Of a stretch of 56,070 nt of DNA, positions 1-56,070 are shown one piece after another. The position numbers were made by a program, and so were the translations under genes. Position 1 is the first letter of the stretch. Each line of letters begins with the position of its first letter. The notes under the pieces are model-generated. The model ran no database searches. It had not been told where the DNA came from and saw nothing but the letters and a program-made list of their open reading frames with translations. Source of the stretch: an uncultured Clostridia bacterium (lineage in GTDB: Bacteria > Bacillota > Clostridia > Oscillospirales > Acutalibacteraceae); assembly GCA_927362715.1 (NCBI GenBank), contig CAKMIX010000018.1, positions 1-56,070 on the forward strand. Reading direction: 5' to 3'.

Positions 1-271
1 GGTTGAAAACCGCATATTTTGTGGGGCGGCCGCCACAAAAAAAAAAACCCGGGGGGTGTTTTGTTGAAGCCCGCCGGTGGTTTTGCTTCTAATTTTTCGT
101 TTCCGCTTGCAAAAACACGTACCTCTTTTTGCAGCGCACACATGACAGCGCTATTGCTTGCGGAACCGTTTGCAGAATCTCCAAAATGTATGTATCCTCT
201 CTGCGTGAAAACCAACAAATGATCAAGAAGCACAAATCACGCCGAGGATGCAATTGACAAGCCAAACAACT
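1..271. other. Window edge, no gene seen
   Basis: This stretch lies downstream of the minus-strand nagA gene. I see no convincing gene in it. Short open frames lack a ribosome site and family resemblance. It holds a palindrome (TTTTGTGG at 17-24 and CCACAAAA at 33-40) followed by a run of eleven A and then CCC and six G. Such homopolymers at an edge may be real or may reflect a weak assembly end. Confidence 0.5.
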
Positions 272-1435
272 TTACACGATTCGCTTGCCGCTTACAAAAA
301 CGGCACTGATGCGCACATCGTCGTCAAACAGCAGCAGATCCGCATCGCAGCCCGCCGCGATCTTTCCTGTGTGGTCGTCGATCCCGATCACCCGCGCGGG
401 TGTAAGGCTTGCCATCTTTACACAGTCGCAAAGCGGGAGCCCGAGCTTTTTATACAGATTGCGCACCAAAAGGTCGCAGGTCGCCACCGACCCCGCAAGG
501 CACGAGCGGTCGGCAAGCAGCATCACGCCGTCCGTGTAGACGACCGCCATGCCGTTTTCCTGCACGAACTCTTCGCCCTCCTGCATCTGCGTCGCGGCAA
601 ACTCCAGCCCGTCGGTGATGACATACATTTTGTCCGCGCCCTTGCATTTGTAGATCAGCCGCAAAACGCCCTCGGGCTGGTGGCGCAGGTCGGCAATGAC
701 CTGCGTGGTCACATCGTCGTTGACGAGCGCCGCCTCCACCGTTCCCGCGTGGCGGAATACACCGACCTTGTGGCAGGAGGTACAGGCGTTATACAGGTGC
801 GTGACGTCCGAATACCCGTTTCGGAACGCCTCCTGCGCGATGTCATAATCCGCCGTGGAGTGCGCCACGGATGCCACCGCGCCGTGCTTGCGGATGAGCT
901 CCCCGAGCGCCATGCCGCCCTTCACTTCGGGCGCAGCGCCCATAATCTTGATCCCGTCCCAGTAAGAGAGCAGATCCTCACAGTCCCACTCGTCAGGCAC
1001 CAGGATGTTTTCAGGGCTTTGCGCGCCGCACATGTTCGGCGAGAGGAACGGCCCCTCCAAATGCACGCCGAGGATGTGTACGTTGTCCGTCGCGCTCTGT
1101 GCCTCGCGGATGCCGTCCATCGCGGTTTTGAGCTGCGCGATGGGCGCGGCAAGTGTCGTCGGCAGAATGGAGGTCGTCCCGTAGCGCGCGTGCGCTTCGC
1201 ACATGCGCACGACAGCATCCTTGCCGCCCATGGCGGAATATCCGCCGCCGCCGTGCACATGCAGGTCTATAAAGCCCGGCGAAAGGTATTGCCCGCCGCC
1301 GTCGAGCACCTCGGCGCCCTCGGGACAGGAGACGTGCGCGCCGACCTCTGCGATCTTGCCGTCTTTGACGAGGAGTTCGCCGGGAAACACGTTGTTTTCC
1401 CCAATGATTTGAACATTTTTTATATGCAGCATCAT
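272..1435 (-). CDS. nagA: N-acetylglucosamine-6-phosphate deacetylase
   Basis: Cytoplasmic amidohydrolase of about 387 residues that removes the acetyl group from GlcNAc-6-phosphate, feeding amino sugars into glycolysis or wall precursor synthesis. Visible family marks are the metal motif GFIDLHVHGGGG after a short beta-sandwich start, HLEGPF, VAHSTADYD, THLYNA and VITDGLE near the C-terminus. The frame is open further upstream, but an AAGGAG 11 bases before the ATG at 1435 sets the start. It follows the phosphodiesterase gene by 20 bases, so the two are probably cotranscribed. No nagB is present in the window. The family assignment is firm; the exact substrate is inferred. Confidence 0.93.
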   Translation of the reverse strand: MMLHIKNVQIIGENNVFPGELLVKDGKIAEVGAHVSCPEGAEVLDGGGQYLSPGFIDLHVHGGGGYSAMGGKDAVVRMCEAHARYGTTSILPTTLAAPIAQLKTAMDGIREAQSATDNVHILGVHLEGPFLSPNMCGAQSPENILVPDEWDCEDLLSYWDGIKIMGAAPEVKGGMALGELIRKHGAVASVAHSTADYDIAQEAFRNGYSDVTHLYNACTSCHKVGVFRHAGTVEAALVNDDVTTQVIADLRHQPEGVLRLIYKCKGADKMYVITDGLEFAATQMQEGEEFVQENGMAVVYTDGVMLLADRSCLAGSVATCDLLVRNLYKKLGLPLCDCVKMASLTPARVIGIDDHTGKIAAGCDADLLLFDDDVRISAVFVSGKRIV

Positions 1436-1455
1436 AATAGGAAATGCTCCTTTCG

Positions 1456-1929
1456 TTATGTCAGTTTTGCTGTTATACAAAGGATCTCGCCCTTGTCTGT
1501 AATATCCGCTATCCCGTAATCCCCGGCGTGCACACTGCCCGGGCACAGGTAGTAAATGCCGTTCTTGTATTCTGTACGCGGGATATGCGTGTGCCCGTGC
1601 AGCACCAGATCCGCGTGCAGGCGCTCGGCTTCTTCTTCGAGCATTTGGAACCCGTGCTTGACAAATCGTGTATGCCCGTGCAGCGCCAAAATGCGCTTCC
1701 CGCCCAAAAGCACCAGCTCCTCTTTGGGCAGCTGGGAGTAAAAATCGCAGTTCCCCGCGAGCGCCGTGACCTTTTTGTCCCGACAAAGCTGTTGTATATT
1801 CGGAGACAGAAAATCCTCCTCCCCGTCGCCGAGAAAAAAGACCGCATCCGCCTCGCGGTGCAGGCGTAACGCACGTTCAAGTGCGTATCGGTCGCGGTGC
1901 GAATCCGATAGCACCAGCAAACGAAGCAT
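1456..1929 (-). CDS. YfcE/MJ0936-type metallophosphoesterase
   Basis: Small (157 residues) binuclear-metal phosphodiesterase. The five metal motifs are visible in order: DSHRD near residue 9, GDGEED at about 34, GNCD at about 59, HGHTR at about 84 and HGHTH at about 115. This single-domain form is the YfcE/YsnB type, which hydrolyses phosphodiester bonds in vitro; its natural substrate is usually unknown. GGGAGG sits nine bases before the ATG. It is the first gene of a pair with nagA and is divergent from the cassette starting at 1994. Confidence 0.88.
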   Translation of the reverse strand: MLRLLVLSDSHRDRYALERALRLHREADAVFFLGDGEEDFLSPNIQQLCRDKKVTALAGNCDFYSQLPKEELVLLGGKRILALHGHTRFVKHGFQMLEEEAERLHADLVLHGHTHIPRTEYKNGIYYLCPGSVHAGDYGIADITDKGEILCITAKLT

Positions 1930-1993
1930 AATATCTGCCTCCCGTTCATAGGTATTTGTATGACAAGTATATCAAATCGGTGAGGTGTTTGCA

Positions 1994-2227
1994 ATGCAGG
2001 ATAACGGATTTTTGGATAAAATGATCGGGGAAATGAAAGCCAAAGGCAGCAAAAAGGAAGTAGAAGATTATCTCATGCAGCAGTTGAGTCCTGCGCAGTC
2101 CAAAAAGCTCCAGGAGGTGCTGTCGGACGAAAACGCCGCGCGCGCACTGCTGCAAACACCGCAGGCGCAAAGCCTTATGCGCAAGCTGATGGGGGAGAAT
2201 GCGGATGGACACGAACAGCATCAGTGA
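1994..2227 (+). CDS. Small protein of unknown function, cassette gene 1
   Basis: About 77 residues, mostly charged helix, beginning MQDNGFLDKMIGEMK. I do not recognise a family. A GGTGAGG sequence eight bases before the ATG at 1994 supports this start over an in-frame GTG at 1985. The end overlaps the next gene, and three consecutive genes here (1994-3027) share one terminator, so it is probably part of a functional unit. No signal peptide or membrane segment is seen. Confidence 0.65.
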   Translation: MQDNGFLDKMIGEMKAKGSKKEVEDYLMQQLSPAQSKKLQEVLSDENAARALLQTPQAQSLMRKLMGENADGHEQHQ

Positions 2228-2573
2228 GCTTTTGAATTCCGTCAGCCCCGAAGAGCTCGAACGGCTCAAAAGCGTGGCGCAGAATCTGATCAGCTCCGGC
2301 GCGGTGGGCGGGGGAAAAGGACAAAACGAAAATTCTTCCAAACCGTCCGCCGCGTCGGGAAAGACAGGCGGGGGTATGTCCTCGCTGTTTGGCGAGGATC
2401 TCACGAAAACGCTTGCGACGGTAGCGGGGCAGATGGGCAAAGAGGATGATCGAACGCGGTTTATCCATGCGCTTATGCCCCTGCTTTCCGAAGAGCGGCG
2501 GCAGAAGGCAGAGGAAGCCATGCGGTTCCTGCGCCTTATGGATGTGCTTCCGCTTTTGAAGGGGTTGTTCTGA
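2205..2573 (+). CDS. Small helical protein of unknown function, cassette gene 2
   Basis: About 122 residues, starting MDTNSISELLNSVSPEELERL. The ATG at 2205 is chosen because GGGGGAG lies seven bases upstream; an ATG at 2199 is too close to it. The middle (residues 35-60) is a Gly/Ser/Lys-rich linker, and the C-terminal half is helical with LMPLLSEERRQKAEEAMRF. The gene overlaps its upstream neighbour and ends one base before the next start, which indicates translational coupling. The layout of short helical ends around a flexible linker suggests a scaffold or regulator, but no function can be assigned. Confidence 0.65.
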   Translation: MDTNSISELLNSVSPEELERLKSVAQNLISSGAVGGGKGQNENSSKPSAASGKTGGGMSSLFGEDLTKTLATVAGQMGKEDDRTRFIHALMPLLSEERRQKAEEAMRFLRLMDVLPLLKGLF

Positions 2574-2574
2574 C

Positions 2575-3027
2575 ATGCAGGAGTACACTTATGATGAACT
2601 GCGCCGGATGCAGGAAAAGGCGCTCGAACGTGTGCGCAGTATGCAGCAGCGCGCACAGCAGTATGTAGAGGAGGACAATCGCGCCGCAGCCCAAAGACGC
2701 CCGCAGAATACAGACGAGCGCAAACCGCTTGCACAAAATGCGGCGGCGCCAAACCGGCAGCCGCAGAAAAAGCCGCCGTCCGGCCGCATCAAAATGCCGT
2801 TGAACCTGCCGGAAAACCGGGACCTGACCTATCCGAGCTTCAAGGAATATTTCGAGCCCGAAACACAGAAGGCGAAAGTGCAGACCGAACAGAGCACCAA
2901 AGCGAACCTGCTTGACGACGTTCTGCGCGAGCCGGATGAAGCGATGCTGTTTTCCCTGCTGCTGCTCCTCAAATCCGAGGGTACGGACGAATCGCTGTTG
3001 ATGGCGCTTCTGTATATCATGTCGTAA
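2575..3027 (+). CDS. Protein of unknown function, cassette gene 3
   Basis: 150 residues. The first 45 form a Gln/Glu/Arg-rich helix that could be a coiled coil (YDELRRMQEKALERVRSMQQ). A Pro/Lys/Gln-rich linker follows. The last 60 residues are a compact helical region ending LLLLLKSEGTDESLLMALLY. The start lies one base after the previous stop. I do not recognise a family. The Leu-rich C-terminus resembles the terminal helices of gene 2, which may reflect a shared interaction surface. An intrinsic terminator follows directly. Confidence 0.65.
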   Translation: MQEYTYDELRRMQEKALERVRSMQQRAQQYVEEDNRAAAQRRPQNTDERKPLAQNAAAPNRQPQKKPPSGRIKMPLNLPENRDLTYPSFKEYFEPETQKAKVQTEQSTKANLLDDVLREPDEAMLFSLLLLLKSEGTDESLLMALLYIMS

Positions 3028-3034
3028 GAAAAGC

Positions 3035-3066
3035 AGGCAGTCCGTTTTCACGGACTGCCTGTTTCT
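3035..3066 (+). terminator. Intrinsic terminator of the three-gene cassette
   Basis: A perfect 11-bp stem (AGGCAGTCCGT with its complement) with a four-base loop is followed by GTTTCTTG. It ends the plus-strand cassette. Confidence 0.8.
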
Positions 3067-3078
3067 TGCGTTACGGCG

Positions 3079-3249
3079 TCATGCCGTAAGCTTTCCTGCG
3101 GCATTTTTCCGTTCGGAAAGCATGCCGCAGGCTTCCAAAACGCTAAAGACGATTATCCCAACCGTCAGTACGGTTTTCAAAAAGCACAAAATTTGTAAGA
3201 TCTGCGTGCCTGCGCGCACAAGGCGCAGATCGCGTAAAAACTGCTCCAT
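3079..3249 (-). CDS. Possible small membrane protein after spoVAD
   Basis: 56 residues from the ATG at 3249 (a GTG at 3261 would add four). It has one hydrophobic span at about residues 14-38 flanked by charged ends. It follows spoVAD by 24 bases with a GGGGA-type ribosome site, at the place where spoVAE normally sits, but it is far too short for SpoVAE and does not resemble it. It may be a genuine spore membrane peptide or a chance frame. Confidence 0.4.
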   Translation of the reverse strand: MEQFLRDLRLVRAGTQILQILCFLKTVLTVGIIVFSVLEACGMLSERKNAAGKLTA

Positions 3250-3273
3250 ATCGTTCCCCACTACACATCAAAT

Positions 3274-4302
3274 TTACAAAGCGTTTTGCGGCGCGCTCAC
3301 AAGCACCGCGTGCGCAATGGACGGGATGCTTTCCCCCTGCAAGGACGAGGTCTGCGACATCAGCGCCCCCGTCGCCACCAAAACCACGCGCTTTAATTCT
3401 CCGGCGGTCACACGGCGCAGGATATAGGAATTGAATACCGAGCCCGCGCACCCGCAGCCCGAGCCGCCCGCGTGTACGTCCTGCGCCTTCAGGTCATACA
3501 GCAGCAGCCCGCAGTCCGCGTGCCGGTCACCGAGATCTACACCGTGGTCTTTCTGCAAAAGCTCCTTTAAGAGTTTTGTCCCCACAAGACCCAAGTCGCC
3601 CGTTAAGATCAGATCGTAATCCTGCGGCGTGCTGCCCGTGTCGTTGAAAAAGTCCGCAATGGTCTGGGCTGCGGCAGGCGCCATAGCCGCACCCATGTTG
3701 TTCGCATCCTTCACGCCTAAGTCAACGATCCGACCGAACGTGACCGCCTCCACACAGGGCTTATCGGGTGTGGTCGCCCCCACGACGCTCGCGCCTGCGG
3801 CGGTCGCCGTGCGCTGTGCCGTGGGCGGACGCTGACCGCCGTATTCCAAAGGCTGGCGGAACTGCCGCTCCGCCGAACAGAAATGCGAGGAGGTCGAAGC
3901 AACCGCCACGCCCGCCGCTTTCGTGTCTACCAGAACACTTGCAAGCCCTAAGGAGAGCGACATGGTCGAGCACGCCCCGTACATCCCCAAAAACGGGATG
4001 TTCAGCTCCCGCAGCCCGAACGATGTGCCGATGCACTGGTTCAAAAGGTCTCCCGCGAGGATGAAATCCACTTCGGCAGGCGTTTTGCCCGCTTTGTCGA
4101 GCGCGCGGATGACCGCTTCGCGCTGCAGGGTGCTTTCCGCCTTTTCAAACGAAATTTCCCCGAGCGTATCGTCCGTGTAGATGTGGTCGAATTCGGCTTT
4201 CAGCGGACCCTCGCCCTCGGTTTTACCGACGACGGCGGCGTTGCCGATAATGGACGGGCGCGTCGGAAGGTTCAGCGTATATCTGCCTTGTCTTACTGCC
4301 AT
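3274..4302 (-). CDS. spoVAD: Stage V sporulation protein AD
   Basis: 342 residues, the usual SpoVAD length. SpoVAD has a thiolase/ketoacyl-synthase fold and binds dipicolinic acid for loading into the forespore. Family marks include the TYDDTLGE-like stretch IYTDDTLGEISFEKAE near residue 42, LAGDLLNQC, MYGACSTM with the pseudo-catalytic Cys, and GGSGCGCAGS near the C-terminus. It starts 15 bases after spoVAC and is certainly in the same operon. The spoVA operon is transcribed by sigma-G in studied species; I could not pin down a clear sigma-G site here. Confidence 0.95.
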   Translation of the reverse strand: MAVRQGRYTLNLPTRPSIIGNAAVVGKTEGEGPLKAEFDHIYTDDTLGEISFEKAESTLQREAVIRALDKAGKTPAEVDFILAGDLLNQCIGTSFGLRELNIPFLGMYGACSTMSLSLGLASVLVDTKAAGVAVASTSSHFCSAERQFRQPLEYGGQRPPTAQRTATAAGASVVGATTPDKPCVEAVTFGRIVDLGVKDANNMGAAMAPAAAQTIADFFNDTGSTPQDYDLILTGDLGLVGTKLLKELLQKDHGVDLGDRHADCGLLLYDLKAQDVHAGGSGCGCAGSVFNSYILRRVTAGELKRVVLVATGALMSQTSSLQGESIPSIAHAVLVSAPQNAL

Positions 4303-4317
4303 AAAAGCGCCTTCCCT

Positions 4318-4761
4318 TTAGTATAGCTTAAAAATATAGGCGATAAGCCCATAGATGACCGCCGCGAACGTGCCGTAGGCGATGACCGGCCCTGCAATGG
4401 AAAACAGCTTGGCGCCCGTGCCGAGCACACGCCCCTCTGCCTGAAACTCCATGGCGGGAGAGACGATGGAATTCGCAAAGCCCGTGATCGGCACGACCGT
4501 TCCCGCACCCGCCACTTTGGCGATCTTATCGAATACGCCGATGCCCGTGAGCACCGCCGTCAGGGCAATCAGCGTGACGGGTGTTGCCGCCTTCACGCCG
4601 TCCTCGGAAAACCCTGCGCGCGTATACAGCCACGTAAATACCTGTCCGAGCGTGCAGATGAGTCCCCCGATTGCGAATGCGCAAAACAGGTCTTTTGCTT
4701 TTTTCGAGGGCGGCGACGCCTTTTTGGTCATGGAATCGTATTCTTTTCCGGTGGTAGCCAT
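4318..4761 (-). CDS. spoVAC: Stage V sporulation protein AC
   Basis: 147 residues with a basic N-terminus and four hydrophobic spans (about 27-47, 60-80, 85-105 and 125-145). SpoVAC is an inner-membrane channel component of the dipicolinic acid transport system. Typical sequence includes FAIGGLICTLGQ, GVFDKIAKVAGAGTVVPITG and VSPAMEFQAEG. GAGGAG precedes the ATG. It is the first gene of spoVAC-spoVAD; no spoVAE follows, which is unusual for the operon. Confidence 0.95.
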   Translation of the reverse strand: MATTGKEYDSMTKKASPPSKKAKDLFCAFAIGGLICTLGQVFTWLYTRAGFSEDGVKAATPVTLIALTAVLTGIGVFDKIAKVAGAGTVVPITGFANSIVSPAMEFQAEGRVLGTGAKLFSIAGPVIAYGTFAAVIYGLIAYIFKLY

Positions 4762-4919
4762 TGCTTTTCACTCCTCATACGCTTAGATTGACCGAAAACC
4801 GTATGAAAATTCATAATTTGTCCATTGAAATATAGGAAAAAATCGGCTATGATTCAATATGGAATGATTTTGTGCCGGAAAGGAGCGCCGCGCGGACAGT
4901 CGCTGCGCGGGGAAGCTGT

Positions 4920-5621
4920 ATGGAACTGATCGAAGTCAAGGATATTTATAAGATCTACAACCCCGGTGAAAATGAGGTGCGCGCGCTTGACGGTGTGACG
5001 CTTTCCGTTTCGCGCGGGGATTTTGTCGCCATCGTTGGGCAGTCAGGTTCAGGGAAATCCACTTTGATGAATATGCTGGGCCTTTTGGATATCCCCACAA
5101 GCGGGGAATACTATCTCGACGGGGAAAATACCTCCGACATGACCGATGACGAGCTCTCGGAGATCCGCAATAAGGAGATCGGCTTTATCTTTCAGGGCTT
5201 CAACCTGATCCCGAGCTTGACCGCACAGGCGAATGTCGAGCTGCCGCTTACGTATCGCGGCATGCCTGCCGCCGAGCGGCACAAGCTCTCGCTTTCGGCG
5301 CTGGAGCGCGTGGGGCTTGGGCACCGATTGACGCACCTGCCGAAGCAAATGTCCGGCGGCCAGCAGCAGCGCGTGGCGATCGCACGCGCGGTGGCGGCGC
5401 GCCCGCCCATCATCCTCGCCGACGAGCCGACCGGCAATCTTGACAGCCGTTCGGGTGCGGAGGTCATGAAAATTCTGCACGAATTAAACGACGAGGGGCG
5501 CACGGTCATTCTCATCACGCATGACAACGGCATCGCTGAAGAGGCAAAGCGCGTGATCCGTATCCAGGACGGCAAGGTTGTGGAGGATTACAGGCGTGAA
5601 GCGATTTCGTCAAATTCTTAA
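4920..5621 (+). CDS. LolD/MacB-type ABC transporter ATP-binding protein
   Basis: 233 residues. Walker A is GQSGSGKST, the Q-loop is FQGFNL, the signature is MSGGQQQR, Walker B is [11 protein letters not shown] and the switch is ITHD. The GNLDSRSG stretch and the FNLIPSL turn place it in the family that powers FtsX/MacB-like permeases (lipoprotein or peptide export). The ATG at 4920 is preferred over an upstream GTG because of the GGGGAAG site and because the domain begins there. No permease gene lies next to it, so it must work with a partner encoded elsewhere. Confidence 0.88.
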
Positions 5622-5638
5622 AATTTGACGGAAACATA

Positions 5639-5667
5639 TTGTTTTTTGTTTGCGGTTCGTATATAAT
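5639..5667 (+). promoter_or_regulatory. Sigma-A promoter upstream of ireB
   Basis: TTGTTT, a 17-base spacer and a perfect TATAAT, about 50 bases before the ireB start. Just upstream, a 9-bp inverted repeat (CGTCAAATT at 5608 and AATTTGACG at 5622) spans the ABC gene's stop and may act as a weak terminator. Confidence 0.7.
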
Positions 5668-5720
5668 ATATTCGTTTCGGCGGCGGGAAAACGCGCCGAT
5701 ATCGGAAGGGGAGATACTGT

Positions 5721-5987
5721 ATGCCGGATCTGAACAAGACCATTCAGTTTTCCATCAAGGACGAGCACGAAGAGGCGATGCGCCAAACCATCGTCGCGGT
5801 GTATGAGGCGCTTCGGGAAAAGGGATACAACCCCATCAGCCAGATCGTCGGGTATATTTTGTCCGAAGACCCGACATATATCACGACCCATAACAACGCC
5901 CGCAGCCTGATCCGCCGGCTGGACCGCGATGAGCTTTTGCAGGCGCTTGTAAAAAATTATCTGCAAATCGGTTCGGACGGCAAGTAA
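5721..5987 (+). CDS. ireB: IreB family regulatory phosphoprotein
   Basis: 88 residues matching IreB/UPF0297 through its length ([42 protein letters not shown]). In Enterococcus, IreB is phosphorylated near its N-terminus by the PASTA kinase IreK and tunes envelope stress and cephalosporin resistance. Here a Thr occurs at residue 7 but not at residue 4. In many Firmicutes ireB sits with ruvX and a DUF1292 gene; here ruvX is absent and the DUF1292 gene lies 44 kb away. Confidence 0.93.
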
Positions 5988-5999
5988 GGAGTGAAGCGC

Positions 6000-6335
6000 A
6001 TGGCACAGGAGAAACAGGCGAAACAGGAGAAAACGGAGAAGCCGGCAAAGCCGGCAAAACAGGATTTTTTGACCTATAAAGGCAAGCCTCTGGTGCGCAA
6101 CGGCGATACGATCTATTACGGCAACATGTCGGACGATTACGTTATTATGCTGCGCATCACTTCGAAAAAGGATTTTGAAGGTTACGACTTAGCTTCTAAG
6201 GTCACGGTGCAGCTTTTAAGCACCGACCCGGATGCAAGCGCTAAGGAGCGCGTGATCAAAACCAGCGAGAAAAAAGGGCTGTTCGCCGCTATGGACATTG
6301 CTGAGATCTGGTTGGAGCGTGCGCTGCGCGGCTAA
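6000..6335 (+). CDS. Conserved-looking hypothetical protein downstream of ireB
   Basis: 111 residues. The first 22 are almost only Lys, Gln, Ala, Glu and Pro. A compact 85-residue domain follows (FLTYKGKPLVRNGDTIYYG onward) that ends in a helix with IAEIWLERALRG. AAGGAG eight bases before the ATG at 6000 fixes the start over an in-frame GTG at 5991. It lies 12 bases after ireB and shares its promoter and the terminator at 6347. I do not recognise the domain. The link with ireB suggests an envelope or division role, but this is inference. Confidence 0.7.
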   Translation: MAQEKQAKQEKTEKPAKPAKQDFLTYKGKPLVRNGDTIYYGNMSDDYVIMLRITSKKDFEGYDLASKVTVQLLSTDPDASAKERVIKTSEKKGLFAAMDIAEIWLERALRG

Positions 6336-6346
6336 GAAAATGGATT

Positions 6347-6381
6347 GCCGCTCCTTAACGGGAGCGGCTTTGCTTTTTTAT
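6347..6381 (+). terminator. Intrinsic terminator of the ireB unit
   Basis: Stem GCCGCTCC with GGAGCGGC, a short loop, then TTTGCTTTTTTA. Confidence 0.8.
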
Positions 6382-6419
6382 CGTGCTGTTTACAATTTTA
6401 AAACTGCGGGGGCGAAATT

Positions 6420-7022
6420 TTGCGCGTTTTTGATTTTGACAATACGATCTATGACGGTGAGAGCGGGCTGGATATTTTTCTGTTTTATCTGAAAAAAGAG
6501 CCGAAGCTGATCGCCCGCTATATCCCGAAGGTCGGTGAGGGCTTTGTGCGCTATAAAATGGGTAAGGTAGCGCTTAGTGAGGTCAAAAGCGAGTACGGCT
6601 ATATCCTGCGGGAATGCTGCGCACAGTTAGACGATATTGATCAAAGCATCGTCGAGTTTTGGGACAAGCACGAAAAGAAGATCAAAAGTTTTTACTTAAA
6701 GATCCGCCGCGATGACGACGTGATCGTATCCGCCTGCCCTGAGGTGATGCTTTCGGAGATCTGCCGGCGCATCGGGGTGCAGCATTTCATCGGCACCGAG
6801 GTCGATCTGAAAACCGGCGAGATCGGCCGCCTTTGCTATCGGGAGGCGAAGATAACCGCTTACCGCGAGCAATACGGCGATGTGCCCATTGACGAGTTTT
6901 ACACCGATTCCGTAAACGACCGTGCCATGATGGATATTGCCCGCGACGTCTATTTCGTGACGGGCGATCGTGTTGAAAAAATCAAGGCAGACGGGGTTTG
7001 GCTGAAAGACATAGAGCAGTAA
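6420..7022 (+). CDS. HAD-IB phosphatase, PSP-like
   Basis: 200 residues, probably starting at TTG with GCGGGGGCG upstream. All HAD motifs are seen: DFDNT (nucleophile D5, acid D7), VSA at about 101 for motif II, a Lys near 142 and TDSVND for motif IV. The large insertion after motif I marks subfamily IB, which includes phosphoserine phosphatase and lipid-phosphate phosphatases. The neighbouring GDPD-like gene, 11 bases away, makes a lipid or teichoic acid headgroup substrate plausible but unproven. Confidence 0.85.
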   Translation: MRVFDFDNTIYDGESGLDIFLFYLKKEPKLIARYIPKVGEGFVRYKMGKVALSEVKSEYGYILRECCAQLDDIDQSIVEFWDKHEKKIKSFYLKIRRDDDVIVSACPEVMLSEICRRIGVQHFIGTEVDLKTGEIGRLCYREAKITAYREQYGDVPIDEFYTDSVNDRAMMDIARDVYFVTGDRVEKIKADGVWLKDIEQ

Positions 7023-7033
7023 AGGAGACGCCC

Positions 7034-7798
7034 ATGAAAAAGATCTTAAAAATCGTCGCACTCGGCTTGAGCGCTGCCGGCGCGCTGATCGCTGTGCGCG
7101 CGGGTGTGGAGCTGCACCGTATCCTCAACGGCGAGATCCGTCTGCCCGACGGCTTTACCTATACCGCGCACAGCGGCTGCGAGGACACGGCGGACAATTC
7201 CATGGAGTTTATTGAAAAGGCGCTTGAACTCGGCGTCCCCGTCTTGGAAGTGGATGTCAGCGTGCGCAACGACGGTACGCCCGTCCTGCTGCATGCCGAA
7301 ACGGCGGGCGACGATGAGGGCGTTTTGCTGGAGGATGCCCTGCGCCGTGTTGCCGAAGGCTCCGACAGCGTGCAGGTGAACCTTGATCTCAAGGCGTTTT
7401 CCAATATCCCTGCCGTATATGATACCGTCGTGCGCTGCGGCATGCAGTCGAGATGCTTCTTCACCGGCGTGACGGCGGATCATACCCAAACGGTCAAGAT
7501 CGACGCGCCCGGTATTCCCTATTACCTCAACGCCGACCTCAATCGGTTCCAGCTTGAGGACCGCGCCTATTTGCGCAGTGTGGCGAACGAAGTACTGCGC
7601 AGCGGCGCGGTAGGGCTCAACTGTCACTACAACAACGCAAGCAAAGCGCTTGTGGAGGTGTTCCACGAAGAGGGCTTAAAGGTATCCTTCTGGACGGCGG
7701 ACAACAAATTCGTGCAGCGCAATTTGCTGACTTTGTCGCCCGACAATATTACCACGCGCCGCCCGGTGCTGCTGCAATCCCTGCTCGAAGAGGAATAA
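7034..7798 (+). CDS. Divergent glycerophosphodiester phosphodiesterase-like protein
   Basis: 254 residues with an N-terminal hydrophobic segment (about 5-25) that could anchor it to the membrane. The TIM-barrel GDPD start is recognisable: AHSGCEDTADNSMEF, LEVDVSVRNDGTPVLLH, then NLDLKAF and a C-terminal VSFWTADN. However the usual HRG reads HSG, the usual ENT/ENS reads DNS, and HD reads HAE. These residues bind phosphate and metal, so activity may be changed or lost. AAAGGAG seven bases before the ATG at 7034 sets the start. Confidence 0.75.
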   Translation: MKKILKIVALGLSAAGALIAVRAGVELHRILNGEIRLPDGFTYTAHSGCEDTADNSMEFIEKALELGVPVLEVDVSVRNDGTPVLLHAETAGDDEGVLLEDALRRVAEGSDSVQVNLDLKAFSNIPAVYDTVVRCGMQSRCFFTGVTADHTQTVKIDAPGIPYYLNADLNRFQLEDRAYLRSVANEVLRSGAVGLNCHYNNASKALVEVFHEEGLKVSFWTADNKFVQRNLLTLSPDNITTRRPVLLQSLLEEE

Positions 7799-7818
7799 CC
7801 CGCATAGACTTTGAAAAC

Positions 7819-7869
7819 GCATACAGCCTCCTTTGTCCGCATACATATAGAAGGACAAAGGAGGTCTGT
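7819..7869 (+). promoter_or_regulatory. Inverted repeat covering the yabP ribosome site, with a sigma-E-like promoter
   Basis: ACAGCCTCCTTTGTCC (7823-7838) pairs with 7853-7869, which contains the yabP ribosome site AAAGGAGG. The 14-base loop holds CATACATA at 7840, close to the sigma-E -10 consensus, with GCATACA 14 bases before it. yabP is sigma-E dependent in Bacillus. A transcript begun at this promoter would start near 7850 and lose the left arm, whereas read-through RNA would hide the ribosome site. The hairpin is seen; the control model is inference. Confidence 0.5.
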
Positions 7870-7871
7870 TT

Positions 7872-8162
7872 ATGAACGAGGGCAATACCAATAACCTGAT
7901 GAAAATGCCGCACAGCGTCGTGCTGGAGGATCGGCGTCGGCTGACGGTTTCGGGCGTTTCCGATGTAGACAGCTTTGACGAACAGATGATCGTTGTGTTT
8001 ACGGAGCTTGGCGAGCTGACCGTCAAGGGTGCGGACCTGCACATCAGCCGATTGAGCCTTGAAATGGGCGAGCTCGCGGTGGAGGGCGACATCGCTTCGC
8101 TTTCCTACGCTGAGCAGTCCAAGGAAAGCCGCGGCTCGTTCTTTAGCCGGGTGTTCCGCTGA
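7872..8162 (+). CDS. yabP: Sporulation protein YabP
   Basis: 96 residues. The YabP/YqfC fold is recognisable from HSVVLEDRRRLTVSGVSDVDSFDE and LTVKGADLHISRLSLEMGELAVEGDI. In B. subtilis YabP is needed for spore cortex formation and acts in the mother cell. It overlaps yabQ by one base (TGATG), so the two are translationally coupled, as is usual. Confidence 0.95.
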   Translation: MNEGNTNNLMKMPHSVVLEDRRRLTVSGVSDVDSFDEQMIVVFTELGELTVKGADLHISRLSLEMGELAVEGDIASLSYAEQSKESRGSFFSRVFR

Positions 8163-8752
8163 TGACCTATATCGCGGACGTCCCGCAGCAGGTGACAGCT
8201 TTTCTCTACGCTGTCGGCTTCGGTTTTTTGATCGGGCTGCTTTACGACGTGTTCCGTGCCGTGCGGCATGCAGTCTCCGACGGCAAAAAAGCGTTTTTTA
8301 TCTCCGACGTGCTGTTTGCATTTTCTGCAGCGTTCCTGACCTTCCTGTTTGCGCTGACGGTGCACGGCGGCAGCGTGCGCGGGTATGTGCTGTTCGGTGA
8401 GCTGCTCGGCTTTTTAGCGTATTATTTCACTGTAGGGGTTCTCGTCATGCGGCTGTTCGATAAGGTCATCGCCGCCGTGCGCCGCTTTTTTCGTGTGATT
8501 TTGCGCTTTTTCTTGGCGCCGCTGAAGCGTTTTGCAGCGTTTTGCAAGCACTTTTTTGCAAAAAATGTTCAAAAAGCACAGAAAAAGTCGGAAACTTCGG
8601 TAAAAAAATCAAAAATGTACTTGCAAAGTGTGCGACACTTGTTGTATAATCAAAACGATAGAGTATCGTCCGAGGGCGAAGTATACGCACAAGCCGAAAG
8701 TGACGGAAAGAAACATCATGGCAAAACGAAAAAGAAAAAAGCAAAAACATAG
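8162..8752 (+). CDS. yabQ: Spore cortex biosynthesis protein YabQ
   Basis: 196 residues. Three hydrophobic spans lie in the first 110 (LYAVGFGFLIGLLYDVFRA, VLFAFSAAFLTFLFALTV and LLGFLAYYFTVGVLVMRLF). A very basic tail with many Lys, Phe and Arg follows. This is the layout of YabQ, an outer forespore membrane protein needed for the cortex. The last 35 bases overlap divIC in another frame, and the sigma-A promoter for divIC lies inside this gene. Confidence 0.9.
   Translation: MTYIADVPQQVTAFLYAVGFGFLIGLLYDVFRAVRHAVSDGKKAFFISDVLFAFSAAFLTFLFALTVHGGSVRGYVLFGELLGFLAYYFTVGVLVMRLFDKVIAAVRRFFRVILRFFLAPLKRFAAFCKHFFAKNVQKAQKKSETSVKKSKMYLQSVRHLLYNQNDRVSSEGEVYAQAESDGKKHHGKTKKKKAKT
8621..8650 (+). promoter_or_regulatory. 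Sigma-A promoter for divIC inside yabQ
   Basis: TTGCAA, an 18-base spacer and a perfect TATAAT within the 3' end of yabQ. It gives vegetative transcription of divIC independent of the sporulation genes. Confidence 0.75.
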
Positions 8753-9017
8753 CTTCATTCTTTCTCTGGCTCTGCTGCTTGCAGTAGGGTATTTTGTCAT
8801 TTCTTTTGTCAGCACGCAGCTCGATATCCGGGAAAAGGAAAAGGAGGCTGCCGCGCTGCAGGAGCAGATAACGCAGCAGGTTGCCGAAAACGAGCGTTTG
8901 CAGGCAGTCGTGGACGGCGGCGACGAGTCCGAGTATATCGAGCGCGTCGCCCGTGAAAAGCTGGGATATGTTATGCCTGATGAAAAGGTATACTATGATA
9001 TTACGCCGAGCAACTGA
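8718..9017 (+). CDS. divIC: Septum formation initiator, DivIC/FtsL family
   Basis: 99 residues: a basic cytoplasmic tail (MAKRKRKKQK), one membrane span (about 13-33), a coiled coil (EKEKEAAALQEQITQQVAENERLQ) and an extracellular end with YIERVAREKLGYVMPDEKVYYD, typical of DivIC. It forms part of the FtsB/FtsL/FtsQ-like divisome complex. The yabP-yabQ-divIC-S1 order is the standard one in Firmicutes. Confidence 0.92.
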   Translation: MAKRKRKKQKHSFILSLALLLAVGYFVISFVSTQLDIREKEKEAAALQEQITQQVAENERLQAVVDGGDESEYIERVAREKLGYVMPDEKVYYDITPSN

Positions 9018-9060
9018 CGCACGTTCGTTATAGCTTGGCAGGAGGAGACATATCGTTTCT

Positions 9061-9507
9061 ATGGTCGAAGTTGGGGAAATTCTCGAAGGCAAGGTTACGG
9101 GACTTACGGGGTTTGGCGCGTTTGTTACGCTGCCGGGAAATGTGACCGGTATGGTGCACATTTCCGAGGTGTCCCAGTCTTATGTGAACGACATCCATGA
9201 TTTCCTGCAGGAAAATCAAACGGTCAAGGTCAAGGTTCTGGATGTCACGCCTGAGGGCAAAATCAGTCTGTCCATCAAAAAGGCGAACCCGGCGCCCGAG
9301 GGCAAGCAGGAGCATCCGCGCCGCAGCGGTCCGCCGCGGCAGAAGAGCGCGCCGAACGTTTGGCGCGGGAATGAGACGCACCGCGAGGAGCCGCGCACCT
9401 TTGAGGATATGATGGCGCGCTTCAAGCAGGTCAGCGACGAAAAGATCTCCGACTTAAAGCGCGCGACCGACGGCGGCCGCCGCAGTTCTTACTCGAAGAA
9501 AAGATAA
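9061..9507 (+). CDS. S1 RNA-binding domain protein (YabR-like)
   Basis: 148 residues. An S1 domain fills residues 1-72 (VGEILEGKVTGLTGFGAFV, GMVHISEVS and GKISLSIKK). A basic, Arg/Pro-rich linker follows, then a helical tail with TFEDMMARFKQVSDEKISDL. The last part resembles the tail of YabR/CvfD-type RNA regulators. GGAGGAG lies upstream. It follows divIC by 43 bases and is probably in the same transcript. CvfD in pneumococcus is a post-transcriptional regulator; the role here is inferred. Confidence 0.88.
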   Translation: MVEVGEILEGKVTGLTGFGAFVTLPGNVTGMVHISEVSQSYVNDIHDFLQENQTVKVKVLDVTPEGKISLSIKKANPAPEGKQEHPRRSGPPRQKSAPNVWRGNETHREEPRTFEDMMARFKQVSDEKISDLKRATDGGRRSSYSKKR

Positions 9508-9570
9508 TTTTGAAAATCAAGCGCGGGCAGGCGAGATCGCTTGCCCGCACGGTTTTGAAAGGGGATACCC

Positions 9571-10413
9571 ATGCGCGAAATCCATGCTTCCGAAATTGAA
9601 AATACCGTCGCAAGGCTTTTGATCCAAGCGAATAAAGTCCTGCCCGGCGACCTGTGTGCATGCATAGTCGAAGCGGGAGAAAAGGAATGTGAACCCCTGC
9701 CGAAAAAAATCATGGACACGCTTTGTGAAAATCTGGACGCCGCGCGTAAGCTCGATGTGCCGATCTGTCAGGATACAGGGATGGCGGTGCTGTTTTTCGA
9801 GATCGGGCAGGATGTACACATCACAGGCGGTGATTTTGAAGCGGCAGTCAACCGCGGCGTTGCCAAGGGCTATACCGAGGGGCTTTTGCGCAAATCCGTG
9901 GTGCGCGACCCGCTTGACCGCGTGAATACCGAGGACAATACCCCCGCCGTGATCCATACGCGCATCGTCCCCGGCGAACACATTTCCATTGTCGCCGCGC
10001 CCAAAGGCTTCGGCAGCGAGAACATGAGCCGGCTTCGCATGTTCACGCCAAGCGCCAAAGCGGAGGATCTCATGGATTTCGTCGTGCAGGTCGTGAAAGA
10101 CGCGGGCGGCAACCCCTGCCCGCCGATGGTTGTCGGCGTGGGCTTCGGCGGCGATTTCGAGTATTGCGCCTACCTTGCTAAAAAAGCGCTTTGCCGCCCT
10201 GTTTCCGAGCGCAACTCGAATCCGTTTTACGCCGATATGGAGCGCACGCTGCTCGAGCGCATCAACGCCTTGGGTATCGGACCGCAGGGCTTCGGCGGCA
10301 AAACCACGGCGCTGTGCGTCAATATCGAGACCGCGCCCACCCATATCGCGGGACTGCCAGCTGCCGTCAACATCGGCTGCCATGTCACGCGCCATGCGAA
10401 GGCAGTTCTATAA
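9571..10413 (+). CDS. Fumarate hydratase class I, alpha subunit (orphan)
   Basis: 280 residues of the Fe-S hydro-lyase alpha family (fumarase or L-tartrate dehydratase). The three expected cluster ligands are seen: C66 in PICQDTG, C183 in GGNPCPP and C270 in NIGCHVTRHA. The RKSVVRDPLDRVNTEDNTPAVIH stretch is typical. In two-subunit enzymes the beta gene normally follows directly; here hpf follows and no beta subunit is in the window. Fumarase is more likely than tartrate dehydratase from general metabolism. Confidence 0.88.
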   Translation: MREIHASEIENTVARLLIQANKVLPGDLCACIVEAGEKECEPLPKKIMDTLCENLDAARKLDVPICQDTGMAVLFFEIGQDVHITGGDFEAAVNRGVAKGYTEGLLRKSVVRDPLDRVNTEDNTPAVIHTRIVPGEHISIVAAPKGFGSENMSRLRMFTPSAKAEDLMDFVVQVVKDAGGNPCPPMVVGVGFGGDFEYCAYLAKKALCRPVSERNSNPFYADMERTLLERINALGIGPQGFGGKTTALCVNIETAPTHIAGLPAAVNIGCHVTRHAKAVL

Positions 10414-10450
10414 AAATTAGAGATTTTTAACAAAATTTTCAAATTCCGTC

Positions 10451-10479
10451 TTTATTCTTTGCCGAATGTGTGCTATACT
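10451..10479 (+). promoter_or_regulatory. Probable extended -10 promoter of hpf
   Basis: TGC-TATACT at 10471-10479 forms an extended -10; the -35 (TTTATT) is weak. The leader holds a small hairpin, AAAGGCG with CGCCTTT, at about 10493-10510. Confidence 0.5.
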
Positions 10480-10535
10480 GTTCTTGAAAACAAAGGCGGC
10501 AACGCCTTTGAATATATACAAAAGGGGATGTTGTA

Positions 10536-11066
10536 ATGAACATTACCATTGTCGGCAGAAAATGCACACCCAGAGAATCCTTTAAGGAACACGCGGCAAA
10601 AAAGCTGCAAAAGGTGGAAAAGTTTTTCGGTTCGGAGGCAACCGCCAAAATCACGGCGACGGTTGAGAAAAACGCCAAAGTAGTTGAAATCACGCTCCAA
10701 AAGGGCGGCTTTATATTCCGTGCGCAGGAACGTGCGCAGGATCTGGAGGATGCGCTGGACGCCTGCGTGGACTCCCTCATTCGGCAGATCCGTAAAAATA
10801 AAACCAAGCTGGAGCGCCGCTTGCGCGAGGTGTCGTTTGACGAGGTGTTCAACGCGCCCGAAGCGGAGGAAGAGGAATTCGACATCGTGCGCACCAAGGC
10901 GGTGGAGCTTCGCCCGCAGAGCGCAGAAGAAGCGATCTTGCAGATGAATATGCTCGGGCACACGTTTTATATGTTCCTCAATGCGGATTCCGGTGCGGTC
11001 AATGTCGTGTACCGCCGCAAGGACGGCGGCTATTCGATCTTAGAGCCGCAGGCGGAAGAAGCATGA
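10536..11066 (+). CDS. hpf: Long-form ribosome hibernation promoting factor
   Basis: 176 residues. The N-terminal S30AE domain (1-95) has MNITIVGRKCTPRESFKEHA and the conserved IRKNKTKLERR end. After an acidic linker comes the C-terminal dimerisation domain with VRTKAVELRPQSAEEAILQM and GHTFYMFLNADSGAVNVVYRR. This long form pairs ribosomes into inactive 100S dimers in stationary phase. It is single, with its own promoter and a strong terminator. Confidence 0.96.
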   Translation: MNITIVGRKCTPRESFKEHAAKKLQKVEKFFGSEATAKITATVEKNAKVVEITLQKGGFIFRAQERAQDLEDALDACVDSLIRQIRKNKTKLERRLREVSFDEVFNAPEAEEEEFDIVRTKAVELRPQSAEEAILQMNMLGHTFYMFLNADSGAVNVVYRRKDGGYSILEPQAEEA

Positions 11067-11078
11067 TCCAATAAACAA

Positions 11079-11114
11079 ACAGGCGGGTATCCATTCGGAT
11101 ACCCGCCTGTTTTG
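11079..11114 (+). terminator. Intrinsic terminator of hpf
   Basis: A perfect 14-bp stem (ACAGGCGGGTATCC with its complement) and a four-base loop, followed by TTTGCTT. Confidence 0.85.
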
Positions 11115-11124
11115 CTTAAATCGA

Positions 11125-11619
11125 TCAAAGCATCATCATGTAATAGGAATAATCCGTGACTGCGGTGGAAAACACCACGCCGAAAATCACAAAAAAGATA
11201 ATATAGAACAGAACAACAAAAACGACTTGCAGGATCACGGAGATCAGCGCCGCCATGCCGTAGGATTTCGCGCATTTCGGGCGCTCGTCACGTTCGACCA
11301 AGAACATGATCAGCCCCAAAACGGGGATGAAGAAACAGGCGATCCGCAGCCAGATGGACGGCTCATCGACCTTGACAGGCTGTGTCGGCGTGAATGCGCA
11401 GCCGCATTTCAGGCAGACGGCTGCATTGACATCGCACGGGTTGCCGCAGTGCTGGCAGTATTTCACGGGGGCACCGCCCGCGGCGTTGGCGCCGTACGGC
11501 GGTGCGGTGTTATAAACGGGGGCGTTTTGTGTAGGTGCGGCTTGCAGCGCCGCGCCGCAAACGGCGCAGAATGTATCGGTATCGCCGACAGCGTTGTGGC
11601 AGTTCGGACAAGTTTTCAT
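11125..11619 (-). CDS. Zinc-ribbon membrane protein
   Basis: 164 residues. Two zinc ribbons lie at the N-terminus: CPNCHNAV...CAVCG at about 4-24 and CQHCGNP...CLKCG at about 54-74, with a Pro/Ala-rich linker between them. Two hydrophobic spans follow (about 89-107 and 124-152), and the end is Tyr/Met-rich. The start at 11619 is set by GAGGTGA before the ATG. It has its own consensus promoter. Such zinc-ribbon plus membrane proteins are common in gut Clostridia and lack a known role. Confidence 0.8.
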   Translation of the reverse strand: MKTCPNCHNAVGDTDTFCAVCGAALQAAPTQNAPVYNTAPPYGANAAGGAPVKYCQHCGNPCDVNAAVCLKCGCAFTPTQPVKVDEPSIWLRIACFFIPVLGLIMFLVERDERPKCAKSYGMAALISVILQVVFVVLFYIIFFVIFGVVFSTAVTDYSYYMMML

Positions 11620-11650
11620 ATCGTTCACCTCGCGGAAATTTTCTACCGTC

Positions 11651-11679
11651 ATTGTAGTATACGCCGCGAAAATTGTCAA
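11651..11679 (-). promoter_or_regulatory. Sigma-A promoter of the zinc-ribbon gene
   Basis: On the minus strand: perfect TTGACA, a 17-base spacer and TACAAT. The transcript would start near 11644, leaving a leader of about 25 bases. Confidence 0.8.
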
Positions 11680-11756
11680 TAGAAATACATGTAAGATGAA
11701 CCGCCCCGAGGCCGAGCCCCGGGGCGGTTTTGGTTTTAGCGTTTCCCGTCAGACGA

Positions 11757-14700
11757 TTATTCTGCGTCCGGCGCGTAGAGGTCTTTGAGCTTAAGCAGGT
11801 GTGCGTACCGTGCTTTCGCAACGTCCTCCGATTCCTGGAAGAGAACCTTTGCGCGTTCGGGGAAGGAACGGGTCAGCGAAGAATAACGCGCCTCGTTCAT
11901 CAGGAAGTCCTGATAGCTGGCAGAAGCCGGCTTGCTGTCAACGGTGAAGGGGTTCTTGCCCTCGGCCTTGAGCGCGGGGTTGTAACGGAACATATTCCAG
12001 TAGCCGCAGTCCACAGCCTTTTTCATCTCTGCCTGGCAGTTGACCATGCCGCCCTTGATGGAGTGCATCTCGCAGGGGGCATAGGCGATGATGATGGACG
12101 GGCCGTGATAGGCTTCGGCTTCCACCAGCGCCTTGATGGTCTGGTTCTGGTCGGCGCCCATGGCGATCTGTGCCACATACACGTAGCCATAGCTCATAGC
12201 GATCTCGGCAAGGCTCTTCTTGGCAACGGATTTGCCCGCAGCAGCGAACTGCGCAACCTGGCCGATGTTGGAAGCCTTGGAGGCCTGACCGCCGGTGTTG
12301 GAATAAACCTCGGTGTCGAAGACCATGATGTTCACATCTTCGCCCGTGGCAAGAACATGGTCCACACCGCCGAAGCCGATGTCATATGCCCAGCCGTCGC
12401 CGCCGAAGATCCAAATGGACTTCTTGGAAAGGTATTCTTTGTTATCCAGAATATCCTTGCGCGCGTCGCAGTCGCAGTCAAACGCTTCAAGCGCCGCAAC
12501 AAGGTCTTTTGCTGCCGCCGTGTTCTTGTCGCCGTCGTTGACGGTGTCAAGATACGCGCCGCACGCCGCCTTCACGGCTTCCGTGGCCTTGTCGGAATCC
12601 GCAATGGCTTTCACTTCGTCGATCAAACGGTTGCGGATCGCGTTCTGGCCGAGGTACATGCCGTAGCCGTGCTCGGCGTTGTCCTCAAACAGCGAGTTCG
12701 CCCAAGCGGGACCATGGCCGTCCTTGTTGACGGTGTACGGCGAGGTCGCCGCAGGACCGCCCCAAATGGACGAGCAGCCCGTCGCGTTGGAGATATACAT
12801 TCTGTCGCCGAACAGCTGCGTGATGAGCCTTGCATACGAGGTCTCCGCGCAGCCTGCGCACGAGCCGGAGAACTCCAGAAGCGGAGTCTTGTACTGGCTG
12901 CCGATGACGGTGTTGTTCGCAAGGTCTTCCTTGACGCTGACGTTTTCGACCATGTAGTCGAATGCCGCCTGCTTCTCATCCTGCGATTCACGCGGGACCA
13001 TCTTCAGGGAGTTGGTCGGGCACACGCCGACGCACACGCCGCAGCCCATGCAGTCCATGGGGGAGACGGCCATCGTGTATTTGTAAACGTCCTTGCCCTT
13101 GCCTTTTTTGTCCGCAAGCGTGGCAACGGCGGGCGCCGCAGCCGCTTCCTCGGCGTCAAGCGCATAGGGGCGGATGGTCGCGTGCGGGCAGACATACGCG
13201 CACTTGTTGCACTGTACGCAGGTGTCGGGGTTCCATTCGGGAACCATGACCGCAACGCCGCGCTTCTCGTAAGCGGAAGCACCCTGTTCAAACGTACCGT
13301 CCGCATGATCCACAAAGGCGGAAACGGGAAGAGAGTCGCCGTCCATCTTGCCGACCGGCTTCATGATGGAGTCGACCATCTTGACGAGCTTCGCGGGACC
13401 CTTGTCCGTCGCGGGCTGTGCATCGTCCGTTGCATTTGCCCACTCGGCGGGCACGTCGATCTTCACATAGGCGGTAGCGCCTGCATCGATCGCCTTTTCG
13501 TTCATTTCGACGATCTCTTTGCCCTTCTTCATGAACTTCTGTGCCTTTTCCTTCATGTAGCCGATGGCTTCCGCCTCGGGCAGCACCTTGGAAAGGGAGA
13601 AGAACGCGGACTGCAGAACCGTGTTGGTGCGCTTGCCAAGGCCGATCTCGGCGGCGATGTCGATCGCGTTCACGGTATAAAGCTGGATGTTGTTCTGCGC
13701 GATGTAGCGCTTGGTTTCAGCGTTGAGCTTTTCGGCAAGCTCCGCGGCATCCCACTGGCAGTTGATGAGGAACACGCCGCCGGGCTTGACGTCCTGCACC
13801 ATTTTGAAGCCCTTTTCAATGTAGGAGGGATTGTGGCAAGCCACAAAGTCCGCCTTGTTGATGTAGTAGGGGCTCTTGATCGGCTTGTCGCCGAAGCGCA
13901 GGTGGGAAATGGTCACGCCGCCGGTCTTTTTGGAGTCATACTGGAAATATGCCTGTACATATTTGTCGGTATGGTCGCCGATGATCTTGATGGAGTCCTT
14001 GTTCGCGCCGACCGTGCCGTCGCCGCCGAGGCCCCAGAACTTGCACTCGATGGTGCCTTCGGCCGCGGTGTTGGGCGAGGGCTTCTCGGGCAGGGAGAGG
14101 TGGGTCACGTCATCGTTGATGCCGATGGTGAAGCGGCGCTCGGGATGCTCTTTCTCAAGGTGCTCATACACGGCAAAGACGGATGCGGGCGGGGTGTCCT
14201 TGGAACCAAGACCGTAACGGCCGCCGCAGACCTCAATGTTTCTGCCGGCTTCGTTCAGCGCGGCGACAACATCCAGGAACAGCGGTTCACCGATGGAGCC
14301 GGGTTCCTTAGTGCGGTCAAGCACAGCGATCTTTTTGACGGAAGCGGGGATCGCATCCGCAAAATGCTTGACGCTGAACGGACGATACAGACGGACCTTA
14401 ACAAGACCGACCTTTTCGCCCTTCGCGGTCAGATAGTCGATGACTTCTTCCGCAACGTCGCAGATGGAGCCCATCGCAACGATCACGCGGTCAGCATCCG
14501 GCGCGCCGTAGTAGTTAAACAGCTTGTAGTCCGTGCCGAGCTTTTCGTTGACCTTGTCCATGTACTTTTCAACGACAGCGGGGACGGCGTCATAATATTT
14601 GTTGCACGCCTCTCTGTGCTGGAAGAAGATGTCGCCGTTTTCGTGCGAGCCGCGCATCACGGGGCGCTCGGGGTTGAGCGCGCGCTTGCGGAACGCATGC

Positions 14701-15323
14701 ACAGCGTCCATGTTGCACATTTCCTTGAGGTCTTCGTAGTCCCAAACCTTGATCTTCTGGATCTCGTGCGAGGTGCGGAAGCCGTCAAAGAAGTTGATGA
14801 ACGGCACTCTGCCTTCAATGGCGGCAAGGTGCGCGACCGCGCCGAGGTCCATGACCTCCTGCGGGTTCGTCTCGGCGAGCATCGCGAAGCCCGTCTGGCG
14901 GCAGGCATACACGTCGGAGTGGTCGCCGAAGATGTTCAGCGCATGTGAAGCGACGCAGCGTGCCGAAACATGGAACACGGACGGCAGCAGCTCACCGGCG
15001 ATCTTATACATGTTCGGGATCATCAGAAGAAGACCCTGCGAAGCGGTATAGGTGGTGGTCAGCGCGCCTGCGGCCAGCGAGCCGTGCACGGTGCCGGCGG
15101 CGCCTGCTTCGGACTGCATTTCCGCCACGCGGACGGTCGTACCGAAGATGTTTTTCTGCCCTTGCGCAGCCCACTGGTCTACATAGTCGGCCATGGGCGA
15201 GGAGGGCGTGATCGGGTAAATGCCCGCGACTTCCGTGAATGCATAGGAGACATACGCGGCGGCATTGTTCCCGTCCATCGACTTCGACTTGCGCGAGACG
15301 ATGGGCTTTTTCGTTTCTGCCAT
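11757..15323 (-). CDS. nifJ: Pyruvate:ferredoxin (flavodoxin) oxidoreductase
   Basis: 1188 residues, the full single-chain length. It oxidises pyruvate and CoA to acetyl-CoA, CO2 and reduced ferredoxin, the central step of clostridial fermentation. Seen in order: the N-terminal pyruvate-binding domain (IYPITPSSPMAD), the CoA/transketolase-like domain (LDRTKEPGSIGEPL), two ferredoxin clusters (CVQCNKCAYVCPH and CMGCGVCVGVCPT), the proximal cluster cysteines (SGSCAGCAETSY), and the thiamine diphosphate site (GGDGWAYDIGFGG through EVYSNTGGQ). AAGGAGG precedes the ATG at 15323. A 1072-residue open frame on the opposite strand is a coding shadow. Confidence 0.98.
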   Translation of the reverse strand: MAETKKPIVSRKSKSMDGNNAAAYVSYAFTEVAGIYPITPSSPMADYVDQWAAQGQKNIFGTTVRVAEMQSEAGAAGTVHGSLAAGALTTTYTASQGLLLMIPNMYKIAGELLPSVFHVSARCVASHALNIFGDHSDVYACRQTGFAMLAETNPQEVMDLGAVAHLAAIEGRVPFINFFDGFRTSHEIQKIKVWDYEDLKEMCNMDAVHAFRKRALNPERPVMRGSHENGDIFFQHREACNKYYDAVPAVVEKYMDKVNEKLGTDYKLFNYYGAPDADRVIVAMGSICDVAEEVIDYLTAKGEKVGLVKVRLYRPFSVKHFADAIPASVKKIAVLDRTKEPGSIGEPLFLDVVAALNEAGRNIEVCGGRYGLGSKDTPPASVFAVYEHLEKEHPERRFTIGINDDVTHLSLPEKPSPNTAAEGTIECKFWGLGGDGTVGANKDSIKIIGDHTDKYVQAYFQYDSKKTGGVTISHLRFGDKPIKSPYYINKADFVACHNPSYIEKGFKMVQDVKPGGVFLINCQWDAAELAEKLNAETKRYIAQNNIQLYTVNAIDIAAEIGLGKRTNTVLQSAFFSLSKVLPEAEAIGYMKEKAQKFMKKGKEIVEMNEKAIDAGATAYVKIDVPAEWANATDDAQPATDKGPAKLVKMVDSIMKPVGKMDGDSLPVSAFVDHADGTFEQGASAYEKRGVAVMVPEWNPDTCVQCNKCAYVCPHATIRPYALDAEEAAAAPAVATLADKKGKGKDVYKYTMAVSPMDCMGCGVCVGVCPTNSLKMVPRESQDEKQAAFDYMVENVSVKEDLANNTVIGSQYKTPLLEFSGSCAGCAETSYARLITQLFGDRMYISNATGCSSIWGGPAATSPYTVNKDGHGPAWANSLFEDNAEHGYGMYLGQNAIRNRLIDEVKAIADSDKATEAVKAACGAYLDTVNDGDKNTAAAKDLVAALEAFDCDCDARKDILDNKEYLSKKSIWIFGGDGWAYDIGFGGVDHVLATGEDVNIMVFDTEVYSNTGGQASKASNIGQVAQFAAAGKSVAKKSLAEIAMSYGYVYVAQIAMGADQNQTIKALVEAEAYHGPSIIIAYAPCEMHSIKGGMVNCQAEMKKAVDCGYWNMFRYNPALKAEGKNPFTVDSKPASASYQDFLMNEARYSSLTRSFPERAKVLFQESEDVAKARYAHLLKLKDLYAPDAE

Positions 15324-15412
15324 GATATTTCCTCCTTGGTGGATAGTTGCCTGCAAGGAACGGGGATCCGCACCTTAGAAAACGGGATGGCTGCCCGTTC
15401 GCATACGAAATC

Positions 15413-15441
15413 ATTTTAGCACGTCAAGCCGCGCATGTAAA
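15413..15441 (-). promoter_or_regulatory. Sigma-A promoter of nifJ
   Basis: On the minus strand: TTTACA, a 17-base spacer and TAAAAT preceded by TGC (extended -10), about 85 bases before the nifJ start. Confidence 0.75.
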
Positions 15442-15542
15442 TATGAAATCCGATGAAAATCCCGCCAAAAACAGATTTTTTTTGAAGATTCTGCAAGGAA
15501 AAGGCGGCGTGGTGTTTTGCGGAAAACGACATTTTCCCCACA

Positions 15543-15595
15543 GCCGTACATTTCTGATGTACGGCGTTGACTTTATGAATAAAATAGTATATACT
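15543..15595 (+). promoter_or_regulatory. Promoter with abutting palindrome upstream of the CNNM gene
   Basis: TTGACT (15567), a 17-base spacer and TATACT (15590) form a strong sigma-A promoter. One base before the -35 ends a perfect 9-bp inverted repeat, GCCGTACAT (15543) and ATGTACGGC (15557), with a five-base centre. Its position fits an operator for an activator or repressor of this gene, and it lies about 100 bases from the nifJ promoter. Confidence 0.65.
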
Positions 15596-15637
15596 ATACA
15601 GAAATTTATATATTTCAGAAAGGAGTCCACAAACCAT

Positions 15638-17047
15638 ATGGACGACGCAGACCCCGGGAATATTATACTGAAGCTCGTATTGCTTTTTGTGCTCACGATG
15701 CTCAACGCCTTCTTTGCCATGTCGGAGATCGCGATCATTTCGCTCAACGACGCGAAGATCGATAAGCTCGCCGAAGAGGGGCACAAAAAAGCCCGTCAGG
15801 TGAAAAAGCTGACGGAAAACTCCAGCAATTTCCTTTCGACCATCCAGATCGGTGTGACGCTTGCAGGCTTTCTGACCTCTGCTACGGCGGCGCAGAGCTT
15901 TGCGACCATGCTGACCGACGCGATTGCGGGAACTGCGATTGCAAATGTGGTGCCGCTCGGTGTTATCAGCGGCGTTTCCACGGTGCTCATTACGCTTGTC
16001 ACCTCGTATTTTTCGCTGGTTTTGGGTGAGCTCGCCCCCAAAAAGATCGCCATGCAGAAGCCCGAAAAGGTTTCGTTTGCGGTTGTGCCGATTTTGTTGT
16101 TTATCAATAAGATCTGTCTGCCCTTTGTCAAGCTGCTTTCCGTCTCCACAAACGGCGTCGTGCGCCTCTGCGGCATGGACCCGAACGCCGACGAGGAACC
16201 CGTCACGGAAGAGGAGATCCGCATGATGGTGGACGTCGGACAGGAAAAGGGCGTTATCGAGGATGTCCAGAAGGAGATGATCAACAATATCTTCGAGTTC
16301 GACGACATCGACGTGGCGGACATCATGACCCACCGCACCGATATGGCGTGCGTGGACATCGAGGATTCCCTTTCGGAGGTGCTCGCGCTTTCTATCAAGG
16401 AGGGCTATTCGCGCATCCCCGTGTATGAAGAAGATCCCGACAATGTCGTCGGGATCGTATACATCAAAGATCTGCTCAAATATGTCGGCTCGTCGCTGCC
16501 GAAATCCAAAGGCATCAAGGACTTTATGCGCGAGGCGTATTTTGTGCCGGAGACCAAGCGCTGCGGCGCGCTGTTCTCCGAAATGACGGAAAAGCACATC
16601 CAAATGGCGATCGTCGTGGACGAATACGGCGGCACGGCGGGGCTTGTGACACTGGAGGACATCGTGGAAGCCATCGTCGGCAACATCCAGGACGAATATG
16701 ACAACGAGGACGAAGAGATCTCCAAGATCAACGAAACGACCTTCACCATGGACGGTGTGACCGATCTCGAGGAGGTCGAGGAGCAGCTCAACATCGAATT
16801 CCCGGACGGCGATTACGATACGCTCGGCGGCTTCATCATCAGCAGACTCGGCTTTTTGCCGAAGGACGGCGATATGAACGCGGTCGAATACGCGGGCGTG
16901 CGCTTCACGGTGCTCAATGTGGAGGAACGCCGCATCGGCAAGGTCAAAGTGGAGATCCTGCCGCCACCCGAGACGGAAGAACAGCCCGAGGAGCGCAAAT
17001 CGATCTTTGAGCGCACCCGCCGCGACGAAAAAGCGGAAGAAGAATAA
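15638..17047 (+). CDS. CNNM/CorC-type transporter (hemolysin family)
   Basis: 469 residues. The DUF21/CNNM membrane domain covers about 1-190 with LNAFFAMSEIAIISLND and the ELAPKKIAMQKPE motif. Two CBS domains follow (DIMTHRTDMACVDIEDSL and IQMAIVVDEYGGTAGLVTLED). A CorC/HlyC domain ends the fold (LNIEFPDGDYDTLGGFI), with a charged tail. Members such as MpfA and CorC export Mg2+ and possibly other divalent ions. The ATG at 15638 follows AAGGAG; earlier in-frame starts lie before the expected transcription start. Confidence 0.92.
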   Translation: MDDADPGNIILKLVLLFVLTMLNAFFAMSEIAIISLNDAKIDKLAEEGHKKARQVKKLTENSSNFLSTIQIGVTLAGFLTSATAAQSFATMLTDAIAGTAIANVVPLGVISGVSTVLITLVTSYFSLVLGELAPKKIAMQKPEKVSFAVVPILLFINKICLPFVKLLSVSTNGVVRLCGMDPNADEEPVTEEEIRMMVDVGQEKGVIEDVQKEMINNIFEFDDIDVADIMTHRTDMACVDIEDSLSEVLALSIKEGYSRIPVYEEDPDNVVGIVYIKDLLKYVGSSLPKSKGIKDFMREAYFVPETKRCGALFSEMTEKHIQMAIVVDEYGGTAGLVTLEDIVEAIVGNIQDEYDNEDEEISKINETTFTMDGVTDLEEVEEQLNIEFPDGDYDTLGGFIISRLGFLPKDGDMNAVEYAGVRFTVLNVEERRIGKVKVEILPPPETEEQPEERKSIFERTRRDEKAEEE

Positions 17048-17058
17048 ATGAAATAACA

Positions 17059-17094
17059 AACCGGCAGTCGTAGCGATACGACTGCCGGTTTTTG
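17059..17094 (+). terminator. Intrinsic terminator of the CNNM gene
   Basis: A perfect 14-bp stem (AACCGGCAGTCGTA with its complement) and loop GCGA, followed by TTTT. Confidence 0.85.
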
Positions 17095-17163
17095 CTGCTT
17101 TTCCATATTGCGCAGCGGCAGGCCAAAAAGACATCTGTCTTATCATTTCTACAAAGCAAAATA

Positions 17164-17326
17164 GTATTATCTGTGAGAAAGCAGGATGTACGATAGAACC
17201 GCTGGATCCTTCCGTAATTCAGACCGCTGTGATATGGAAAAAGGCTTCAAATAATGCCTTCGCAAATAGCTTTTCAGATTTGCTTTTGTCAAATCAAGCG
17301 GCGATCAATGCGGAATATGGAAAGTA
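17164..17326 (+). pseudogene. Remnant of a LysR-type regulator C-terminus
   Basis: Reading from about 17164 to the TAG ending at 17326 gives roughly 53 residues (SIICEKAGCTIEPLDPS, IQTAVIWKKASNNAF, SFSDLLLSNQ). This resembles the last strand and helices of a LysR effector-binding domain. No start, DNA-binding domain or ribosome site precedes it, so it is a 3' fragment. The base composition is AT-rich compared with the flanking core genes. The family call rests on a short stretch. Confidence 0.45.
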
Positions 17327-17377
17327 GAAAAAACTTTCATAATGTGGTATAATAATGAACGGAAAGGAGACGCTATT

Positions 17378-18289
17378 ATGCAATACTTTATTGATTCACA
17401 AGACGGGAGTCTCCAAGCCGCTCAGAATTGCAACGATAAAGAGCCGTTTTTCACGGTTATGAGCACGGCGGAATTTCACGAATGTAAAGAGCAGCTTCCG
17501 TATTATAAAGAACTTCTTCACTGCCTCGGATCGATTCGTTACTGTAAAGCGGAAGTGTTCAAAAACTGCATCATCGGAACATTACGCCTGCCTCAAAAAA
17601 GCGAACAGCGTTCACCGCAGCTTTCTTTCGGCTTTTATTTGACTGGACAGTCGCTCTTATTTGTCGAAGATGTAGGCGATTTGAAATTATGGGTAGACAA
17701 ACGGATAAGTATGTTTCAGGAGCTGAACAGTCCGGCTCATCTTCTTTTGCAGTTTATGGAGCAAATGATAGAGGATGATGTTCTCTATCTTTCTCACATC
17801 GAGTCAGAAACAGAAAAAATGGAAGAAAATATCGGCTCCGGCGGTTCGGCAGACTTTTTCCCGTTGCTCACAAAACACAGGCAAAAGCTGTCCGAATTAA
17901 ATGCTTACTATGAACAATTGACAGATATCGGAGAGTTGTTTCAATCCCGCGCGTGTTCTTCATTTGCAGACGATACCGGGGACTGGGAAAAATTTACCCA
18001 CCGTGCCGAGAGATTGCAAAATCATGTTCAGTTGCTTCGTGAAAATATGCTTCAGCTTCGTGAGCTTTATCAGTCAAAGCAAGACGCACGGCAAAATAAA
18101 ATTATGGGGATTCTCACAATCGTCACAACCTTTTTCCTGCCTCTTACTTTAATCACGGGATGGTACGGAATGAACTTTGCCTATATGCCTGAGCTTAAAT
18201 GGCGGTACGGTTACCCGGTTGTTATACTTGTTGCGCTGATTATTGCAGTCGTCGAATTTATTTACTTCAAAAGGAAAAAATTCTTTTAA
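17378..18289 (+). CDS. CorA-like divalent cation transporter
   Basis: 303 residues. A soluble N-terminal domain is followed by a long helical region (about 130-240), then two C-terminal membrane helices joined by the CorA signature YGMNF, and a short basic tail. It should carry Mg2+ or a related ion. GGAAAGGAG precedes the ATG at 17378, and TGG-TATAAT (17345-17353) gives an extended -10 promoter. Codon use is visibly AT-richer than in the neighbours, and gene fragments flank it on both sides, suggesting horizontal arrival. Confidence 0.88.
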   Translation: MQYFIDSQDGSLQAAQNCNDKEPFFTVMSTAEFHECKEQLPYYKELLHCLGSIRYCKAEVFKNCIIGTLRLPQKSEQRSPQLSFGFYLTGQSLLFVEDVGDLKLWVDKRISMFQELNSPAHLLLQFMEQMIEDDVLYLSHIESETEKMEENIGSGGSADFFPLLTKHRQKLSELNAYYEQLTDIGELFQSRACSSFADDTGDWEKFTHRAERLQNHVQLLRENMLQLRELYQSKQDARQNKIMGILTIVTTFFLPLTLITGWYGMNFAYMPELKWRYGYPVVILVALIIAVVEFIYFKRKKFF

Positions 18290-18330
18290 TTTCGCTCTCT
18301 TAAAATATGAGACTTACAGGAGGTGTTTTT

Positions 18331-18789
18331 ATGGACGAAACAAGGCAAAGCCCGGAACAGATTTTGAAGCAAATTGAAAAGGAAGAACAAAGCCTTAATC
18401 GCGGGCATTTGAAGATATTTTTCGGATATGCCGCAGGCGTAGGCTAAACCTATGCCATGCTGAAAGCCGCACATTCGGCAAAGAGGCGCGGCGTTGATGT
18501 TGTTGCAGGTTACATTGAACCGCACGCCCGTCCGCAGACCTCTGCACTTGTAAACGGGCTGGAATGTCTTCCGAATCTTGTTTCGGAATATAACGGAATT
18601 ACTCTTTCGGAATTTAATCTTGATGCTGCGCTTGCCAGGCACCCACAGTTAATCCTTGTGGATGAGCTTGCCCATACCAATGCGCCTGTGTGCCGACATA
18701 CAAAGCGTTATCAGGATATTGAAGAGCTGCTTAATGCGGGAATAGATGTTTATACCACGGTAAATGTTCAGCATATTGAAAGTCTCAAT
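18331..18789 (+). pseudogene. kdpD: kdpD fragment with stop at the Walker-A lysine
   Basis: The frame opens with a good AGGAGGTG site and reads as the N-terminal KdpD domain: HLKIFFGYAAGVG, then TAA (18445-18447) exactly where the P-loop Lys is expected, then TYAMLKAAHSAKRRGVDVV, GYIEPHARPQT, LVDELAHTNAPV and TTVNVQHIESLN. After 18789 the similarity ends and the frame runs into unrelated sequence until 18921. So it carries both a nonsense change (AAA to TAA) and a truncation: the rest of KdpD is missing. A sequencing error could explain the stop but not the truncation. Confidence 0.8.
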
Positions 18790-18968
18790 ATCGAATCCTC
18801 CTTTGCCTGTATTGTAACAAAGGAAAGCGCAATTAACGAATGTGCGGACATAACAAAACCCGCCGCCTTAGACTTTCATCTAAGATGGCGGTTTCTGTTT
18901 CGTATCAGAGCATCACCTTGACGGCAAAGCCGCCGCTAAAGAAGTAGGTGTTCGTCCAATACCCGATT
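18790..18968. other. Unassigned sequence between the kdpD fragment and the repeats
   Basis: No gene is seen. A hairpin at about 18860-18891 (CCGCC...CTTAGA with TCTAAG..GGCGG), followed by a T-rich stretch, could be an old terminator. On the minus strand a short frame near 18900-18965 (YWTNTYFFSGGFAVKVML) resembles the end of a larger protein, but I cannot name it. Confidence 0.4.
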
Positions 18969-19164
18969 GGTGGAGACAGAGGGGATCGAAGCGGCGCTGC
19001 GCTTTGCTTCGTTCGTTTGCTTCGCAAGCCTTCCGCATTGTATGTCGGTTGCGGCTCTGCCTTGCGGCAAACCGCCGCAACATCGACAATGGGGTTCGAT
19101 CCCCTCCGACCATTTATGGATACAAATAAAGACAGCGGACAATCTGTCCACTGCCTTTATTCTT
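18969..19164. repeat. 196-bp tandem repeat, copy 1
   Basis: The unit starts with 22 bases identical to the 3' end of the minus-strand tRNA-Val (compare 19361-19382). It carries a 12-bp perfect inverted repeat, GAGGGGATCGAA (18979) and TTCGATCCCCTC (19095), around a GC-rich hairpin region. It ends with the same terminator-like sequence that follows the tRNA. It differs from copy 2 at one base that I could find (T at 19016, C at 19212). Confidence 0.9.
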
Positions 19165-19359
19165 GGTGGAGACAGAGGGGATCGAAGCGGCGCTGCGCTT
19201 TGCTTCGTTCGCTTGCTTCGCAAGCCTTCCGCATTGTATGTCGGTTGCGGCTCTGCCTTGCGGCAAACCGCCGCAACATCGACAATGGGGTTCGATCCCC
19301 TCCGACCATTTATGGATACAAATAAAGACAGCGGACAATCTGTCCACTGCCTTTATTCT

Positions 19360-19360
<1 letters not shown>
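19165..19360. repeat. 196-bp tandem repeat, copy 2
   Basis: Exact period of 196 bases from copy 1, ending at the tRNA-Val 3' end. The third period begins inside the real tRNA and shares only its first 22 bases. Open frames across both copies (repeated Ala/Cys/Arg-rich peptides) are artefacts of the repeat. Confidence 0.9.
19321..19358 (-). terminator. Terminator of the tRNA operon
   Basis: On the minus strand GGCAGTGGACA pairs with TGTCCGCTGTC using two G-U pairs, followed by TTTATTTG. On the plus strand those pairs would be A-C mismatches, so the minus strand is the functional one. A second copy lies in repeat 1. Confidence 0.7.
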
Positions 19361-19436
<76 letters not shown>

Positions 19437-19481
19437 GTATACAGTTTTTATCATAGAACGGGACCTCCCGTATTTTTCAAC

Positions 19482-19557
19482 TGGTCCGAGTGACAGGGTT
19501 CGAACCTGCGGCCTCATGGTCCCAAACCACGCGCGCTACCAACTGCGCCACACCCGG
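19482..19557 (-). tRNA. tRNA-Pro (TGG anticodon)
   Basis: Acceptor CCGGGTG with CACTCGG, D-arm GCGC...GCGC, anticodon stem CGTGG/CCATG with loop TTTGGGA (anticodon TGG), T-arm with GGTTCGAACC, and an encoded CCA. It is the first gene of the operon, 45 bases before tRNA-Val. Confidence 0.92.
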
Positions 19558-19629
19558 ATATCGGTGCGCGCCCGAAGGACGCGGCGCTAAAGTATGCTTC
19601 CAAAGATGCGTAACTTCAAATGCTCGTGT

Positions 19630-19658
19630 ATTATACAACATCCGTTTCGGTTTGTCAA
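19630..19658 (-). promoter_or_regulatory. Consensus promoter of the tRNA-Pro/tRNA-Val operon
   Basis: On the minus strand: perfect TTGACA, a 17-base spacer and perfect TATAAT, about 70 bases before tRNA-Pro. Confidence 0.88.
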
Positions 19659-19694
19659 TCCGAAAATCGAGAAAAGCCCAAAAATCTGTGCGGA

Positions 19695-19723
19695 TTGACA
19701 GGAGACGAATCGTCATATACAAT
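19695..19723 (+). promoter_or_regulatory. Upstream promoter of the rpmG-secE-nusG unit
   Basis: TTGACA, a 17-base spacer and TACAAT. It forms a tandem pair with the promoter at 19784. Confidence 0.65.
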
Positions 19724-19783
19724 AAATAATATAATGCTATGCAAGGAAGCGCCCGCGCAAAACCGCGATATACAAAAAAACAC

Positions 19784-19845
19784 TTGACGAACCGCTTTCG
19801 ATATGGTATAGTACTTTTACCTCTGAAAGAGGGTTCTTTTTTTGT
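19784..19845 (+). promoter_or_regulatory. Proximal promoter and leader of rpmG
   Basis: TTGACG (19784), a 17-base spacer and TATAGT (19807) preceded by TGG. The early leader holds a short CCTCT-GAA-AGAGG hairpin followed by seven T, which could attenuate transcription. A second hairpin, AGCGG-CTTTG-CCGCT, lies just before the rpmG ribosome site. Confidence 0.65.
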
Positions 19846-19908
19846 GCCCTGTTTTCTGAGGCAGGCTATGAAAAAGCGGCTTTGCCGCTGCGTTACGGAG
19901 GTGCCGAA

Positions 19909-20058
19909 ATGAGAGTCAAGATCACCCTTGCGTGCACGGAGTGCAAACAGCGCAACTACAACACCAAGAAGAACAAGAAAAACACGCCCGATCGGCTGGA
20001 GATGAACAAGTATTGCAGATTCTGCAAAAAGCACACGCTCCACAGGGAAACCAAGTAA
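19909..20058 (+). CDS. rpmG: 50S ribosomal protein L33
   Basis: 49 residues: [19 protein letters not shown], then [20 protein letters not shown] and HRETK. Two CxxC pairs show the zinc-binding form. GGAGGTG lies just before the ATG. It heads the rpmG-secE-nusG cluster, as in most Firmicutes, 15 bases before secE. Confidence 0.96.
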
Positions 20059-20073
20059 GACGGAGGATTGACA

Positions 20074-20517
20074 ATGGCTGACGAGATCAAAAAGGGTTCT
20101 GCCGAGCAACCGAAGTCCTCTAAAGAAAAGCCCGCCAAGGCGGAAAAAAGCTCTAAGACAAAAAAAGAGTCCAAGGCGAAAAAGGACTCTATGAGCGGCA
20201 AGGATGCGTCCAAGCAGAAAAAGGGCAATATCTTTGTGCGCATGGGCAGAGCGATCGCCAAATTCTTCAAGGATGAAAGATCCGAGTCCAAAAAGATCGT
20301 TTGGCCAGACGCCAAGACCGTGCTCAAGAGTACGGCGGTGGTCATCGTGGTCGTTGCGGTGCTGGGCGTGATCCTGTGGCTTATCGACACAGGCCTTTCC
20401 GAAGGGATCGGCGCGCTGGTCCGTCTGGCGGAGCGCGTCGGCAGCGACGCTGCAGCCGAAGGGGAGACTACCACGGCAGCCGCAGGCGCGATGCTTTCCG
20501 GGCTGCTGGGATTCTGA
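20074..20517 (+). CDS. secE: Preprotein translocase subunit SecE
   Basis: 147 residues, long for a Firmicute SecE (often 60-70). The first 65 residues are a Lys/Ser/Ala-rich, probably disordered tail. The conserved core follows: FFKDERSESKKIVWPDAKTV and one membrane helix (VVIVVVAVLGVILWLI). A Gly/Ala-rich tail ends the protein. GGAGG with a seven-base spacer sets the ATG at 20074. SecE stabilises SecY in the translocon. Confidence 0.92.
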   Translation: MADEIKKGSAEQPKSSKEKPAKAEKSSKTKKESKAKKDSMSGKDASKQKKGNIFVRMGRAIAKFFKDERSESKKIVWPDAKTVLKSTAVVIVVVAVLGVILWLIDTGLSEGIGALVRLAERVGSDAAAEGETTTAAAGAMLSGLLGF

Positions 20518-20533
20518 CGAAGGAGCTTTTCGA

Positions 20534-21094
20534 ATGGCAGACGATGCAAGATGGTATGTCGTGCACACCTATTCCGGCTATGAAAACAAGGTCGCGGCGA
20601 ATATCGAGACCGTTGTGGAAAATCGGAAAATGCACGATCAGATCCTCGAGGTCAAAGTGCCCACCGAGACCGTGACCGAGATCCGTGAGGACGGTACGAA
20701 AAAAGAGGTGGAGCGCAAGGTCTTCCCGGGCTATGTGCTCGTGAAGTTTGCCGTTTTTGAAAACGAGGATACCGACGAGGTCAAAATGACCGACGACGCC
20801 TGGTATGTTGTGCGCAACACGCGCGGCGTCACGGGGTTCGTCGGCCCCGAAAGCAAACCCGTCCCCCTGACGGAGGAGGAAGTCCTTCAGCTCGGCGTTG
20901 AAAAGCGCGTGGTGGAGGTCAACTACGAAAAGGGCGATATGGTCACCATCGTGGACGGCGCGTTTGAAGGCGTCATCGGCGTTGTGGACGATATCGATAC
21001 GGAAGGCAATTCGGTGCGCGTCATTATTTCCATGTTCGGGAAAGAGACACCCGTCGAATTGGAACTCGACCAGGTCGAGACCGTCAAAGAATAA
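20534..21094 (+). CDS. nusG: Transcription termination/antitermination protein NusG
   Basis: 186 residues: an NGN domain (WYVVHTYSGYENKVAANIE, FPGYVLVKF, WYVVRNTRGVTGFVG) and a C-terminal KOW domain (EKGDMVTIVDGAFEGVIGVV). It binds RNA polymerase and couples pausing, termination and translation. GAAGGAG precedes the ATG. It is 17 bases after secE. Confidence 0.97.
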   Translation: MADDARWYVVHTYSGYENKVAANIETVVENRKMHDQILEVKVPTETVTEIREDGTKKEVERKVFPGYVLVKFAVFENEDTDEVKMTDDAWYVVRNTRGVTGFVGPESKPVPLTEEEVLQLGVEKRVVEVNYEKGDMVTIVDGAFEGVIGVVDDIDTEGNSVRVIISMFGKETPVELELDQVETVKE

Positions 21095-21105
21095 TCATCG
21101 GTAAT

Positions 21106-21190
21106 TAAGCGGGTCTCCCGCTTGGTTTCGGCGTGCCGCTGCGGCGCGCTGTGGGAGGGTCGGCAGACAGCCGTCCCGCCACTACCACGA
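21106..21190 (+). promoter_or_regulatory. Structured leader before rplK
   Basis: Between nusG and rplK are two stem-loops: AAGCGGG-TCT-CCCGCTT, and a longer one from GTGGGAGGGTCGGC to GCCGTCCCGCCAC with loop AGACA and one mismatch. No T-run follows the second. It may be a site for autogenous control by L1 or L11, or a processing site. The hairpins are seen; the role is inferred. Confidence 0.4.
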
Positions 21191-21209
21191 ATTTCGGAGG
21201 TGCTAACTA

Positions 21210-21635
21210 ATGGCTCAAAAGGTTGTAGGCTTCATTAAGCTGCAGATCCCCGCCGGCAAAGCAACGCCGGCACCGCCTGTCGGACCGGCGCTCGGTCAGC
21301 ACGGCGTTAACATCATGGCGTTCACGAAAGAATTCAACGAACGCACCAAGAACGACATGGGCATGATCATCCCCGTCGTTATCACGGTTTACGCAGACCG
21401 TTCGTTCACGTTTGTAACGAAGACCCCGCCCGCCGCCGTCCTTATCAAAAAGGCATGCGGTATTGAAAGCGGTTCGGGTGTTCCGAACAAGACCAAGGTC
21501 GCGAAGATTACGACGGAACAGGTCCGCAAGATCGCCGAGCAGAAAATGCCCGATCTCAACGCTGCCAATGTCGAAGCAGCCATGCGTATGATCGCGGGTA
21601 CCGCGCGTTCCATGGGCGTCACTGTTGAAGATTGA
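21210..21635 (+). CDS. rplK: 50S ribosomal protein L11
   Basis: 141 residues, full length. Typical sequence: [33 protein letters not shown] and [13 protein letters not shown]. It forms the GTPase-associated stalk base with 23S rRNA. GGAGG lies before the ATG. Confidence 0.98.
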
Positions 21636-21691
21636 TGCTCCTTCGTGGGAGGAAAGATCCGATAACCACTTCATAGGAGGAAATGAATGTT

Positions 21692-22399
21692 ATGAAACAC
21701 GGTAAGAAATACGCGGAAAGCGTAAAGCTGGTGGATAAGACCAAGCTGTATGATACCGACGAAGCGCTTGCGCTGACTGTAAAAACCGCCACGGCGAAGT
21801 TCGACGAGACCGTGGAACTGCATATTCGTTTGGGCGTTGACTCCCGCCATGCCGACCAGCAGGTTCGCGGCGCGGTCATCCTGCCTAACGGTACCGGCAA
21901 GCGCGTGCGTGTCGCCGTCTTTGCAAAGGGCGCGGACGCGGATGCCGCCACCGCTGCGGGCGCAGAGATCGTCGGTGCGGAAGATCTCGTTGAGCAGGTG
22001 CAGGGCGGTATGCTGGATTTTGACGTCTGCATCGCGGCGCCCAACATGATGGGTCTTGTCGGCCGTCTCGGTAAGATCCTCGGCCCGCGCGGGCTTATGC
22101 CCTCGCCCAAGGCCGGTACAGTTTCGCCCGACGTTGCCAAAGCCGTAACCGAAGCGAAAGCCGGTAAGATCGAGTACAGACTTGACAAGACCAACATTAT
22201 TCACTGCCCCATCGGCAAGGTCTCGTTCGGCCCTGAAAAGCTGGCGGAGAACTTCAACGCGCTGATGGACGCCGTCATCAAGGCGAAGCCCGCTGCGATG
22301 AAAGGTCAGTACATCAAGTCCTGCGTGGTCGCGACCACCATGGGCCCCGGCATCAAGGTCAACGCCAACAAGATCGGCGCTGCTCCCGCTGCCGAATAA
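21692..22399 (+). CDS. rplA: 50S ribosomal protein L1
   Basis: 235 residues from the ATG at 21692, which matches the family start [10 protein letters not shown]; an ATG at 21683 lies only two bases from AGGAGG. The signature [14 protein letters not shown] and [10 protein letters not shown] are present. L1 forms the E-site stalk and often represses its own operon. Confidence 0.97.
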
Positions 22400-22407
22400 A
22401 AAGATAC

Positions 22408-22436
22408 TTGACAAGCAAGGTCGCTTGTGTTAGTAT
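22408..22436 (+). promoter_or_regulatory. Promoter of the L10 leader / rplJL unit
   Basis: Perfect TTGACA, a 17-base spacer and TAGTAT (or TATACT three bases further on), directly after rplA. Confidence 0.75.
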
Positions 22437-22444
22437 ACTATCGC

Positions 22445-22567
22445 TTGCCGAAGACAGCAGGTGCGTTTGCGTAAGGGCTTAGCCCGCCTGCCGAGGAAAA
22501 GTGCTTTACTTTTGATAAAGGTAAATCCGGCCTTTTCCGTCTTTGTGCGGAAAAGGCTTTTGTTTTC
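22445..22567 (+). ncRNA. Ribosomal protein L10 leader with attenuator
   Basis: The leader shows the usual L10-binding kink-turn region (GAAGACAGCAGGTGC through AGCCCGCCTGCCGAGG), then a terminator hairpin, GCCTTTTCCG (22530) with CGGAAAAGGC (22548), followed by TTTTGTTTT. In Bacillus such leaders bind L10(L12)4 and lower rplJL expression. Here the terminator before rplJ suggests control by premature termination. Confidence 0.85.
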
Positions 22568-22608
22568 TCATAAAGCAAGCGTCATTTTAAGTTTTGGAGG
22601 TGAATGTT

Positions 22609-23202
22609 TTGCCGAGTGAGAAAGTTTTGGAACTGAAAAAGCAGCAGGTCGCTGACCTCAAGGCCCGTTTGGACGGGGCTTGCGCAGGCGTGCTTGTGGA
22701 TTATCGCGGGATCTCCGTCGCCGATGACACCCAGCTTCGTAAGGAGCTGCGTGAAGCGGGCGTGCAGTACACCGTTTCCAAGAACACGCTTCTGCATCTT
22801 GCTTTTGCCGGTACGCCGTATGAGGCGCTCGACAGCGTCTTGGAGGGCACGACCGCGATCGCAACGAGCGCGGACGACTACGTCGCCGCCGCAAGGATCC
22901 TTGGGAAATATGCGGACAAGAGCGACAGCTTCAATCTGAAAGGCGGTTTCCTGGACGATGAAGTGATCGACCTTGCAAAGCTGCAAAGTCTTGCTAAGCT
23001 GCCGTCGCGCGAGGTATTGCTCGCTACGGTGCTCAGTGCGTTCAACGCGCCGATCGCTGCGTTTGCACGTGCTATTCAGGCCGTTGTAGACAAGAGCGGT
23101 GAGGAAGTCCCTGCCGCCGAAGCGGCCGAACCCGCAGCCGAGGAGGCTGCTCCCGCAGCAGAAGAAGCTGCACCTGCGGCAGAGGAGACCCCTGCCGAAT
23201 AA
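22609..23202 (+). CDS. rplJ: 50S ribosomal protein L10
   Basis: 197 residues from TTG at 22609, chosen because GGAGG lies eight bases before it and the family starts there (PSEKVLELKKQQVADL). Core motifs include VDYRGISVADDTQLRKELR and YTVSKNTLL. The last 30 residues are an unusual Ala/Glu/Pro repeat tail (AAEEAAPAAEE). L10 anchors L7/L12 on the ribosome. Confidence 0.95.
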   Translation: MPSEKVLELKKQQVADLKARLDGACAGVLVDYRGISVADDTQLRKELREAGVQYTVSKNTLLHLAFAGTPYEALDSVLEGTTAIATSADDYVAAARILGKYADKSDSFNLKGGFLDDEVIDLAKLQSLAKLPSREVLLATVLSAFNAPIAAFARAIQAVVDKSGEEVPAAEAAEPAAEEAAPAAEEAAPAAEETPAE

Positions 23203-23232
23203 TCCTAAAAAGAAAAATGGAGGATCATAGAA

Positions 23233-23610
23233 ATGGCATCTGAAAAAGTTACCGCATTGCTTGAAGAGATCAAAGCAATGTCCGTTCTCGAGCTGTCTGA
23301 GCTCGTTCATGCAGTAGAAGAAGAATTCGGCGTGTCTGCGGCTGCTGCCGTAGCGGTTGCGGCTCCGGCGGAAGGCGGCGCTGCTGCTGCGGAAGAAAAG
23401 ACCGAATTCGACGTAGTCCTTGCGGAAGTCGGTTCCGAGAAGATCAAGGTCATCAAGGCTGTCCGCGAGATCACGGGTCTGGGCCTCGGCGAAGCGAAAG
23501 CCCTCGTCGACGGCGCACCCAAGACCGTCAAGGAAGCTATGCCGAAGGAAGAAGCCGAAGCTGCCAAAGCCAAGCTCGAAGAAGTCGGCGCCAAGGTCGA
23601 ACTCAAATAA
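23233..23610 (+). CDS. rplL: 50S ribosomal protein L7/L12
   Basis: 125 residues: an N-terminal dimerisation domain, an Ala-rich hinge ([18 protein letters not shown]) and a C-terminal domain with [20 protein letters not shown]. It recruits translation GTPases. A terminator follows, so the usual downstream rpoB is not attached to this operon. Confidence 0.98.
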
Positions 23611-23629
23611 AAACGGTTTTGCCGTTATG

Positions 23630-23657
23630 CACCCCGTCCTCGGACGGGGTGTTTTTT
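23630..23657 (+). terminator. Intrinsic terminator after rplL
   Basis: CACCCCGTC pairs with GACGGGGTG around a four-base loop, followed by TTTTTT. Confidence 0.88.
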
Positions 23658-23735
23658 GCGTTTTGCCTTGTGACACCCGTATGGGTAGAAATCGTTGGGT
23701 ATACACAAAATATAGTTGACATTTTGCAAAACCGC

Positions 23736-23764
23736 TTGACAACTTTCCTAAAATATCATATGAT
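23736..23764 (+). promoter_or_regulatory. Promoter of the TM2 gene
   Basis: Perfect TTGACA, a 17-base spacer and TATGAT, about 65 bases before the ATG. Confidence 0.8.
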
Positions 23765-23830
23765 TGAGATGGAAATATCCCGCCGAAAGCGGGAATTTGC
23801 ACTTCCCATTTTTATTTAGGAGGAGATTTT

Positions 23831-24238
23831 ATGTTTTGCAGAAACTGCGGAAACGCTATGGAGCCGAACCAGGCGGTCTGCCTGACTTGCGGGACGCCCG
23901 CGGGCGCGGGGAGCGCATTCTGCCCGAACTGCGGCAATCCCGTCGCACCGTCCGCTGTCGTTTGCGTGTCGTGCGGTGTCGCTTTGCAGCAGAAGCCGGC
24001 AGTAGGGGGCAAATCGAAGATCGCAGCGGGGCTTTTGGCGATTTTCTTAGGGCAGCTGGGCATCCACAACTTTTACCTTGGCTACACCAAAAAGGCGGTC
24101 ATCCAGCTGCTTGTAACGATCCTTTTGAGTTGGACATTTGTCGCTCCGACAGCCATTTGGATCTGGGCAATCGTAGAAGCCGTACAGATTTTCCAGGGCA
24201 AAATCACCGATGCCAACGGCATGGCGCTTTCCGATTAG
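23831..24238 (+). CDS. Zinc-ribbon and TM2 domain membrane protein
   Basis: 135 residues. Two short zinc ribbons (CRNCGN...CLTCG and CPNCGN...CVSCG, residues 3-50) precede a TM2 domain: KSKIAAGLLAIFLGQLGIHN, FYLGYTKKAVIQLL and a second helix with WTFVAPTAIWIWAIVEA. TM2 proteins are small two-helix membrane proteins of unknown function. It has its own promoter and terminator. Confidence 0.9.
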   Translation: MFCRNCGNAMEPNQAVCLTCGTPAGAGSAFCPNCGNPVAPSAVVCVSCGVALQQKPAVGGKSKIAAGLLAIFLGQLGIHNFYLGYTKKAVIQLLVTILLSWTFVAPTAIWIWAIVEAVQIFQGKITDANGMALSD

Positions 24239-24254
24239 GATCAGGCCGTTTTCT

Positions 24255-24284
24255 CCCTGCCGCAAAAGCGGCAGGGATTTTTTT
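24255..24284 (+). terminator. Intrinsic terminator of the TM2 gene
   Basis: CCCTGCCGC-AAAA-GCGGCAGGG followed by ATTTTTTTG. Confidence 0.9.
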
Positions 24285-24315
24285 GTAGATTTTGTCAAGA
24301 TTTTCACTAAAACAG

Positions 24316-24344
24316 TTGCCTTTTTTCGTAGGATATTGTAAAAT
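24316..24344 (+). promoter_or_regulatory. Promoter of the cobO-glycosidase operon
   Basis: TTGCCT, a 17-base spacer and TAAAAT. No other clear promoter or terminator was seen until 31999, so one transcript probably covers all five genes. Confidence 0.7.
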
Positions 24345-24385
24345 ATAAACTCTGAAAGATTCTTGAAATGTCAGGGGGCGCAGGC

Positions 24386-24895
24386 ATGCTCCGCTTATAT
24401 ATGGGCGACGGCGCCGGCAAGACGACCGCTGCGGCGGGGCTTGCGCTGCGCGCGGTCTCACATGGCAAGCGTGTGCGCGTGCTTCAATTGTTAAAGCCGG
24501 CAATTTCACCGGAATTTGCGGCGCTGCAAGATAGGTTCGGCGTGCCGGTGACACTTGCACACCCGAATATGCCGTTTTTCTTTCAACTCGACAAAGCCGG
24601 AAAAGCGGATTACACCGCCCGCACGGCGCGAATCGTCCCGCAGTTCTTCACGCCGCAGGCAGGGGATTTTCTGCTGATCGCCGACGAAATGGGCGGCACG
24701 CTTCAAAACGGCATGTTCGAGGAAGGTGCGCTTCTAAAGCTTTTGCAGGCGCTGCCCGAATCTGTGCATGTCGCTCTGACGGGACGGGATTTCCCCGCCG
24801 GCGTCCTTGCGGCGGCGGACCTGATTTCGGAGATCCAAAGCCGCCGCCATCCGTTTGACCGCGGCGTTGCTGCTGTAGAAGGGCTTGAATTCTAA
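24386..24895 (+). CDS. cobO: Cob(I)alamin adenosyltransferase, CobA/CobO type
   Basis: 169 residues. The P-loop GDGAGKTTAAAG near residue 7, the FLLIADEMGG stretch for the Mg-ATP site, and the end HPFDRGVAAVEGLEF identify the CobA/BtuR family, which transfers adenosyl from ATP to cob(I)alamin. The ATG at 24386 follows GGGGG by about eight bases; an ATG at 24368 has no site. It lies nine bases before the next gene. It gives the cell a way to make coenzyme B12 from captured corrinoids. Confidence 0.85.
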   Translation: MLRLYMGDGAGKTTAAAGLALRAVSHGKRVRVLQLLKPAISPEFAALQDRFGVPVTLAHPNMPFFFQLDKAGKADYTARTARIVPQFFTPQAGDFLLIADEMGGTLQNGMFEEGALLKLLQALPESVHVALTGRDFPAGVLAAADLISEIQSRRHPFDRGVAAVEGLEF

Positions 24896-24904
24896 GGAGG
24901 GCTT

Positions 24905-25366
24905 ATGTCAAAATATACCGACCGCTCAGTCGAGCTTTTCAAATCCGGCTTCAACTGTGCACAATCCGTGTTTGCCGCATTTTGTGATAAGGTCGGCATG
25001 CCGGAAGAAACCGCCCTGCGCGTGTCGGCGGGCTTAGGCGGCGGCGTAGGCAGGATGCGGGAAGTCTGCGGCGCACTTTGCGGCGCGGCAATGCTCGCGG
25101 GGATGCTTTACGGTGCGACCGAAGGATCAGACAGCGAAGCAAAGGCTTATACGTATCAAAAAGTGCAGGAGATCGCTGCCGAGTTCCGCAAAACCAACCC
25201 GTCTATCATCTGCCGCGAGCTTTTGGGGCTTCCGCCTGATTCACCGCTTGAAAGCGCGCCCGAAGCACGCACGGAAAGCTATTACCAGAACCGCCCGTGT
25301 CTGCATATTATTGAAAGTGCAGCGCGTGCGGCGGAAAAGATCTTGTTTTCTCAGGAGGATACATAA
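24905..25366 (+). CDS. C-GCAxxG-C-C family protein
   Basis: 153 residues. The defining pattern is seen: C in GFNCAQSV, VCGALCGAAMLAG, C in ICRELLG and C in RPCLHII. Proteins of this family probably bind a redox centre or metal through these cysteines; no biochemical role is settled. The stop overlaps the next start (TAATG). Its place between the B12 enzyme and the glycosidases gives no clear clue. Confidence 0.85.
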   Translation: MSKYTDRSVELFKSGFNCAQSVFAAFCDKVGMPEETALRVSAGLGGGVGRMREVCGALCGAAMLAGMLYGATEGSDSEAKAYTYQKVQEIAAEFRKTNPSIICRELLGLPPDSPLESAPEARTESYYQNRPCLHIIESAARAAEKILFSQEDT

Positions 25367-28077
25367 TGGAATTTCCGAACAAACCGTTCATTACAGTGGA
25401 TAATGGGCTGTTCGCCATCGGTAACAGACATATTGTGCGTGTTTTTTCGGTGTCCGATAAACAGACGTTCCGCACCGAATATATCCGCAACCGCCGAATC
25501 GAGGGCGGGCTGGATCTGGAGTTTCAGCCCTGCTCGGAGGAATTTGTTCTGCGCGTATACACTGCAAAAAAGAAGATCGCCGCGCTTAAATGCTCGGCGC
25601 TTCGTGTGGCGGATATTTTGACGAACGAAGAGGGCGACACCAAGCGTTTGGAAGTCCGCTTTGCGCCGCTGCACGCACTGGGCATCGGCTATGCGGTTAC
25701 CTTGACGTATGAGATCACGGGCGATAAGCCTTATATGTATAAGACGCTGCGCTTTTCCTCGACGGACGACGACGTGCGCGTAGATACCATTGATACGGAG
25801 CTCATTTCCCTGCCGCGTGAAATGGAGCAAAAGTGGAGCCGCCCGAATATGAAGAAGGCGTTTTTGCAGCCGTATCATGCGGCGCTCGGGCAGCCGATCT
25901 ATTTGAACGGTCTGTTCACGGGCAGCGAGTTCCCCGCGACGGACAACAATATTGAGGACGGCTACGCACATGTGCGCTATTACAGCGGTAAGTCCTTTTA
26001 TGACCTTGCCGGCGGCAAGACCGAATATACCACGTGGAAAACCGTGTTCGGCGCGGCGCGCAGCACACAGCCCGAGGTCGTACGTGCGGATTTCCTCTCC
26101 TATATCGATGACATTGCGCGACCCGTGGATCTGCGCGTGCAGTACAATTCGTGGTTTGACCATATGCTCGATATCGACCGCGACAACATCCGACAATCCT
26201 TTATGGAGATCGAAAAGGGCTTGACGCAAAACGGCGTGCCGCCCGTAGATTCCTATGTTGTGGATGACGGCTGGGTGGACTACGACAAGGATTTTTGGGG
26301 CTTCAACGAAAAATTCCCCAACGAGCTTTACGAGGGCGCCGCATTAGCCGAGAGCTTCGGCTCGCATTTCGGGCTTTGGCTGGGGCCGCGCGGCGGGTAC
26401 AACAGTAAAACGCCGGGCTTCGGCAAGCGTATGCAGCGCGCGGGCAAGGGTGGCTACAACCGCCGCAGCCGCGATGTGTGCACCGCCGACCACCGATACC
26501 ATAAAAATATCACGGCGCTGTTTTTGGATTATATGGAGCGTTTCGACATCAACTACTGGAAGCTCGACGGCTTTATGCTGAAGCCCTGCCGTTCCAAGCA
26601 CCATGGGCACCCCACGGGCGGATACGAGGGGATGTATGCGTTTACCGACCACTGGGAGAATTGGATCTCCATATACCAAACCATGCGTGCCGCGCGTGCC
26701 GAAAAGGGCAAGGCTTTGTGGCTCAACCAGACGAGCTACAGCAACGCAAGCCCGTGGCACCTGCAATTCTGCGAAAGCCTTTGGATGCAAAACAGTGATG
26801 ACGTCGGCTTTTTAGATAAGACCGACAGCGGCGAGCCGATGGGCGGTGCGGATTACGACCGCATGCTGTCCTACCGCGACGCAAAATATTTTGATTTCCA
26901 CAAAACGCGCGCTTACCAATTCCCTGCGGCGCATATGTATAACCATGACCCCATTTACGGCAACACCGCGAAGGTGCAGATGACCGATGGGGAATTCCGT
27001 AAATACCTGTATATGCTCGCTTCCCGCGGTACGGCGTTTTGGGAGCTTTACTACAGCTACAATCTTTTCTCCCCCGAAAAGTGGCAGATCAATGCCGACG
27101 TTTTGCGCTTCCTGCGCGATAAATTTCATATTCTGCGCCATGCCCAGCTCATCGGCGAAAGCCCCGAAACGGGTTCTGTGTATGGGTACAGCGCGTGGGA
27201 CGGCGAAGAAGGTATCATAACGCTGCGCAATCCTTTGAATCGTGTGCAGAGCTTTTCCGTTACGCTGGACCGCCAAATCGGTGTGGGCGAGGAAGCGCGC
27301 GATATGGCCTGTGTCGTCTGGCTGCCGTACAGCCCCGAACCTATGAAGCGGGTTTGGCAATACGGTGACACGCTGCAGGTGGAGCTGCAGCCGCACGCGG
27401 TGCGTCTGCTTTGCTTCGGCAAGCCGGAAACGACGGCGCCCGTCCTCCGGCGTGCGCGCATGACAGATCAAAACACCGTGCGCCTGACCTTCGACAAGCG
27501 CATCGTGCTGTATGCCCAAAGCATTGCCGTGAACGGCGAGGTCTGCGAAGCACGGCTGTTGTCCGATTACAGCGAAGCGGAGGTGCAGCTTCATACTCCG
27601 GCAGCGGAAGGCGAAACGCTGACCGTATCTTACAGCGTCAGCGACGTTTGGGGCAATCAAGCGCAGGCGGATTGTGCCGTAACATGGTACCCGGACGGCA
27701 AGCTGCCGGGTGTGTTCTCCGGTGAAGGGGATTTCACGCTGCATATGCGGCTGGAAAACGCCCCGCGCGACGGTGTGCTGCTCACGCTCGGGCAGGGCTT
27801 CACGGTGACGGTTTCCAACGGCTGCCCCGTCGCTGAGTGCATGGGTGTAAAGGCTAAAGCGCACGACGCAGTGCACGAGCGGCGTTTCGCACGCTTGGAT
27901 GTGGTACGTGAGCCGAACGGCGTTTTGAAGATCTATGTGGACGGTGTGCTTTCCGGAGGCGCCTATGACCCGCAGCATAAAGCGGAGGCACTGCCTGCTG
28001 CAACGCTTCAGGCGCATGAGTCGGTCAAGGAATATGTCTTTTTTGATCATGCCCAGCCGTTTGATGCGCTGCGTTGA
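25366..28077 (+). CDS. Clan GH-D (GH36-like) glycoside hydrolase
   Basis: 903 residues without signal peptide. An N-terminal beta-sandwich (1-250) precedes a TIM barrel with SYVVDDGWVDYD (298-309) and INYWKLDGFML, whose D401 matches the catalytic nucleophile position of clan GH-D alpha-galactosidase-like enzymes. C-terminal beta domains cover about 620-903, the last like a concanavalin-type module. Substrates in this clan are alpha-galactosides or alpha-N-acetylgalactosaminides. TCAGGAGG precedes the ATG. The neighbouring sulfatase and GH31 suggest host mucin or similar glycans. The subfamily is not certain. Confidence 0.7.
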   Translation: MEFPNKPFITVDNGLFAIGNRHIVRVFSVSDKQTFRTEYIRNRRIEGGLDLEFQPCSEEFVLRVYTAKKKIAALKCSALRVADILTNEEGDTKRLEVRFAPLHALGIGYAVTLTYEITGDKPYMYKTLRFSSTDDDVRVDTIDTELISLPREMEQKWSRPNMKKAFLQPYHAALGQPIYLNGLFTGSEFPATDNNIEDGYAHVRYYSGKSFYDLAGGKTEYTTWKTVFGAARSTQPEVVRADFLSYIDDIARPVDLRVQYNSWFDHMLDIDRDNIRQSFMEIEKGLTQNGVPPVDSYVVDDGWVDYDKDFWGFNEKFPNELYEGAALAESFGSHFGLWLGPRGGYNSKTPGFGKRMQRAGKGGYNRRSRDVCTADHRYHKNITALFLDYMERFDINYWKLDGFMLKPCRSKHHGHPTGGYEGMYAFTDHWENWISIYQTMRAARAEKGKALWLNQTSYSNASPWHLQFCESLWMQNSDDVGFLDKTDSGEPMGGADYDRMLSYRDAKYFDFHKTRAYQFPAAHMYNHDPIYGNTAKVQMTDGEFRKYLYMLASRGTAFWELYYSYNLFSPEKWQINADVLRFLRDKFHILRHAQLIGESPETGSVYGYSAWDGEEGIITLRNPLNRVQSFSVTLDRQIGVGEEARDMACVVWLPYSPEPMKRVWQYGDTLQVELQPHAVRLLCFGKPETTAPVLRRARMTDQNTVRLTFDKRIVLYAQSIAVNGEVCEARLLSDYSEAEVQLHTPAAEGETLTVSYSVSDVWGNQAQADCAVTWYPDGKLPGVFSGEGDFTLHMRLENAPRDGVLLTLGQGFTVTVSNGCPVAECMGVKAKAHDAVHERRFARLDVVREPNGVLKIYVDGVLSGGAYDPQHKAEALPAATLQAHESVKEYVFFDHAQPFDALR

Positions 28078-28097
28078 TGCACAAGGAGGAACCGGCG

Positions 28098-29573
28098 TTG
28101 AAACAGGTCGTTTTGATGATGGTGGATACCCAGCGCAAGGATATGGTCGGCTGCTATGACAAAGCGGCCCCGCCCACGCCGCATCTAAATGCGCTTGCTG
28201 AAAACAGCCTGCGTTTTGAAAACGCCTTTACCTGCCAGCCGGTTTGCGGTCCCGCACGCTCGGCGCTGTTTACGGGGCTTTATCCGCATACCAACGGGAT
28301 GGAGGCAAACAGTATGCCGCTGCGCAGCGGTATTCCGCATATCGGGCAGATGCTCTCCCAAAACGGGATCGCGTGCGGCTACATCGGCAAATGGCATTTA
28401 GACGGCGGCGACTATTTCGGCTACGGCAAATGTCCCGACGGGTTTGACAAACGGTATTGGTACGATATGCGCAACTTCCTTGACGAATTGCCGGATGACC
28501 GCGCACGCCGGAAAAGCCGTCAAAATATGAACGGCCGCCGGGATGACCCGAAAGAAGAGGATACTTTCGCGCACCGCTGCTGCGATCGGGCGATCCGCTT
28601 TTTGGAGGAGCACCGCGACCGCGATTTCTTCCTGACGGTCTCTTTGGATGAACCGCATGACCCAAGCGTTTGTCCGCGGCGCTTCTTCCGTGCGCTTCGG
28701 CGATACCGCTTCCGTCTGAAACGCAATCCGAATGTACGCGCAAGTCTGAAATATAAGCCCGTGCACCAGCAGATCTGGCGTGAAAAATACGGAAACATGC
28801 CGTTTTTCTGGTTTCGGCATATTGAGCGCGCCATGTTTGCCTGCAATTCCTTTTGTGATTACGAGCTTGGCCGCGTGCTTGATAAGATCGATGCGCTCGG
28901 CATACAGCCCATGATTATCTACACGGCCGACCACGGCGACATGTTTTTTTCTCACGGGCTTTTGGGTAAGGGCTGCGTGATGTATAACGAAATTACCAAC
29001 ATCCCGCTGCTGATTTCCGGCGGAGATTTTCAGAAGGGCGTCAGCCAAACGCCCGTGTCGCACATTGATATGGTGCCCACGGTTTTGCAGTATTTTGGGG
29101 TGCAAAAGCCGAAAGCGCTTACGGGCGAGGCTCTGCAAACCGTCGATTTGCAAACGCCGAGGCGCGATGTGCATATCGAGTACACGCGCTATGAGGTGGA
29201 TCACGACAGCTTTATGGGCTTTCAGCCGATCCGCTGTATTTTTGACGGACGGTACAAGCTGGTGATCAATCTGATGACCACAGACGAGCTTTACGACCTG
29301 GAGACCGATCCTTTTGAAATGACCAACCTGATCCACAGCACGCAGCACGCCGCGATCCGCAATGCACTGCACGATCGTCTGCTCGATCACATGAATCACA
29401 CGCGCGATCTCTACCGCGGGTATTACTGGGCCTGCCGTCCTTGGCGTAAGGACAAAACGGCGAGCTTTGACGATACGGGTTTTATCCGCCAAAAGGCCGA
29501 GGATGATTTTGTACAGCTGGATTACAGCACGGGGCTTCCCATGCGGTCGGCGGAACGCAGGCGTGAGGGTTAA
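28098..29573 (+). CDS. Cys-type sulfatase
   Basis: 491 residues. The activation motif is CGPARSALFTG with C50 as the future formylglycine, and the metal-site motifs MMVDTQRKDM (D10), GYIGKWHLDGG and YTADHGDM are present. A TTG at 28098 is chosen because AAGGAGG is eight bases before it and sulfatases begin there; an ATG at 28077 lies upstream of that site. There is no signal peptide, so it acts on intracellular sulfated sugars. No maturase is in the window; a Cys substrate needs an anSME or FGE enzyme from elsewhere. Confidence 0.85.
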   Translation: MKQVVLMMVDTQRKDMVGCYDKAAPPTPHLNALAENSLRFENAFTCQPVCGPARSALFTGLYPHTNGMEANSMPLRSGIPHIGQMLSQNGIACGYIGKWHLDGGDYFGYGKCPDGFDKRYWYDMRNFLDELPDDRARRKSRQNMNGRRDDPKEEDTFAHRCCDRAIRFLEEHRDRDFFLTVSLDEPHDPSVCPRRFFRALRRYRFRLKRNPNVRASLKYKPVHQQIWREKYGNMPFFWFRHIERAMFACNSFCDYELGRVLDKIDALGIQPMIIYTADHGDMFFSHGLLGKGCVMYNEITNIPLLISGGDFQKGVSQTPVSHIDMVPTVLQYFGVQKPKALTGEALQTVDLQTPRRDVHIEYTRYEVDHDSFMGFQPIRCIFDGRYKLVINLMTTDELYDLETDPFEMTNLIHSTQHAAIRNALHDRLLDHMNHTRDLYRGYYWACRPWRKDKTASFDDTGFIRQKAEDDFVQLDYSTGLPMRSAERRREG

Positions 29574-29589
29574 GGAAAGAGGAATACAT

Positions 29590-31980
29590 ATGGAAAAACT
29601 GCACGAGTACTTACAAGCCGTACCTGTGCCCGCGCCTTGTGCGGAAAATGTAATTCTTGCGGGAAATACGCGTATAAGCGTCCTGCTCGAGTGCGTCATC
29701 CGCATCGAGCACGGCACGCAAGAGGGCTTCACGGACGCGGCGACGCAGTCTGTCTGGTATCGCGATCACGGCGCGGTGGAATTTCAGACCGAAAAACACG
29801 GCGCTGTGCTGACAGTAAAAACGGCAAAGGCGGCCTTCGCGGTAAATACCGCTTCCGGAAAGCTGCTGTATGCGGTCGTGGGCGGCAAACGGGTCCGTCC
29901 CTGCCGCCGCCATAACCTCAAAGGTACTGCGCGCACGCTGGATGCGACTTTCGGGCCGATCCCATTAAAGGATGGCGTTTTGTCTTCCGACGGCGTTGCG
30001 CTGCTTGATGACAGTAAGTCTCTGCTGCTTGACAAGGACGGCATGGTCACACAACGCCCCGCAAATGAACGGGACGTGTATGTGTTCGCCTTCGGCGATG
30101 ACTATATCGGCGCGGTACGCGCGCTGTTTGCCATTACGGGCAGCGTCCCGCTGGTGCCGCGCTTTGCGCTGGGAAATTGGTGGAGCCGTTATTACCCATA
30201 CAGCCAGGCGGAATACGAAAATCTGATGCTCGAATTCGCCCGCAAGGACATCCCGCTGACCGTTGCCACGGTGGATATGGACTGGCACTGGGTGGATCTC
30301 GAAGCGCAGTTCCATGAAAAATTCAAAAAGACCTGGGGCAGCACCTCGGGCTGGACGGGCTACAGCTGGAACACCGATCTGTTCCCCGATCCCAAAGGCT
30401 TTTTGCAGTTCCTGCATGCACAGAATTTAAAGGTCACGCTCAACCTGCATCCGGCGGACGGCTTCCGCTGGTTTGAGGACTGCTATCCCGAAATGGCTAA
30501 GGCCATGGGCGTGGACGCCGAAAAGCGCGAGCCCGTGGAATTCGACATTGCCGACCCGAAATTTATCAACAGCTACCTTGACATCGGGCACCATCCGTAT
30601 GAAGCGGACGGCGTGGATTTCTGGTGGATCGACTGGCAGCAGGGCACGAAAAGCAAGCTTGCGGGGCTCGATCCGCTGTGGTCTTTGAACCATTATCACT
30701 ATTTGGATAACGGCAGAGATGCGCACCGCCCGATGATCCTGTCACGCTATGCCGGGATCGGCTCGCACCGCTATCCGCTCGGCTTTTCGGGTGATACGGC
30801 AATGAATTGGCGCGTACTGCGCTTCCAGCCGTATTTTACGGCGACGGCGACGAACTGCGGCTATACCTGGTGGAGCCACGACATCGGCGGGCATCATTTC
30901 GGCGAACACAGCGACGAGCTGTATGTGCGCTGGGTGCAGTTCGGCGTGTTTGCGCCCATCCTGCGCCTGCACTCGACCTCCAACGACCTGTTCGGCAAGG
31001 AGCCTTGGAATTACGCCTGGGCGGCCGATACGCTTGCGACAAAGGCACTTCGCCTGCGCCACGCGCTGATCCCGTATATCTATGCGATGAACTACCGCAC
31101 GCACGCCGAAGGGCGCGCACTGTGCGAACCGCTGTATTACACCTGCCCGAAAGAACCGGACGCTTACCGCTGTAAAAACGGGTATCTATTCGGCTCGGAA
31201 TTGCTCGTCTGCCCTGTGACCTCCAAACGGGACGCCCGCACAAAGGTCGCCGTGACCAAGGTGTACCTTCCCGAAGGGCGCTGGACGCATTTCTTCACGG
31301 GCGCGGTCTATAAAGGCGGCAGGACTGTTTGCGTGCACAGCGACATGGATTCCATCCCCGTCTTTGCAAAGGCGGGTGCGATTATCCCGCTGTCGCGCGA
31401 AACGGGCAACAGCGTCCGCAATCCCGAACATATGCAGCTGCGCCTGTACCGTGGGAATAATACCTTCACGCTGTATGAGGACGACGGCGAGACGCGCGCA
31501 TTCGAGCAGGGGGATTGCAGCAAGACCGAGATCACGCTTGCGGAAACAGAAAAAACGCTGACGCTTTGCATTTCGGGCGGTGAAGAGAAGCCGTATATGC
31601 CCCAAACCCGTACCTGGACGCTGCGCTTTGCCGATGTTGCGGATGCCGCCGGCATGCAGGTCACGGTAGAAGGGAAGCCCATAGAAGCGCAGCCCCAAAC
31701 CGATCCCGACACAGGGCTGACGGTCACGCTGCCGCCGCTGCCTGTCGGCACGGCAGTCGAGGTCACGCTTGAGGGCGTACATGCGCGTGAAAACCCGCCG
31801 TACAAGGAGCGTGTGCGCAACATTTTAACGCACTTCAACGCCAACAATATGAAAAAGTCCGCGACCTATGCGGGACTGAAAAGCAAGGCGACCTTAGAAG
31901 AGACCGTCGCAGCGGCAAAGCGCGTGAAAAACCGCGCGCTGCGCGCCCAGCTTCTTGAGGCGCTGTGCGATATGGAGTGA
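29590..31980 (+). CDS. GH31 family alpha-glycosidase
   Basis: 796 residues, cytoplasmic. An N-terminal beta-sandwich is followed by the GH31 barrel: VPRFALGNWWSRYYPYS, TVDMDWHW, nucleophile D348 in DFWWIDWQQG and acid/base D402 in GFSGDTAMNW, then C-terminal beta domains and a helical tail. The nucleophile context D-W-Q-Q differs from the D-x-N-E of common alpha-glucosidases, so activity on galactose- or GalNAc-type sugars is possible. The ATG lies 16 bases after the sulfatase stop with AAAGAGG upstream. Confidence 0.88.
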   Translation: MEKLHEYLQAVPVPAPCAENVILAGNTRISVLLECVIRIEHGTQEGFTDAATQSVWYRDHGAVEFQTEKHGAVLTVKTAKAAFAVNTASGKLLYAVVGGKRVRPCRRHNLKGTARTLDATFGPIPLKDGVLSSDGVALLDDSKSLLLDKDGMVTQRPANERDVYVFAFGDDYIGAVRALFAITGSVPLVPRFALGNWWSRYYPYSQAEYENLMLEFARKDIPLTVATVDMDWHWVDLEAQFHEKFKKTWGSTSGWTGYSWNTDLFPDPKGFLQFLHAQNLKVTLNLHPADGFRWFEDCYPEMAKAMGVDAEKREPVEFDIADPKFINSYLDIGHHPYEADGVDFWWIDWQQGTKSKLAGLDPLWSLNHYHYLDNGRDAHRPMILSRYAGIGSHRYPLGFSGDTAMNWRVLRFQPYFTATATNCGYTWWSHDIGGHHFGEHSDELYVRWVQFGVFAPILRLHSTSNDLFGKEPWNYAWAADTLATKALRLRHALIPYIYAMNYRTHAEGRALCEPLYYTCPKEPDAYRCKNGYLFGSELLVCPVTSKRDARTKVAVTKVYLPEGRWTHFFTGAVYKGGRTVCVHSDMDSIPVFAKAGAIIPLSRETGNSVRNPEHMQLRLYRGNNTFTLYEDDGETRAFEQGDCSKTEITLAETEKTLTLCISGGEEKPYMPQTRTWTLRFADVADAAGMQVTVEGKPIEAQPQTDPDTGLTVTLPPLPVGTAVEVTLEGVHARENPPYKERVRNILTHFNANNMKKSATYAGLKSKATLEETVAAAKRVKNRALRAQLLEALCDME

Positions 31981-31998
31981 ATTTTGTAAAAGACTGAA

Positions 31999-32038
31999 AA
32001 AGCCCGAGACGTCTCATACGCCTCGGGCTTTGTTTTTT
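31999..32038 (+). terminator. Terminator of the glycosidase operon
   Basis: A 10-bp stem (AAAGCCCGAG with CTCGGGCTTT), then GTTTTTT. Confidence 0.85.
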
Positions 32039-32040
32039 AC

Positions 32041-32715
32041 TTATTTTCGGATCAGCCGGTATTCTCCCGCCCGCAGCACTGCGAGCAACTCGCCGTTCGT
32101 TCGAATTTCCGTATCCGTCTCTATCCCGCCGCGCGCGGTATCCTCCGTTTTATGGTAATCCGAGCCCGAAATACCGGGCTTTTTGTGTTTCTCCGCCCAA
32201 ATCTTTGCTATGGCATTGCGCGAATCGTGCCGCACACAGGCGTTGTAGATTTCAAACCCGTCTAGCAGAGCGGGGTCGACTATGCGAATCCCGTCGCGGA
32301 ACGGGTGTGCCTGATAAACGAGCATTCCGTTTTTGTGCGCAAGCGGCATAAAGGATTTTAACCGCATATCCAAAAGCTCTTCGGAACGGTATAGAAAATC
32401 CTCCGTCACGCCGTAAACCAGATAGTCGTTGATGTTGCCGGGTGCCGTAAAGCGCAGTTCCATCCCCAAAAGCACGTGCAGGCCCGTGCCCTTTGCCGCC
32501 TGTTTTGCCGCACGGTAGCCGCTGAGGAATATATCTACTTTTTCCCGGTGCGTCGCTCCAAAAAAGGGGTCAAATGTCCTGTGGCTGAAATGGTCGGTCA
32601 CCACAAGGGTGCTGTATCCCTGTTTTACGTAATTTTGTACCAATGTCGCCGCGCTGTCCTCGCCGCAGCGGCTGGTTTCGGCGGTGTGCGCGTGCAGTTC
32701 CGTAAGATACGGCAT
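32041..32715 (-). CDS. PHP domain phosphoesterase
   Basis: 224 residues. The metal motifs of a PHP domain are seen: ELHAHTAETSRCG (HxH), VVTDHFSH, a central LGMELRF and GSDYHKTED near the C-terminus. Relatives include histidinol phosphatase-like and 3',5'-nucleotide phosphatase proteins. GGGAG precedes the ATG at 32715, and an extended -10 (TGG-TAGAAT) lies about 45 bases upstream on the minus strand. It is single and convergent with the glycosidase operon. Confidence 0.82.
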   Translation of the reverse strand: MPYLTELHAHTAETSRCGEDSAATLVQNYVKQGYSTLVVTDHFSHRTFDPFFGATHREKVDIFLSGYRAAKQAAKGTGLHVLLGMELRFTAPGNINDYLVYGVTEDFLYRSEELLDMRLKSFMPLAHKNGMLVYQAHPFRDGIRIVDPALLDGFEIYNACVRHDSRNAIAKIWAEKHKKPGISGSDYHKTEDTARGGIETDTEIRTNGELLAVLRAGEYRLIRK

Positions 32716-32864
32716 GGCTTTCCATCTCCCTTGAACGGCTGCAGATCCCGTCTGTGCCTGCACAACTATTCTACCACAGATCCGCCGCCGCAAAACAGGG
32801 CGAAAAATACCGAATTTTTGTCTGCCGGGCTGTAAATTTCTGTAGCTTTCACAGGATTTTCAAA

Positions 32865-32893
32865 TTGCATTTTTCGCATATATGTATTATGAT
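32865..32893 (+). promoter_or_regulatory. Promoter of the transhydrogenase operon
   Basis: TTGCAT, a 17-base spacer and TATGAT. It overlaps the first possible ATG (32882) of the reading frame, which argues for the start at 32951. Confidence 0.75.
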
Positions 32894-32950
32894 TATAAGG
32901 CATGGCTTTCACGCGCGAAAGCCGATTTGGAAATGTTGGAGGAAACGAGA

Positions 32951-33451
32951 ATGGATTGTGCTTGTCAGGCCCAAAAAAGCGATCTCTCGCTTTTGGACGG
33001 CGTTTTGGATACATACGCCGATGTCCCCGGGAGCCTCATCACGATTTTGCAGCACGCGCAGGAGATCTACGGCTATCTGCCGCAGGATGTGATTCGGTAT
33101 ATCTCGGAGCGCACGGGTGTAAAGCCCGCCAAGATCATGGGCGTCGCTACATTTTATACGCAGTTCCGCCTGCAGCCGGTCGGGAAATACCTGATCATGC
33201 TTTGCAAGGGGACGGCGTGCCATGTCAACGGGTCGGACGGGATCGAAAAAACGATCACGGAAACACTCGGCATAAAGGACGGCGAGACCACTGCAGACGG
33301 GCTGTTTACGCTTAAAAACGTTGCGTGTTTGGGGTGCTGCAGCCTGTCGCCCGTGATGATGATCAACGATGAGACTTACGGCAGGCTCACACCGGATAAG
33401 ACGAAGAAAATTTTGGCGGATCTTGCCGCCGCGGCAAAGGAGGGCGCTTGA
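32951..33451 (+). CDS. nuoE: NuoE-like [2Fe-2S] subunit of an Fe-S flavin complex
   Basis: 166 residues. A helical N-terminal part (LLDGVLDTYADVPGSLITIL, GYLPQDVIRYISERTG) is followed by a thioredoxin-like fold with four cluster cysteines, CKGTAC and CLGCC. GGAGG eight bases before the ATG at 32951 fixes the start. This subunit passes electrons beside the NuoF-like subunit in NADH-linked hydrogenases, formate dehydrogenases and Stn-type transhydrogenases. The next gene starts two bases after the stop. Confidence 0.93.
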   Translation: MDCACQAQKSDLSLLDGVLDTYADVPGSLITILQHAQEIYGYLPQDVIRYISERTGVKPAKIMGVATFYTQFRLQPVGKYLIMLCKGTACHVNGSDGIEKTITETLGIKDGETTADGLFTLKNVACLGCCSLSPVMMINDETYGRLTPDKTKKILADLAAAAKEGA

Positions 33452-33452
33452 T

Positions 33453-35204
33453 ATGATGAAGATCGTTGTGGGCGCAGGCTCCTGCGGCATTGCCGCAGGC
33501 GCGCAGAAGGTCTATGACGCGCTGGAAAGCCTTTTGCCCGAAAACGCGGCGCTGTCCGTTACGGGCTGCAACGGCATGTGCTTTGCCGAGCCGATCGTGG
33601 ATCTGTATGATGAAAACGGTGCGCTTACGCGCCTTACGCGCGTCGGCGAAGCGGATGCGCCCCGCATTGCCGAAGCGGTAAAAAACAATGACCTTGCGGC
33701 GATCGCGGATCTGAAGATCTCCGATGATGATGCGCAGTTTTTAGAGAAGCAGACGCGCATCGCTCTGCGCCACTGCGGCGTGATCAATCCCGAAAGCATC
33801 GAAGAATATGAAAACGCGGGCGGCTACACGGCTATCCGCCGCGCGCTTTTCGATATGACGCCTGAAACGGTCATTGAGGAGATCAAGACCTCGGGACTTG
33901 CCGGGCGCGGCGGCGCGGGCTTCCCGACATGGTTCAAATGGAATGCCGCGCGCAATGCCGAGGGTGAGGAAAAATACCTCATCTGCAACGCCGACGAGGG
34001 CGACCCCGGCGCATTTATGGACAGGGCCGTCATTGAGGGCGACCCGCACGGGCTCATAGAAGGGATGCTCATCGGCGCATATGCCATCGGCGCCAAAGAG
34101 GCGATCGTGTACGTCCGCGCGGAATATCCGCTTGCGATCCGGCGCCTTACGCGCGCGATCAAACAGGCGGAAGAAAAAGGCTATCTCGGCGACAATATCT
34201 TCGGCAGCGGTTACAAGTGCACCATGCGCATCAAGGCGGGCGCAGGCGCGTTCGTCTGCGGCGAGGAGACCGCGCTGATCGAGTCCTTGGAGGGCAGCCG
34301 CGGCATGCCGCGCTTAAAGCCGCCTTTCCCCGCCGAAGCAGGGTATTGGCACAAGCCTTCAAATATCAACAATGTCGAGACTTTTGCAAATGTCCCGTGG
34401 ATCCTCGAAAACGGCGGTGAAGCCTTTGCCGCCATGGGTACCGAGGGCAGCAAGGGCACGAAAGTTTTCGCCTTGACAGGTAAGATCCGCCGCGGCGGGC
34501 TTGTCGAGATCCCTATGGGCAAAACGCTGCGCGATGTGATCTTTGACATCGGCGGCGGCATCCGCGACGGCAAACGCTTTAAGGCGGTCCAGATGGGCGG
34601 CCCGTCGGGCGGGTGTATCCCCGAAAGCCTTTTGGATACCGTTATCGACTACAAGGCGCTGGGCGCCACGGGCGCGATCATGGGCTCCGGCGGCATGGTC
34701 GTTATGGACGAGAGCACCTGCATGGTCGGTATGGCGAAATTCTTCCTTGATTTCACGGCAAAAGAGTCCTGCGGCAAGTGTGTGCACTGCCGGCTCGGCA
34801 CCAAGCGGATGCTCGAAGTCCTTACCCGCATCACCGAAGGGTCGGGGCGGGAAGGCGACATCGAGCTTTTGGAGGAGCTTTGTGCCGGCATCAAGGACGG
34901 CGCGCTGTGCGGCTTGGGGCAGACTGCGCCCAACCCCGTGCTCACGACCATCCGCTATTTCCGCGATGAATTTGAAGCGCACATCCGCGACAAACGCTGT
35001 CCTGCCGGCGAGTGCGCAGCGCTCACGACCTATTCCATTAACCCCGAAAAGTGTATCGGCTGCACCAAATGTGCGCGCGGCTGCCCGGTCGGGGCGATCA
35101 CGGGTACGGTCAAGCATCCGCACCAAATTGACGCGGCGCTGTGTATCAAGTGCGGCAAATGTGTCGAGAACTGCAACTTCGGCGCAGTGGAGGTAAACGC
35201 ATGA
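33453..35204 (+). CDS. nuoF: NuoF-like NADH/FMN subunit with ferredoxin tail
   Basis: 583 residues. A thioredoxin-like [2Fe-2S] domain (1-90, with GSCGIAAGA and TGCNGMCF) leads into the FMN/NADH domain (GLAGRGGAGFPT, NADEGDPGAFMDR, GAGAFVCGEETAL), the SLBB region and the N3-type cluster (ESCGKCVHCRLGTKRM). Two [4Fe-4S] motifs end the protein (CIGCTKCARGCP and CIKCGKCVENC). This is the HydB/HndC/StnB layout. AAGGAGG precedes the ATG. The stop overlaps the next start (ATGA). Confidence 0.94.
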   Translation: MMKIVVGAGSCGIAAGAQKVYDALESLLPENAALSVTGCNGMCFAEPIVDLYDENGALTRLTRVGEADAPRIAEAVKNNDLAAIADLKISDDDAQFLEKQTRIALRHCGVINPESIEEYENAGGYTAIRRALFDMTPETVIEEIKTSGLAGRGGAGFPTWFKWNAARNAEGEEKYLICNADEGDPGAFMDRAVIEGDPHGLIEGMLIGAYAIGAKEAIVYVRAEYPLAIRRLTRAIKQAEEKGYLGDNIFGSGYKCTMRIKAGAGAFVCGEETALIESLEGSRGMPRLKPPFPAEAGYWHKPSNINNVETFANVPWILENGGEAFAAMGTEGSKGTKVFALTGKIRRGGLVEIPMGKTLRDVIFDIGGGIRDGKRFKAVQMGGPSGGCIPESLLDTVIDYKALGATGAIMGSGGMVVMDESTCMVGMAKFFLDFTAKESCGKCVHCRLGTKRMLEVLTRITEGSGREGDIELLEELCAGIKDGALCGLGQTAPNPVLTTIRYFRDEFEAHIRDKRCPAGECAALTTYSINPEKCIGCTKCARGCPVGAITGTVKHPHQIDAALCIKCGKCVENCNFGAVEVNA

Positions 35205-38029
35205 GTTTGATTCAAATTACCATAGATAACCAGCCGTTGCAGGTGGAGGCGGGCACAACGCTGCTCGCCGCCGCCACGGCAAACGGATTGAAAATACCGA
35301 ACCTCTGCTTTGACGGCAGGGTGGAATTGTACGGCGCATGCGGGCTGTGCGTTGTCGAGGTGGAGGGTACGCCCAAATTGCAGCGCGCCTGCTCGACCAA
35401 AGTACGCGACGGCATGGTCGTGCATACCGACACCGAGCGCGTTGTGCGCGCACGCAAAATGGCGCTGGAGCTGCTTTTGTCCGACCACGACGGCGACTGC
35501 AAAGCGCCCTGCACCAAGGCGTGCCCGGCGGGCACGGACTGCCAGGGGTATGTGGGGCTCATTGCCAACGGCGAATACACCGAGGCGACGCGCCTTATCA
35601 AAGAAAAGATCCCGTTGCCCTCGTCCATCGGGCGCGTTTGCCCGCACCCCTGTGAAAAGGAGTGCCGCCGCCGCTTTGTGGATGAGCCGGTCTCCATCGC
35701 GGCCCTCAAAGCCTTCGCCTCCGATATGGATATGGCAAGTAGCACGCCGTTTGTTCCTTTTGTCGAACCCGACACGGGTAAGCGCGTCGCCGTGGTCGGC
35801 GGCGGCCCCGGCGGGCTTACTGCGGCCTATTTCCTGCGCCGTCAGGGGCATGCCGTTACCGTTTTGGACGCGATGCCGAAAATGGGCGGGATGCTGCGCT
35901 ACGGCATCCCCGAATACCGTCTGCCCAAAGCCCTCTTAGACCGGGAGATCGCGCAGATCGCCGCGCTCGGCGTGAAAATGCAAAATAACGTCCGTGTCGG
36001 CGAACAAGTGACGCTCCAAGATCTGCAAAACGAATATGATGCCGTGGTGCTCGCGGCGGGCGCATGGCGCTCAAGTGAGATGCGCGTGCCCGGCGAGGAT
36101 GCCTCCCGTGTGGTGGGCGGCATTGACTTCCTGCGTACGGTGGCGCTCGGCGAGCCGATGGAGATCGGCGACTGCGTGGCGGTTGTCGGCGGCGGCAACA
36201 CCGCTATGGACGCCTGCCGCACGGCGGTGCGCCTGGGCGCAAAGCACGTCTCCGTACTCTATCGCCGTTCGCGTGAGGAGATGCCGGCGGAGGATATTGA
36301 GATCCGCGAAGCGACCGAAGAGGGCGTGGAATTCCGTTTCCTGACGACGCCGGTCGAATTTAAAGACTGCGGCGATACGGTGCAGGCGACCTTGCAGAAA
36401 ATGCAGCTCGGCGCACCGGATATAAGCGGCAGACGCCGCCCCGAACCGATTGAAGGCGCGGTAGAAACCGCAGAATTTGATACGGTCATTATGGCGATCG
36501 GGCAGCAGCCCGACCTTGCGGGCTTCGAGGCGGTCGAGGCGACCAAACGCAACACCATCGCCGCCGATGAAGAAACCTTCCGCACCTCCCTGCCCAAAGT
36601 CTTCGCGGTGGGCGACATGACCAACCGCGGCGCATCCATTGCCGTTGCCGCCATCGGCGAAGCGCAGAAAGCCGCGCTTGTGATCGACCGATTCTTAAAC
36701 GGCGAGGAAGCGCGTTATAAAAAGCCGTTTTTGGTGGAACGCACGCTGCCCGTGGAATTTTTTGAAAAATTTCCCAAGGCGCCGCGCGTGGAAATGCCTG
36801 TGCGCCCGGCAAACGAACGTAAGACCGACTTCGGCGAGGTCGCACTCGGGCTTTCCGAGGCGGCGGCGAAGCAAGAAGCCACGCGCTGCCTCGAATGCGG
36901 CTGTCACGATTATTTTGAGTGCAAGCTGATCGAATACGCCAACGAATATGACGTGAAGCCCGAACGCTTCGCGGGCGAAAAGCACCATCGCAACGAGGAG
37001 AATCTCAATTCCCTCATCGCGCGCAACACCGACAAATGCATTTTGTGCGGGCTTTGCGTGCGTGTGTGCGACGAGGTCATGGGTAAAACCAATTTAGGGC
37101 TTCTGGGACGCGGCTTTGATACCGTCGTCAGCCCCGAATTTTCTCTGCCGCTGGAAGAAAGCAGCTGTATGTTCTGCGGGCAGTGCGTCACCGTCTGCCC
37201 GACCGGCGCGCTTCGCGAAAAACAGCCTGTTGCAAAGCGCGTGCCCGTAAAAGAGAACAGCGTGAAATCCGTCTGCAATTTCTGTGCGGCGCTGTGCGAG
37301 ACGGATGTGCGGTATCTCGGTAAGACCGTGATGCGTTCGCTGCCCGTAGGGGAAAAAGGACTTTTGTGCAAGGGCGGGCGCTTCGGCATTTTGGCGGCGA
37401 ACACGCAAATGCCGCCCGCGACAGAAGAACAGCTCGCCGCTCTGTGCGAAAAGATCGCTTCTTACGGCGAAAGCGTGGCGGTCGTGCTCGGCCCTATGGC
37501 AACGCTCGAGGAAGCGGCGTTTGCCAAAGCGCATTTCCCGGCGGTTTATGCCGATGTGACGGAGCAAAGTGCGAGCTTTGCAGGGCTTCAAATGCTCGGC
37601 ATCCCATCCGTTGCCGAATATAAGGGTGAAGCGGCGGCGATTTTGCTGGACTGCAAAAAACCGTCTGCCGTGACGGCGGAATATACCCTCGCGCTTTCCA
37701 ACGCCTATACGGAAACCGCGACCGAACAGCTCTTCACCGCGCCCTTTACGGCACAGGAAGGTACGTATCTGCGCGCCGACGGCACGCGCGCTGTGCAGCG
37801 TGCGGCATTCACTTCGGCACTCCCGACTGCTCTTGCGGCGCTCGCCGCACTTTGCGGCGCACCCGTGCCGGAGGAAAAAACGCTTATACAGGCGCTTGAA
37901 GCGCAGTACCCGACGCTTGCAAATGCAAAAGAATGTGGTACAATCGCAAAAGAAGTGATCCGCGGCGGCGGGCAGTATAACTGGAACGACAATGCGCCGG
38001 TGATCGCCGACTTCTGCGAGAACTTCTGA
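35201..38029 (+). CDS. Ferredoxin-GltD-type NAD(P)H fusion subunit, Stn/Nfn-like
   Basis: 942 residues with a rare order of domains. First a [2Fe-2S] domain (about 1-80, YGACGLCVVEVEG), then a GltD/NfnB-like Fe-S and FAD/NADPH part (CKAPCTKACPAGTDC; VAVVGGGPGGLTAAYF; VAVVGGGNTAMDACR; VFAVGDMTNRG), then CLECGC, two ferredoxin clusters (CILCGLCVRVCDE and CMFCGQCVTVCPT), and a formate dehydrogenase-like Fe4S4 domain (CNFCAALC...GLLCKGGRFG) with a short remnant beyond it. No molybdopterin or H-cluster catalytic part follows. With the two genes upstream it matches the Stn type of electron-bifurcating transhydrogenase (NADH, ferredoxin, NADP+). Confidence 0.85.
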   Translation: MSLIQITIDNQPLQVEAGTTLLAAATANGLKIPNLCFDGRVELYGACGLCVVEVEGTPKLQRACSTKVRDGMVVHTDTERVVRARKMALELLLSDHDGDCKAPCTKACPAGTDCQGYVGLIANGEYTEATRLIKEKIPLPSSIGRVCPHPCEKECRRRFVDEPVSIAALKAFASDMDMASSTPFVPFVEPDTGKRVAVVGGGPGGLTAAYFLRRQGHAVTVLDAMPKMGGMLRYGIPEYRLPKALLDREIAQIAALGVKMQNNVRVGEQVTLQDLQNEYDAVVLAAGAWRSSEMRVPGEDASRVVGGIDFLRTVALGEPMEIGDCVAVVGGGNTAMDACRTAVRLGAKHVSVLYRRSREEMPAEDIEIREATEEGVEFRFLTTPVEFKDCGDTVQATLQKMQLGAPDISGRRRPEPIEGAVETAEFDTVIMAIGQQPDLAGFEAVEATKRNTIAADEETFRTSLPKVFAVGDMTNRGASIAVAAIGEAQKAALVIDRFLNGEEARYKKPFLVERTLPVEFFEKFPKAPRVEMPVRPANERKTDFGEVALGLSEAAAKQEATRCLECGCHDYFECKLIEYANEYDVKPERFAGEKHHRNEENLNSLIARNTDKCILCGLCVRVCDEVMGKTNLGLLGRGFDTVVSPEFSLPLEESSCMFCGQCVTVCPTGALREKQPVAKRVPVKENSVKSVCNFCAALCETDVRYLGKTVMRSLPVGEKGLLCKGGRFGILAANTQMPPATEEQLAALCEKIASYGESVAVVLGPMATLEEAAFAKAHFPAVYADVTEQSASFAGLQMLGIPSVAEYKGEAAAILLDCKKPSAVTAEYTLALSNAYTETATEQLFTAPFTAQEGTYLRADGTRAVQRAAFTSALPTALAALAALCGAPVPEEKTLIQALEAQYPTLANAKECGTIAKEVIRGGGQYNWNDNAPVIADFCENF
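37917..37944 (+). promoter_or_regulatory. Possible promoter for the riboswitch transcript
   Basis: TTGCAA, a 16-base spacer and TACAAT preceded by TGG, inside the end of the upstream gene. Transcription would begin near 37951, about 100 bases before the riboswitch. Confidence 0.5.
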
Positions 38030-38049
38030 TCTAAAATTTCAAATTCGGC

Positions 38050-38224
38050 TTACAGGTGCTTCGCGGCGTTAAAAACGCTTGGGCGAAGTGAAAAGGGAAC
38101 ACGGTGTAAATCCGTGACAGCCCCCGCTACTGTAAACGGTATGGTGCTGCCATTTGCCACTGAAGCAAACGCTTTGGGAAGGCGGCGGCGTCTCAAGCCG
38201 TAAGCCAGGAGACCTGCCTGTAAG
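38050..38224 (+). promoter_or_regulatory. Cobalamin riboswitch
   Basis: The conserved core is almost textbook: AGGTGC, GGGAACACGGTG, AAATCCGTGACAGCCCCCGC, ACTGTAA, GCCACTG, TTGGGAAGGC and the closing AAGCCAGGAGACCTGCC. It is followed by a terminator at 38306. In studied cases, binding of adenosyl- or other cobalamins lowers downstream expression. It governs the two secreted proteins at 38400 and 39523. Confidence 0.97.
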
Positions 38225-38305
38225 CTAAGGCAAAATTCTTTCGGTGGGAGAGAAGTATGCGAATATAACGGCAAAGGCGCGCAGCGTCTTCCTTTTGTTC
38301 GCATC

Positions 38306-38335
38306 AAGCGGGGCTCTCACGAGCCCCGCTTTTTT
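38306..38335 (+). terminator. Expression-platform terminator of the riboswitch
   Basis: AAGCGGGGCTC, a four-base loop and GAGCCCCGCTT, followed by TTTTT. It lies 65 bases before the first controlled gene and is the likely off-switch. Confidence 0.85.
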
Positions 38336-38399
38336 GCGGAAAGGAGGGAAGCAGCACCAAAATTTACGCTTCTGACAAAAACGAAAGGAAGATAACGCC

Positions 38400-39530
38400 A
38401 TGAAAAAAACAATCTCGATCCTTTTGTCCGTTCTCCTTGTGTGCGCGTTACTCACGACGACCGTGTTTGCCGCGCCGGCCGATCCGCAGCAGACGCTCAC
38501 TGCGTGGCTGCAAAATGCGGACAATACGCAGTTCGATTATACGGACACAAGCTACCCCGACAGCCTTGTGGACTGGACGGCTTTCACGCTCGCGCAGTCG
38601 GGCGCCGCGCCCGACGCAGCATATGCCGATTATATCGATGAGGTCGTCAAGAACAGCTTTGATTCGCTTTATCCGAGCGACCTTGCACGCATCGTGTTGA
38701 GTACGACCGCCTGTGGGCTTGACGCGCGTGTGATCGGCGGGCACGACCTGCTCGCGGCGCTCGGCGCGGTGGATTATACGTCGCAGGTTTATTTGAGCAG
38801 CCTTGCGTTCCCGCTGCTTGCGATGGATTTCAGCACGTCATTCAATTTTCCTGACAGTACAAAGCAGAGCATTATAAACACGCTTCTCGCCGCGCAGCAG
38901 GCGGACGGTGGGTTCCCCTATTGCAGCGTAGATGAAGGCTGGGGGATCTCTTCCGACTGCGACACGACCGCCATGGCAGTGCAGGCGCTCGCACCGTATT
39001 ATGAAACGGACGAAACCGTGCGCGAGGCGGTGGACAAAGCGCTCGTATATCTTAAAGCACAGCAGTTTGATACCGGCGCGTTCGGAAGCCCCGTATTCGG
39101 CACCCAAAGCGGCGAGAGCACCGCGCAGGTGATTTTGGCACTGTGTGCGCTCGGGCTCGACCCGACCGCCGAAGAATACTGCAAAAACGGCGTATCGCCT
39201 GTGGCGGCGCTGGAAAGCTTTATTTCCGAAAACGGCGGCGGCTTGAATTACGCCAACACCGAAGACCCCTTGACGACCTATCAGCTTTTGCAGGCGTATG
39301 AGGCCTATGCGCGCTTCCAAAACGGTGAACCGACCTTGTTCACCTATACGGCGCGCCCTTCCGAGCCCGCAACAGAGCCGGCGACCGATACGACTGCGCC
39401 GGGAACCGAATCCGAACCGCCCGCCGAAACGGCGGAGATCCCGAATACGGGCGCTGCTGTTCCCGCAACTGCTGCTTTGGCGCTGCTTGCCGCCGCAGCC
39501 GTGCTGACGATGCAAAAGAAACATGCGTAA
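38400..39530 (+). CDS. Secreted alpha/alpha-toroid protein, intrinsic factor alpha-domain-like
   Basis: 376 residues. A signal peptide (MKKTISILLSVLLVCALLTT, cut near VFA-AP) leads to about 270 residues of prenyltransferase/terpene cyclase-type repeats (WTAFTLAQSGA, LLAAQQADGGFPY, DTTAMAVQALAPY, ALVYLKAQQFDTGAF, STAQVILALCALG, TTYQLLQAYEAYARF). A Thr/Pro/Glu linker precedes a sortase-type signal IPNTG with a hydrophobic stretch and KK tail. The fold is that of the alpha domain of transcobalamin and intrinsic factor. Control by a B12 riboswitch supports surface capture of corrinoids. B12 binding is inferred. Confidence 0.8.
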   Translation: MKKTISILLSVLLVCALLTTTVFAAPADPQQTLTAWLQNADNTQFDYTDTSYPDSLVDWTAFTLAQSGAAPDAAYADYIDEVVKNSFDSLYPSDLARIVLSTTACGLDARVIGGHDLLAALGAVDYTSQVYLSSLAFPLLAMDFSTSFNFPDSTKQSIINTLLAAQQADGGFPYCSVDEGWGISSDCDTTAMAVQALAPYYETDETVREAVDKALVYLKAQQFDTGAFGSPVFGTQSGESTAQVILALCALGLDPTAEEYCKNGVSPVAALESFISENGGGLNYANTEDPLTTYQLLQAYEAYARFQNGEPTLFTYTARPSEPATEPATDTTAPGTESEPPAETAEIPNTGAAVPATAALALLAAAAVLTMQKKHA

Positions 39531-40245
39531 CGCGATGAGAAAACAACGCATTTTGCGCGGGTTTACCGCCATGCTCGCCTGTGCGCTTTTGTTGAGCGCC
39601 TGCGGCAAGGCGGAGAATGCCGCTGTCCCGACGACCGCAGCCGGGCAAACGGTAACGGACGCGGAAACGCAGACCACTGCCGTCGGCGTGACCGAAGCAC
39701 AGGATGGGCAGACGCAGGCAGCCGAAACGGGTGATGCGCAGGGAGCGCCGAGCAGTGCACAGGATAACGGCTCGGCGCAAAACGGCGCGGGCAACGCAAA
39801 TACAGCCGTCCCGACAACGGCAGCCGCAGCCGTGCAGCAGCCCGCAGAACCCGCTGCCGATACCGTTACCTTAACGGTCAGCTTTCAAACGGCGGTGGAT
39901 TACGGGATCTTGAACGACCCCGCTTTTGCAGGCGTTCTGCCCGCAAACGGGTATTTCCTGCAAAATGCCGCCGTTGAGATCGAAGCAGGGGAGTCTGCCT
40001 TAGACGTGCTCAAACGCACGCTGCGGGCAAATCATATCGTGTATTCGATTGCTTCGTCGAGCGGCTATGTGCGCAGCATCGGCGGCCTTGCGGAACGAGA
40101 CTGCGGTGCGCAGAGCGGTTGGCTTTACCGCATCAACGGCGAATTCATGAACTATTCAAGTAAATACTGCAAGCTGCAAGCGGGCGATGTTCTGGAATTC
40201 CTATATACCTGCTCGCCCGGCGATGTGGGGAACATCCCATTTTAA
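39523..40245 (+). CDS. DUF4430 lipoprotein, transcobalamin beta-domain-like
   Basis: 240 residues from the ATG at 39523, overlapping the upstream gene by eight bases (39535 is another choice). A lipoprotein signal ends in LLLSAC, so the mature protein should be lipid-anchored. A long Thr/Ala/Gln-rich linker (about 25-115) precedes a DUF4430 domain: VEIEAGESALDVLKRTLRAN, YVRSIGGLAERDCG, SGWLYRINGEFMNYSSKY and GDVLEFLYT. DUF4430 resembles the C-terminal beta domain of transcobalamin. Together with the upstream gene it makes a two-chain version of that binder. Confidence 0.82.
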   Translation: MRNAMRKQRILRGFTAMLACALLLSACGKAENAAVPTTAAGQTVTDAETQTTAVGVTEAQDGQTQAAETGDAQGAPSSAQDNGSAQNGAGNANTAVPTTAAAAVQQPAEPAADTVTLTVSFQTAVDYGILNDPAFAGVLPANGYFLQNAAVEIEAGESALDVLKRTLRANHIVYSIASSSGYVRSIGGLAERDCGAQSGWLYRINGEFMNYSSKYCKLQAGDVLEFLYTCSPGDVGNIPF

Positions 40246-40252
40246 CCATATA

Positions 40253-40282
40253 AAAAGCGCACCGGCACGGGTGCGCTTTTTT
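40253..40282 (+). terminator. Terminator after the DUF4430 gene
   Basis: AAAGCGCACC with GGTGCGCTTT around a short loop, then TTTTT. Confidence 0.85.
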
Positions 40283-40370
40283 AGCCTGCCGCACAACTCG
40301 ACATTTTCGACCGGATTGTTAACAAACTGTAAATTCCGATGTCTGCAATATGAAAAAATATCCGTTTTCC

Positions 40371-40399
40371 TTGTTCTTCGCGGCAAGTTGTGCTATGAT
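40371..40399 (+). promoter_or_regulatory. Promoter of metF
   Basis: TTGTTC, a 17-base spacer and TATGAT preceded by TGC. Confidence 0.7.
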
Positions 40400-40462
40400 A
40401 CATGGTGCAAATGATGGATTTTCGGCGTTTTTGCGAGGAAAACGCAGTTTGGACGGTAACGT

Positions 40463-41323
40463 ATGGATCTGATGGAAAAATTTCGCAGCAAACAGCTTGT
40501 CGTTTCGTTTGAGGTGTTCCCGCCGAAAAACGACGCGGCGTACGCGCCGGTCGAAGCGGCAGTGGATGCACTTGCTTCTTTTTCACCGGACTTTATCAGC
40601 GTGACCTACGGCGCAGGCGGCGGTACCTCCGTCAACACGCCGAAGATCGCGGCGCATATCGAAAACGATCTGCACATCCCCGCCATGGCGCATCTGACCT
40701 GTGCCTCCAGCGACAAACAGACCGTACACAATGTCCTCCAAGATCTTAAGACCCGCGGCGTGCGCAATGTTTTGGCGCTGCGCGGAGATCTGCCGGAAAA
40801 TTTTGTGCCGGACGACGACCATTACCGCTACGCTTCCGAACTCGTTAAGGCAGTGCGCGAATTCGGCGGTTTTACCGTCGGCGCTGCGTGCTACCCGGAA
40901 GGGCATGTGGAGGCTGCAAGCCCCGAGCAAGACCTTGAAAACCTCAAGCGCAAGGTAGACTGCGGCGTGGACTTCCTCGTAACGCAGATGTTTTTTGACA
41001 ATTCCGTGCTGTACAGTTTCCTGTACCGCGCGCTGAAGAAGGGGATCGATATTCCCGTGTGTGCGGGGATCATGCCCGTGATGAATCCCAAGCAGATCGC
41101 ACGTTCCTGCAAGCTGTCGGGCACTACGCTGCCCGCACGGCTGAAAACAGTCGTCGATAAATTCGCTGATGATCCCAAGGCGATGCAGCAGGCGGGCATA
41201 GCCTATGCCACCGAGCAGATCATTGAGCTTGTCGCCAACGGCGTTTCAGGCATCCATATTTATACCATGAACCGACCCGAAGTCGCGGGCGCGATCATGC
41301 GCAATCTCTCGTCCATCCTGTAA
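40463..41323 (+). CDS. metF: Methylenetetrahydrofolate reductase
   Basis: 286 residues of the MetF TIM-barrel flavoprotein family: VVSFEVFPPKND, FISVTYGAGGGT, HLTCASSDKQTV, NVLALRGDLPE, FLVTQMFFDNSVLY and AGIMPVMN. It makes 5-methyl-THF, the methyl donor for methionine synthase (a B12 enzyme in its MetH form). No metH is in the window. It is directly followed by a DUF5685 gene. Confidence 0.95.
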   Translation: MDLMEKFRSKQLVVSFEVFPPKNDAAYAPVEAAVDALASFSPDFISVTYGAGGGTSVNTPKIAAHIENDLHIPAMAHLTCASSDKQTVHNVLQDLKTRGVRNVLALRGDLPENFVPDDDHYRYASELVKAVREFGGFTVGAACYPEGHVEAASPEQDLENLKRKVDCGVDFLVTQMFFDNSVLYSFLYRALKKGIDIPVCAGIMPVMNPKQIARSCKLSGTTLPARLKTVVDKFADDPKAMQQAGIAYATEQIIELVANGVSGIHIYTMNRPEVAGAIMRNLSSIL

Positions 41324-41336
41324 GGGAGGGAGCAGC

Positions 41337-42218
41337 TTGTTCGGGTATGTGCGCATCTTTAAACCGGAGCTTAAAGTGCGTGAATATGAGGAGTACAAGG
41401 CGGTATACTGTACGCTTTGCAAAACGCTCGGTAAGGAATATGGGCTTGTGTCCCGTCTGCTTTTGAGCTACGATGCAACATTTTATATTTTGCTTCGCGA
41501 TTGTGCGGCGGATGGTACACCACAGTATAAAAAGGGACGTTGTCCGTTCAATCCTGCGAAGGTGTGCAACTATCAGACAGACTGCCCGGAAAGCTACCGC
41601 GCCGCTGCGGCGCTGACGGTGATTCTTGCGTATCACAAGGCGCGGGATAATCGCCGCGATTCCAAGGGCTTCAAAAAGGCGGCTGCCGCCTTGGCTTGTG
41701 CCTTTTTGCGGGCAAGCTATAAAAAAGCGGCAAAGCGTTATCCGCATTTTGCAGAGATCGCCGCAGCTTCCATGGAAAAACAGCAAGTTCTTGAAGCGGC
41801 GCAGTGCGACAGTGCCGACCGTGCCGCCGATCCGAGCGCTTCGGCGCTCGCCGCGCTTTGTACGGCGCATATGCCGGAGGGTGAGCAGCGCCGCGTGACG
41901 GAGCGCATTGCCTACTGCGTCGGGCGTTGGGTATATCTGATGGATGCTTACGACGACATGGAAAAAGATTTAAAAAACGGCGGCTACAACCCGTTTTTGC
42001 TGCAATACGGTGTGACTTCTTCTGAAAAATTGCGGCAAGATGATGTGCAGCAGGGCGTGCTTCGTTCGCTGTACATGACCGAAAACGAAGCCGCTACGAC
42101 TCTGGCGCTGCTCTCAGGCGGTGTGCGGCGCTCGATCCTGGAAAATATTTTATGTGACGGCTTAAACGCGAAAACCGCCGAGATTCGGGAAAAATATCAG
42201 GACACACACGCGAAATGA
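41337..42218 (+). CDS. DUF5685 family protein
   Basis: 293 residues starting at TTG with GGGAGG upstream. Family-like features are the start FGYVRIFKPELKVREYEEY, Cys pairs in YCTLCKTLG and RCPFNPAKVC, and the helical region with WVYLMDAYDDMEKDLKNGGYNPF. The DDxxxD-like sequence recalls the metal site of helical isoprenoid enzymes, but a catalytic role is not shown. It lies 13 bases after metF and is followed by a J-domain gene, as in related Clostridia. Confidence 0.75.
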   Translation: MFGYVRIFKPELKVREYEEYKAVYCTLCKTLGKEYGLVSRLLLSYDATFYILLRDCAADGTPQYKKGRCPFNPAKVCNYQTDCPESYRAAAALTVILAYHKARDNRRDSKGFKKAAAALACAFLRASYKKAAKRYPHFAEIAAASMEKQQVLEAAQCDSADRAADPSASALAALCTAHMPEGEQRRVTERIAYCVGRWVYLMDAYDDMEKDLKNGGYNPFLLQYGVTSSEKLRQDDVQQGVLRSLYMTENEAATTLALLSGGVRRSILENILCDGLNAKTAEIREKYQDTHAK

Positions 42219-42266
42219 CCGCCTGAAACGGCTTTTTGCGACCGATACCAAAGAGGTGAAGACCAC

Positions 42267-42902
42267 ATGGCAGATCCGTATGCCGTTTTGGGCATACCGC
42301 GTAATGCGACCGACGAACAGCTCAAAGATGCATACCGCGCGCTTGCCCGCAAATATCAGGAGGATTCTCTCGCTTCCGGTCCGCTTGCGGACGTAGCACG
42401 TCGCAAAATGGAAGAGCTTGACCGCGCCTATGATGCAATCGTTGCCGAGCGGCGCGGGCAGACTGCGTATACGAGCGATCAGTCCTCTTATACGAATGCG
42501 GGAAACGGCGGTTATAACGCCTACGGCGGCAGCGCTTACAGCGGTTCGCAGTTTGCAGACGTGCGCGCGCAGATCAACAGCGGGCGCATCGATGACGCCG
42601 AGATGATCTTAGACGGCATCCCGATCGGCTCGCGTACGGCGGAGTGGTATTTCCTGAAAGGGCAGATCCAGCAGCGGCGCGGCTGGTTCGACGAAGCATA
42701 TAAAAATTATTCCGCCGCCTGCCAGCGCGACCCGGGCAATACCGAGTACGCGGCGGCGTTCAATTCGCTGAACAACAATTCGCGCGGCGGTTATCGCCAG
42801 ACCCGCGGCGGCGGGTGCGACGCCTGCGACATCTGTTCGTCGCTTTTGTGTGCGGACTGCTGCTGTGAATGCATGGGCGGCGATCTGATTCCGGGCTGCT
42901 GA
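42267..42902 (+). CDS. J-domain-like protein with Cys-rich tail
   Basis: 211 residues. The first 65 follow a J-domain (DPYAVLGIPRNATDEQLKDA, YRALARKYQEDS), but the HPD motif that stimulates Hsp70 reads Y-Q-E-D. A Tyr/Gly/Ser linker follows, then one TPR-like helical pair (DDAEMILDGIP through FDEAYKNYSAACQRDP), and a tail with ten Cys (GGGCDACDICSSLLCADCCCE). The tail could bind metal or act in folding. Without HPD it is unlikely to be an ordinary cochaperone. Confidence 0.8.
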   Translation: MADPYAVLGIPRNATDEQLKDAYRALARKYQEDSLASGPLADVARRKMEELDRAYDAIVAERRGQTAYTSDQSSYTNAGNGGYNAYGGSAYSGSQFADVRAQINSGRIDDAEMILDGIPIGSRTAEWYFLKGQIQQRRGWFDEAYKNYSAACQRDPGNTEYAAAFNSLNNNSRGGYRQTRGGGCDACDICSSLLCADCCCECMGGDLIPGC

Positions 42903-42903
42903 T

Positions 42904-43458
42904 ATGGGAAAGGGTAGTTTTCAAAACACCTCCAAAACCGCGCTCGGCGGTATCGTAGCGGCGCTTTCGGTCGCGACGATGTTCCTTACGGCAGTGATCC
43001 CGACACTGACCTATGCGCTGCCTGCGGTGGCGGGCGTGCTTTTGGTGGTCATGGTCATCGACGTCGGCAAAAAATGGGCGTTCGGCGTGTATGCGGCGGT
43101 GAGCCTGCTTTCTTTGCTGGTGCTTCCCGACAAGGAAGCCGCCGTGATGTATGTGTTCTTTTTCGGGCACTACCCCATCTTTAAGGCGATTTTAGAGGGA
43201 AGGCTGCATGGCGTGTGGCTGTGGGTGCTGAAATTCCTGCTGTTCAATGTTTCGGTGGTGCTGGCGTACCTTGTGATCATTTATGTGTTCCAGATCCCGT
43301 TTGACGATATGGAGGACTACGGCAAATGGGCGGTCTGGGCGCTTTTGGGGCTGGGCAACGTCGTGTTTGTGATCTATGATATCGCGATCTCCCGCCTTGT
43401 CACGCTGTATATGCTCAAATGGCGGAAATCCGTTCGTAAGCTGCTTAAGTTCAAATGA
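42904..43458 (+). CDS. Integral membrane protein of unknown function
   Basis: 184 residues with about five hydrophobic spans (12-30, 35-55, 58-75, 103-130 and 140-165) and a basic C-terminus (KWRKSVRKLLKFK). The start lies one base after the J-domain stop. The size and spread of helices recall ECF-type substrate-binding components, but no motif proves it. It is the last gene before a strong terminator. Confidence 0.7.
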   Translation: MGKGSFQNTSKTALGGIVAALSVATMFLTAVIPTLTYALPAVAGVLLVVMVIDVGKKWAFGVYAAVSLLSLLVLPDKEAAVMYVFFFGHYPIFKAILEGRLHGVWLWVLKFLLFNVSVVLAYLVIIYVFQIPFDDMEDYGKWAVWALLGLGNVVFVIYDIAISRLVTLYMLKWRKSVRKLLKFK

Positions 43459-43488
43459 ATATGGAAAACGGTTGGTTTGACCGCTGTA

Positions 43489-43528
43489 AACACGGAGTGC
43501 AAAAGCACTCCGTGTTTTGTGCTTTTTA
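43489..43528 (+). terminator. Terminator of the metF-DUF5685-J operon
   Basis: A perfect 12-bp stem (AACACGGAGTGC with its complement), loop AAAA, then TTGTGCTTTTT. Confidence 0.88.
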
Positions 43529-43554
43529 AAATGGCTTTCTTTTCATACACCCCT

Positions 43555-43582
43555 TTTCAAAACGGATCAGATATGCTAAAAT
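43555..43582 (+). promoter_or_regulatory. Promoter of pyrE
   Basis: TTTCAA, a 16-base spacer and TAAAAT preceded by TGC. Confidence 0.55.
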
Positions 43583-43614
43583 ACAAGCAACAATGACAAA
43601 AAGGAGCTTTAGCC

Positions 43615-44199
43615 ATGCTTACGCAAGAGAGAGTGACCGAAATTTTAAAAGAGGCGGGCGTGCTTTTAGAAGGGCATTTCCTGCTGACCTCCGGCCGGCA
43701 TTCCGATAAATATTTACAATGCGCCAAGATCTTTCGCAACACCAAATACAGCGAGGAGCTTTGCGCGGCGCTGGCGGAAAAATACAAGGATGCGGGCGTG
43801 CAGGTCGTTATCGGCCCCGCCATGGGCGCGGTGCAGATGGCGTATGAGGTCAGCCGCGCGCTCGGCTGTGAAAACTTCTTTACCGAGCGCGGTGAGGATG
43901 GTAAAATGACGCTGCGCCGCGGCTTTGCGGTTACCCCCGGTGAAAAGGTGCTGATCGTCGAGGATGTCGTGACCACGGGCGGCTCCGTGAAAGAGGTCAT
44001 CGACCTTGTGCGTGAGGCGGGCGGCGACATTGTCGGTGTCGGCTCCATTGTAGACCGTACCGGCGGCAAGATCGATTTCGGTGTGCCCTTTAAGGCCGTG
44101 TATTCCGCGCCGGTGACTTCTTGGGAAGCATCGGAATGCCCGCTTTGCAAGGCGGGCGAGCTCGAGCTTGTCAAGCCCGGCAGCCGCAAGATCAAATAA
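43615..44199 (+). CDS. pyrE: Orotate phosphoribosyltransferase
   Basis: 194 residues. The PRPP-binding motif is VLIVEDVVTTGGSV; FLLTSGRHSDKYLQCAKIF and GPAMGAVQMAYEVSR are typical. The enzyme joins orotate to PRPP to form OMP in pyrimidine synthesis. A CPLCKAG motif near the C-terminus is seen in clostridial forms. Other pyr genes are absent here. Confidence 0.94.
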   Translation: MLTQERVTEILKEAGVLLEGHFLLTSGRHSDKYLQCAKIFRNTKYSEELCAALAEKYKDAGVQVVIGPAMGAVQMAYEVSRALGCENFFTERGEDGKMTLRRGFAVTPGEKVLIVEDVVTTGGSVKEVIDLVREAGGDIVGVGSIVDRTGGKIDFGVPFKAVYSAPVTSWEASECPLCKAGELELVKPGSRKIK

Positions 44200-44205
44200 T
44201 CCGTG

Positions 44206-44910
44206 ATGGCAGAAAAGCAGTCTGCGCCGTTGCACGGCGGGCACCGCGCGCGGCTCAAAGCGCGCTTTGTCCGCGAGGGCTTAGATGCGTTTGAGGATCA
44301 CAATGCGCTGGAGCTTTTATTGTTTTATGCGATCCCGCAGCGCGACACCAACGAGCTTGCGCACCGTCTGATCGACGAGTTCGGCTCGCTTTCCGGCGTG
44401 TTTGATGCGAGCGTCGAGGCGCTGATGCACGTGCCGGGCGTCGGCGAGAATACGGCAGTCCTCATTCGCCTGATGGCGTCTCTGTTCGCAAAATATGAGC
44501 AGGACAAGGTCAAATCCGGCTCGCTTGTGCTCAATACCGCCAAGGTAGCGGGCGAATATTTCGTTTCGCAGTTCATCGGCAAAACCACCGAGCAGCTTTT
44601 GGCTGTGTGCATGACGCACAAATGCCGTGTGGTGAATACGGTCGTGATCTCCGAGGGCACGCCCGACAGTACGCGCATCAATCTGCGCAAGATCGCCGAA
44701 GCGGCGATCCAAAACGGCGCGTCCGATATCCTGCTTGCGCACAACCATCCCGCAGGCGTCGCGGCGCCGTCGGCTGCGGACATCGATGCTACGCGCAATA
44801 TCGTTTTAACGCTGCGCGCGCTGGGTATCCGCGTGAACGACCACTTCATTATCGCCGGCAAGGATTGGTTTTCCATGAAGACCAGCCCGAAGTTCAAATA
44901 CCTGTTTTAA
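44206..44910 (+). CDS. radC: RadC/JAMM domain DNA repair protein
   Basis: About 234 residues from ATG at 44206 (GTG at 44203 adjoins). A helix-hairpin-helix region (LMHVPGVGENTAVLIRLMAS) is followed by the MPN/JAMM domain with AHNHPAGVAAPSAADI. Despite the name, its role in repair is unproven. It lies just after pyrE and before the SOS-controlled uvrB. Confidence 0.93.
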   Translation: MAEKQSAPLHGGHRARLKARFVREGLDAFEDHNALELLLFYAIPQRDTNELAHRLIDEFGSLSGVFDASVEALMHVPGVGENTAVLIRLMASLFAKYEQDKVKSGSLVLNTAKVAGEYFVSQFIGKTTEQLLAVCMTHKCRVVNTVVISEGTPDSTRINLRKIAEAAIQNGASDILLAHNHPAGVAAPSAADIDATRNIVLTLRALGIRVNDHFIIAGKDWFSMKTSPKFKYLF

Positions 44911-44983
44911 ATCATCTCGCGCAAGCCAATGCTAAAAGCGTGTCGGGGCGTCCCGCCGCGCTTTTCTGTTGCCGTAAAAACAG

Positions 44984-45012
44984 TTGACAAAGCCTGAAAA
45001 ACAGGGTATGAT
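44984..45012 (+). promoter_or_regulatory. Promoter of uvrBA
   Basis: Perfect TTGACA, a 17-base spacer and TATGAT. Confidence 0.85.
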
Positions 45013-45018
45013 AGGAAA

Positions 45019-45030
45019 GAACAAATGTTC
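45019..45030 (+). promoter_or_regulatory. LexA (SOS) box
   Basis: A perfect GAAC-AAAT-GTTC palindrome at the predicted transcription start of uvrB, the usual repressor position. It indicates DNA-damage induction of uvrB and uvrA through LexA. Confidence 0.88.
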
Positions 45031-45061
45031 TTTTAACTTTGTGACCGCTACGGAGAATCCT

Positions 45062-47032
45062 ATGGAAGAACAAAAATTCAAATTGAAAGCGCCCTATGCG
45101 CCTACGGGCGACCAGCCCGAGGCGATCGCAGCGCTGACCGCAGGTGTAAATAAAGGCTATATGGAGCAGACGCTTTTGGGCGTGACGGGTTCCGGTAAGA
45201 CCTTTACGATGGCGAATATCATCGCCAATCTCAACCGCCCGACGCTGGTGCTCGCGCACAACAAGACCCTTGCAGCGCAGCTTTGCTCGGAGTTTAAGGA
45301 ATTTTTTTCTGAAAATGCCGTGGAATACTTCGTCTCCTATTACGATTATTACCAGCCTGAGGCGTACATCCCCTCAACGGATACGTATATCGAAAAGGAT
45401 TCCGCCATCAATGATGAGATCGACAAGCTGCGTCACTCCGCGACGTCGGCGCTTTCCGAACGCCGCGATGTCATCATTGTCGCCAGCGTCTCCTGCATTT
45501 ATACCCTTGGCGACCCCATCGACTACCGCAACATGGTGATCTCCCTGCGGCAGGGGATGCAGAAGAACCGCGACGAGCTGCTGCAAAAGCTCGTGGAGAT
45601 CCAATACGAGCGCAATGACATCAACTTTATCCGCAACAAATTCCGCGTGCGCGGGGACGTGGTGGAGATTTTTCCGGCATATGCCAGCGATACCGCGATC
45701 CGTGTCGAATTTTTCGGGGATGAGATCGACCGCATCAGCGAGATCAACCCCCTCACCGGGCAGGTCAAAAACGTGGTCTCCCACGTTGCGATCTATCCCG
45801 CGTCACACTATGTCGTTTCGCCCGATAAGCTCGAAACTGCGATCGAAGAGATCCTTGCCGAAATGGAGGCGCGCGTCAAGGAATTTGAAAAGGCGGGCAA
45901 GCTGCTTGAAGCGCAGCGCATCCGCCAGCGCACCGAATACGACATGGAAATGCTGCGCGAGACGGGCTTCTGCAAGGGGATCGAAAACTATTCCCGCGTG
46001 ATGTCCGGGCGTGCGCCCGGCTCTGCGCCGTTCACCTTACTCGATTATTTCCCAAAGGACTTCCTGCTGTTCGTCGACGAATCCCACGTCACGCTCCCGC
46101 AGGTGCGCGGCATGTACGGCGGCGACCGCTCCCGCAAGGAATCCTTAGTGGAATTCGGTTTCCGTCTGCCCTCGGCGTTTGATAACCGTCCGCTGACCTT
46201 CGATGAATTTTACGAGCGCGTCGGGCAGAAAATTTTCGTGAGCGCCACGCCCGGCGACTTTGAACGCGCAAAAAGCGCACAGATCGTCGAGCAGGTCATC
46301 CGGCCCACCGGACTTTTGGATCCCGAGATCTTCGTGCGTCCGACCGAGGGGCAGATCGAGGATCTGATCTCCGAGATCCGGCTGCGCACCGACCGCGGCG
46401 AGCGCGTGCTCGTCACGACACTCACAAAAAAAATGGCGGAAAATCTGACCGACTTCCTCGACACGCACGGCATCAAGGTCAAGTATATGCACTATGACAT
46501 CGACACCATCGAGCGCATGGAGATCATCCGCGATCTGCGTCTGGGCGAATTTGACGTGCTCGTCGGCATCAACCTCCTGCGTGAGGGCTTAGACATTCCC
46601 GAGGTGTCGCTCGTCGCGATCCTCGATGCGGATAAAGAGGGCTTTTTGCGCTCGGAAACGTCGCTGGTGCAGACCGTCGGGCGTGCGGCGCGCAACGCGC
46701 ACGGCGAGGTCATCATGTATGCCGACAGCGTCACGCCCTCCATGGAGCGCGCCATCGCCGAGACGGTGCGCCGCCGCGAAAAACAGATGCGCTATAACGA
46801 AGTACACGGGATCACACCGCGCACCATTCAAAAGGATGTGCGCGACATCCTCGAAATCTCCACGCACGCCGAAGACGGCAAGAAGCCGCGCAAGCGCCTG
46901 AGTGAACGCGAACGGCAGGCGATGATCGCCAAATTGACCGCCGAGATGCGTGCGGCGGCAAAGCTGCTGGAATTCGAGCACGCGGCCATGCTGCGCGACA
47001 AAATTCAGGAACTCAAAGGGGAAAAACGCTGA
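45062..47032 (+). CDS. uvrB: Excinuclease ABC subunit B
   Basis: 656 residues. Walker A is [12 protein letters not shown]; the damage-probing beta-hairpin [12 protein letters not shown], the helicase motif [10 protein letters not shown] and a C-terminal UVR domain ([16 protein letters not shown]) are present. It verifies damage with UvrA and recruits UvrC for nucleotide excision repair. The ATG at 45062 is preferred to upstream starts, which lie in the promoter. It overlaps uvrA by one base. Confidence 0.98.
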
Positions 47033-49872
47033 TGGCAAGCAAACACATTGTGGTCAAAGGTGCGCGCGAGCACAACCTGAAAAATATAGATGTCGAGATC
47101 CCGCGTGACAAGCTCGTGGTGCTTACGGGCCTTTCGGGGTCGGGCAAATCATCGCTCGCATTCGACACCATTTATGCCGAGGGGCAGCGGCGGTATGTGG
47201 AGTCGCTCTCCTCCTATGCGCGTATGTTCCTCGGACAGATGGAAAAGCCGAACGTCGATTCCATCGACGGGCTTTCCCCCGCCATTTCCATCGACCAGAA
47301 GACCACGTCCAAAAATCCGCGTTCCACGGTGGGTACGGTGACCGAGATTTACGACTACCTGCGGCTTTTGTATGCGCGCGTGGGCGTGCCGCACTGCCCC
47401 GTGTGCGGACGTGAGATCGTGCGGCAGTCGGTGGACACCATCGTAGACCGCGTTATGGAGTTGGAACCGGGCGCGAAGATCCAGGTCATGGCGCCCGTGG
47501 TGCGCGGCAGAAAGGGAGAGCACCAGAAAGAACTCGACGCCGCGCGGCGTTCAGGCTTTGTGCGCGTGCGCGTGGACGGCAATCTGTATGATCTGTCCGA
47601 AGAAATCAAGCTCGAAAAGAATTTTAAGCACAGCATCGAAATCGTCGTGGACCGGCTTGTGATCTCGCCCGACATCCGCAGCCGCCTTGCGGACTCCATT
47701 GAAACGGCGACGTCGCTTTCGGGCGGCACGGTGCTCATCAACCTCATCGGCGGGGAGGATCTGCTGTTTTCGCAGAACTATGCCTGCCCTGAGCACGGTG
47801 CTTCGGTGGACGAGCTGACCCCACGGATGTTCTCGTTCAACAATCCGTTTGGTGCGTGCGAGACCTGTACGGGGCTTGGGACGTTTTTAAAGGTCGATCC
47901 CGATCTCATCATCCCGAACAAAAAGCTGTCTATCCGCGACGGCGCCATTCGCGCCAGCGGCTGGACAAATGCCGAGGGCGGCACCATCGCACAGATGTAC
48001 TATGAAGCGCTCGGCAAAAAATACGGCTTTACGCTCGACACGCCCATTTGTGACCTTTCTAAAAAGGCGCTCGATGCTTTGCTGTACGGTACGAAAGGCG
48101 AAAAGCTGAGCATGCAGCGCACCAATGTCTACGGCACGGGCAGTTATACCGCTGCATTCGAAGGCATCGTCAACAACCTCGAGCGGCGGTATAAGGAATC
48201 TACAAGCGATTGGGCGCGCTGGGAGATCGAGCAGGTCATGAAAGCCTGTGACTGCCCCGACTGCCACGGTGCGCGCCTCAAACCCATCACCTTAGGCGTG
48301 ACGGTGGGCGGCATCAATATTTATGAATTCACCAAAATGTCCGTGACGGCGGCATTGCAATTTTTAGATGCGTTGGAATTGCGTGACCGCGACCGCGTGA
48401 TTGCCGACCAGATTCTGCGCGAGATCCGCAGCCGGCTTGAATTTCTGTCAAGCGTGGGACTGGAATACTTAACGCTTGCGCGCTCGTCGGGCACGCTCTC
48501 TGGCGGTGAAAGCCAGCGTATCCGTTTGGCGACACAGATCGGTTCATCTTTAATGGGCGTGCTGTATATCCTCGATGAGCCGAGCATCGGACTGCATCAG
48601 CGTGACAACGACAAGCTGCTTGCCACGCTCAAGCATCTGCGCGATCTCGGCAACACGCTGCTGGTCGTCGAGCATGACGAGGACACCATGTACGCCGCAG
48701 ATTACATTGTGGACATCGGCCCCGGGGCGGGTGTGCACGGCGGCGAGGTCGTCTGCGCAGGTACGGTGGAGGATATCAAAAACTGCCCTGCGTCCATCAC
48801 CGGACAGTATTTGAGCGGCAAGCGCAAAATCCCCGTGCCCGAAACGCGCCGCAAGGGGAACGGCAAGTTCCTCACTGTGCGCGGCGCGGCGGAAAACAAC
48901 CTCAAAAACATCAACGTAAAATTCCCCTTAGGCAAATTCATCGCCGTCACCGGTGTGTCGGGGTCGGGTAAATCTTCGCTGGTCAATGAAATCTTGTATA
49001 AGCGCCTTGCCAATGAACTCAACGGCGCGAAAAAGCCCGTGGGGAAGCATAAGGATATTTTAGGCCTCGAAAATCTTGACAAGGTCGTAGACATCGACCA
49101 GTCGCCCATCGGCAGAACGCCGCGTTCCAATCCCGCCACCTATACGGGCGTGTTCACGGATATCCGCAACCTGTTCGCGCAAACGCAGGATGCCAAAGTG
49201 CGCGGCTTTACGCCGAGCCGTTTCTCTTTTAACGTCAAGGGCGGACGCTGCGAAGCGTGCCAGGGCGACGGCATTGTGAAGATCGAAATGCACTTTTTGG
49301 CGGATATCTATGTACCTTGTGACGTGTGCAAGGGTGCGCGTTTCAACCGGGAAACGCTGGAGGTCAAATATAAGGGCAAATCCATTTATGACGTGCTGGA
49401 AATGACAGTGGAGGAGGCGCTCGGCTTCTTTTCCAGTATTCCTAAGATCAGCCGCAAGCTCCAGACGATTTATGACGTAGGGCTCGGCTATGTCAAGCTC
49501 GGCCAGCCCGCCACCACGCTTTCCGGCGGCGAGGCGCAGCGCGTGAAGCTCGCAACGGAGCTTTCCCGCCGCCCGACGGGCAGGACAATCTATATTTTGG
49601 ACGAACCCACCACAGGTTTGCACACGGCGGACGTGCACCGCCTTATTGACGTTTTGCAGAAGCTCGCGGACGGCGGCAATACGGTCGTTGTGATCGAGCA
49701 TAATCTGGACGTCATCAAGGTCGCGGATCATATCATCGACCTCGGACCCGAGGGCGGGGACAACGGCGGTACCGTTGTCGCCGAAGGCACGCCCGAAGCA
49801 GTCGCGCGCTGTGAACAGTCCTATACGGGGCAGTATCTTAAGCCGCTGCTTGAAAAACAGGCGGGGAAATAA
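47032..49872 (+). CDS. uvrA: Excinuclease ABC subunit A
   Basis: 946 residues, full length. Two ABC modules are seen: [14 protein letters not shown] with [16 protein letters not shown], and [15 protein letters not shown] with [15 protein letters not shown]. Zinc finger cysteines ([26 protein letters not shown] and CDVCKGARF) are in place. It finds bulky DNA lesions and loads UvrB. Translationally coupled to uvrB. Confidence 0.98.
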
Positions 49873-49890
49873 CCAAACGAAAAATCAAAA

Positions 49891-49934
49891 AAGCGCGCAG
49901 TCCGAACGACTTCGTTCGGGCTGCGCGCTTTCTG
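49891..49934 (+). terminator. Terminator of uvrBA
   Basis: A 17-18-bp stem from AAGCGCGCAG...CCGAACG to CGTTCGG...CTGCGCGCTT with one T-G pair. The T-run after it is short. Confidence 0.75.
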
Positions 49935-49945
49935 CAAACGGGCAT

Positions 49946-50137
49946 AAAAATCCCCGCCCGACCGCGCACGGCTAATAATAACCTGCAAAAAGCAGGTGGG
50001 CGTCTATCCTCGGTTTCAGTGCTCCCAGCGTCCGCCAAAGGGCGGGAGGTCTGCACACCGCCTCGGAATTCCGACTCCCGTTTAAAAACGTGTTGGGTTA
50101 ATATTGAACCGTACGGTTCTCGCATCGGGCAGGTTGA
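49946..50137 (-). ncRNA. ssrS: 6S RNA
   Basis: About 190 bases on the minus strand form a rod. The ends pair (CCTGCCCGA..GCG near 50137 with CGC..GGTCGGGCGGG near 49951). Inside lie a conserved-looking GGGAGTCGGAATTCCGAGGC stretch, an upper stem CTCCC...GGGAG capped by GCC-CTT-TGGC, and a small CCTGC-TTTTT-GCAGG hairpin. A T-run follows the 3' arm. 6S RNA mimics an open promoter and holds sigma-A polymerase in stationary phase. It lies 10 bases after the DUF1292 gene and may be processed from that transcript. Confidence 0.75.
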
Positions 50138-50147
50138 TAGGTTTTCT

Positions 50148-50444
50148 TTATTCTTCTGTAATGTCGAACAGATCCGCGAGCCGTTCCTCGAATGCGGCGC
50201 CGATCCGGTTGAACTCCTCGTCATCCTCGATGGGTTCAAGATACGTTTCGCCGTCCTCCTCGGTGACCCGAAGAATGATCAGCTCACCGTCGTCGTCCAG
50301 GATCTCTTCCGCTTCATCGTAAACAGGGAGCAGCGCTACATAGCGCGCGTCGTCCGTTTCAATGCGGTCAAGCTCTTCAAAGATATGTTCCGTACCGTCC
50401 TCGTCCACGACGCTGACGATGTCGGGGTTGTATGCTTCGTCCAT
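50148..50444 (-). CDS. DUF1292 family protein (YrzB-like)
   Basis: 98 residues, very acidic. The domain reads DIVSVVDEDGTEHIFEELDR, YVALLPVYD and LRVTEEDGETYLEPIEDDEE, matching DUF1292. GGAGG before the ATG at 50444 sets the start; eight upstream codons are probably untranslated. The gene is usually found with ireB and ruvX; here it stands alone with 6S RNA. Function unknown. Confidence 0.88.
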   Translation of the reverse strand: MDEAYNPDIVSVVDEDGTEHIFEELDRIETDDARYVALLPVYDEAEEILDDDGELIILRVTEEDGETYLEPIEDDEEFNRIGAAFEERLADLFDITEE

Positions 50445-50477
50445 GTGTTCCTCCGTTGGCAGCTTCATTCTGTTTAC

Positions 50478-50506
50478 ATTTTACCCCGAAACGGGCGTAT
50501 AGTCAA
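50478..50506 (-). promoter_or_regulatory. Promoter of DUF1292 / 6S RNA
   Basis: On the minus strand: TTGACT, a 17-base spacer and TAAAAT, about 30 bases before the DUF1292 start. Confidence 0.75.
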
Positions 50507-50592
50507 CGGTAAAAATTGCCCACCCTGCATTTTGCGCGTTTTGCGCCACGGTAGACAGGGAAAAACACCGATTTTCGGCAAGATGGACAATC

Positions 50593-50655
50593 AATATAAA
50601 AAAATATAAAAAATTTTAAAAAAACTATTGACTTTTCCGAATTCGGTGCTATAAT
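50593..50655 (+). promoter_or_regulatory. Strong promoter with A/T-rich UP element
   Basis: TTGACT (50628), a 16-base spacer and perfect TATAAT (50650) preceded by TGC. Directly upstream are over 30 bases of nearly pure A and T, as in rRNA promoters. It drives the RNA at 50662. Confidence 0.85.
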
Positions 50656-50661
50656 AAAGAT

Positions 50662-51337
50662 GAACAAAGGGAGAAACCAAAGCAAACCCCTAAATGGTTC
50701 AAGGCGGGCTTAAGGCTTTTGGTCCTCCGCAAATCAAAGAGCCGAAAGGAAAGTACTCCGGCAGCATGTAAGGCTCGAATCCGTTTGAAAGGATTTGCCG
50801 TAAAGCACGGCGAAACGAGATTCGGTAAAACAGGGCCGGGGGGGGCGGACGCAGATCAGACGTTCGCGGTGCTCTTCGGTTGCAGGTCGGCGGTGTGACG
50901 CAGGGGCAAAAACCCCAAGGTCCGAATAAGACCGATCGGCACGAAAAAGCGGAGTTCAAAATGTGCTTTGAATCACGAGACTTCTCAAAAGGCAATCGTT
51001 CTGTCGATTGTGATAGGTCTCGGCGGGTGGTTTCTGAAAAGCCTTTTGTTACAAAACGAAGGGAGGCGAATCCAATGTACGGTATAGGAACTGAAGAACC
51101 GCAGACATTCGGTTCGCTGTCCGCTGCGGTCAAATTTGACAGATAAGATGTAAGTTGTAAGAGTTTTATCGTATCTCCAAGAACAAATTTGACTACGTTC
51201 GCTGTAAGAAGTGCGTTAAAGAACTACAAAAACAAAACGATTTTCGTGAAGTCTGACGCCGCAGCGGGCAGCTTAGATAAAACTGAATAACGATATAAAT
51301 AGAGGCTCCGAGACCGTCCGTTTCGGAGCTTTTGCTT
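50662..51337 (+). ncRNA. Candidate large structured noncoding RNA
   Basis: About 676 bases lie between a rRNA-grade promoter and an intrinsic terminator, without a convincing gene. Hairpins are frequent: ATCC...GGAT (about 50773), GCCG...CGGC (50797), GGGG-CAAAAA-CCCC (50903), GGTC...GACC, and GAACCG...CGGTTC (51088). GAGAC (about 50979) pairs with GTCTC (51020) around an AATCG/CGATT hairpin, while AAAAGGC inside it can pair with GCCTTTT (51043), forming a pseudoknot. TCAAATTTG (51130) pairs with CAAATTTGA (51184). The size and ornate fold recall OLE, GOLLD or ROOL RNAs; I cannot tell whether it belongs to any of them. Confidence 0.65.
51305..51334 (+). terminator. Terminator of the large RNA
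   Basis: GCTCCGA pairs with TCGGAGC, followed by TTTTGCTTTGC. Confidence 0.75.
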
Positions 51338-51361
51338 TGCCTGTTTGCAGCGCTCCTATAC

Positions 51362-51396
51362 AAAAATCCCCGCTTGAATGGAAAGCGGGGATTTTT
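51362..51396 (-). terminator. Bidirectional terminator, mainly of the GH16 gene
   Basis: AAAAATCCCCGCTT pairs with AAGCGGGGATTTTT, giving a T-run on both strands. It ends the minus-strand GH16 gene and backs up the RNA terminator. Confidence 0.85.
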
Positions 51397-51419
51397 ATAT
51401 GTATCATTGTTTTTTGCGC

Positions 51420-52469
51420 TTAATTTGCCATATCCAATCCGCCGGGGAACAAGGCATCGTCGATGATGTAGGGCTCGTAATTCTCGTTTTGCCACACCTT
51501 GACATAATCCACATAAAAGGCGGTATCGCCCTCATGTGAAAACTGCCCGATCTTCTGCCCGTGCGGCCCCCAGCCGTCGCCTGCGTCGATCTCCACGGTC
51601 AGGCGCAAAAACTCCTTGACTTTGGAGACGCCGCCGCCCGCCGTGGCCCAGGTCGGTTCGCCGTCGATGTAAAATACATAATATTCCGGCGTCCACTTCA
51701 GCGCAAAGGTGTGGTAGCCGTCGTAAAGATCCTGTTCTAATGTATTGATGATCGTGTCTGAATCCGCAAATTCCCCGTAGCCGTTCCACAAAAGTGCATG
51801 TCCCATACGGCTTTGGCGGTTGCGGCGGAACGCGCTTTCATACACGTCGATCTCCGTACCGTCCACACCCTCGCTCGCGACCTTGCGCATATTGGAGGAT
51901 TGCAGCCAGAACGCCGACCAAAGCCCGTCTGCGTCGGGCAGCTTCACGCGCACCTCAAAGTAGCCGAACGCCTGTGCGAACAGGAGTTCATCACTCGAAC
52001 CTTTATTGTTGTCGCCGTCCCCGACAATGCGGCGCGTCTCAATACCGCCCGTGAACCGTCCGGCGGCAGGGCAGTCGCCGGAGCACGTGTGGTCGTCTTC
52101 GTATCGTGCGTGGATGACGGCGTTGCCGTCACGCACCTCCACCAATTCCGGGCACCACCAGCAGGCGTATTCCGGGTGCGCCTCGTCGTTCGACTCCCAG
52201 CGCACGGCGTGCGGCGAGGTCGTCCAGATCTCATGGCTGCCCGTGTAGCGGTCGCCGAAGCGGATGTTCCGGTTGAGCGCGTCACCCTCAAAATCATCCT
52301 CAAACACCATGTACCAGCCGTCCTCACCGAGCGTGGGAATAGAAAGATCATACCCCTTTTCTTTCCAACTCTCGTCATTTTTCGGGCGCGTGGTCACACC
52401 GACCGCAATGGCAATGATCCCCGCCACGACCAGAACTGCGCCCACAATCAAAATAATCACGCGTTTCAC
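51420..52469 (-). CDS. Membrane-anchored GH16 glycosidase
   Basis: 349 residues from GTG at 52469, set by GGAGG; an ATG at 52487 has no ribosome site. A signal anchor (VIILIVGAVLVVAGIIAIAVG) leads to a GH16 jelly roll: WYMVFEDDFEGDALN, GYFEVRVKLP, LWSAFWLQ and the catalytic GTEIDVYES (E-x-D-x-x-E), then YHTFALKWTPEYYVFYIDG. GH16 enzymes cut beta-1,3/1,4-glucans, galactans or related polymers. The target here is unknown; it acts outside the cell, tethered to the membrane. Confidence 0.92.
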   Translation of the reverse strand: MKRVIILIVGAVLVVAGIIAIAVGVTTRPKNDESWKEKGYDLSIPTLGEDGWYMVFEDDFEGDALNRNIRFGDRYTGSHEIWTTSPHAVRWESNDEAHPEYACWWCPELVEVRDGNAVIHARYEDDHTCSGDCPAAGRFTGGIETRRIVGDGDNNKGSSDELLFAQAFGYFEVRVKLPDADGLWSAFWLQSSNMRKVASEGVDGTEIDVYESAFRRNRQSRMGHALLWNGYGEFADSDTIINTLEQDLYDGYHTFALKWTPEYYVFYIDGEPTWATAGGGVSKVKEFLRLTVEIDAGDGWGPHGQKIGQFSHEGDTAFYVDYVKVWQNENYEPYIIDDALFPGGLDMAN

Positions 52470-52498
52470 GTTTCTCCCTCCGATCATAGGATGGTCTT

Positions 52499-52527
52499 AT
52501 AGTATCGGATTTCCAATGGAATGTCAA
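52499..52527 (-). promoter_or_regulatory. Promoter of the GH16 gene
   Basis: On the minus strand: perfect TTGACA, a 17-base spacer and TACTAT. Confidence 0.75.
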
Positions 52528-52576
52528 CGGAAAAGGGATAAAATGCGCCTGTCCCTTCGGATTTGGAAACGCCGGA

Positions 52577-52605
52577 TTGCAACAGGATGAAAACTGTGGT
52601 AAAAT
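52577..52605 (+). promoter_or_regulatory. Promoter of tsaD
   Basis: TTGCAA, a 17-base spacer and TAAAAT preceded by TGG. It lies 57 bases before the ATG. Confidence 0.75.
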
Positions 52606-52661
52606 ACGAAGAAGTTTGGCTTTGCACAATGTGTAAAAGTCCAGTGAAAAGGGGAATCGGA

Positions 52662-53681
52662 ATGCGGATCTTAGCGCTGGAAAGCTCCTGTGATGAGACT
52701 GCCGCCGCAGTCGTAGAGGACGGCAGACGTATACTGTCCAATGTGGTCGCCACGCAAATCGAGCGCCATAAAATCTTCGGCGGCGTCGTGCCGGAGATCG
52801 CCTCGCGCCTGCATGCGGAATCGATCAGCGCGGTGACGGCAGAAGCGCTCGAGCAAGCGGGCATGACGCTTGCTATGGTGGATGCGATCGCCGTGACTTA
52901 TGCGCCGGGGCTCATCGGCGCATTGCTCGTGGGCGTGAATTATGCGAAAGGGCTCGCATTGGGCAGCGGCAAGCCGCTGGTGCCCGTGCACCATCTGCGC
53001 GCGCATATCGCGGCGAATTATATCACGCACCAAGACCTGACCCCGCCGTTTTTGTGTCTGGTCGTCTCGGGCGGGAACACGATGCTTGTGCAGGTGAAAG
53101 ATTATACGGAATTTCAAGTGCTCGGCAGAACGCGCGACGACGCGGCGGGTGAGGCGCTCGACAAGGCGGCGCGCGCCATGGGCCTGCCGTATCCGGGTGG
53201 CGTACATTTGGATGAAGCGTCCAAGGGCGGCGACCCGCACGCCTTTTCCTTTCCGCATCCGAATGTGGAGGGCAGCCCGCTCGATTTCAGCTTTTCGGGC
53301 CTCAAGACCGCCGTGCTCAACCGCCTGCATAACGCCGCGCAAAAAGGGGAGACTATCGAAAAAGCAGATCTCGGCGCGTCGTTTCAATCCGCCGTGGCAG
53401 ATGCCCTGCTGCGCAACACCGATCTTGCGCTGGAGATGTATCCCGAAACCGAAAAACTCGTGCTCGCGGGCGGGGTCTCGGCGAACTCGGTTTTGCGTGG
53501 ACGTGTCACGCTTCTTGCAAAGCGGCGCGGTGTGCGGCTGTATCTGCCGGAGCTTTCTTTGTGCGGCGACAACGCGGCGATGGTCGGAGCGCAGGGCTTT
53601 TATGAGTGGCGCGCGGGGAGATGTGCGGATATGTCGCTCAATGCGGCCGCGACTATGCCGATCGAGGAAAACGGGCGGTAA
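52662..53681 (+). CDS. tsaD: tRNA threonylcarbamoyladenosine transferase TsaD
   Basis: 339 residues. The family start ILALESSCDETAAAVV, the metal motif H111-H115 in HHLRAHIAAN, VSGGNTMLV, FSFSGLKTAVLN and the end SLCGDNAAMVG are clear. TsaD adds threonylcarbamoyl to A37 of tRNAs reading ANN codons, with TsaB and TsaE. Those partners are not in the window. AAGGGGA lies before the ATG. Confidence 0.97.
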   Translation: MRILALESSCDETAAAVVEDGRRILSNVVATQIERHKIFGGVVPEIASRLHAESISAVTAEALEQAGMTLAMVDAIAVTYAPGLIGALLVGVNYAKGLALGSGKPLVPVHHLRAHIAANYITHQDLTPPFLCLVVSGGNTMLVQVKDYTEFQVLGRTRDDAAGEALDKAARAMGLPYPGGVHLDEASKGGDPHAFSFPHPNVEGSPLDFSFSGLKTAVLNRLHNAAQKGETIEKADLGASFQSAVADALLRNTDLALEMYPETEKLVLAGGVSANSVLRGRVTLLAKRRGVRLYLPELSLCGDNAAMVGAQGFYEWRAGRCADMSLNAAATMPIEENGR

Positions 53682-53771
53682 TGCGCCGATTTTTTGGACA
53701 GCTAACCGCTCTTTTGTGGATTGTTCATCAAAAAGCGGCACAGAATTGACATTTTATTAACATTTTCCATG

Positions 53772-53800
53772 TTGCTTTTTTTGGTGGGCTATATTATAAT
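53772..53800 (+). promoter_or_regulatory. Promoter of pckG
   Basis: TTGCTT, a 17-base spacer and perfect TATAAT, 100 bases before the ATG. Confidence 0.78.
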
Positions 53801-53899
53801 GCTACTTGAATGGCGCTTTTTTCCATTCTGCATTTTTGTAATGCCAATCATGCAAAATTATCTCGGCGCAAGCCGAAGTTTTGGAGAAGGAGAATCAAT

Positions 53900-55690
<1,791 letters not shown>

Positions 55691-55713
55691 GCGATTCTCC
55701 TTTATACAAAGCT

Positions 55714-55763
55714 GCCCGTCGGGATTCGCGTTATGCGAATCCCGACGGGCCTTTGTTTTTTTG
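55714..55763 (+). terminator. Intrinsic terminator of pckG
   Basis: A long perfect stem (GCCCGTCGGGATTCGC with its complement), a short loop, then CTTTGTTTTTTT. Confidence 0.9.
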
Positions 55764-55910
55764 CATAGGCAATGTGTATCTCATGGATTCTTTCACTATA
55801 TAATTGTGGTAGGCATAACGCACATATACTATATAATAAACGGGCGAGTTTACACGACGACCGATGACAAAATCGAACAAGACAGCAAACACCCGGCGGT
55901 GTTTCAAAAA

Positions 55911-55974
55911 CTCGAAATAAATTCAAATTTTTTTGAAAATAGGTGTTGACTTTTGTCGTAGGTTTTGCTATTAT
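55911..55974 (+). promoter_or_regulatory. rRNA operon promoter with UP element
   Basis: TTGACT (55946), a 17-base spacer and TATTAT (55969). An A/T-rich UP-like stretch (about 55916-55940) lies directly upstream. The region 55764-55910 holds no gene; weaker -10-like TATA boxes near 55830 could form a second promoter. Confidence 0.8.
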
Positions 55975-55980
55975 ATCAAA

Positions 55981-56070
55981 GCTGTCGCGCGGGACATGAG
56001 TTCCGAACGAGAGCAACGGACCTTGAAAATTAAACAACGACGAAGAAAAAGGAACCCGAGATTCCGACGT
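55981..56070 (+). other. Leader of an rRNA operon (16S just outside the window)
   Basis: After the promoter come GACCTTGAAAATTAAACAAC and an A-rich stretch, a leader sequence commonly found just before clostridial 16S rRNA genes. No 16S 5' end is reached, so the rRNA itself is not annotated. Confidence 0.65.

Follow-up and report, generated by a model that had tools for sequence, protein, structure and literature searches.

To our knowledge, the capture of corrinoids and their passage to the membrane is less well understood in Gram-positive bacteria than in Bacteroides and E. coli. The animal carriers transcobalamin, intrinsic factor and haptocorrin are extracellular, B12-tied proteins built from an alpha/alpha toroid and a DUF4430 beta domain (PMC4350170, PMC6257451), with DUF4430 at the C-terminus of transcobalamins; its occurrence in TCN proteins is stated in the available text of the former paper (PMC4350170). 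In Bacteroides, BtuG, BtuH and BtuJ are surface lipoproteins under riboswitch control that capture B12 for a transporter; in the available portions of the reports BtuG is described as a beta-propeller and BtuJ as a jelly roll of a Gram-negative outer-membrane system (PMC6143338, PMC13398666). Among Gram-positive importers, ECF-CbrT of Lactobacillus delbrueckii (6FNP) has been shown to transport B12, and the account of it, as far as its text is available, has no extracellular toroid partner and places the cbrS gene next to cbrT (PMC5997447). A Lacticaseibacillus proteome includes one protein annotated as 'additional lipoprotein component of putative cobalamin ECF transporter', and the paper also mentions that DUF4430 occurs in a protein encoded near rtpR, its available part not stating whether the two are identical; at the level of annotation, a lipoprotein partner of a B12 ECF transporter has therefore already been suspected (PMC9963975). 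A literature search by titles and the beginnings of abstracts, with most subscription journals and all bioRxiv preprints outside its reach, found no paper on a bacterial toroid-DUF4430 pair or on a toroid partner.

In this study, we analyzed a window of 56,070 nucleotides (contig CAKMIX010000018.1, positions 1 to 56,070 of the forward strand) from an uncultured Clostridia bacterium of the Acutalibacteraceae, whose assembly (GCA_927362715.1) comprises 2.17 Mb in 38 contigs and is 98.98% complete. The locus of interest is probably a corrinoid-scavenging surface module, namely a two-chain, transcobalamin-like trap that would bind corrinoids and feed an ECF-CbrT importer. Like the Bacteroides proteins, the genes lie under a riboswitch and would serve B12 capture at the surface for a transporter, and the folds of the pair are unlike those of BtuG and BtuJ. 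A covariance search located a cobalamin riboswitch (RF00174) at 38037..38235 on the forward strand with 136.6 bits (E 2.5e-34), far above the gathering score of 31.5 bits and with the whole aptamer covered (model positions 1-189 of 189), which confirms the near-perfect cobalamin riboswitch that the first-pass annotation had seen in front of two secreted proteins, although it begins 13 bases 5' of position 38050, where that annotation had started. It was the sole cobalamin riboswitch found by covariance search in the genome. The same annotation had given the riboswitch its own terminator, and the fold of the leader RNA (38037-38345) is indeed much more stable than those of shuffles (z -5.5) and closes with a predicted GC-rich hairpin of 11 bp followed by a U run (about 38306..38335, forward strand); this hairpin was, however, absent from a consensus terminator scan of the window, in which seven matches against a shuffle mean of 4.7 (sd 2.4) amount to no clear excess. 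A redox subunit with an N-terminus resembling a 2Fe-2S domain lies at 35141-38029, 5' of and near the riboswitch, and similar subunits, judged by their N-terminal letters, were seen 5' of or near the riboswitch in three relatives (L108:12490-15966, L137:2477-4504 and L139:7766-9526). Other Rfam matches at gathering score in the window were an L10 leader, a 6S RNA and two tRNAs (22430-22572, 49947-50138, 19363-19557).

Two open reading frames follow the riboswitch on its strand. ORF1 (38400..39530, forward strand, 376 aa) encodes a predicted secreted alpha/alpha-toroid surface protein, in which a signal peptide and an IPNTG-type tail were both seen by reading the sequence. The tail, with its hydrophobic stretch and KK (39441..39527, forward strand), had been called a sortase-type end; it matches the NPXTG-type anchor model NF033846 of NCBIfam at 17.5 bits, below the cut-off of 23.5 bits, in a genome with four sortase matches. 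ORF2 (39523..40245, forward strand, 240 aa), which overlaps the end of ORF1 by 8 bases, is the expected lipoprotein with a DUF4430 domain: it carries the motif LSAC, which we take to be its lipobox (39592..39603, forward strand, read from the translation), and scores 51.7 bits against PF14478 over 39988..40209 (forward strand), where the cut-off is 23.8 bits, so that a DUF4430-type beta domain is present. This was the one DUF4430 match in the genome, and a DUF4430 profile had no match among PDB sequences. The Lacticaseibacillus protein resembles ORF2 in being a small lipoprotein that is linked, there by annotation, to cobalamin ECF transport; no toroid is named in the available text (PMC9963975). 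The next gene 3' of ORF2, metF for methylenetetrahydrofolate reductase (40463..41323, forward strand; TIGR00676, 311.5 bits), is context outside the module.

The first-pass annotation had proposed looking for the same pair behind cobalamin riboswitches in other genomes, and this search bore it out. A total of 150 genomes of the family were surveyed, among which the riboswitch occurred in 94, DUF4430 in 112 and relatives of ORF1 in 36, the genome under study included. A DUF4430 domain was found within 6 kb 3' and on the same strand of at least 64 of the 107 riboswitches listed, as compared with 2 on the upstream side and with about 0.17 pairs expected if positions in genomes of 2.1 Mb were random; since the count used 148 DUF4430 rows from 109 of the 112 genomes, the true number may be higher. 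Five of the 107 riboswitches score below the gathering threshold, and at least 61 of the remaining 102 are followed by DUF4430. Second toroid-frame segments of G012 and G143 were left out of the riboswitch counts, as were two DUF4430 rows of G003, whose riboswitch is on a different contig. In 21 of the 36 toroid genomes a riboswitch is followed by a toroid within 10 kb, against about 0.1 expected. Behind the pair, relatives commonly carry genes for EcfT, for a fused double EcfA ATPase and for an S component: among 30 family toroid regions, 21 of them chosen for a nearby riboswitch match and several stopping at contig ends, at least one ECF part was present in 17 and all three in 9, and seven of the nine regions lacking a riboswitch match also held ECF parts.

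A scan of contigs with one toroid motif turned up 536 stretches that code for a relative. We analyzed the best 80 loci among them; these span Clostridia, Paenibacillus, Sporosarcina, Lutispora, Terrisporobacter, Eggerthellaceae and others, and four of them overlap in sequence with the family regions. Riboswitches were called with an nhmmer model built from 58 seeds, which recovered 31 of 31 in two-fold cross-validation and 0 in shuffled loci and replaced a regular-expression scan for the B12 box that was insensitive (9 of 31 known riboswitches). In these best 80 of 536 loci the riboswitch was present in 52 (upstream on the strand of the toroid in 51); 77 loci hold DUF4430, 48 hold EcfT and 39 hold an S component resembling CbrT. 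When the 49 genomes from which the first 50 toroid loci come were searched separately, 44 contained the riboswitch family. The proposed capture of corrinoids at a Gram-positive surface, as the first-pass annotation had read the locus, is thus well supported by gene context. At two loci the toroid is replaced, before DUF4430 and the ECF cassette, by a surface protein that is linked to the riboswitch and matches a beta-propeller of the PQQ/BamB type (PF13360; L146:3517-5877, L143:6629-9391); these proteins are reminiscent of the BtuG propeller of Bacteroides. One toroid locus (L199) comes from a record titled Bacteroidales yet falls among Lachnospiraceae in the tree, which may reflect a binning error or transfer.

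Separate, overlapping genes had been described for the two domains, which is true here but is no rule. Among the best 80 of 536 loci, DUF4430 lies in the toroid's own ORF at 49 and only in a neighbouring ORF at 28. A quick tree was built from 81 toroids, of which 45 share their ORF with DUF4430 and 36 do not. It requires at least 14 switches between the two states, and at least three of them are forced by well-supported branches; ORF1 of the window belongs to a long-branched clade that holds five split forms. The one-chain order of alpha followed by beta, not found in the two ORFs of the window, is present in some relatives (e.g. L212). When the model of a natural fused relative was submitted to Foldseek, the first 13 rows (10 entries) were all transcobalamin or intrinsic factor chains, at an rmsd of about 19 angstrom and with a VIA alignment of the toroid only. 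The first DUF4430 domain of this modelled protein was detected by a profile made here (i-E 5e-5) and was unlisted by PF14478 at E 0.01. The transcobalamin-like two-domain content claimed earlier is therefore supported by DUF4430 together with these Foldseek rows. According to the available text of PMC6257451, IF30 and IF20, the two fragments into which intrinsic factor is cleaved, retain tight cobalamin binding, and cubilin recognises their complex; because of this a clamp made of two chains would be mechanically plausible. Very large, secreted-looking proteins with toroid and DUF4430 were observed at L157, L160, L167, L172 and L199 (1,664 to 2,717 aa at these five, four of which lie behind a cobalamin riboswitch) and at further loci.

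The main alternative is that the DUF4430 lipoprotein binds the corrinoid alone, with the toroid serving as a scaffold or spacer that displays the lipoprotein on the cell without touching the ligand. It can draw on the numbers above, DUF4430 accompanying at least 64 of 107 riboswitches and toroids occurring in 36 of 150 genomes, and on short operons made up of a cobalamin riboswitch and genes for a DUF4430 protein (132-182 aa) and an S-like membrane protein (170-187 aa). Three such operons (L140:10897-12211, L141:10400-11599 and L142:3964-5221) lack a toroid match, and the S components of the two tested, those of L141 and L142, match 6fnp with E 1.5e-10 and 2.7e-10. The toroid, however, recurs in combination with DUF4430, on the same chain or on a separate one, and is conserved across the 81-row alignment, where D163, Q197, G201 and Q270 are conserved outside the search motif; conservation of residues within the motif is partly due to selection by the motif itself. 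Purifying selection on both genes is indicated by comparison with L152, the nearest relative found (91% identical in ORF1), against which dN/dS is 0.16 for ORF1, 0.23 for the whole of ORF2 and 0.06 within the DUF4430 part; L154, which is more distant and with which synonymous changes are near saturation, gives 0.25 and 0.33 for the two genes. We therefore regard a merely structural toroid as unlikely, and continue to favour a trap to which both chains contribute.

What the toroid resembles bears on a further alternative. By sequence, ORF1 gave Prenyltrans toroid matches below threshold only (E 0.0035), whereas the AlphaFold model of its toroid (38475..39374, forward strand) has a mean pLDDT of 95.4 and, by fold comparison, the form of an alpha/alpha toroid, so that the alpha-domain fold of the transcobalamin and intrinsic factor family is present in the model. 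The first-pass annotation had assigned the toroid to the transcobalamin alpha type and had suggested a structural comparison of the two proteins, alone and together; the general fold stands, but the toroid alone is not specifically transcobalamin-like, since terpene cyclases and sugar epimerases rank above transcobalamin. The toroid by itself was accordingly rejected as proof of kinship with transcobalamin. The animal cobalamin-carrier alpha-domain model of Pfam, presumably PF01122, was not among the 11 families matched by the 81 toroids at E 0.01. Squalene-hopene cyclase-like proteins are closest to ORF1 in both sequence and fold, as would be expected if the toroid were an exported enzyme or a carbohydrate- or lipid-binding protein (with a terpene-cyclase or GH105-like fold) whose control by B12 is incidental; an exported toroid tied to the riboswitch, DUF4430 and ECF genes across Bacillota makes this very improbable.

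It had been pointed out that no BtuFCD or ECF transporter gene adjoins the pair, which is true locally, but an ECF-CbrT-type cassette lies elsewhere in the genome and such cassettes are commonly adjacent in relatives. The cassette of EcfT, EcfAA and S component was found at about 17.8-21.1 kb of another contig (G000:C13), unlinked to the pair. Its EcfT (L150, 1838-2752) matches the EcfT of L146 with E 1.6e-66 and CbiQ with 27.9 bits, its ATPase matches that of L146 with E 1.8e-173, and its S component matches a protein of the same-genus genome G098 with E 4.9e-66. The nearest PDB match of this S component is CbrT (6fnp_A, E 9.2e-13; the next 0.044), and 6fnp was also the best match of the S components of three relatives, which makes ECF-CbrT the nearest solved structure for the own and three linked S components tested; the best Pfam family of the own S component is the riboflavin-type PF07155. 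The reading that the captured ligand is not a corrinoid but cobalt, riboflavin or some other small molecule, to which this Pfam family and the membership of EcfT in CbiQ (named for cobalt transport) might point, is scarcely credible given CbrT as the best PDB match of all four S components and a cobalamin riboswitch governing the genes. Another candidate for an ECF S component, a small membrane protein of 184 aa in the window (42904-43458), was rejected, as it had no Pfam match and matched none of the ECF reference proteins used.

BtuFCD was likewise rejected as the partner importer in this genome, which gave no match to FecCD, the permease family of BtuC. FecCD was found in 83 of the 150 family genomes (62 over the cut-off), so other members of the family may use BtuCD, and in 0 of the 80 toroid loci, the latter with a profile from only four seeds and a strict threshold. 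The genome also had no match to CbiC of corrin synthesis, and its B12-binding domain above the cut-off lies in a protein that we named MetH-like from its sequence. Judged by the families searched in the 38-contig assembly, the organism looks like a corrinoid scavenger, and the surface pair comprises the only riboswitch-controlled genes found.

Taking these observations together, we infer the following course of events. When intracellular B12 is low, the riboswitch would let transcription proceed past the terminator and both exported proteins would be made, the toroid protein probably being tethered to the cell wall or membrane and the DUF4430 lipoprotein to the membrane. The two would supply the alpha-toroid and beta domains that occur in one chain in transcobalamin and intrinsic factor, and a corrinoid would most likely be bound at the interface between them on the outer face, from where it could be handed to the ECF importer with the CbrT-type S component encoded elsewhere in the genome and finally be used by the MetH-like methionine synthase. 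In contrast to the animal carriers, the window has two separate chains that appear to be anchored, sequences outside the animal Pfam model and a binding function that is proposed. The window proteins are not filed in the animal family because tests for the one-chain feature and for the animal Pfam match found neither; they may still work like the animal carriers.

More tentatively, animal B12 carriers and a widespread bacterial family could share a two-part corrinoid clamp of an alpha toroid and a DUF4430 beta domain. In bacteria the two parts would often be distinct anchored proteins, which would shut around the corrinoid at the cell surface and deliver it to ECF-CbrT, and the animal carriers would then have their origin, or else their nearest living kin, in bacteria; we consider this possible but rather doubtful. 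If the proposed function is true, the toroid-DUF4430 module together with a CbrT-type ECF importer would constitute a surface step for corrinoid uptake in Gram-positive bacteria and would give a testable role to DUF4430, a domain of unknown function. One would then also have to ask whether bacteria harbour kin of animal intrinsic factor. Competition for B12 with the host and with Bacteroides might be a consequence of such traps in the gut.
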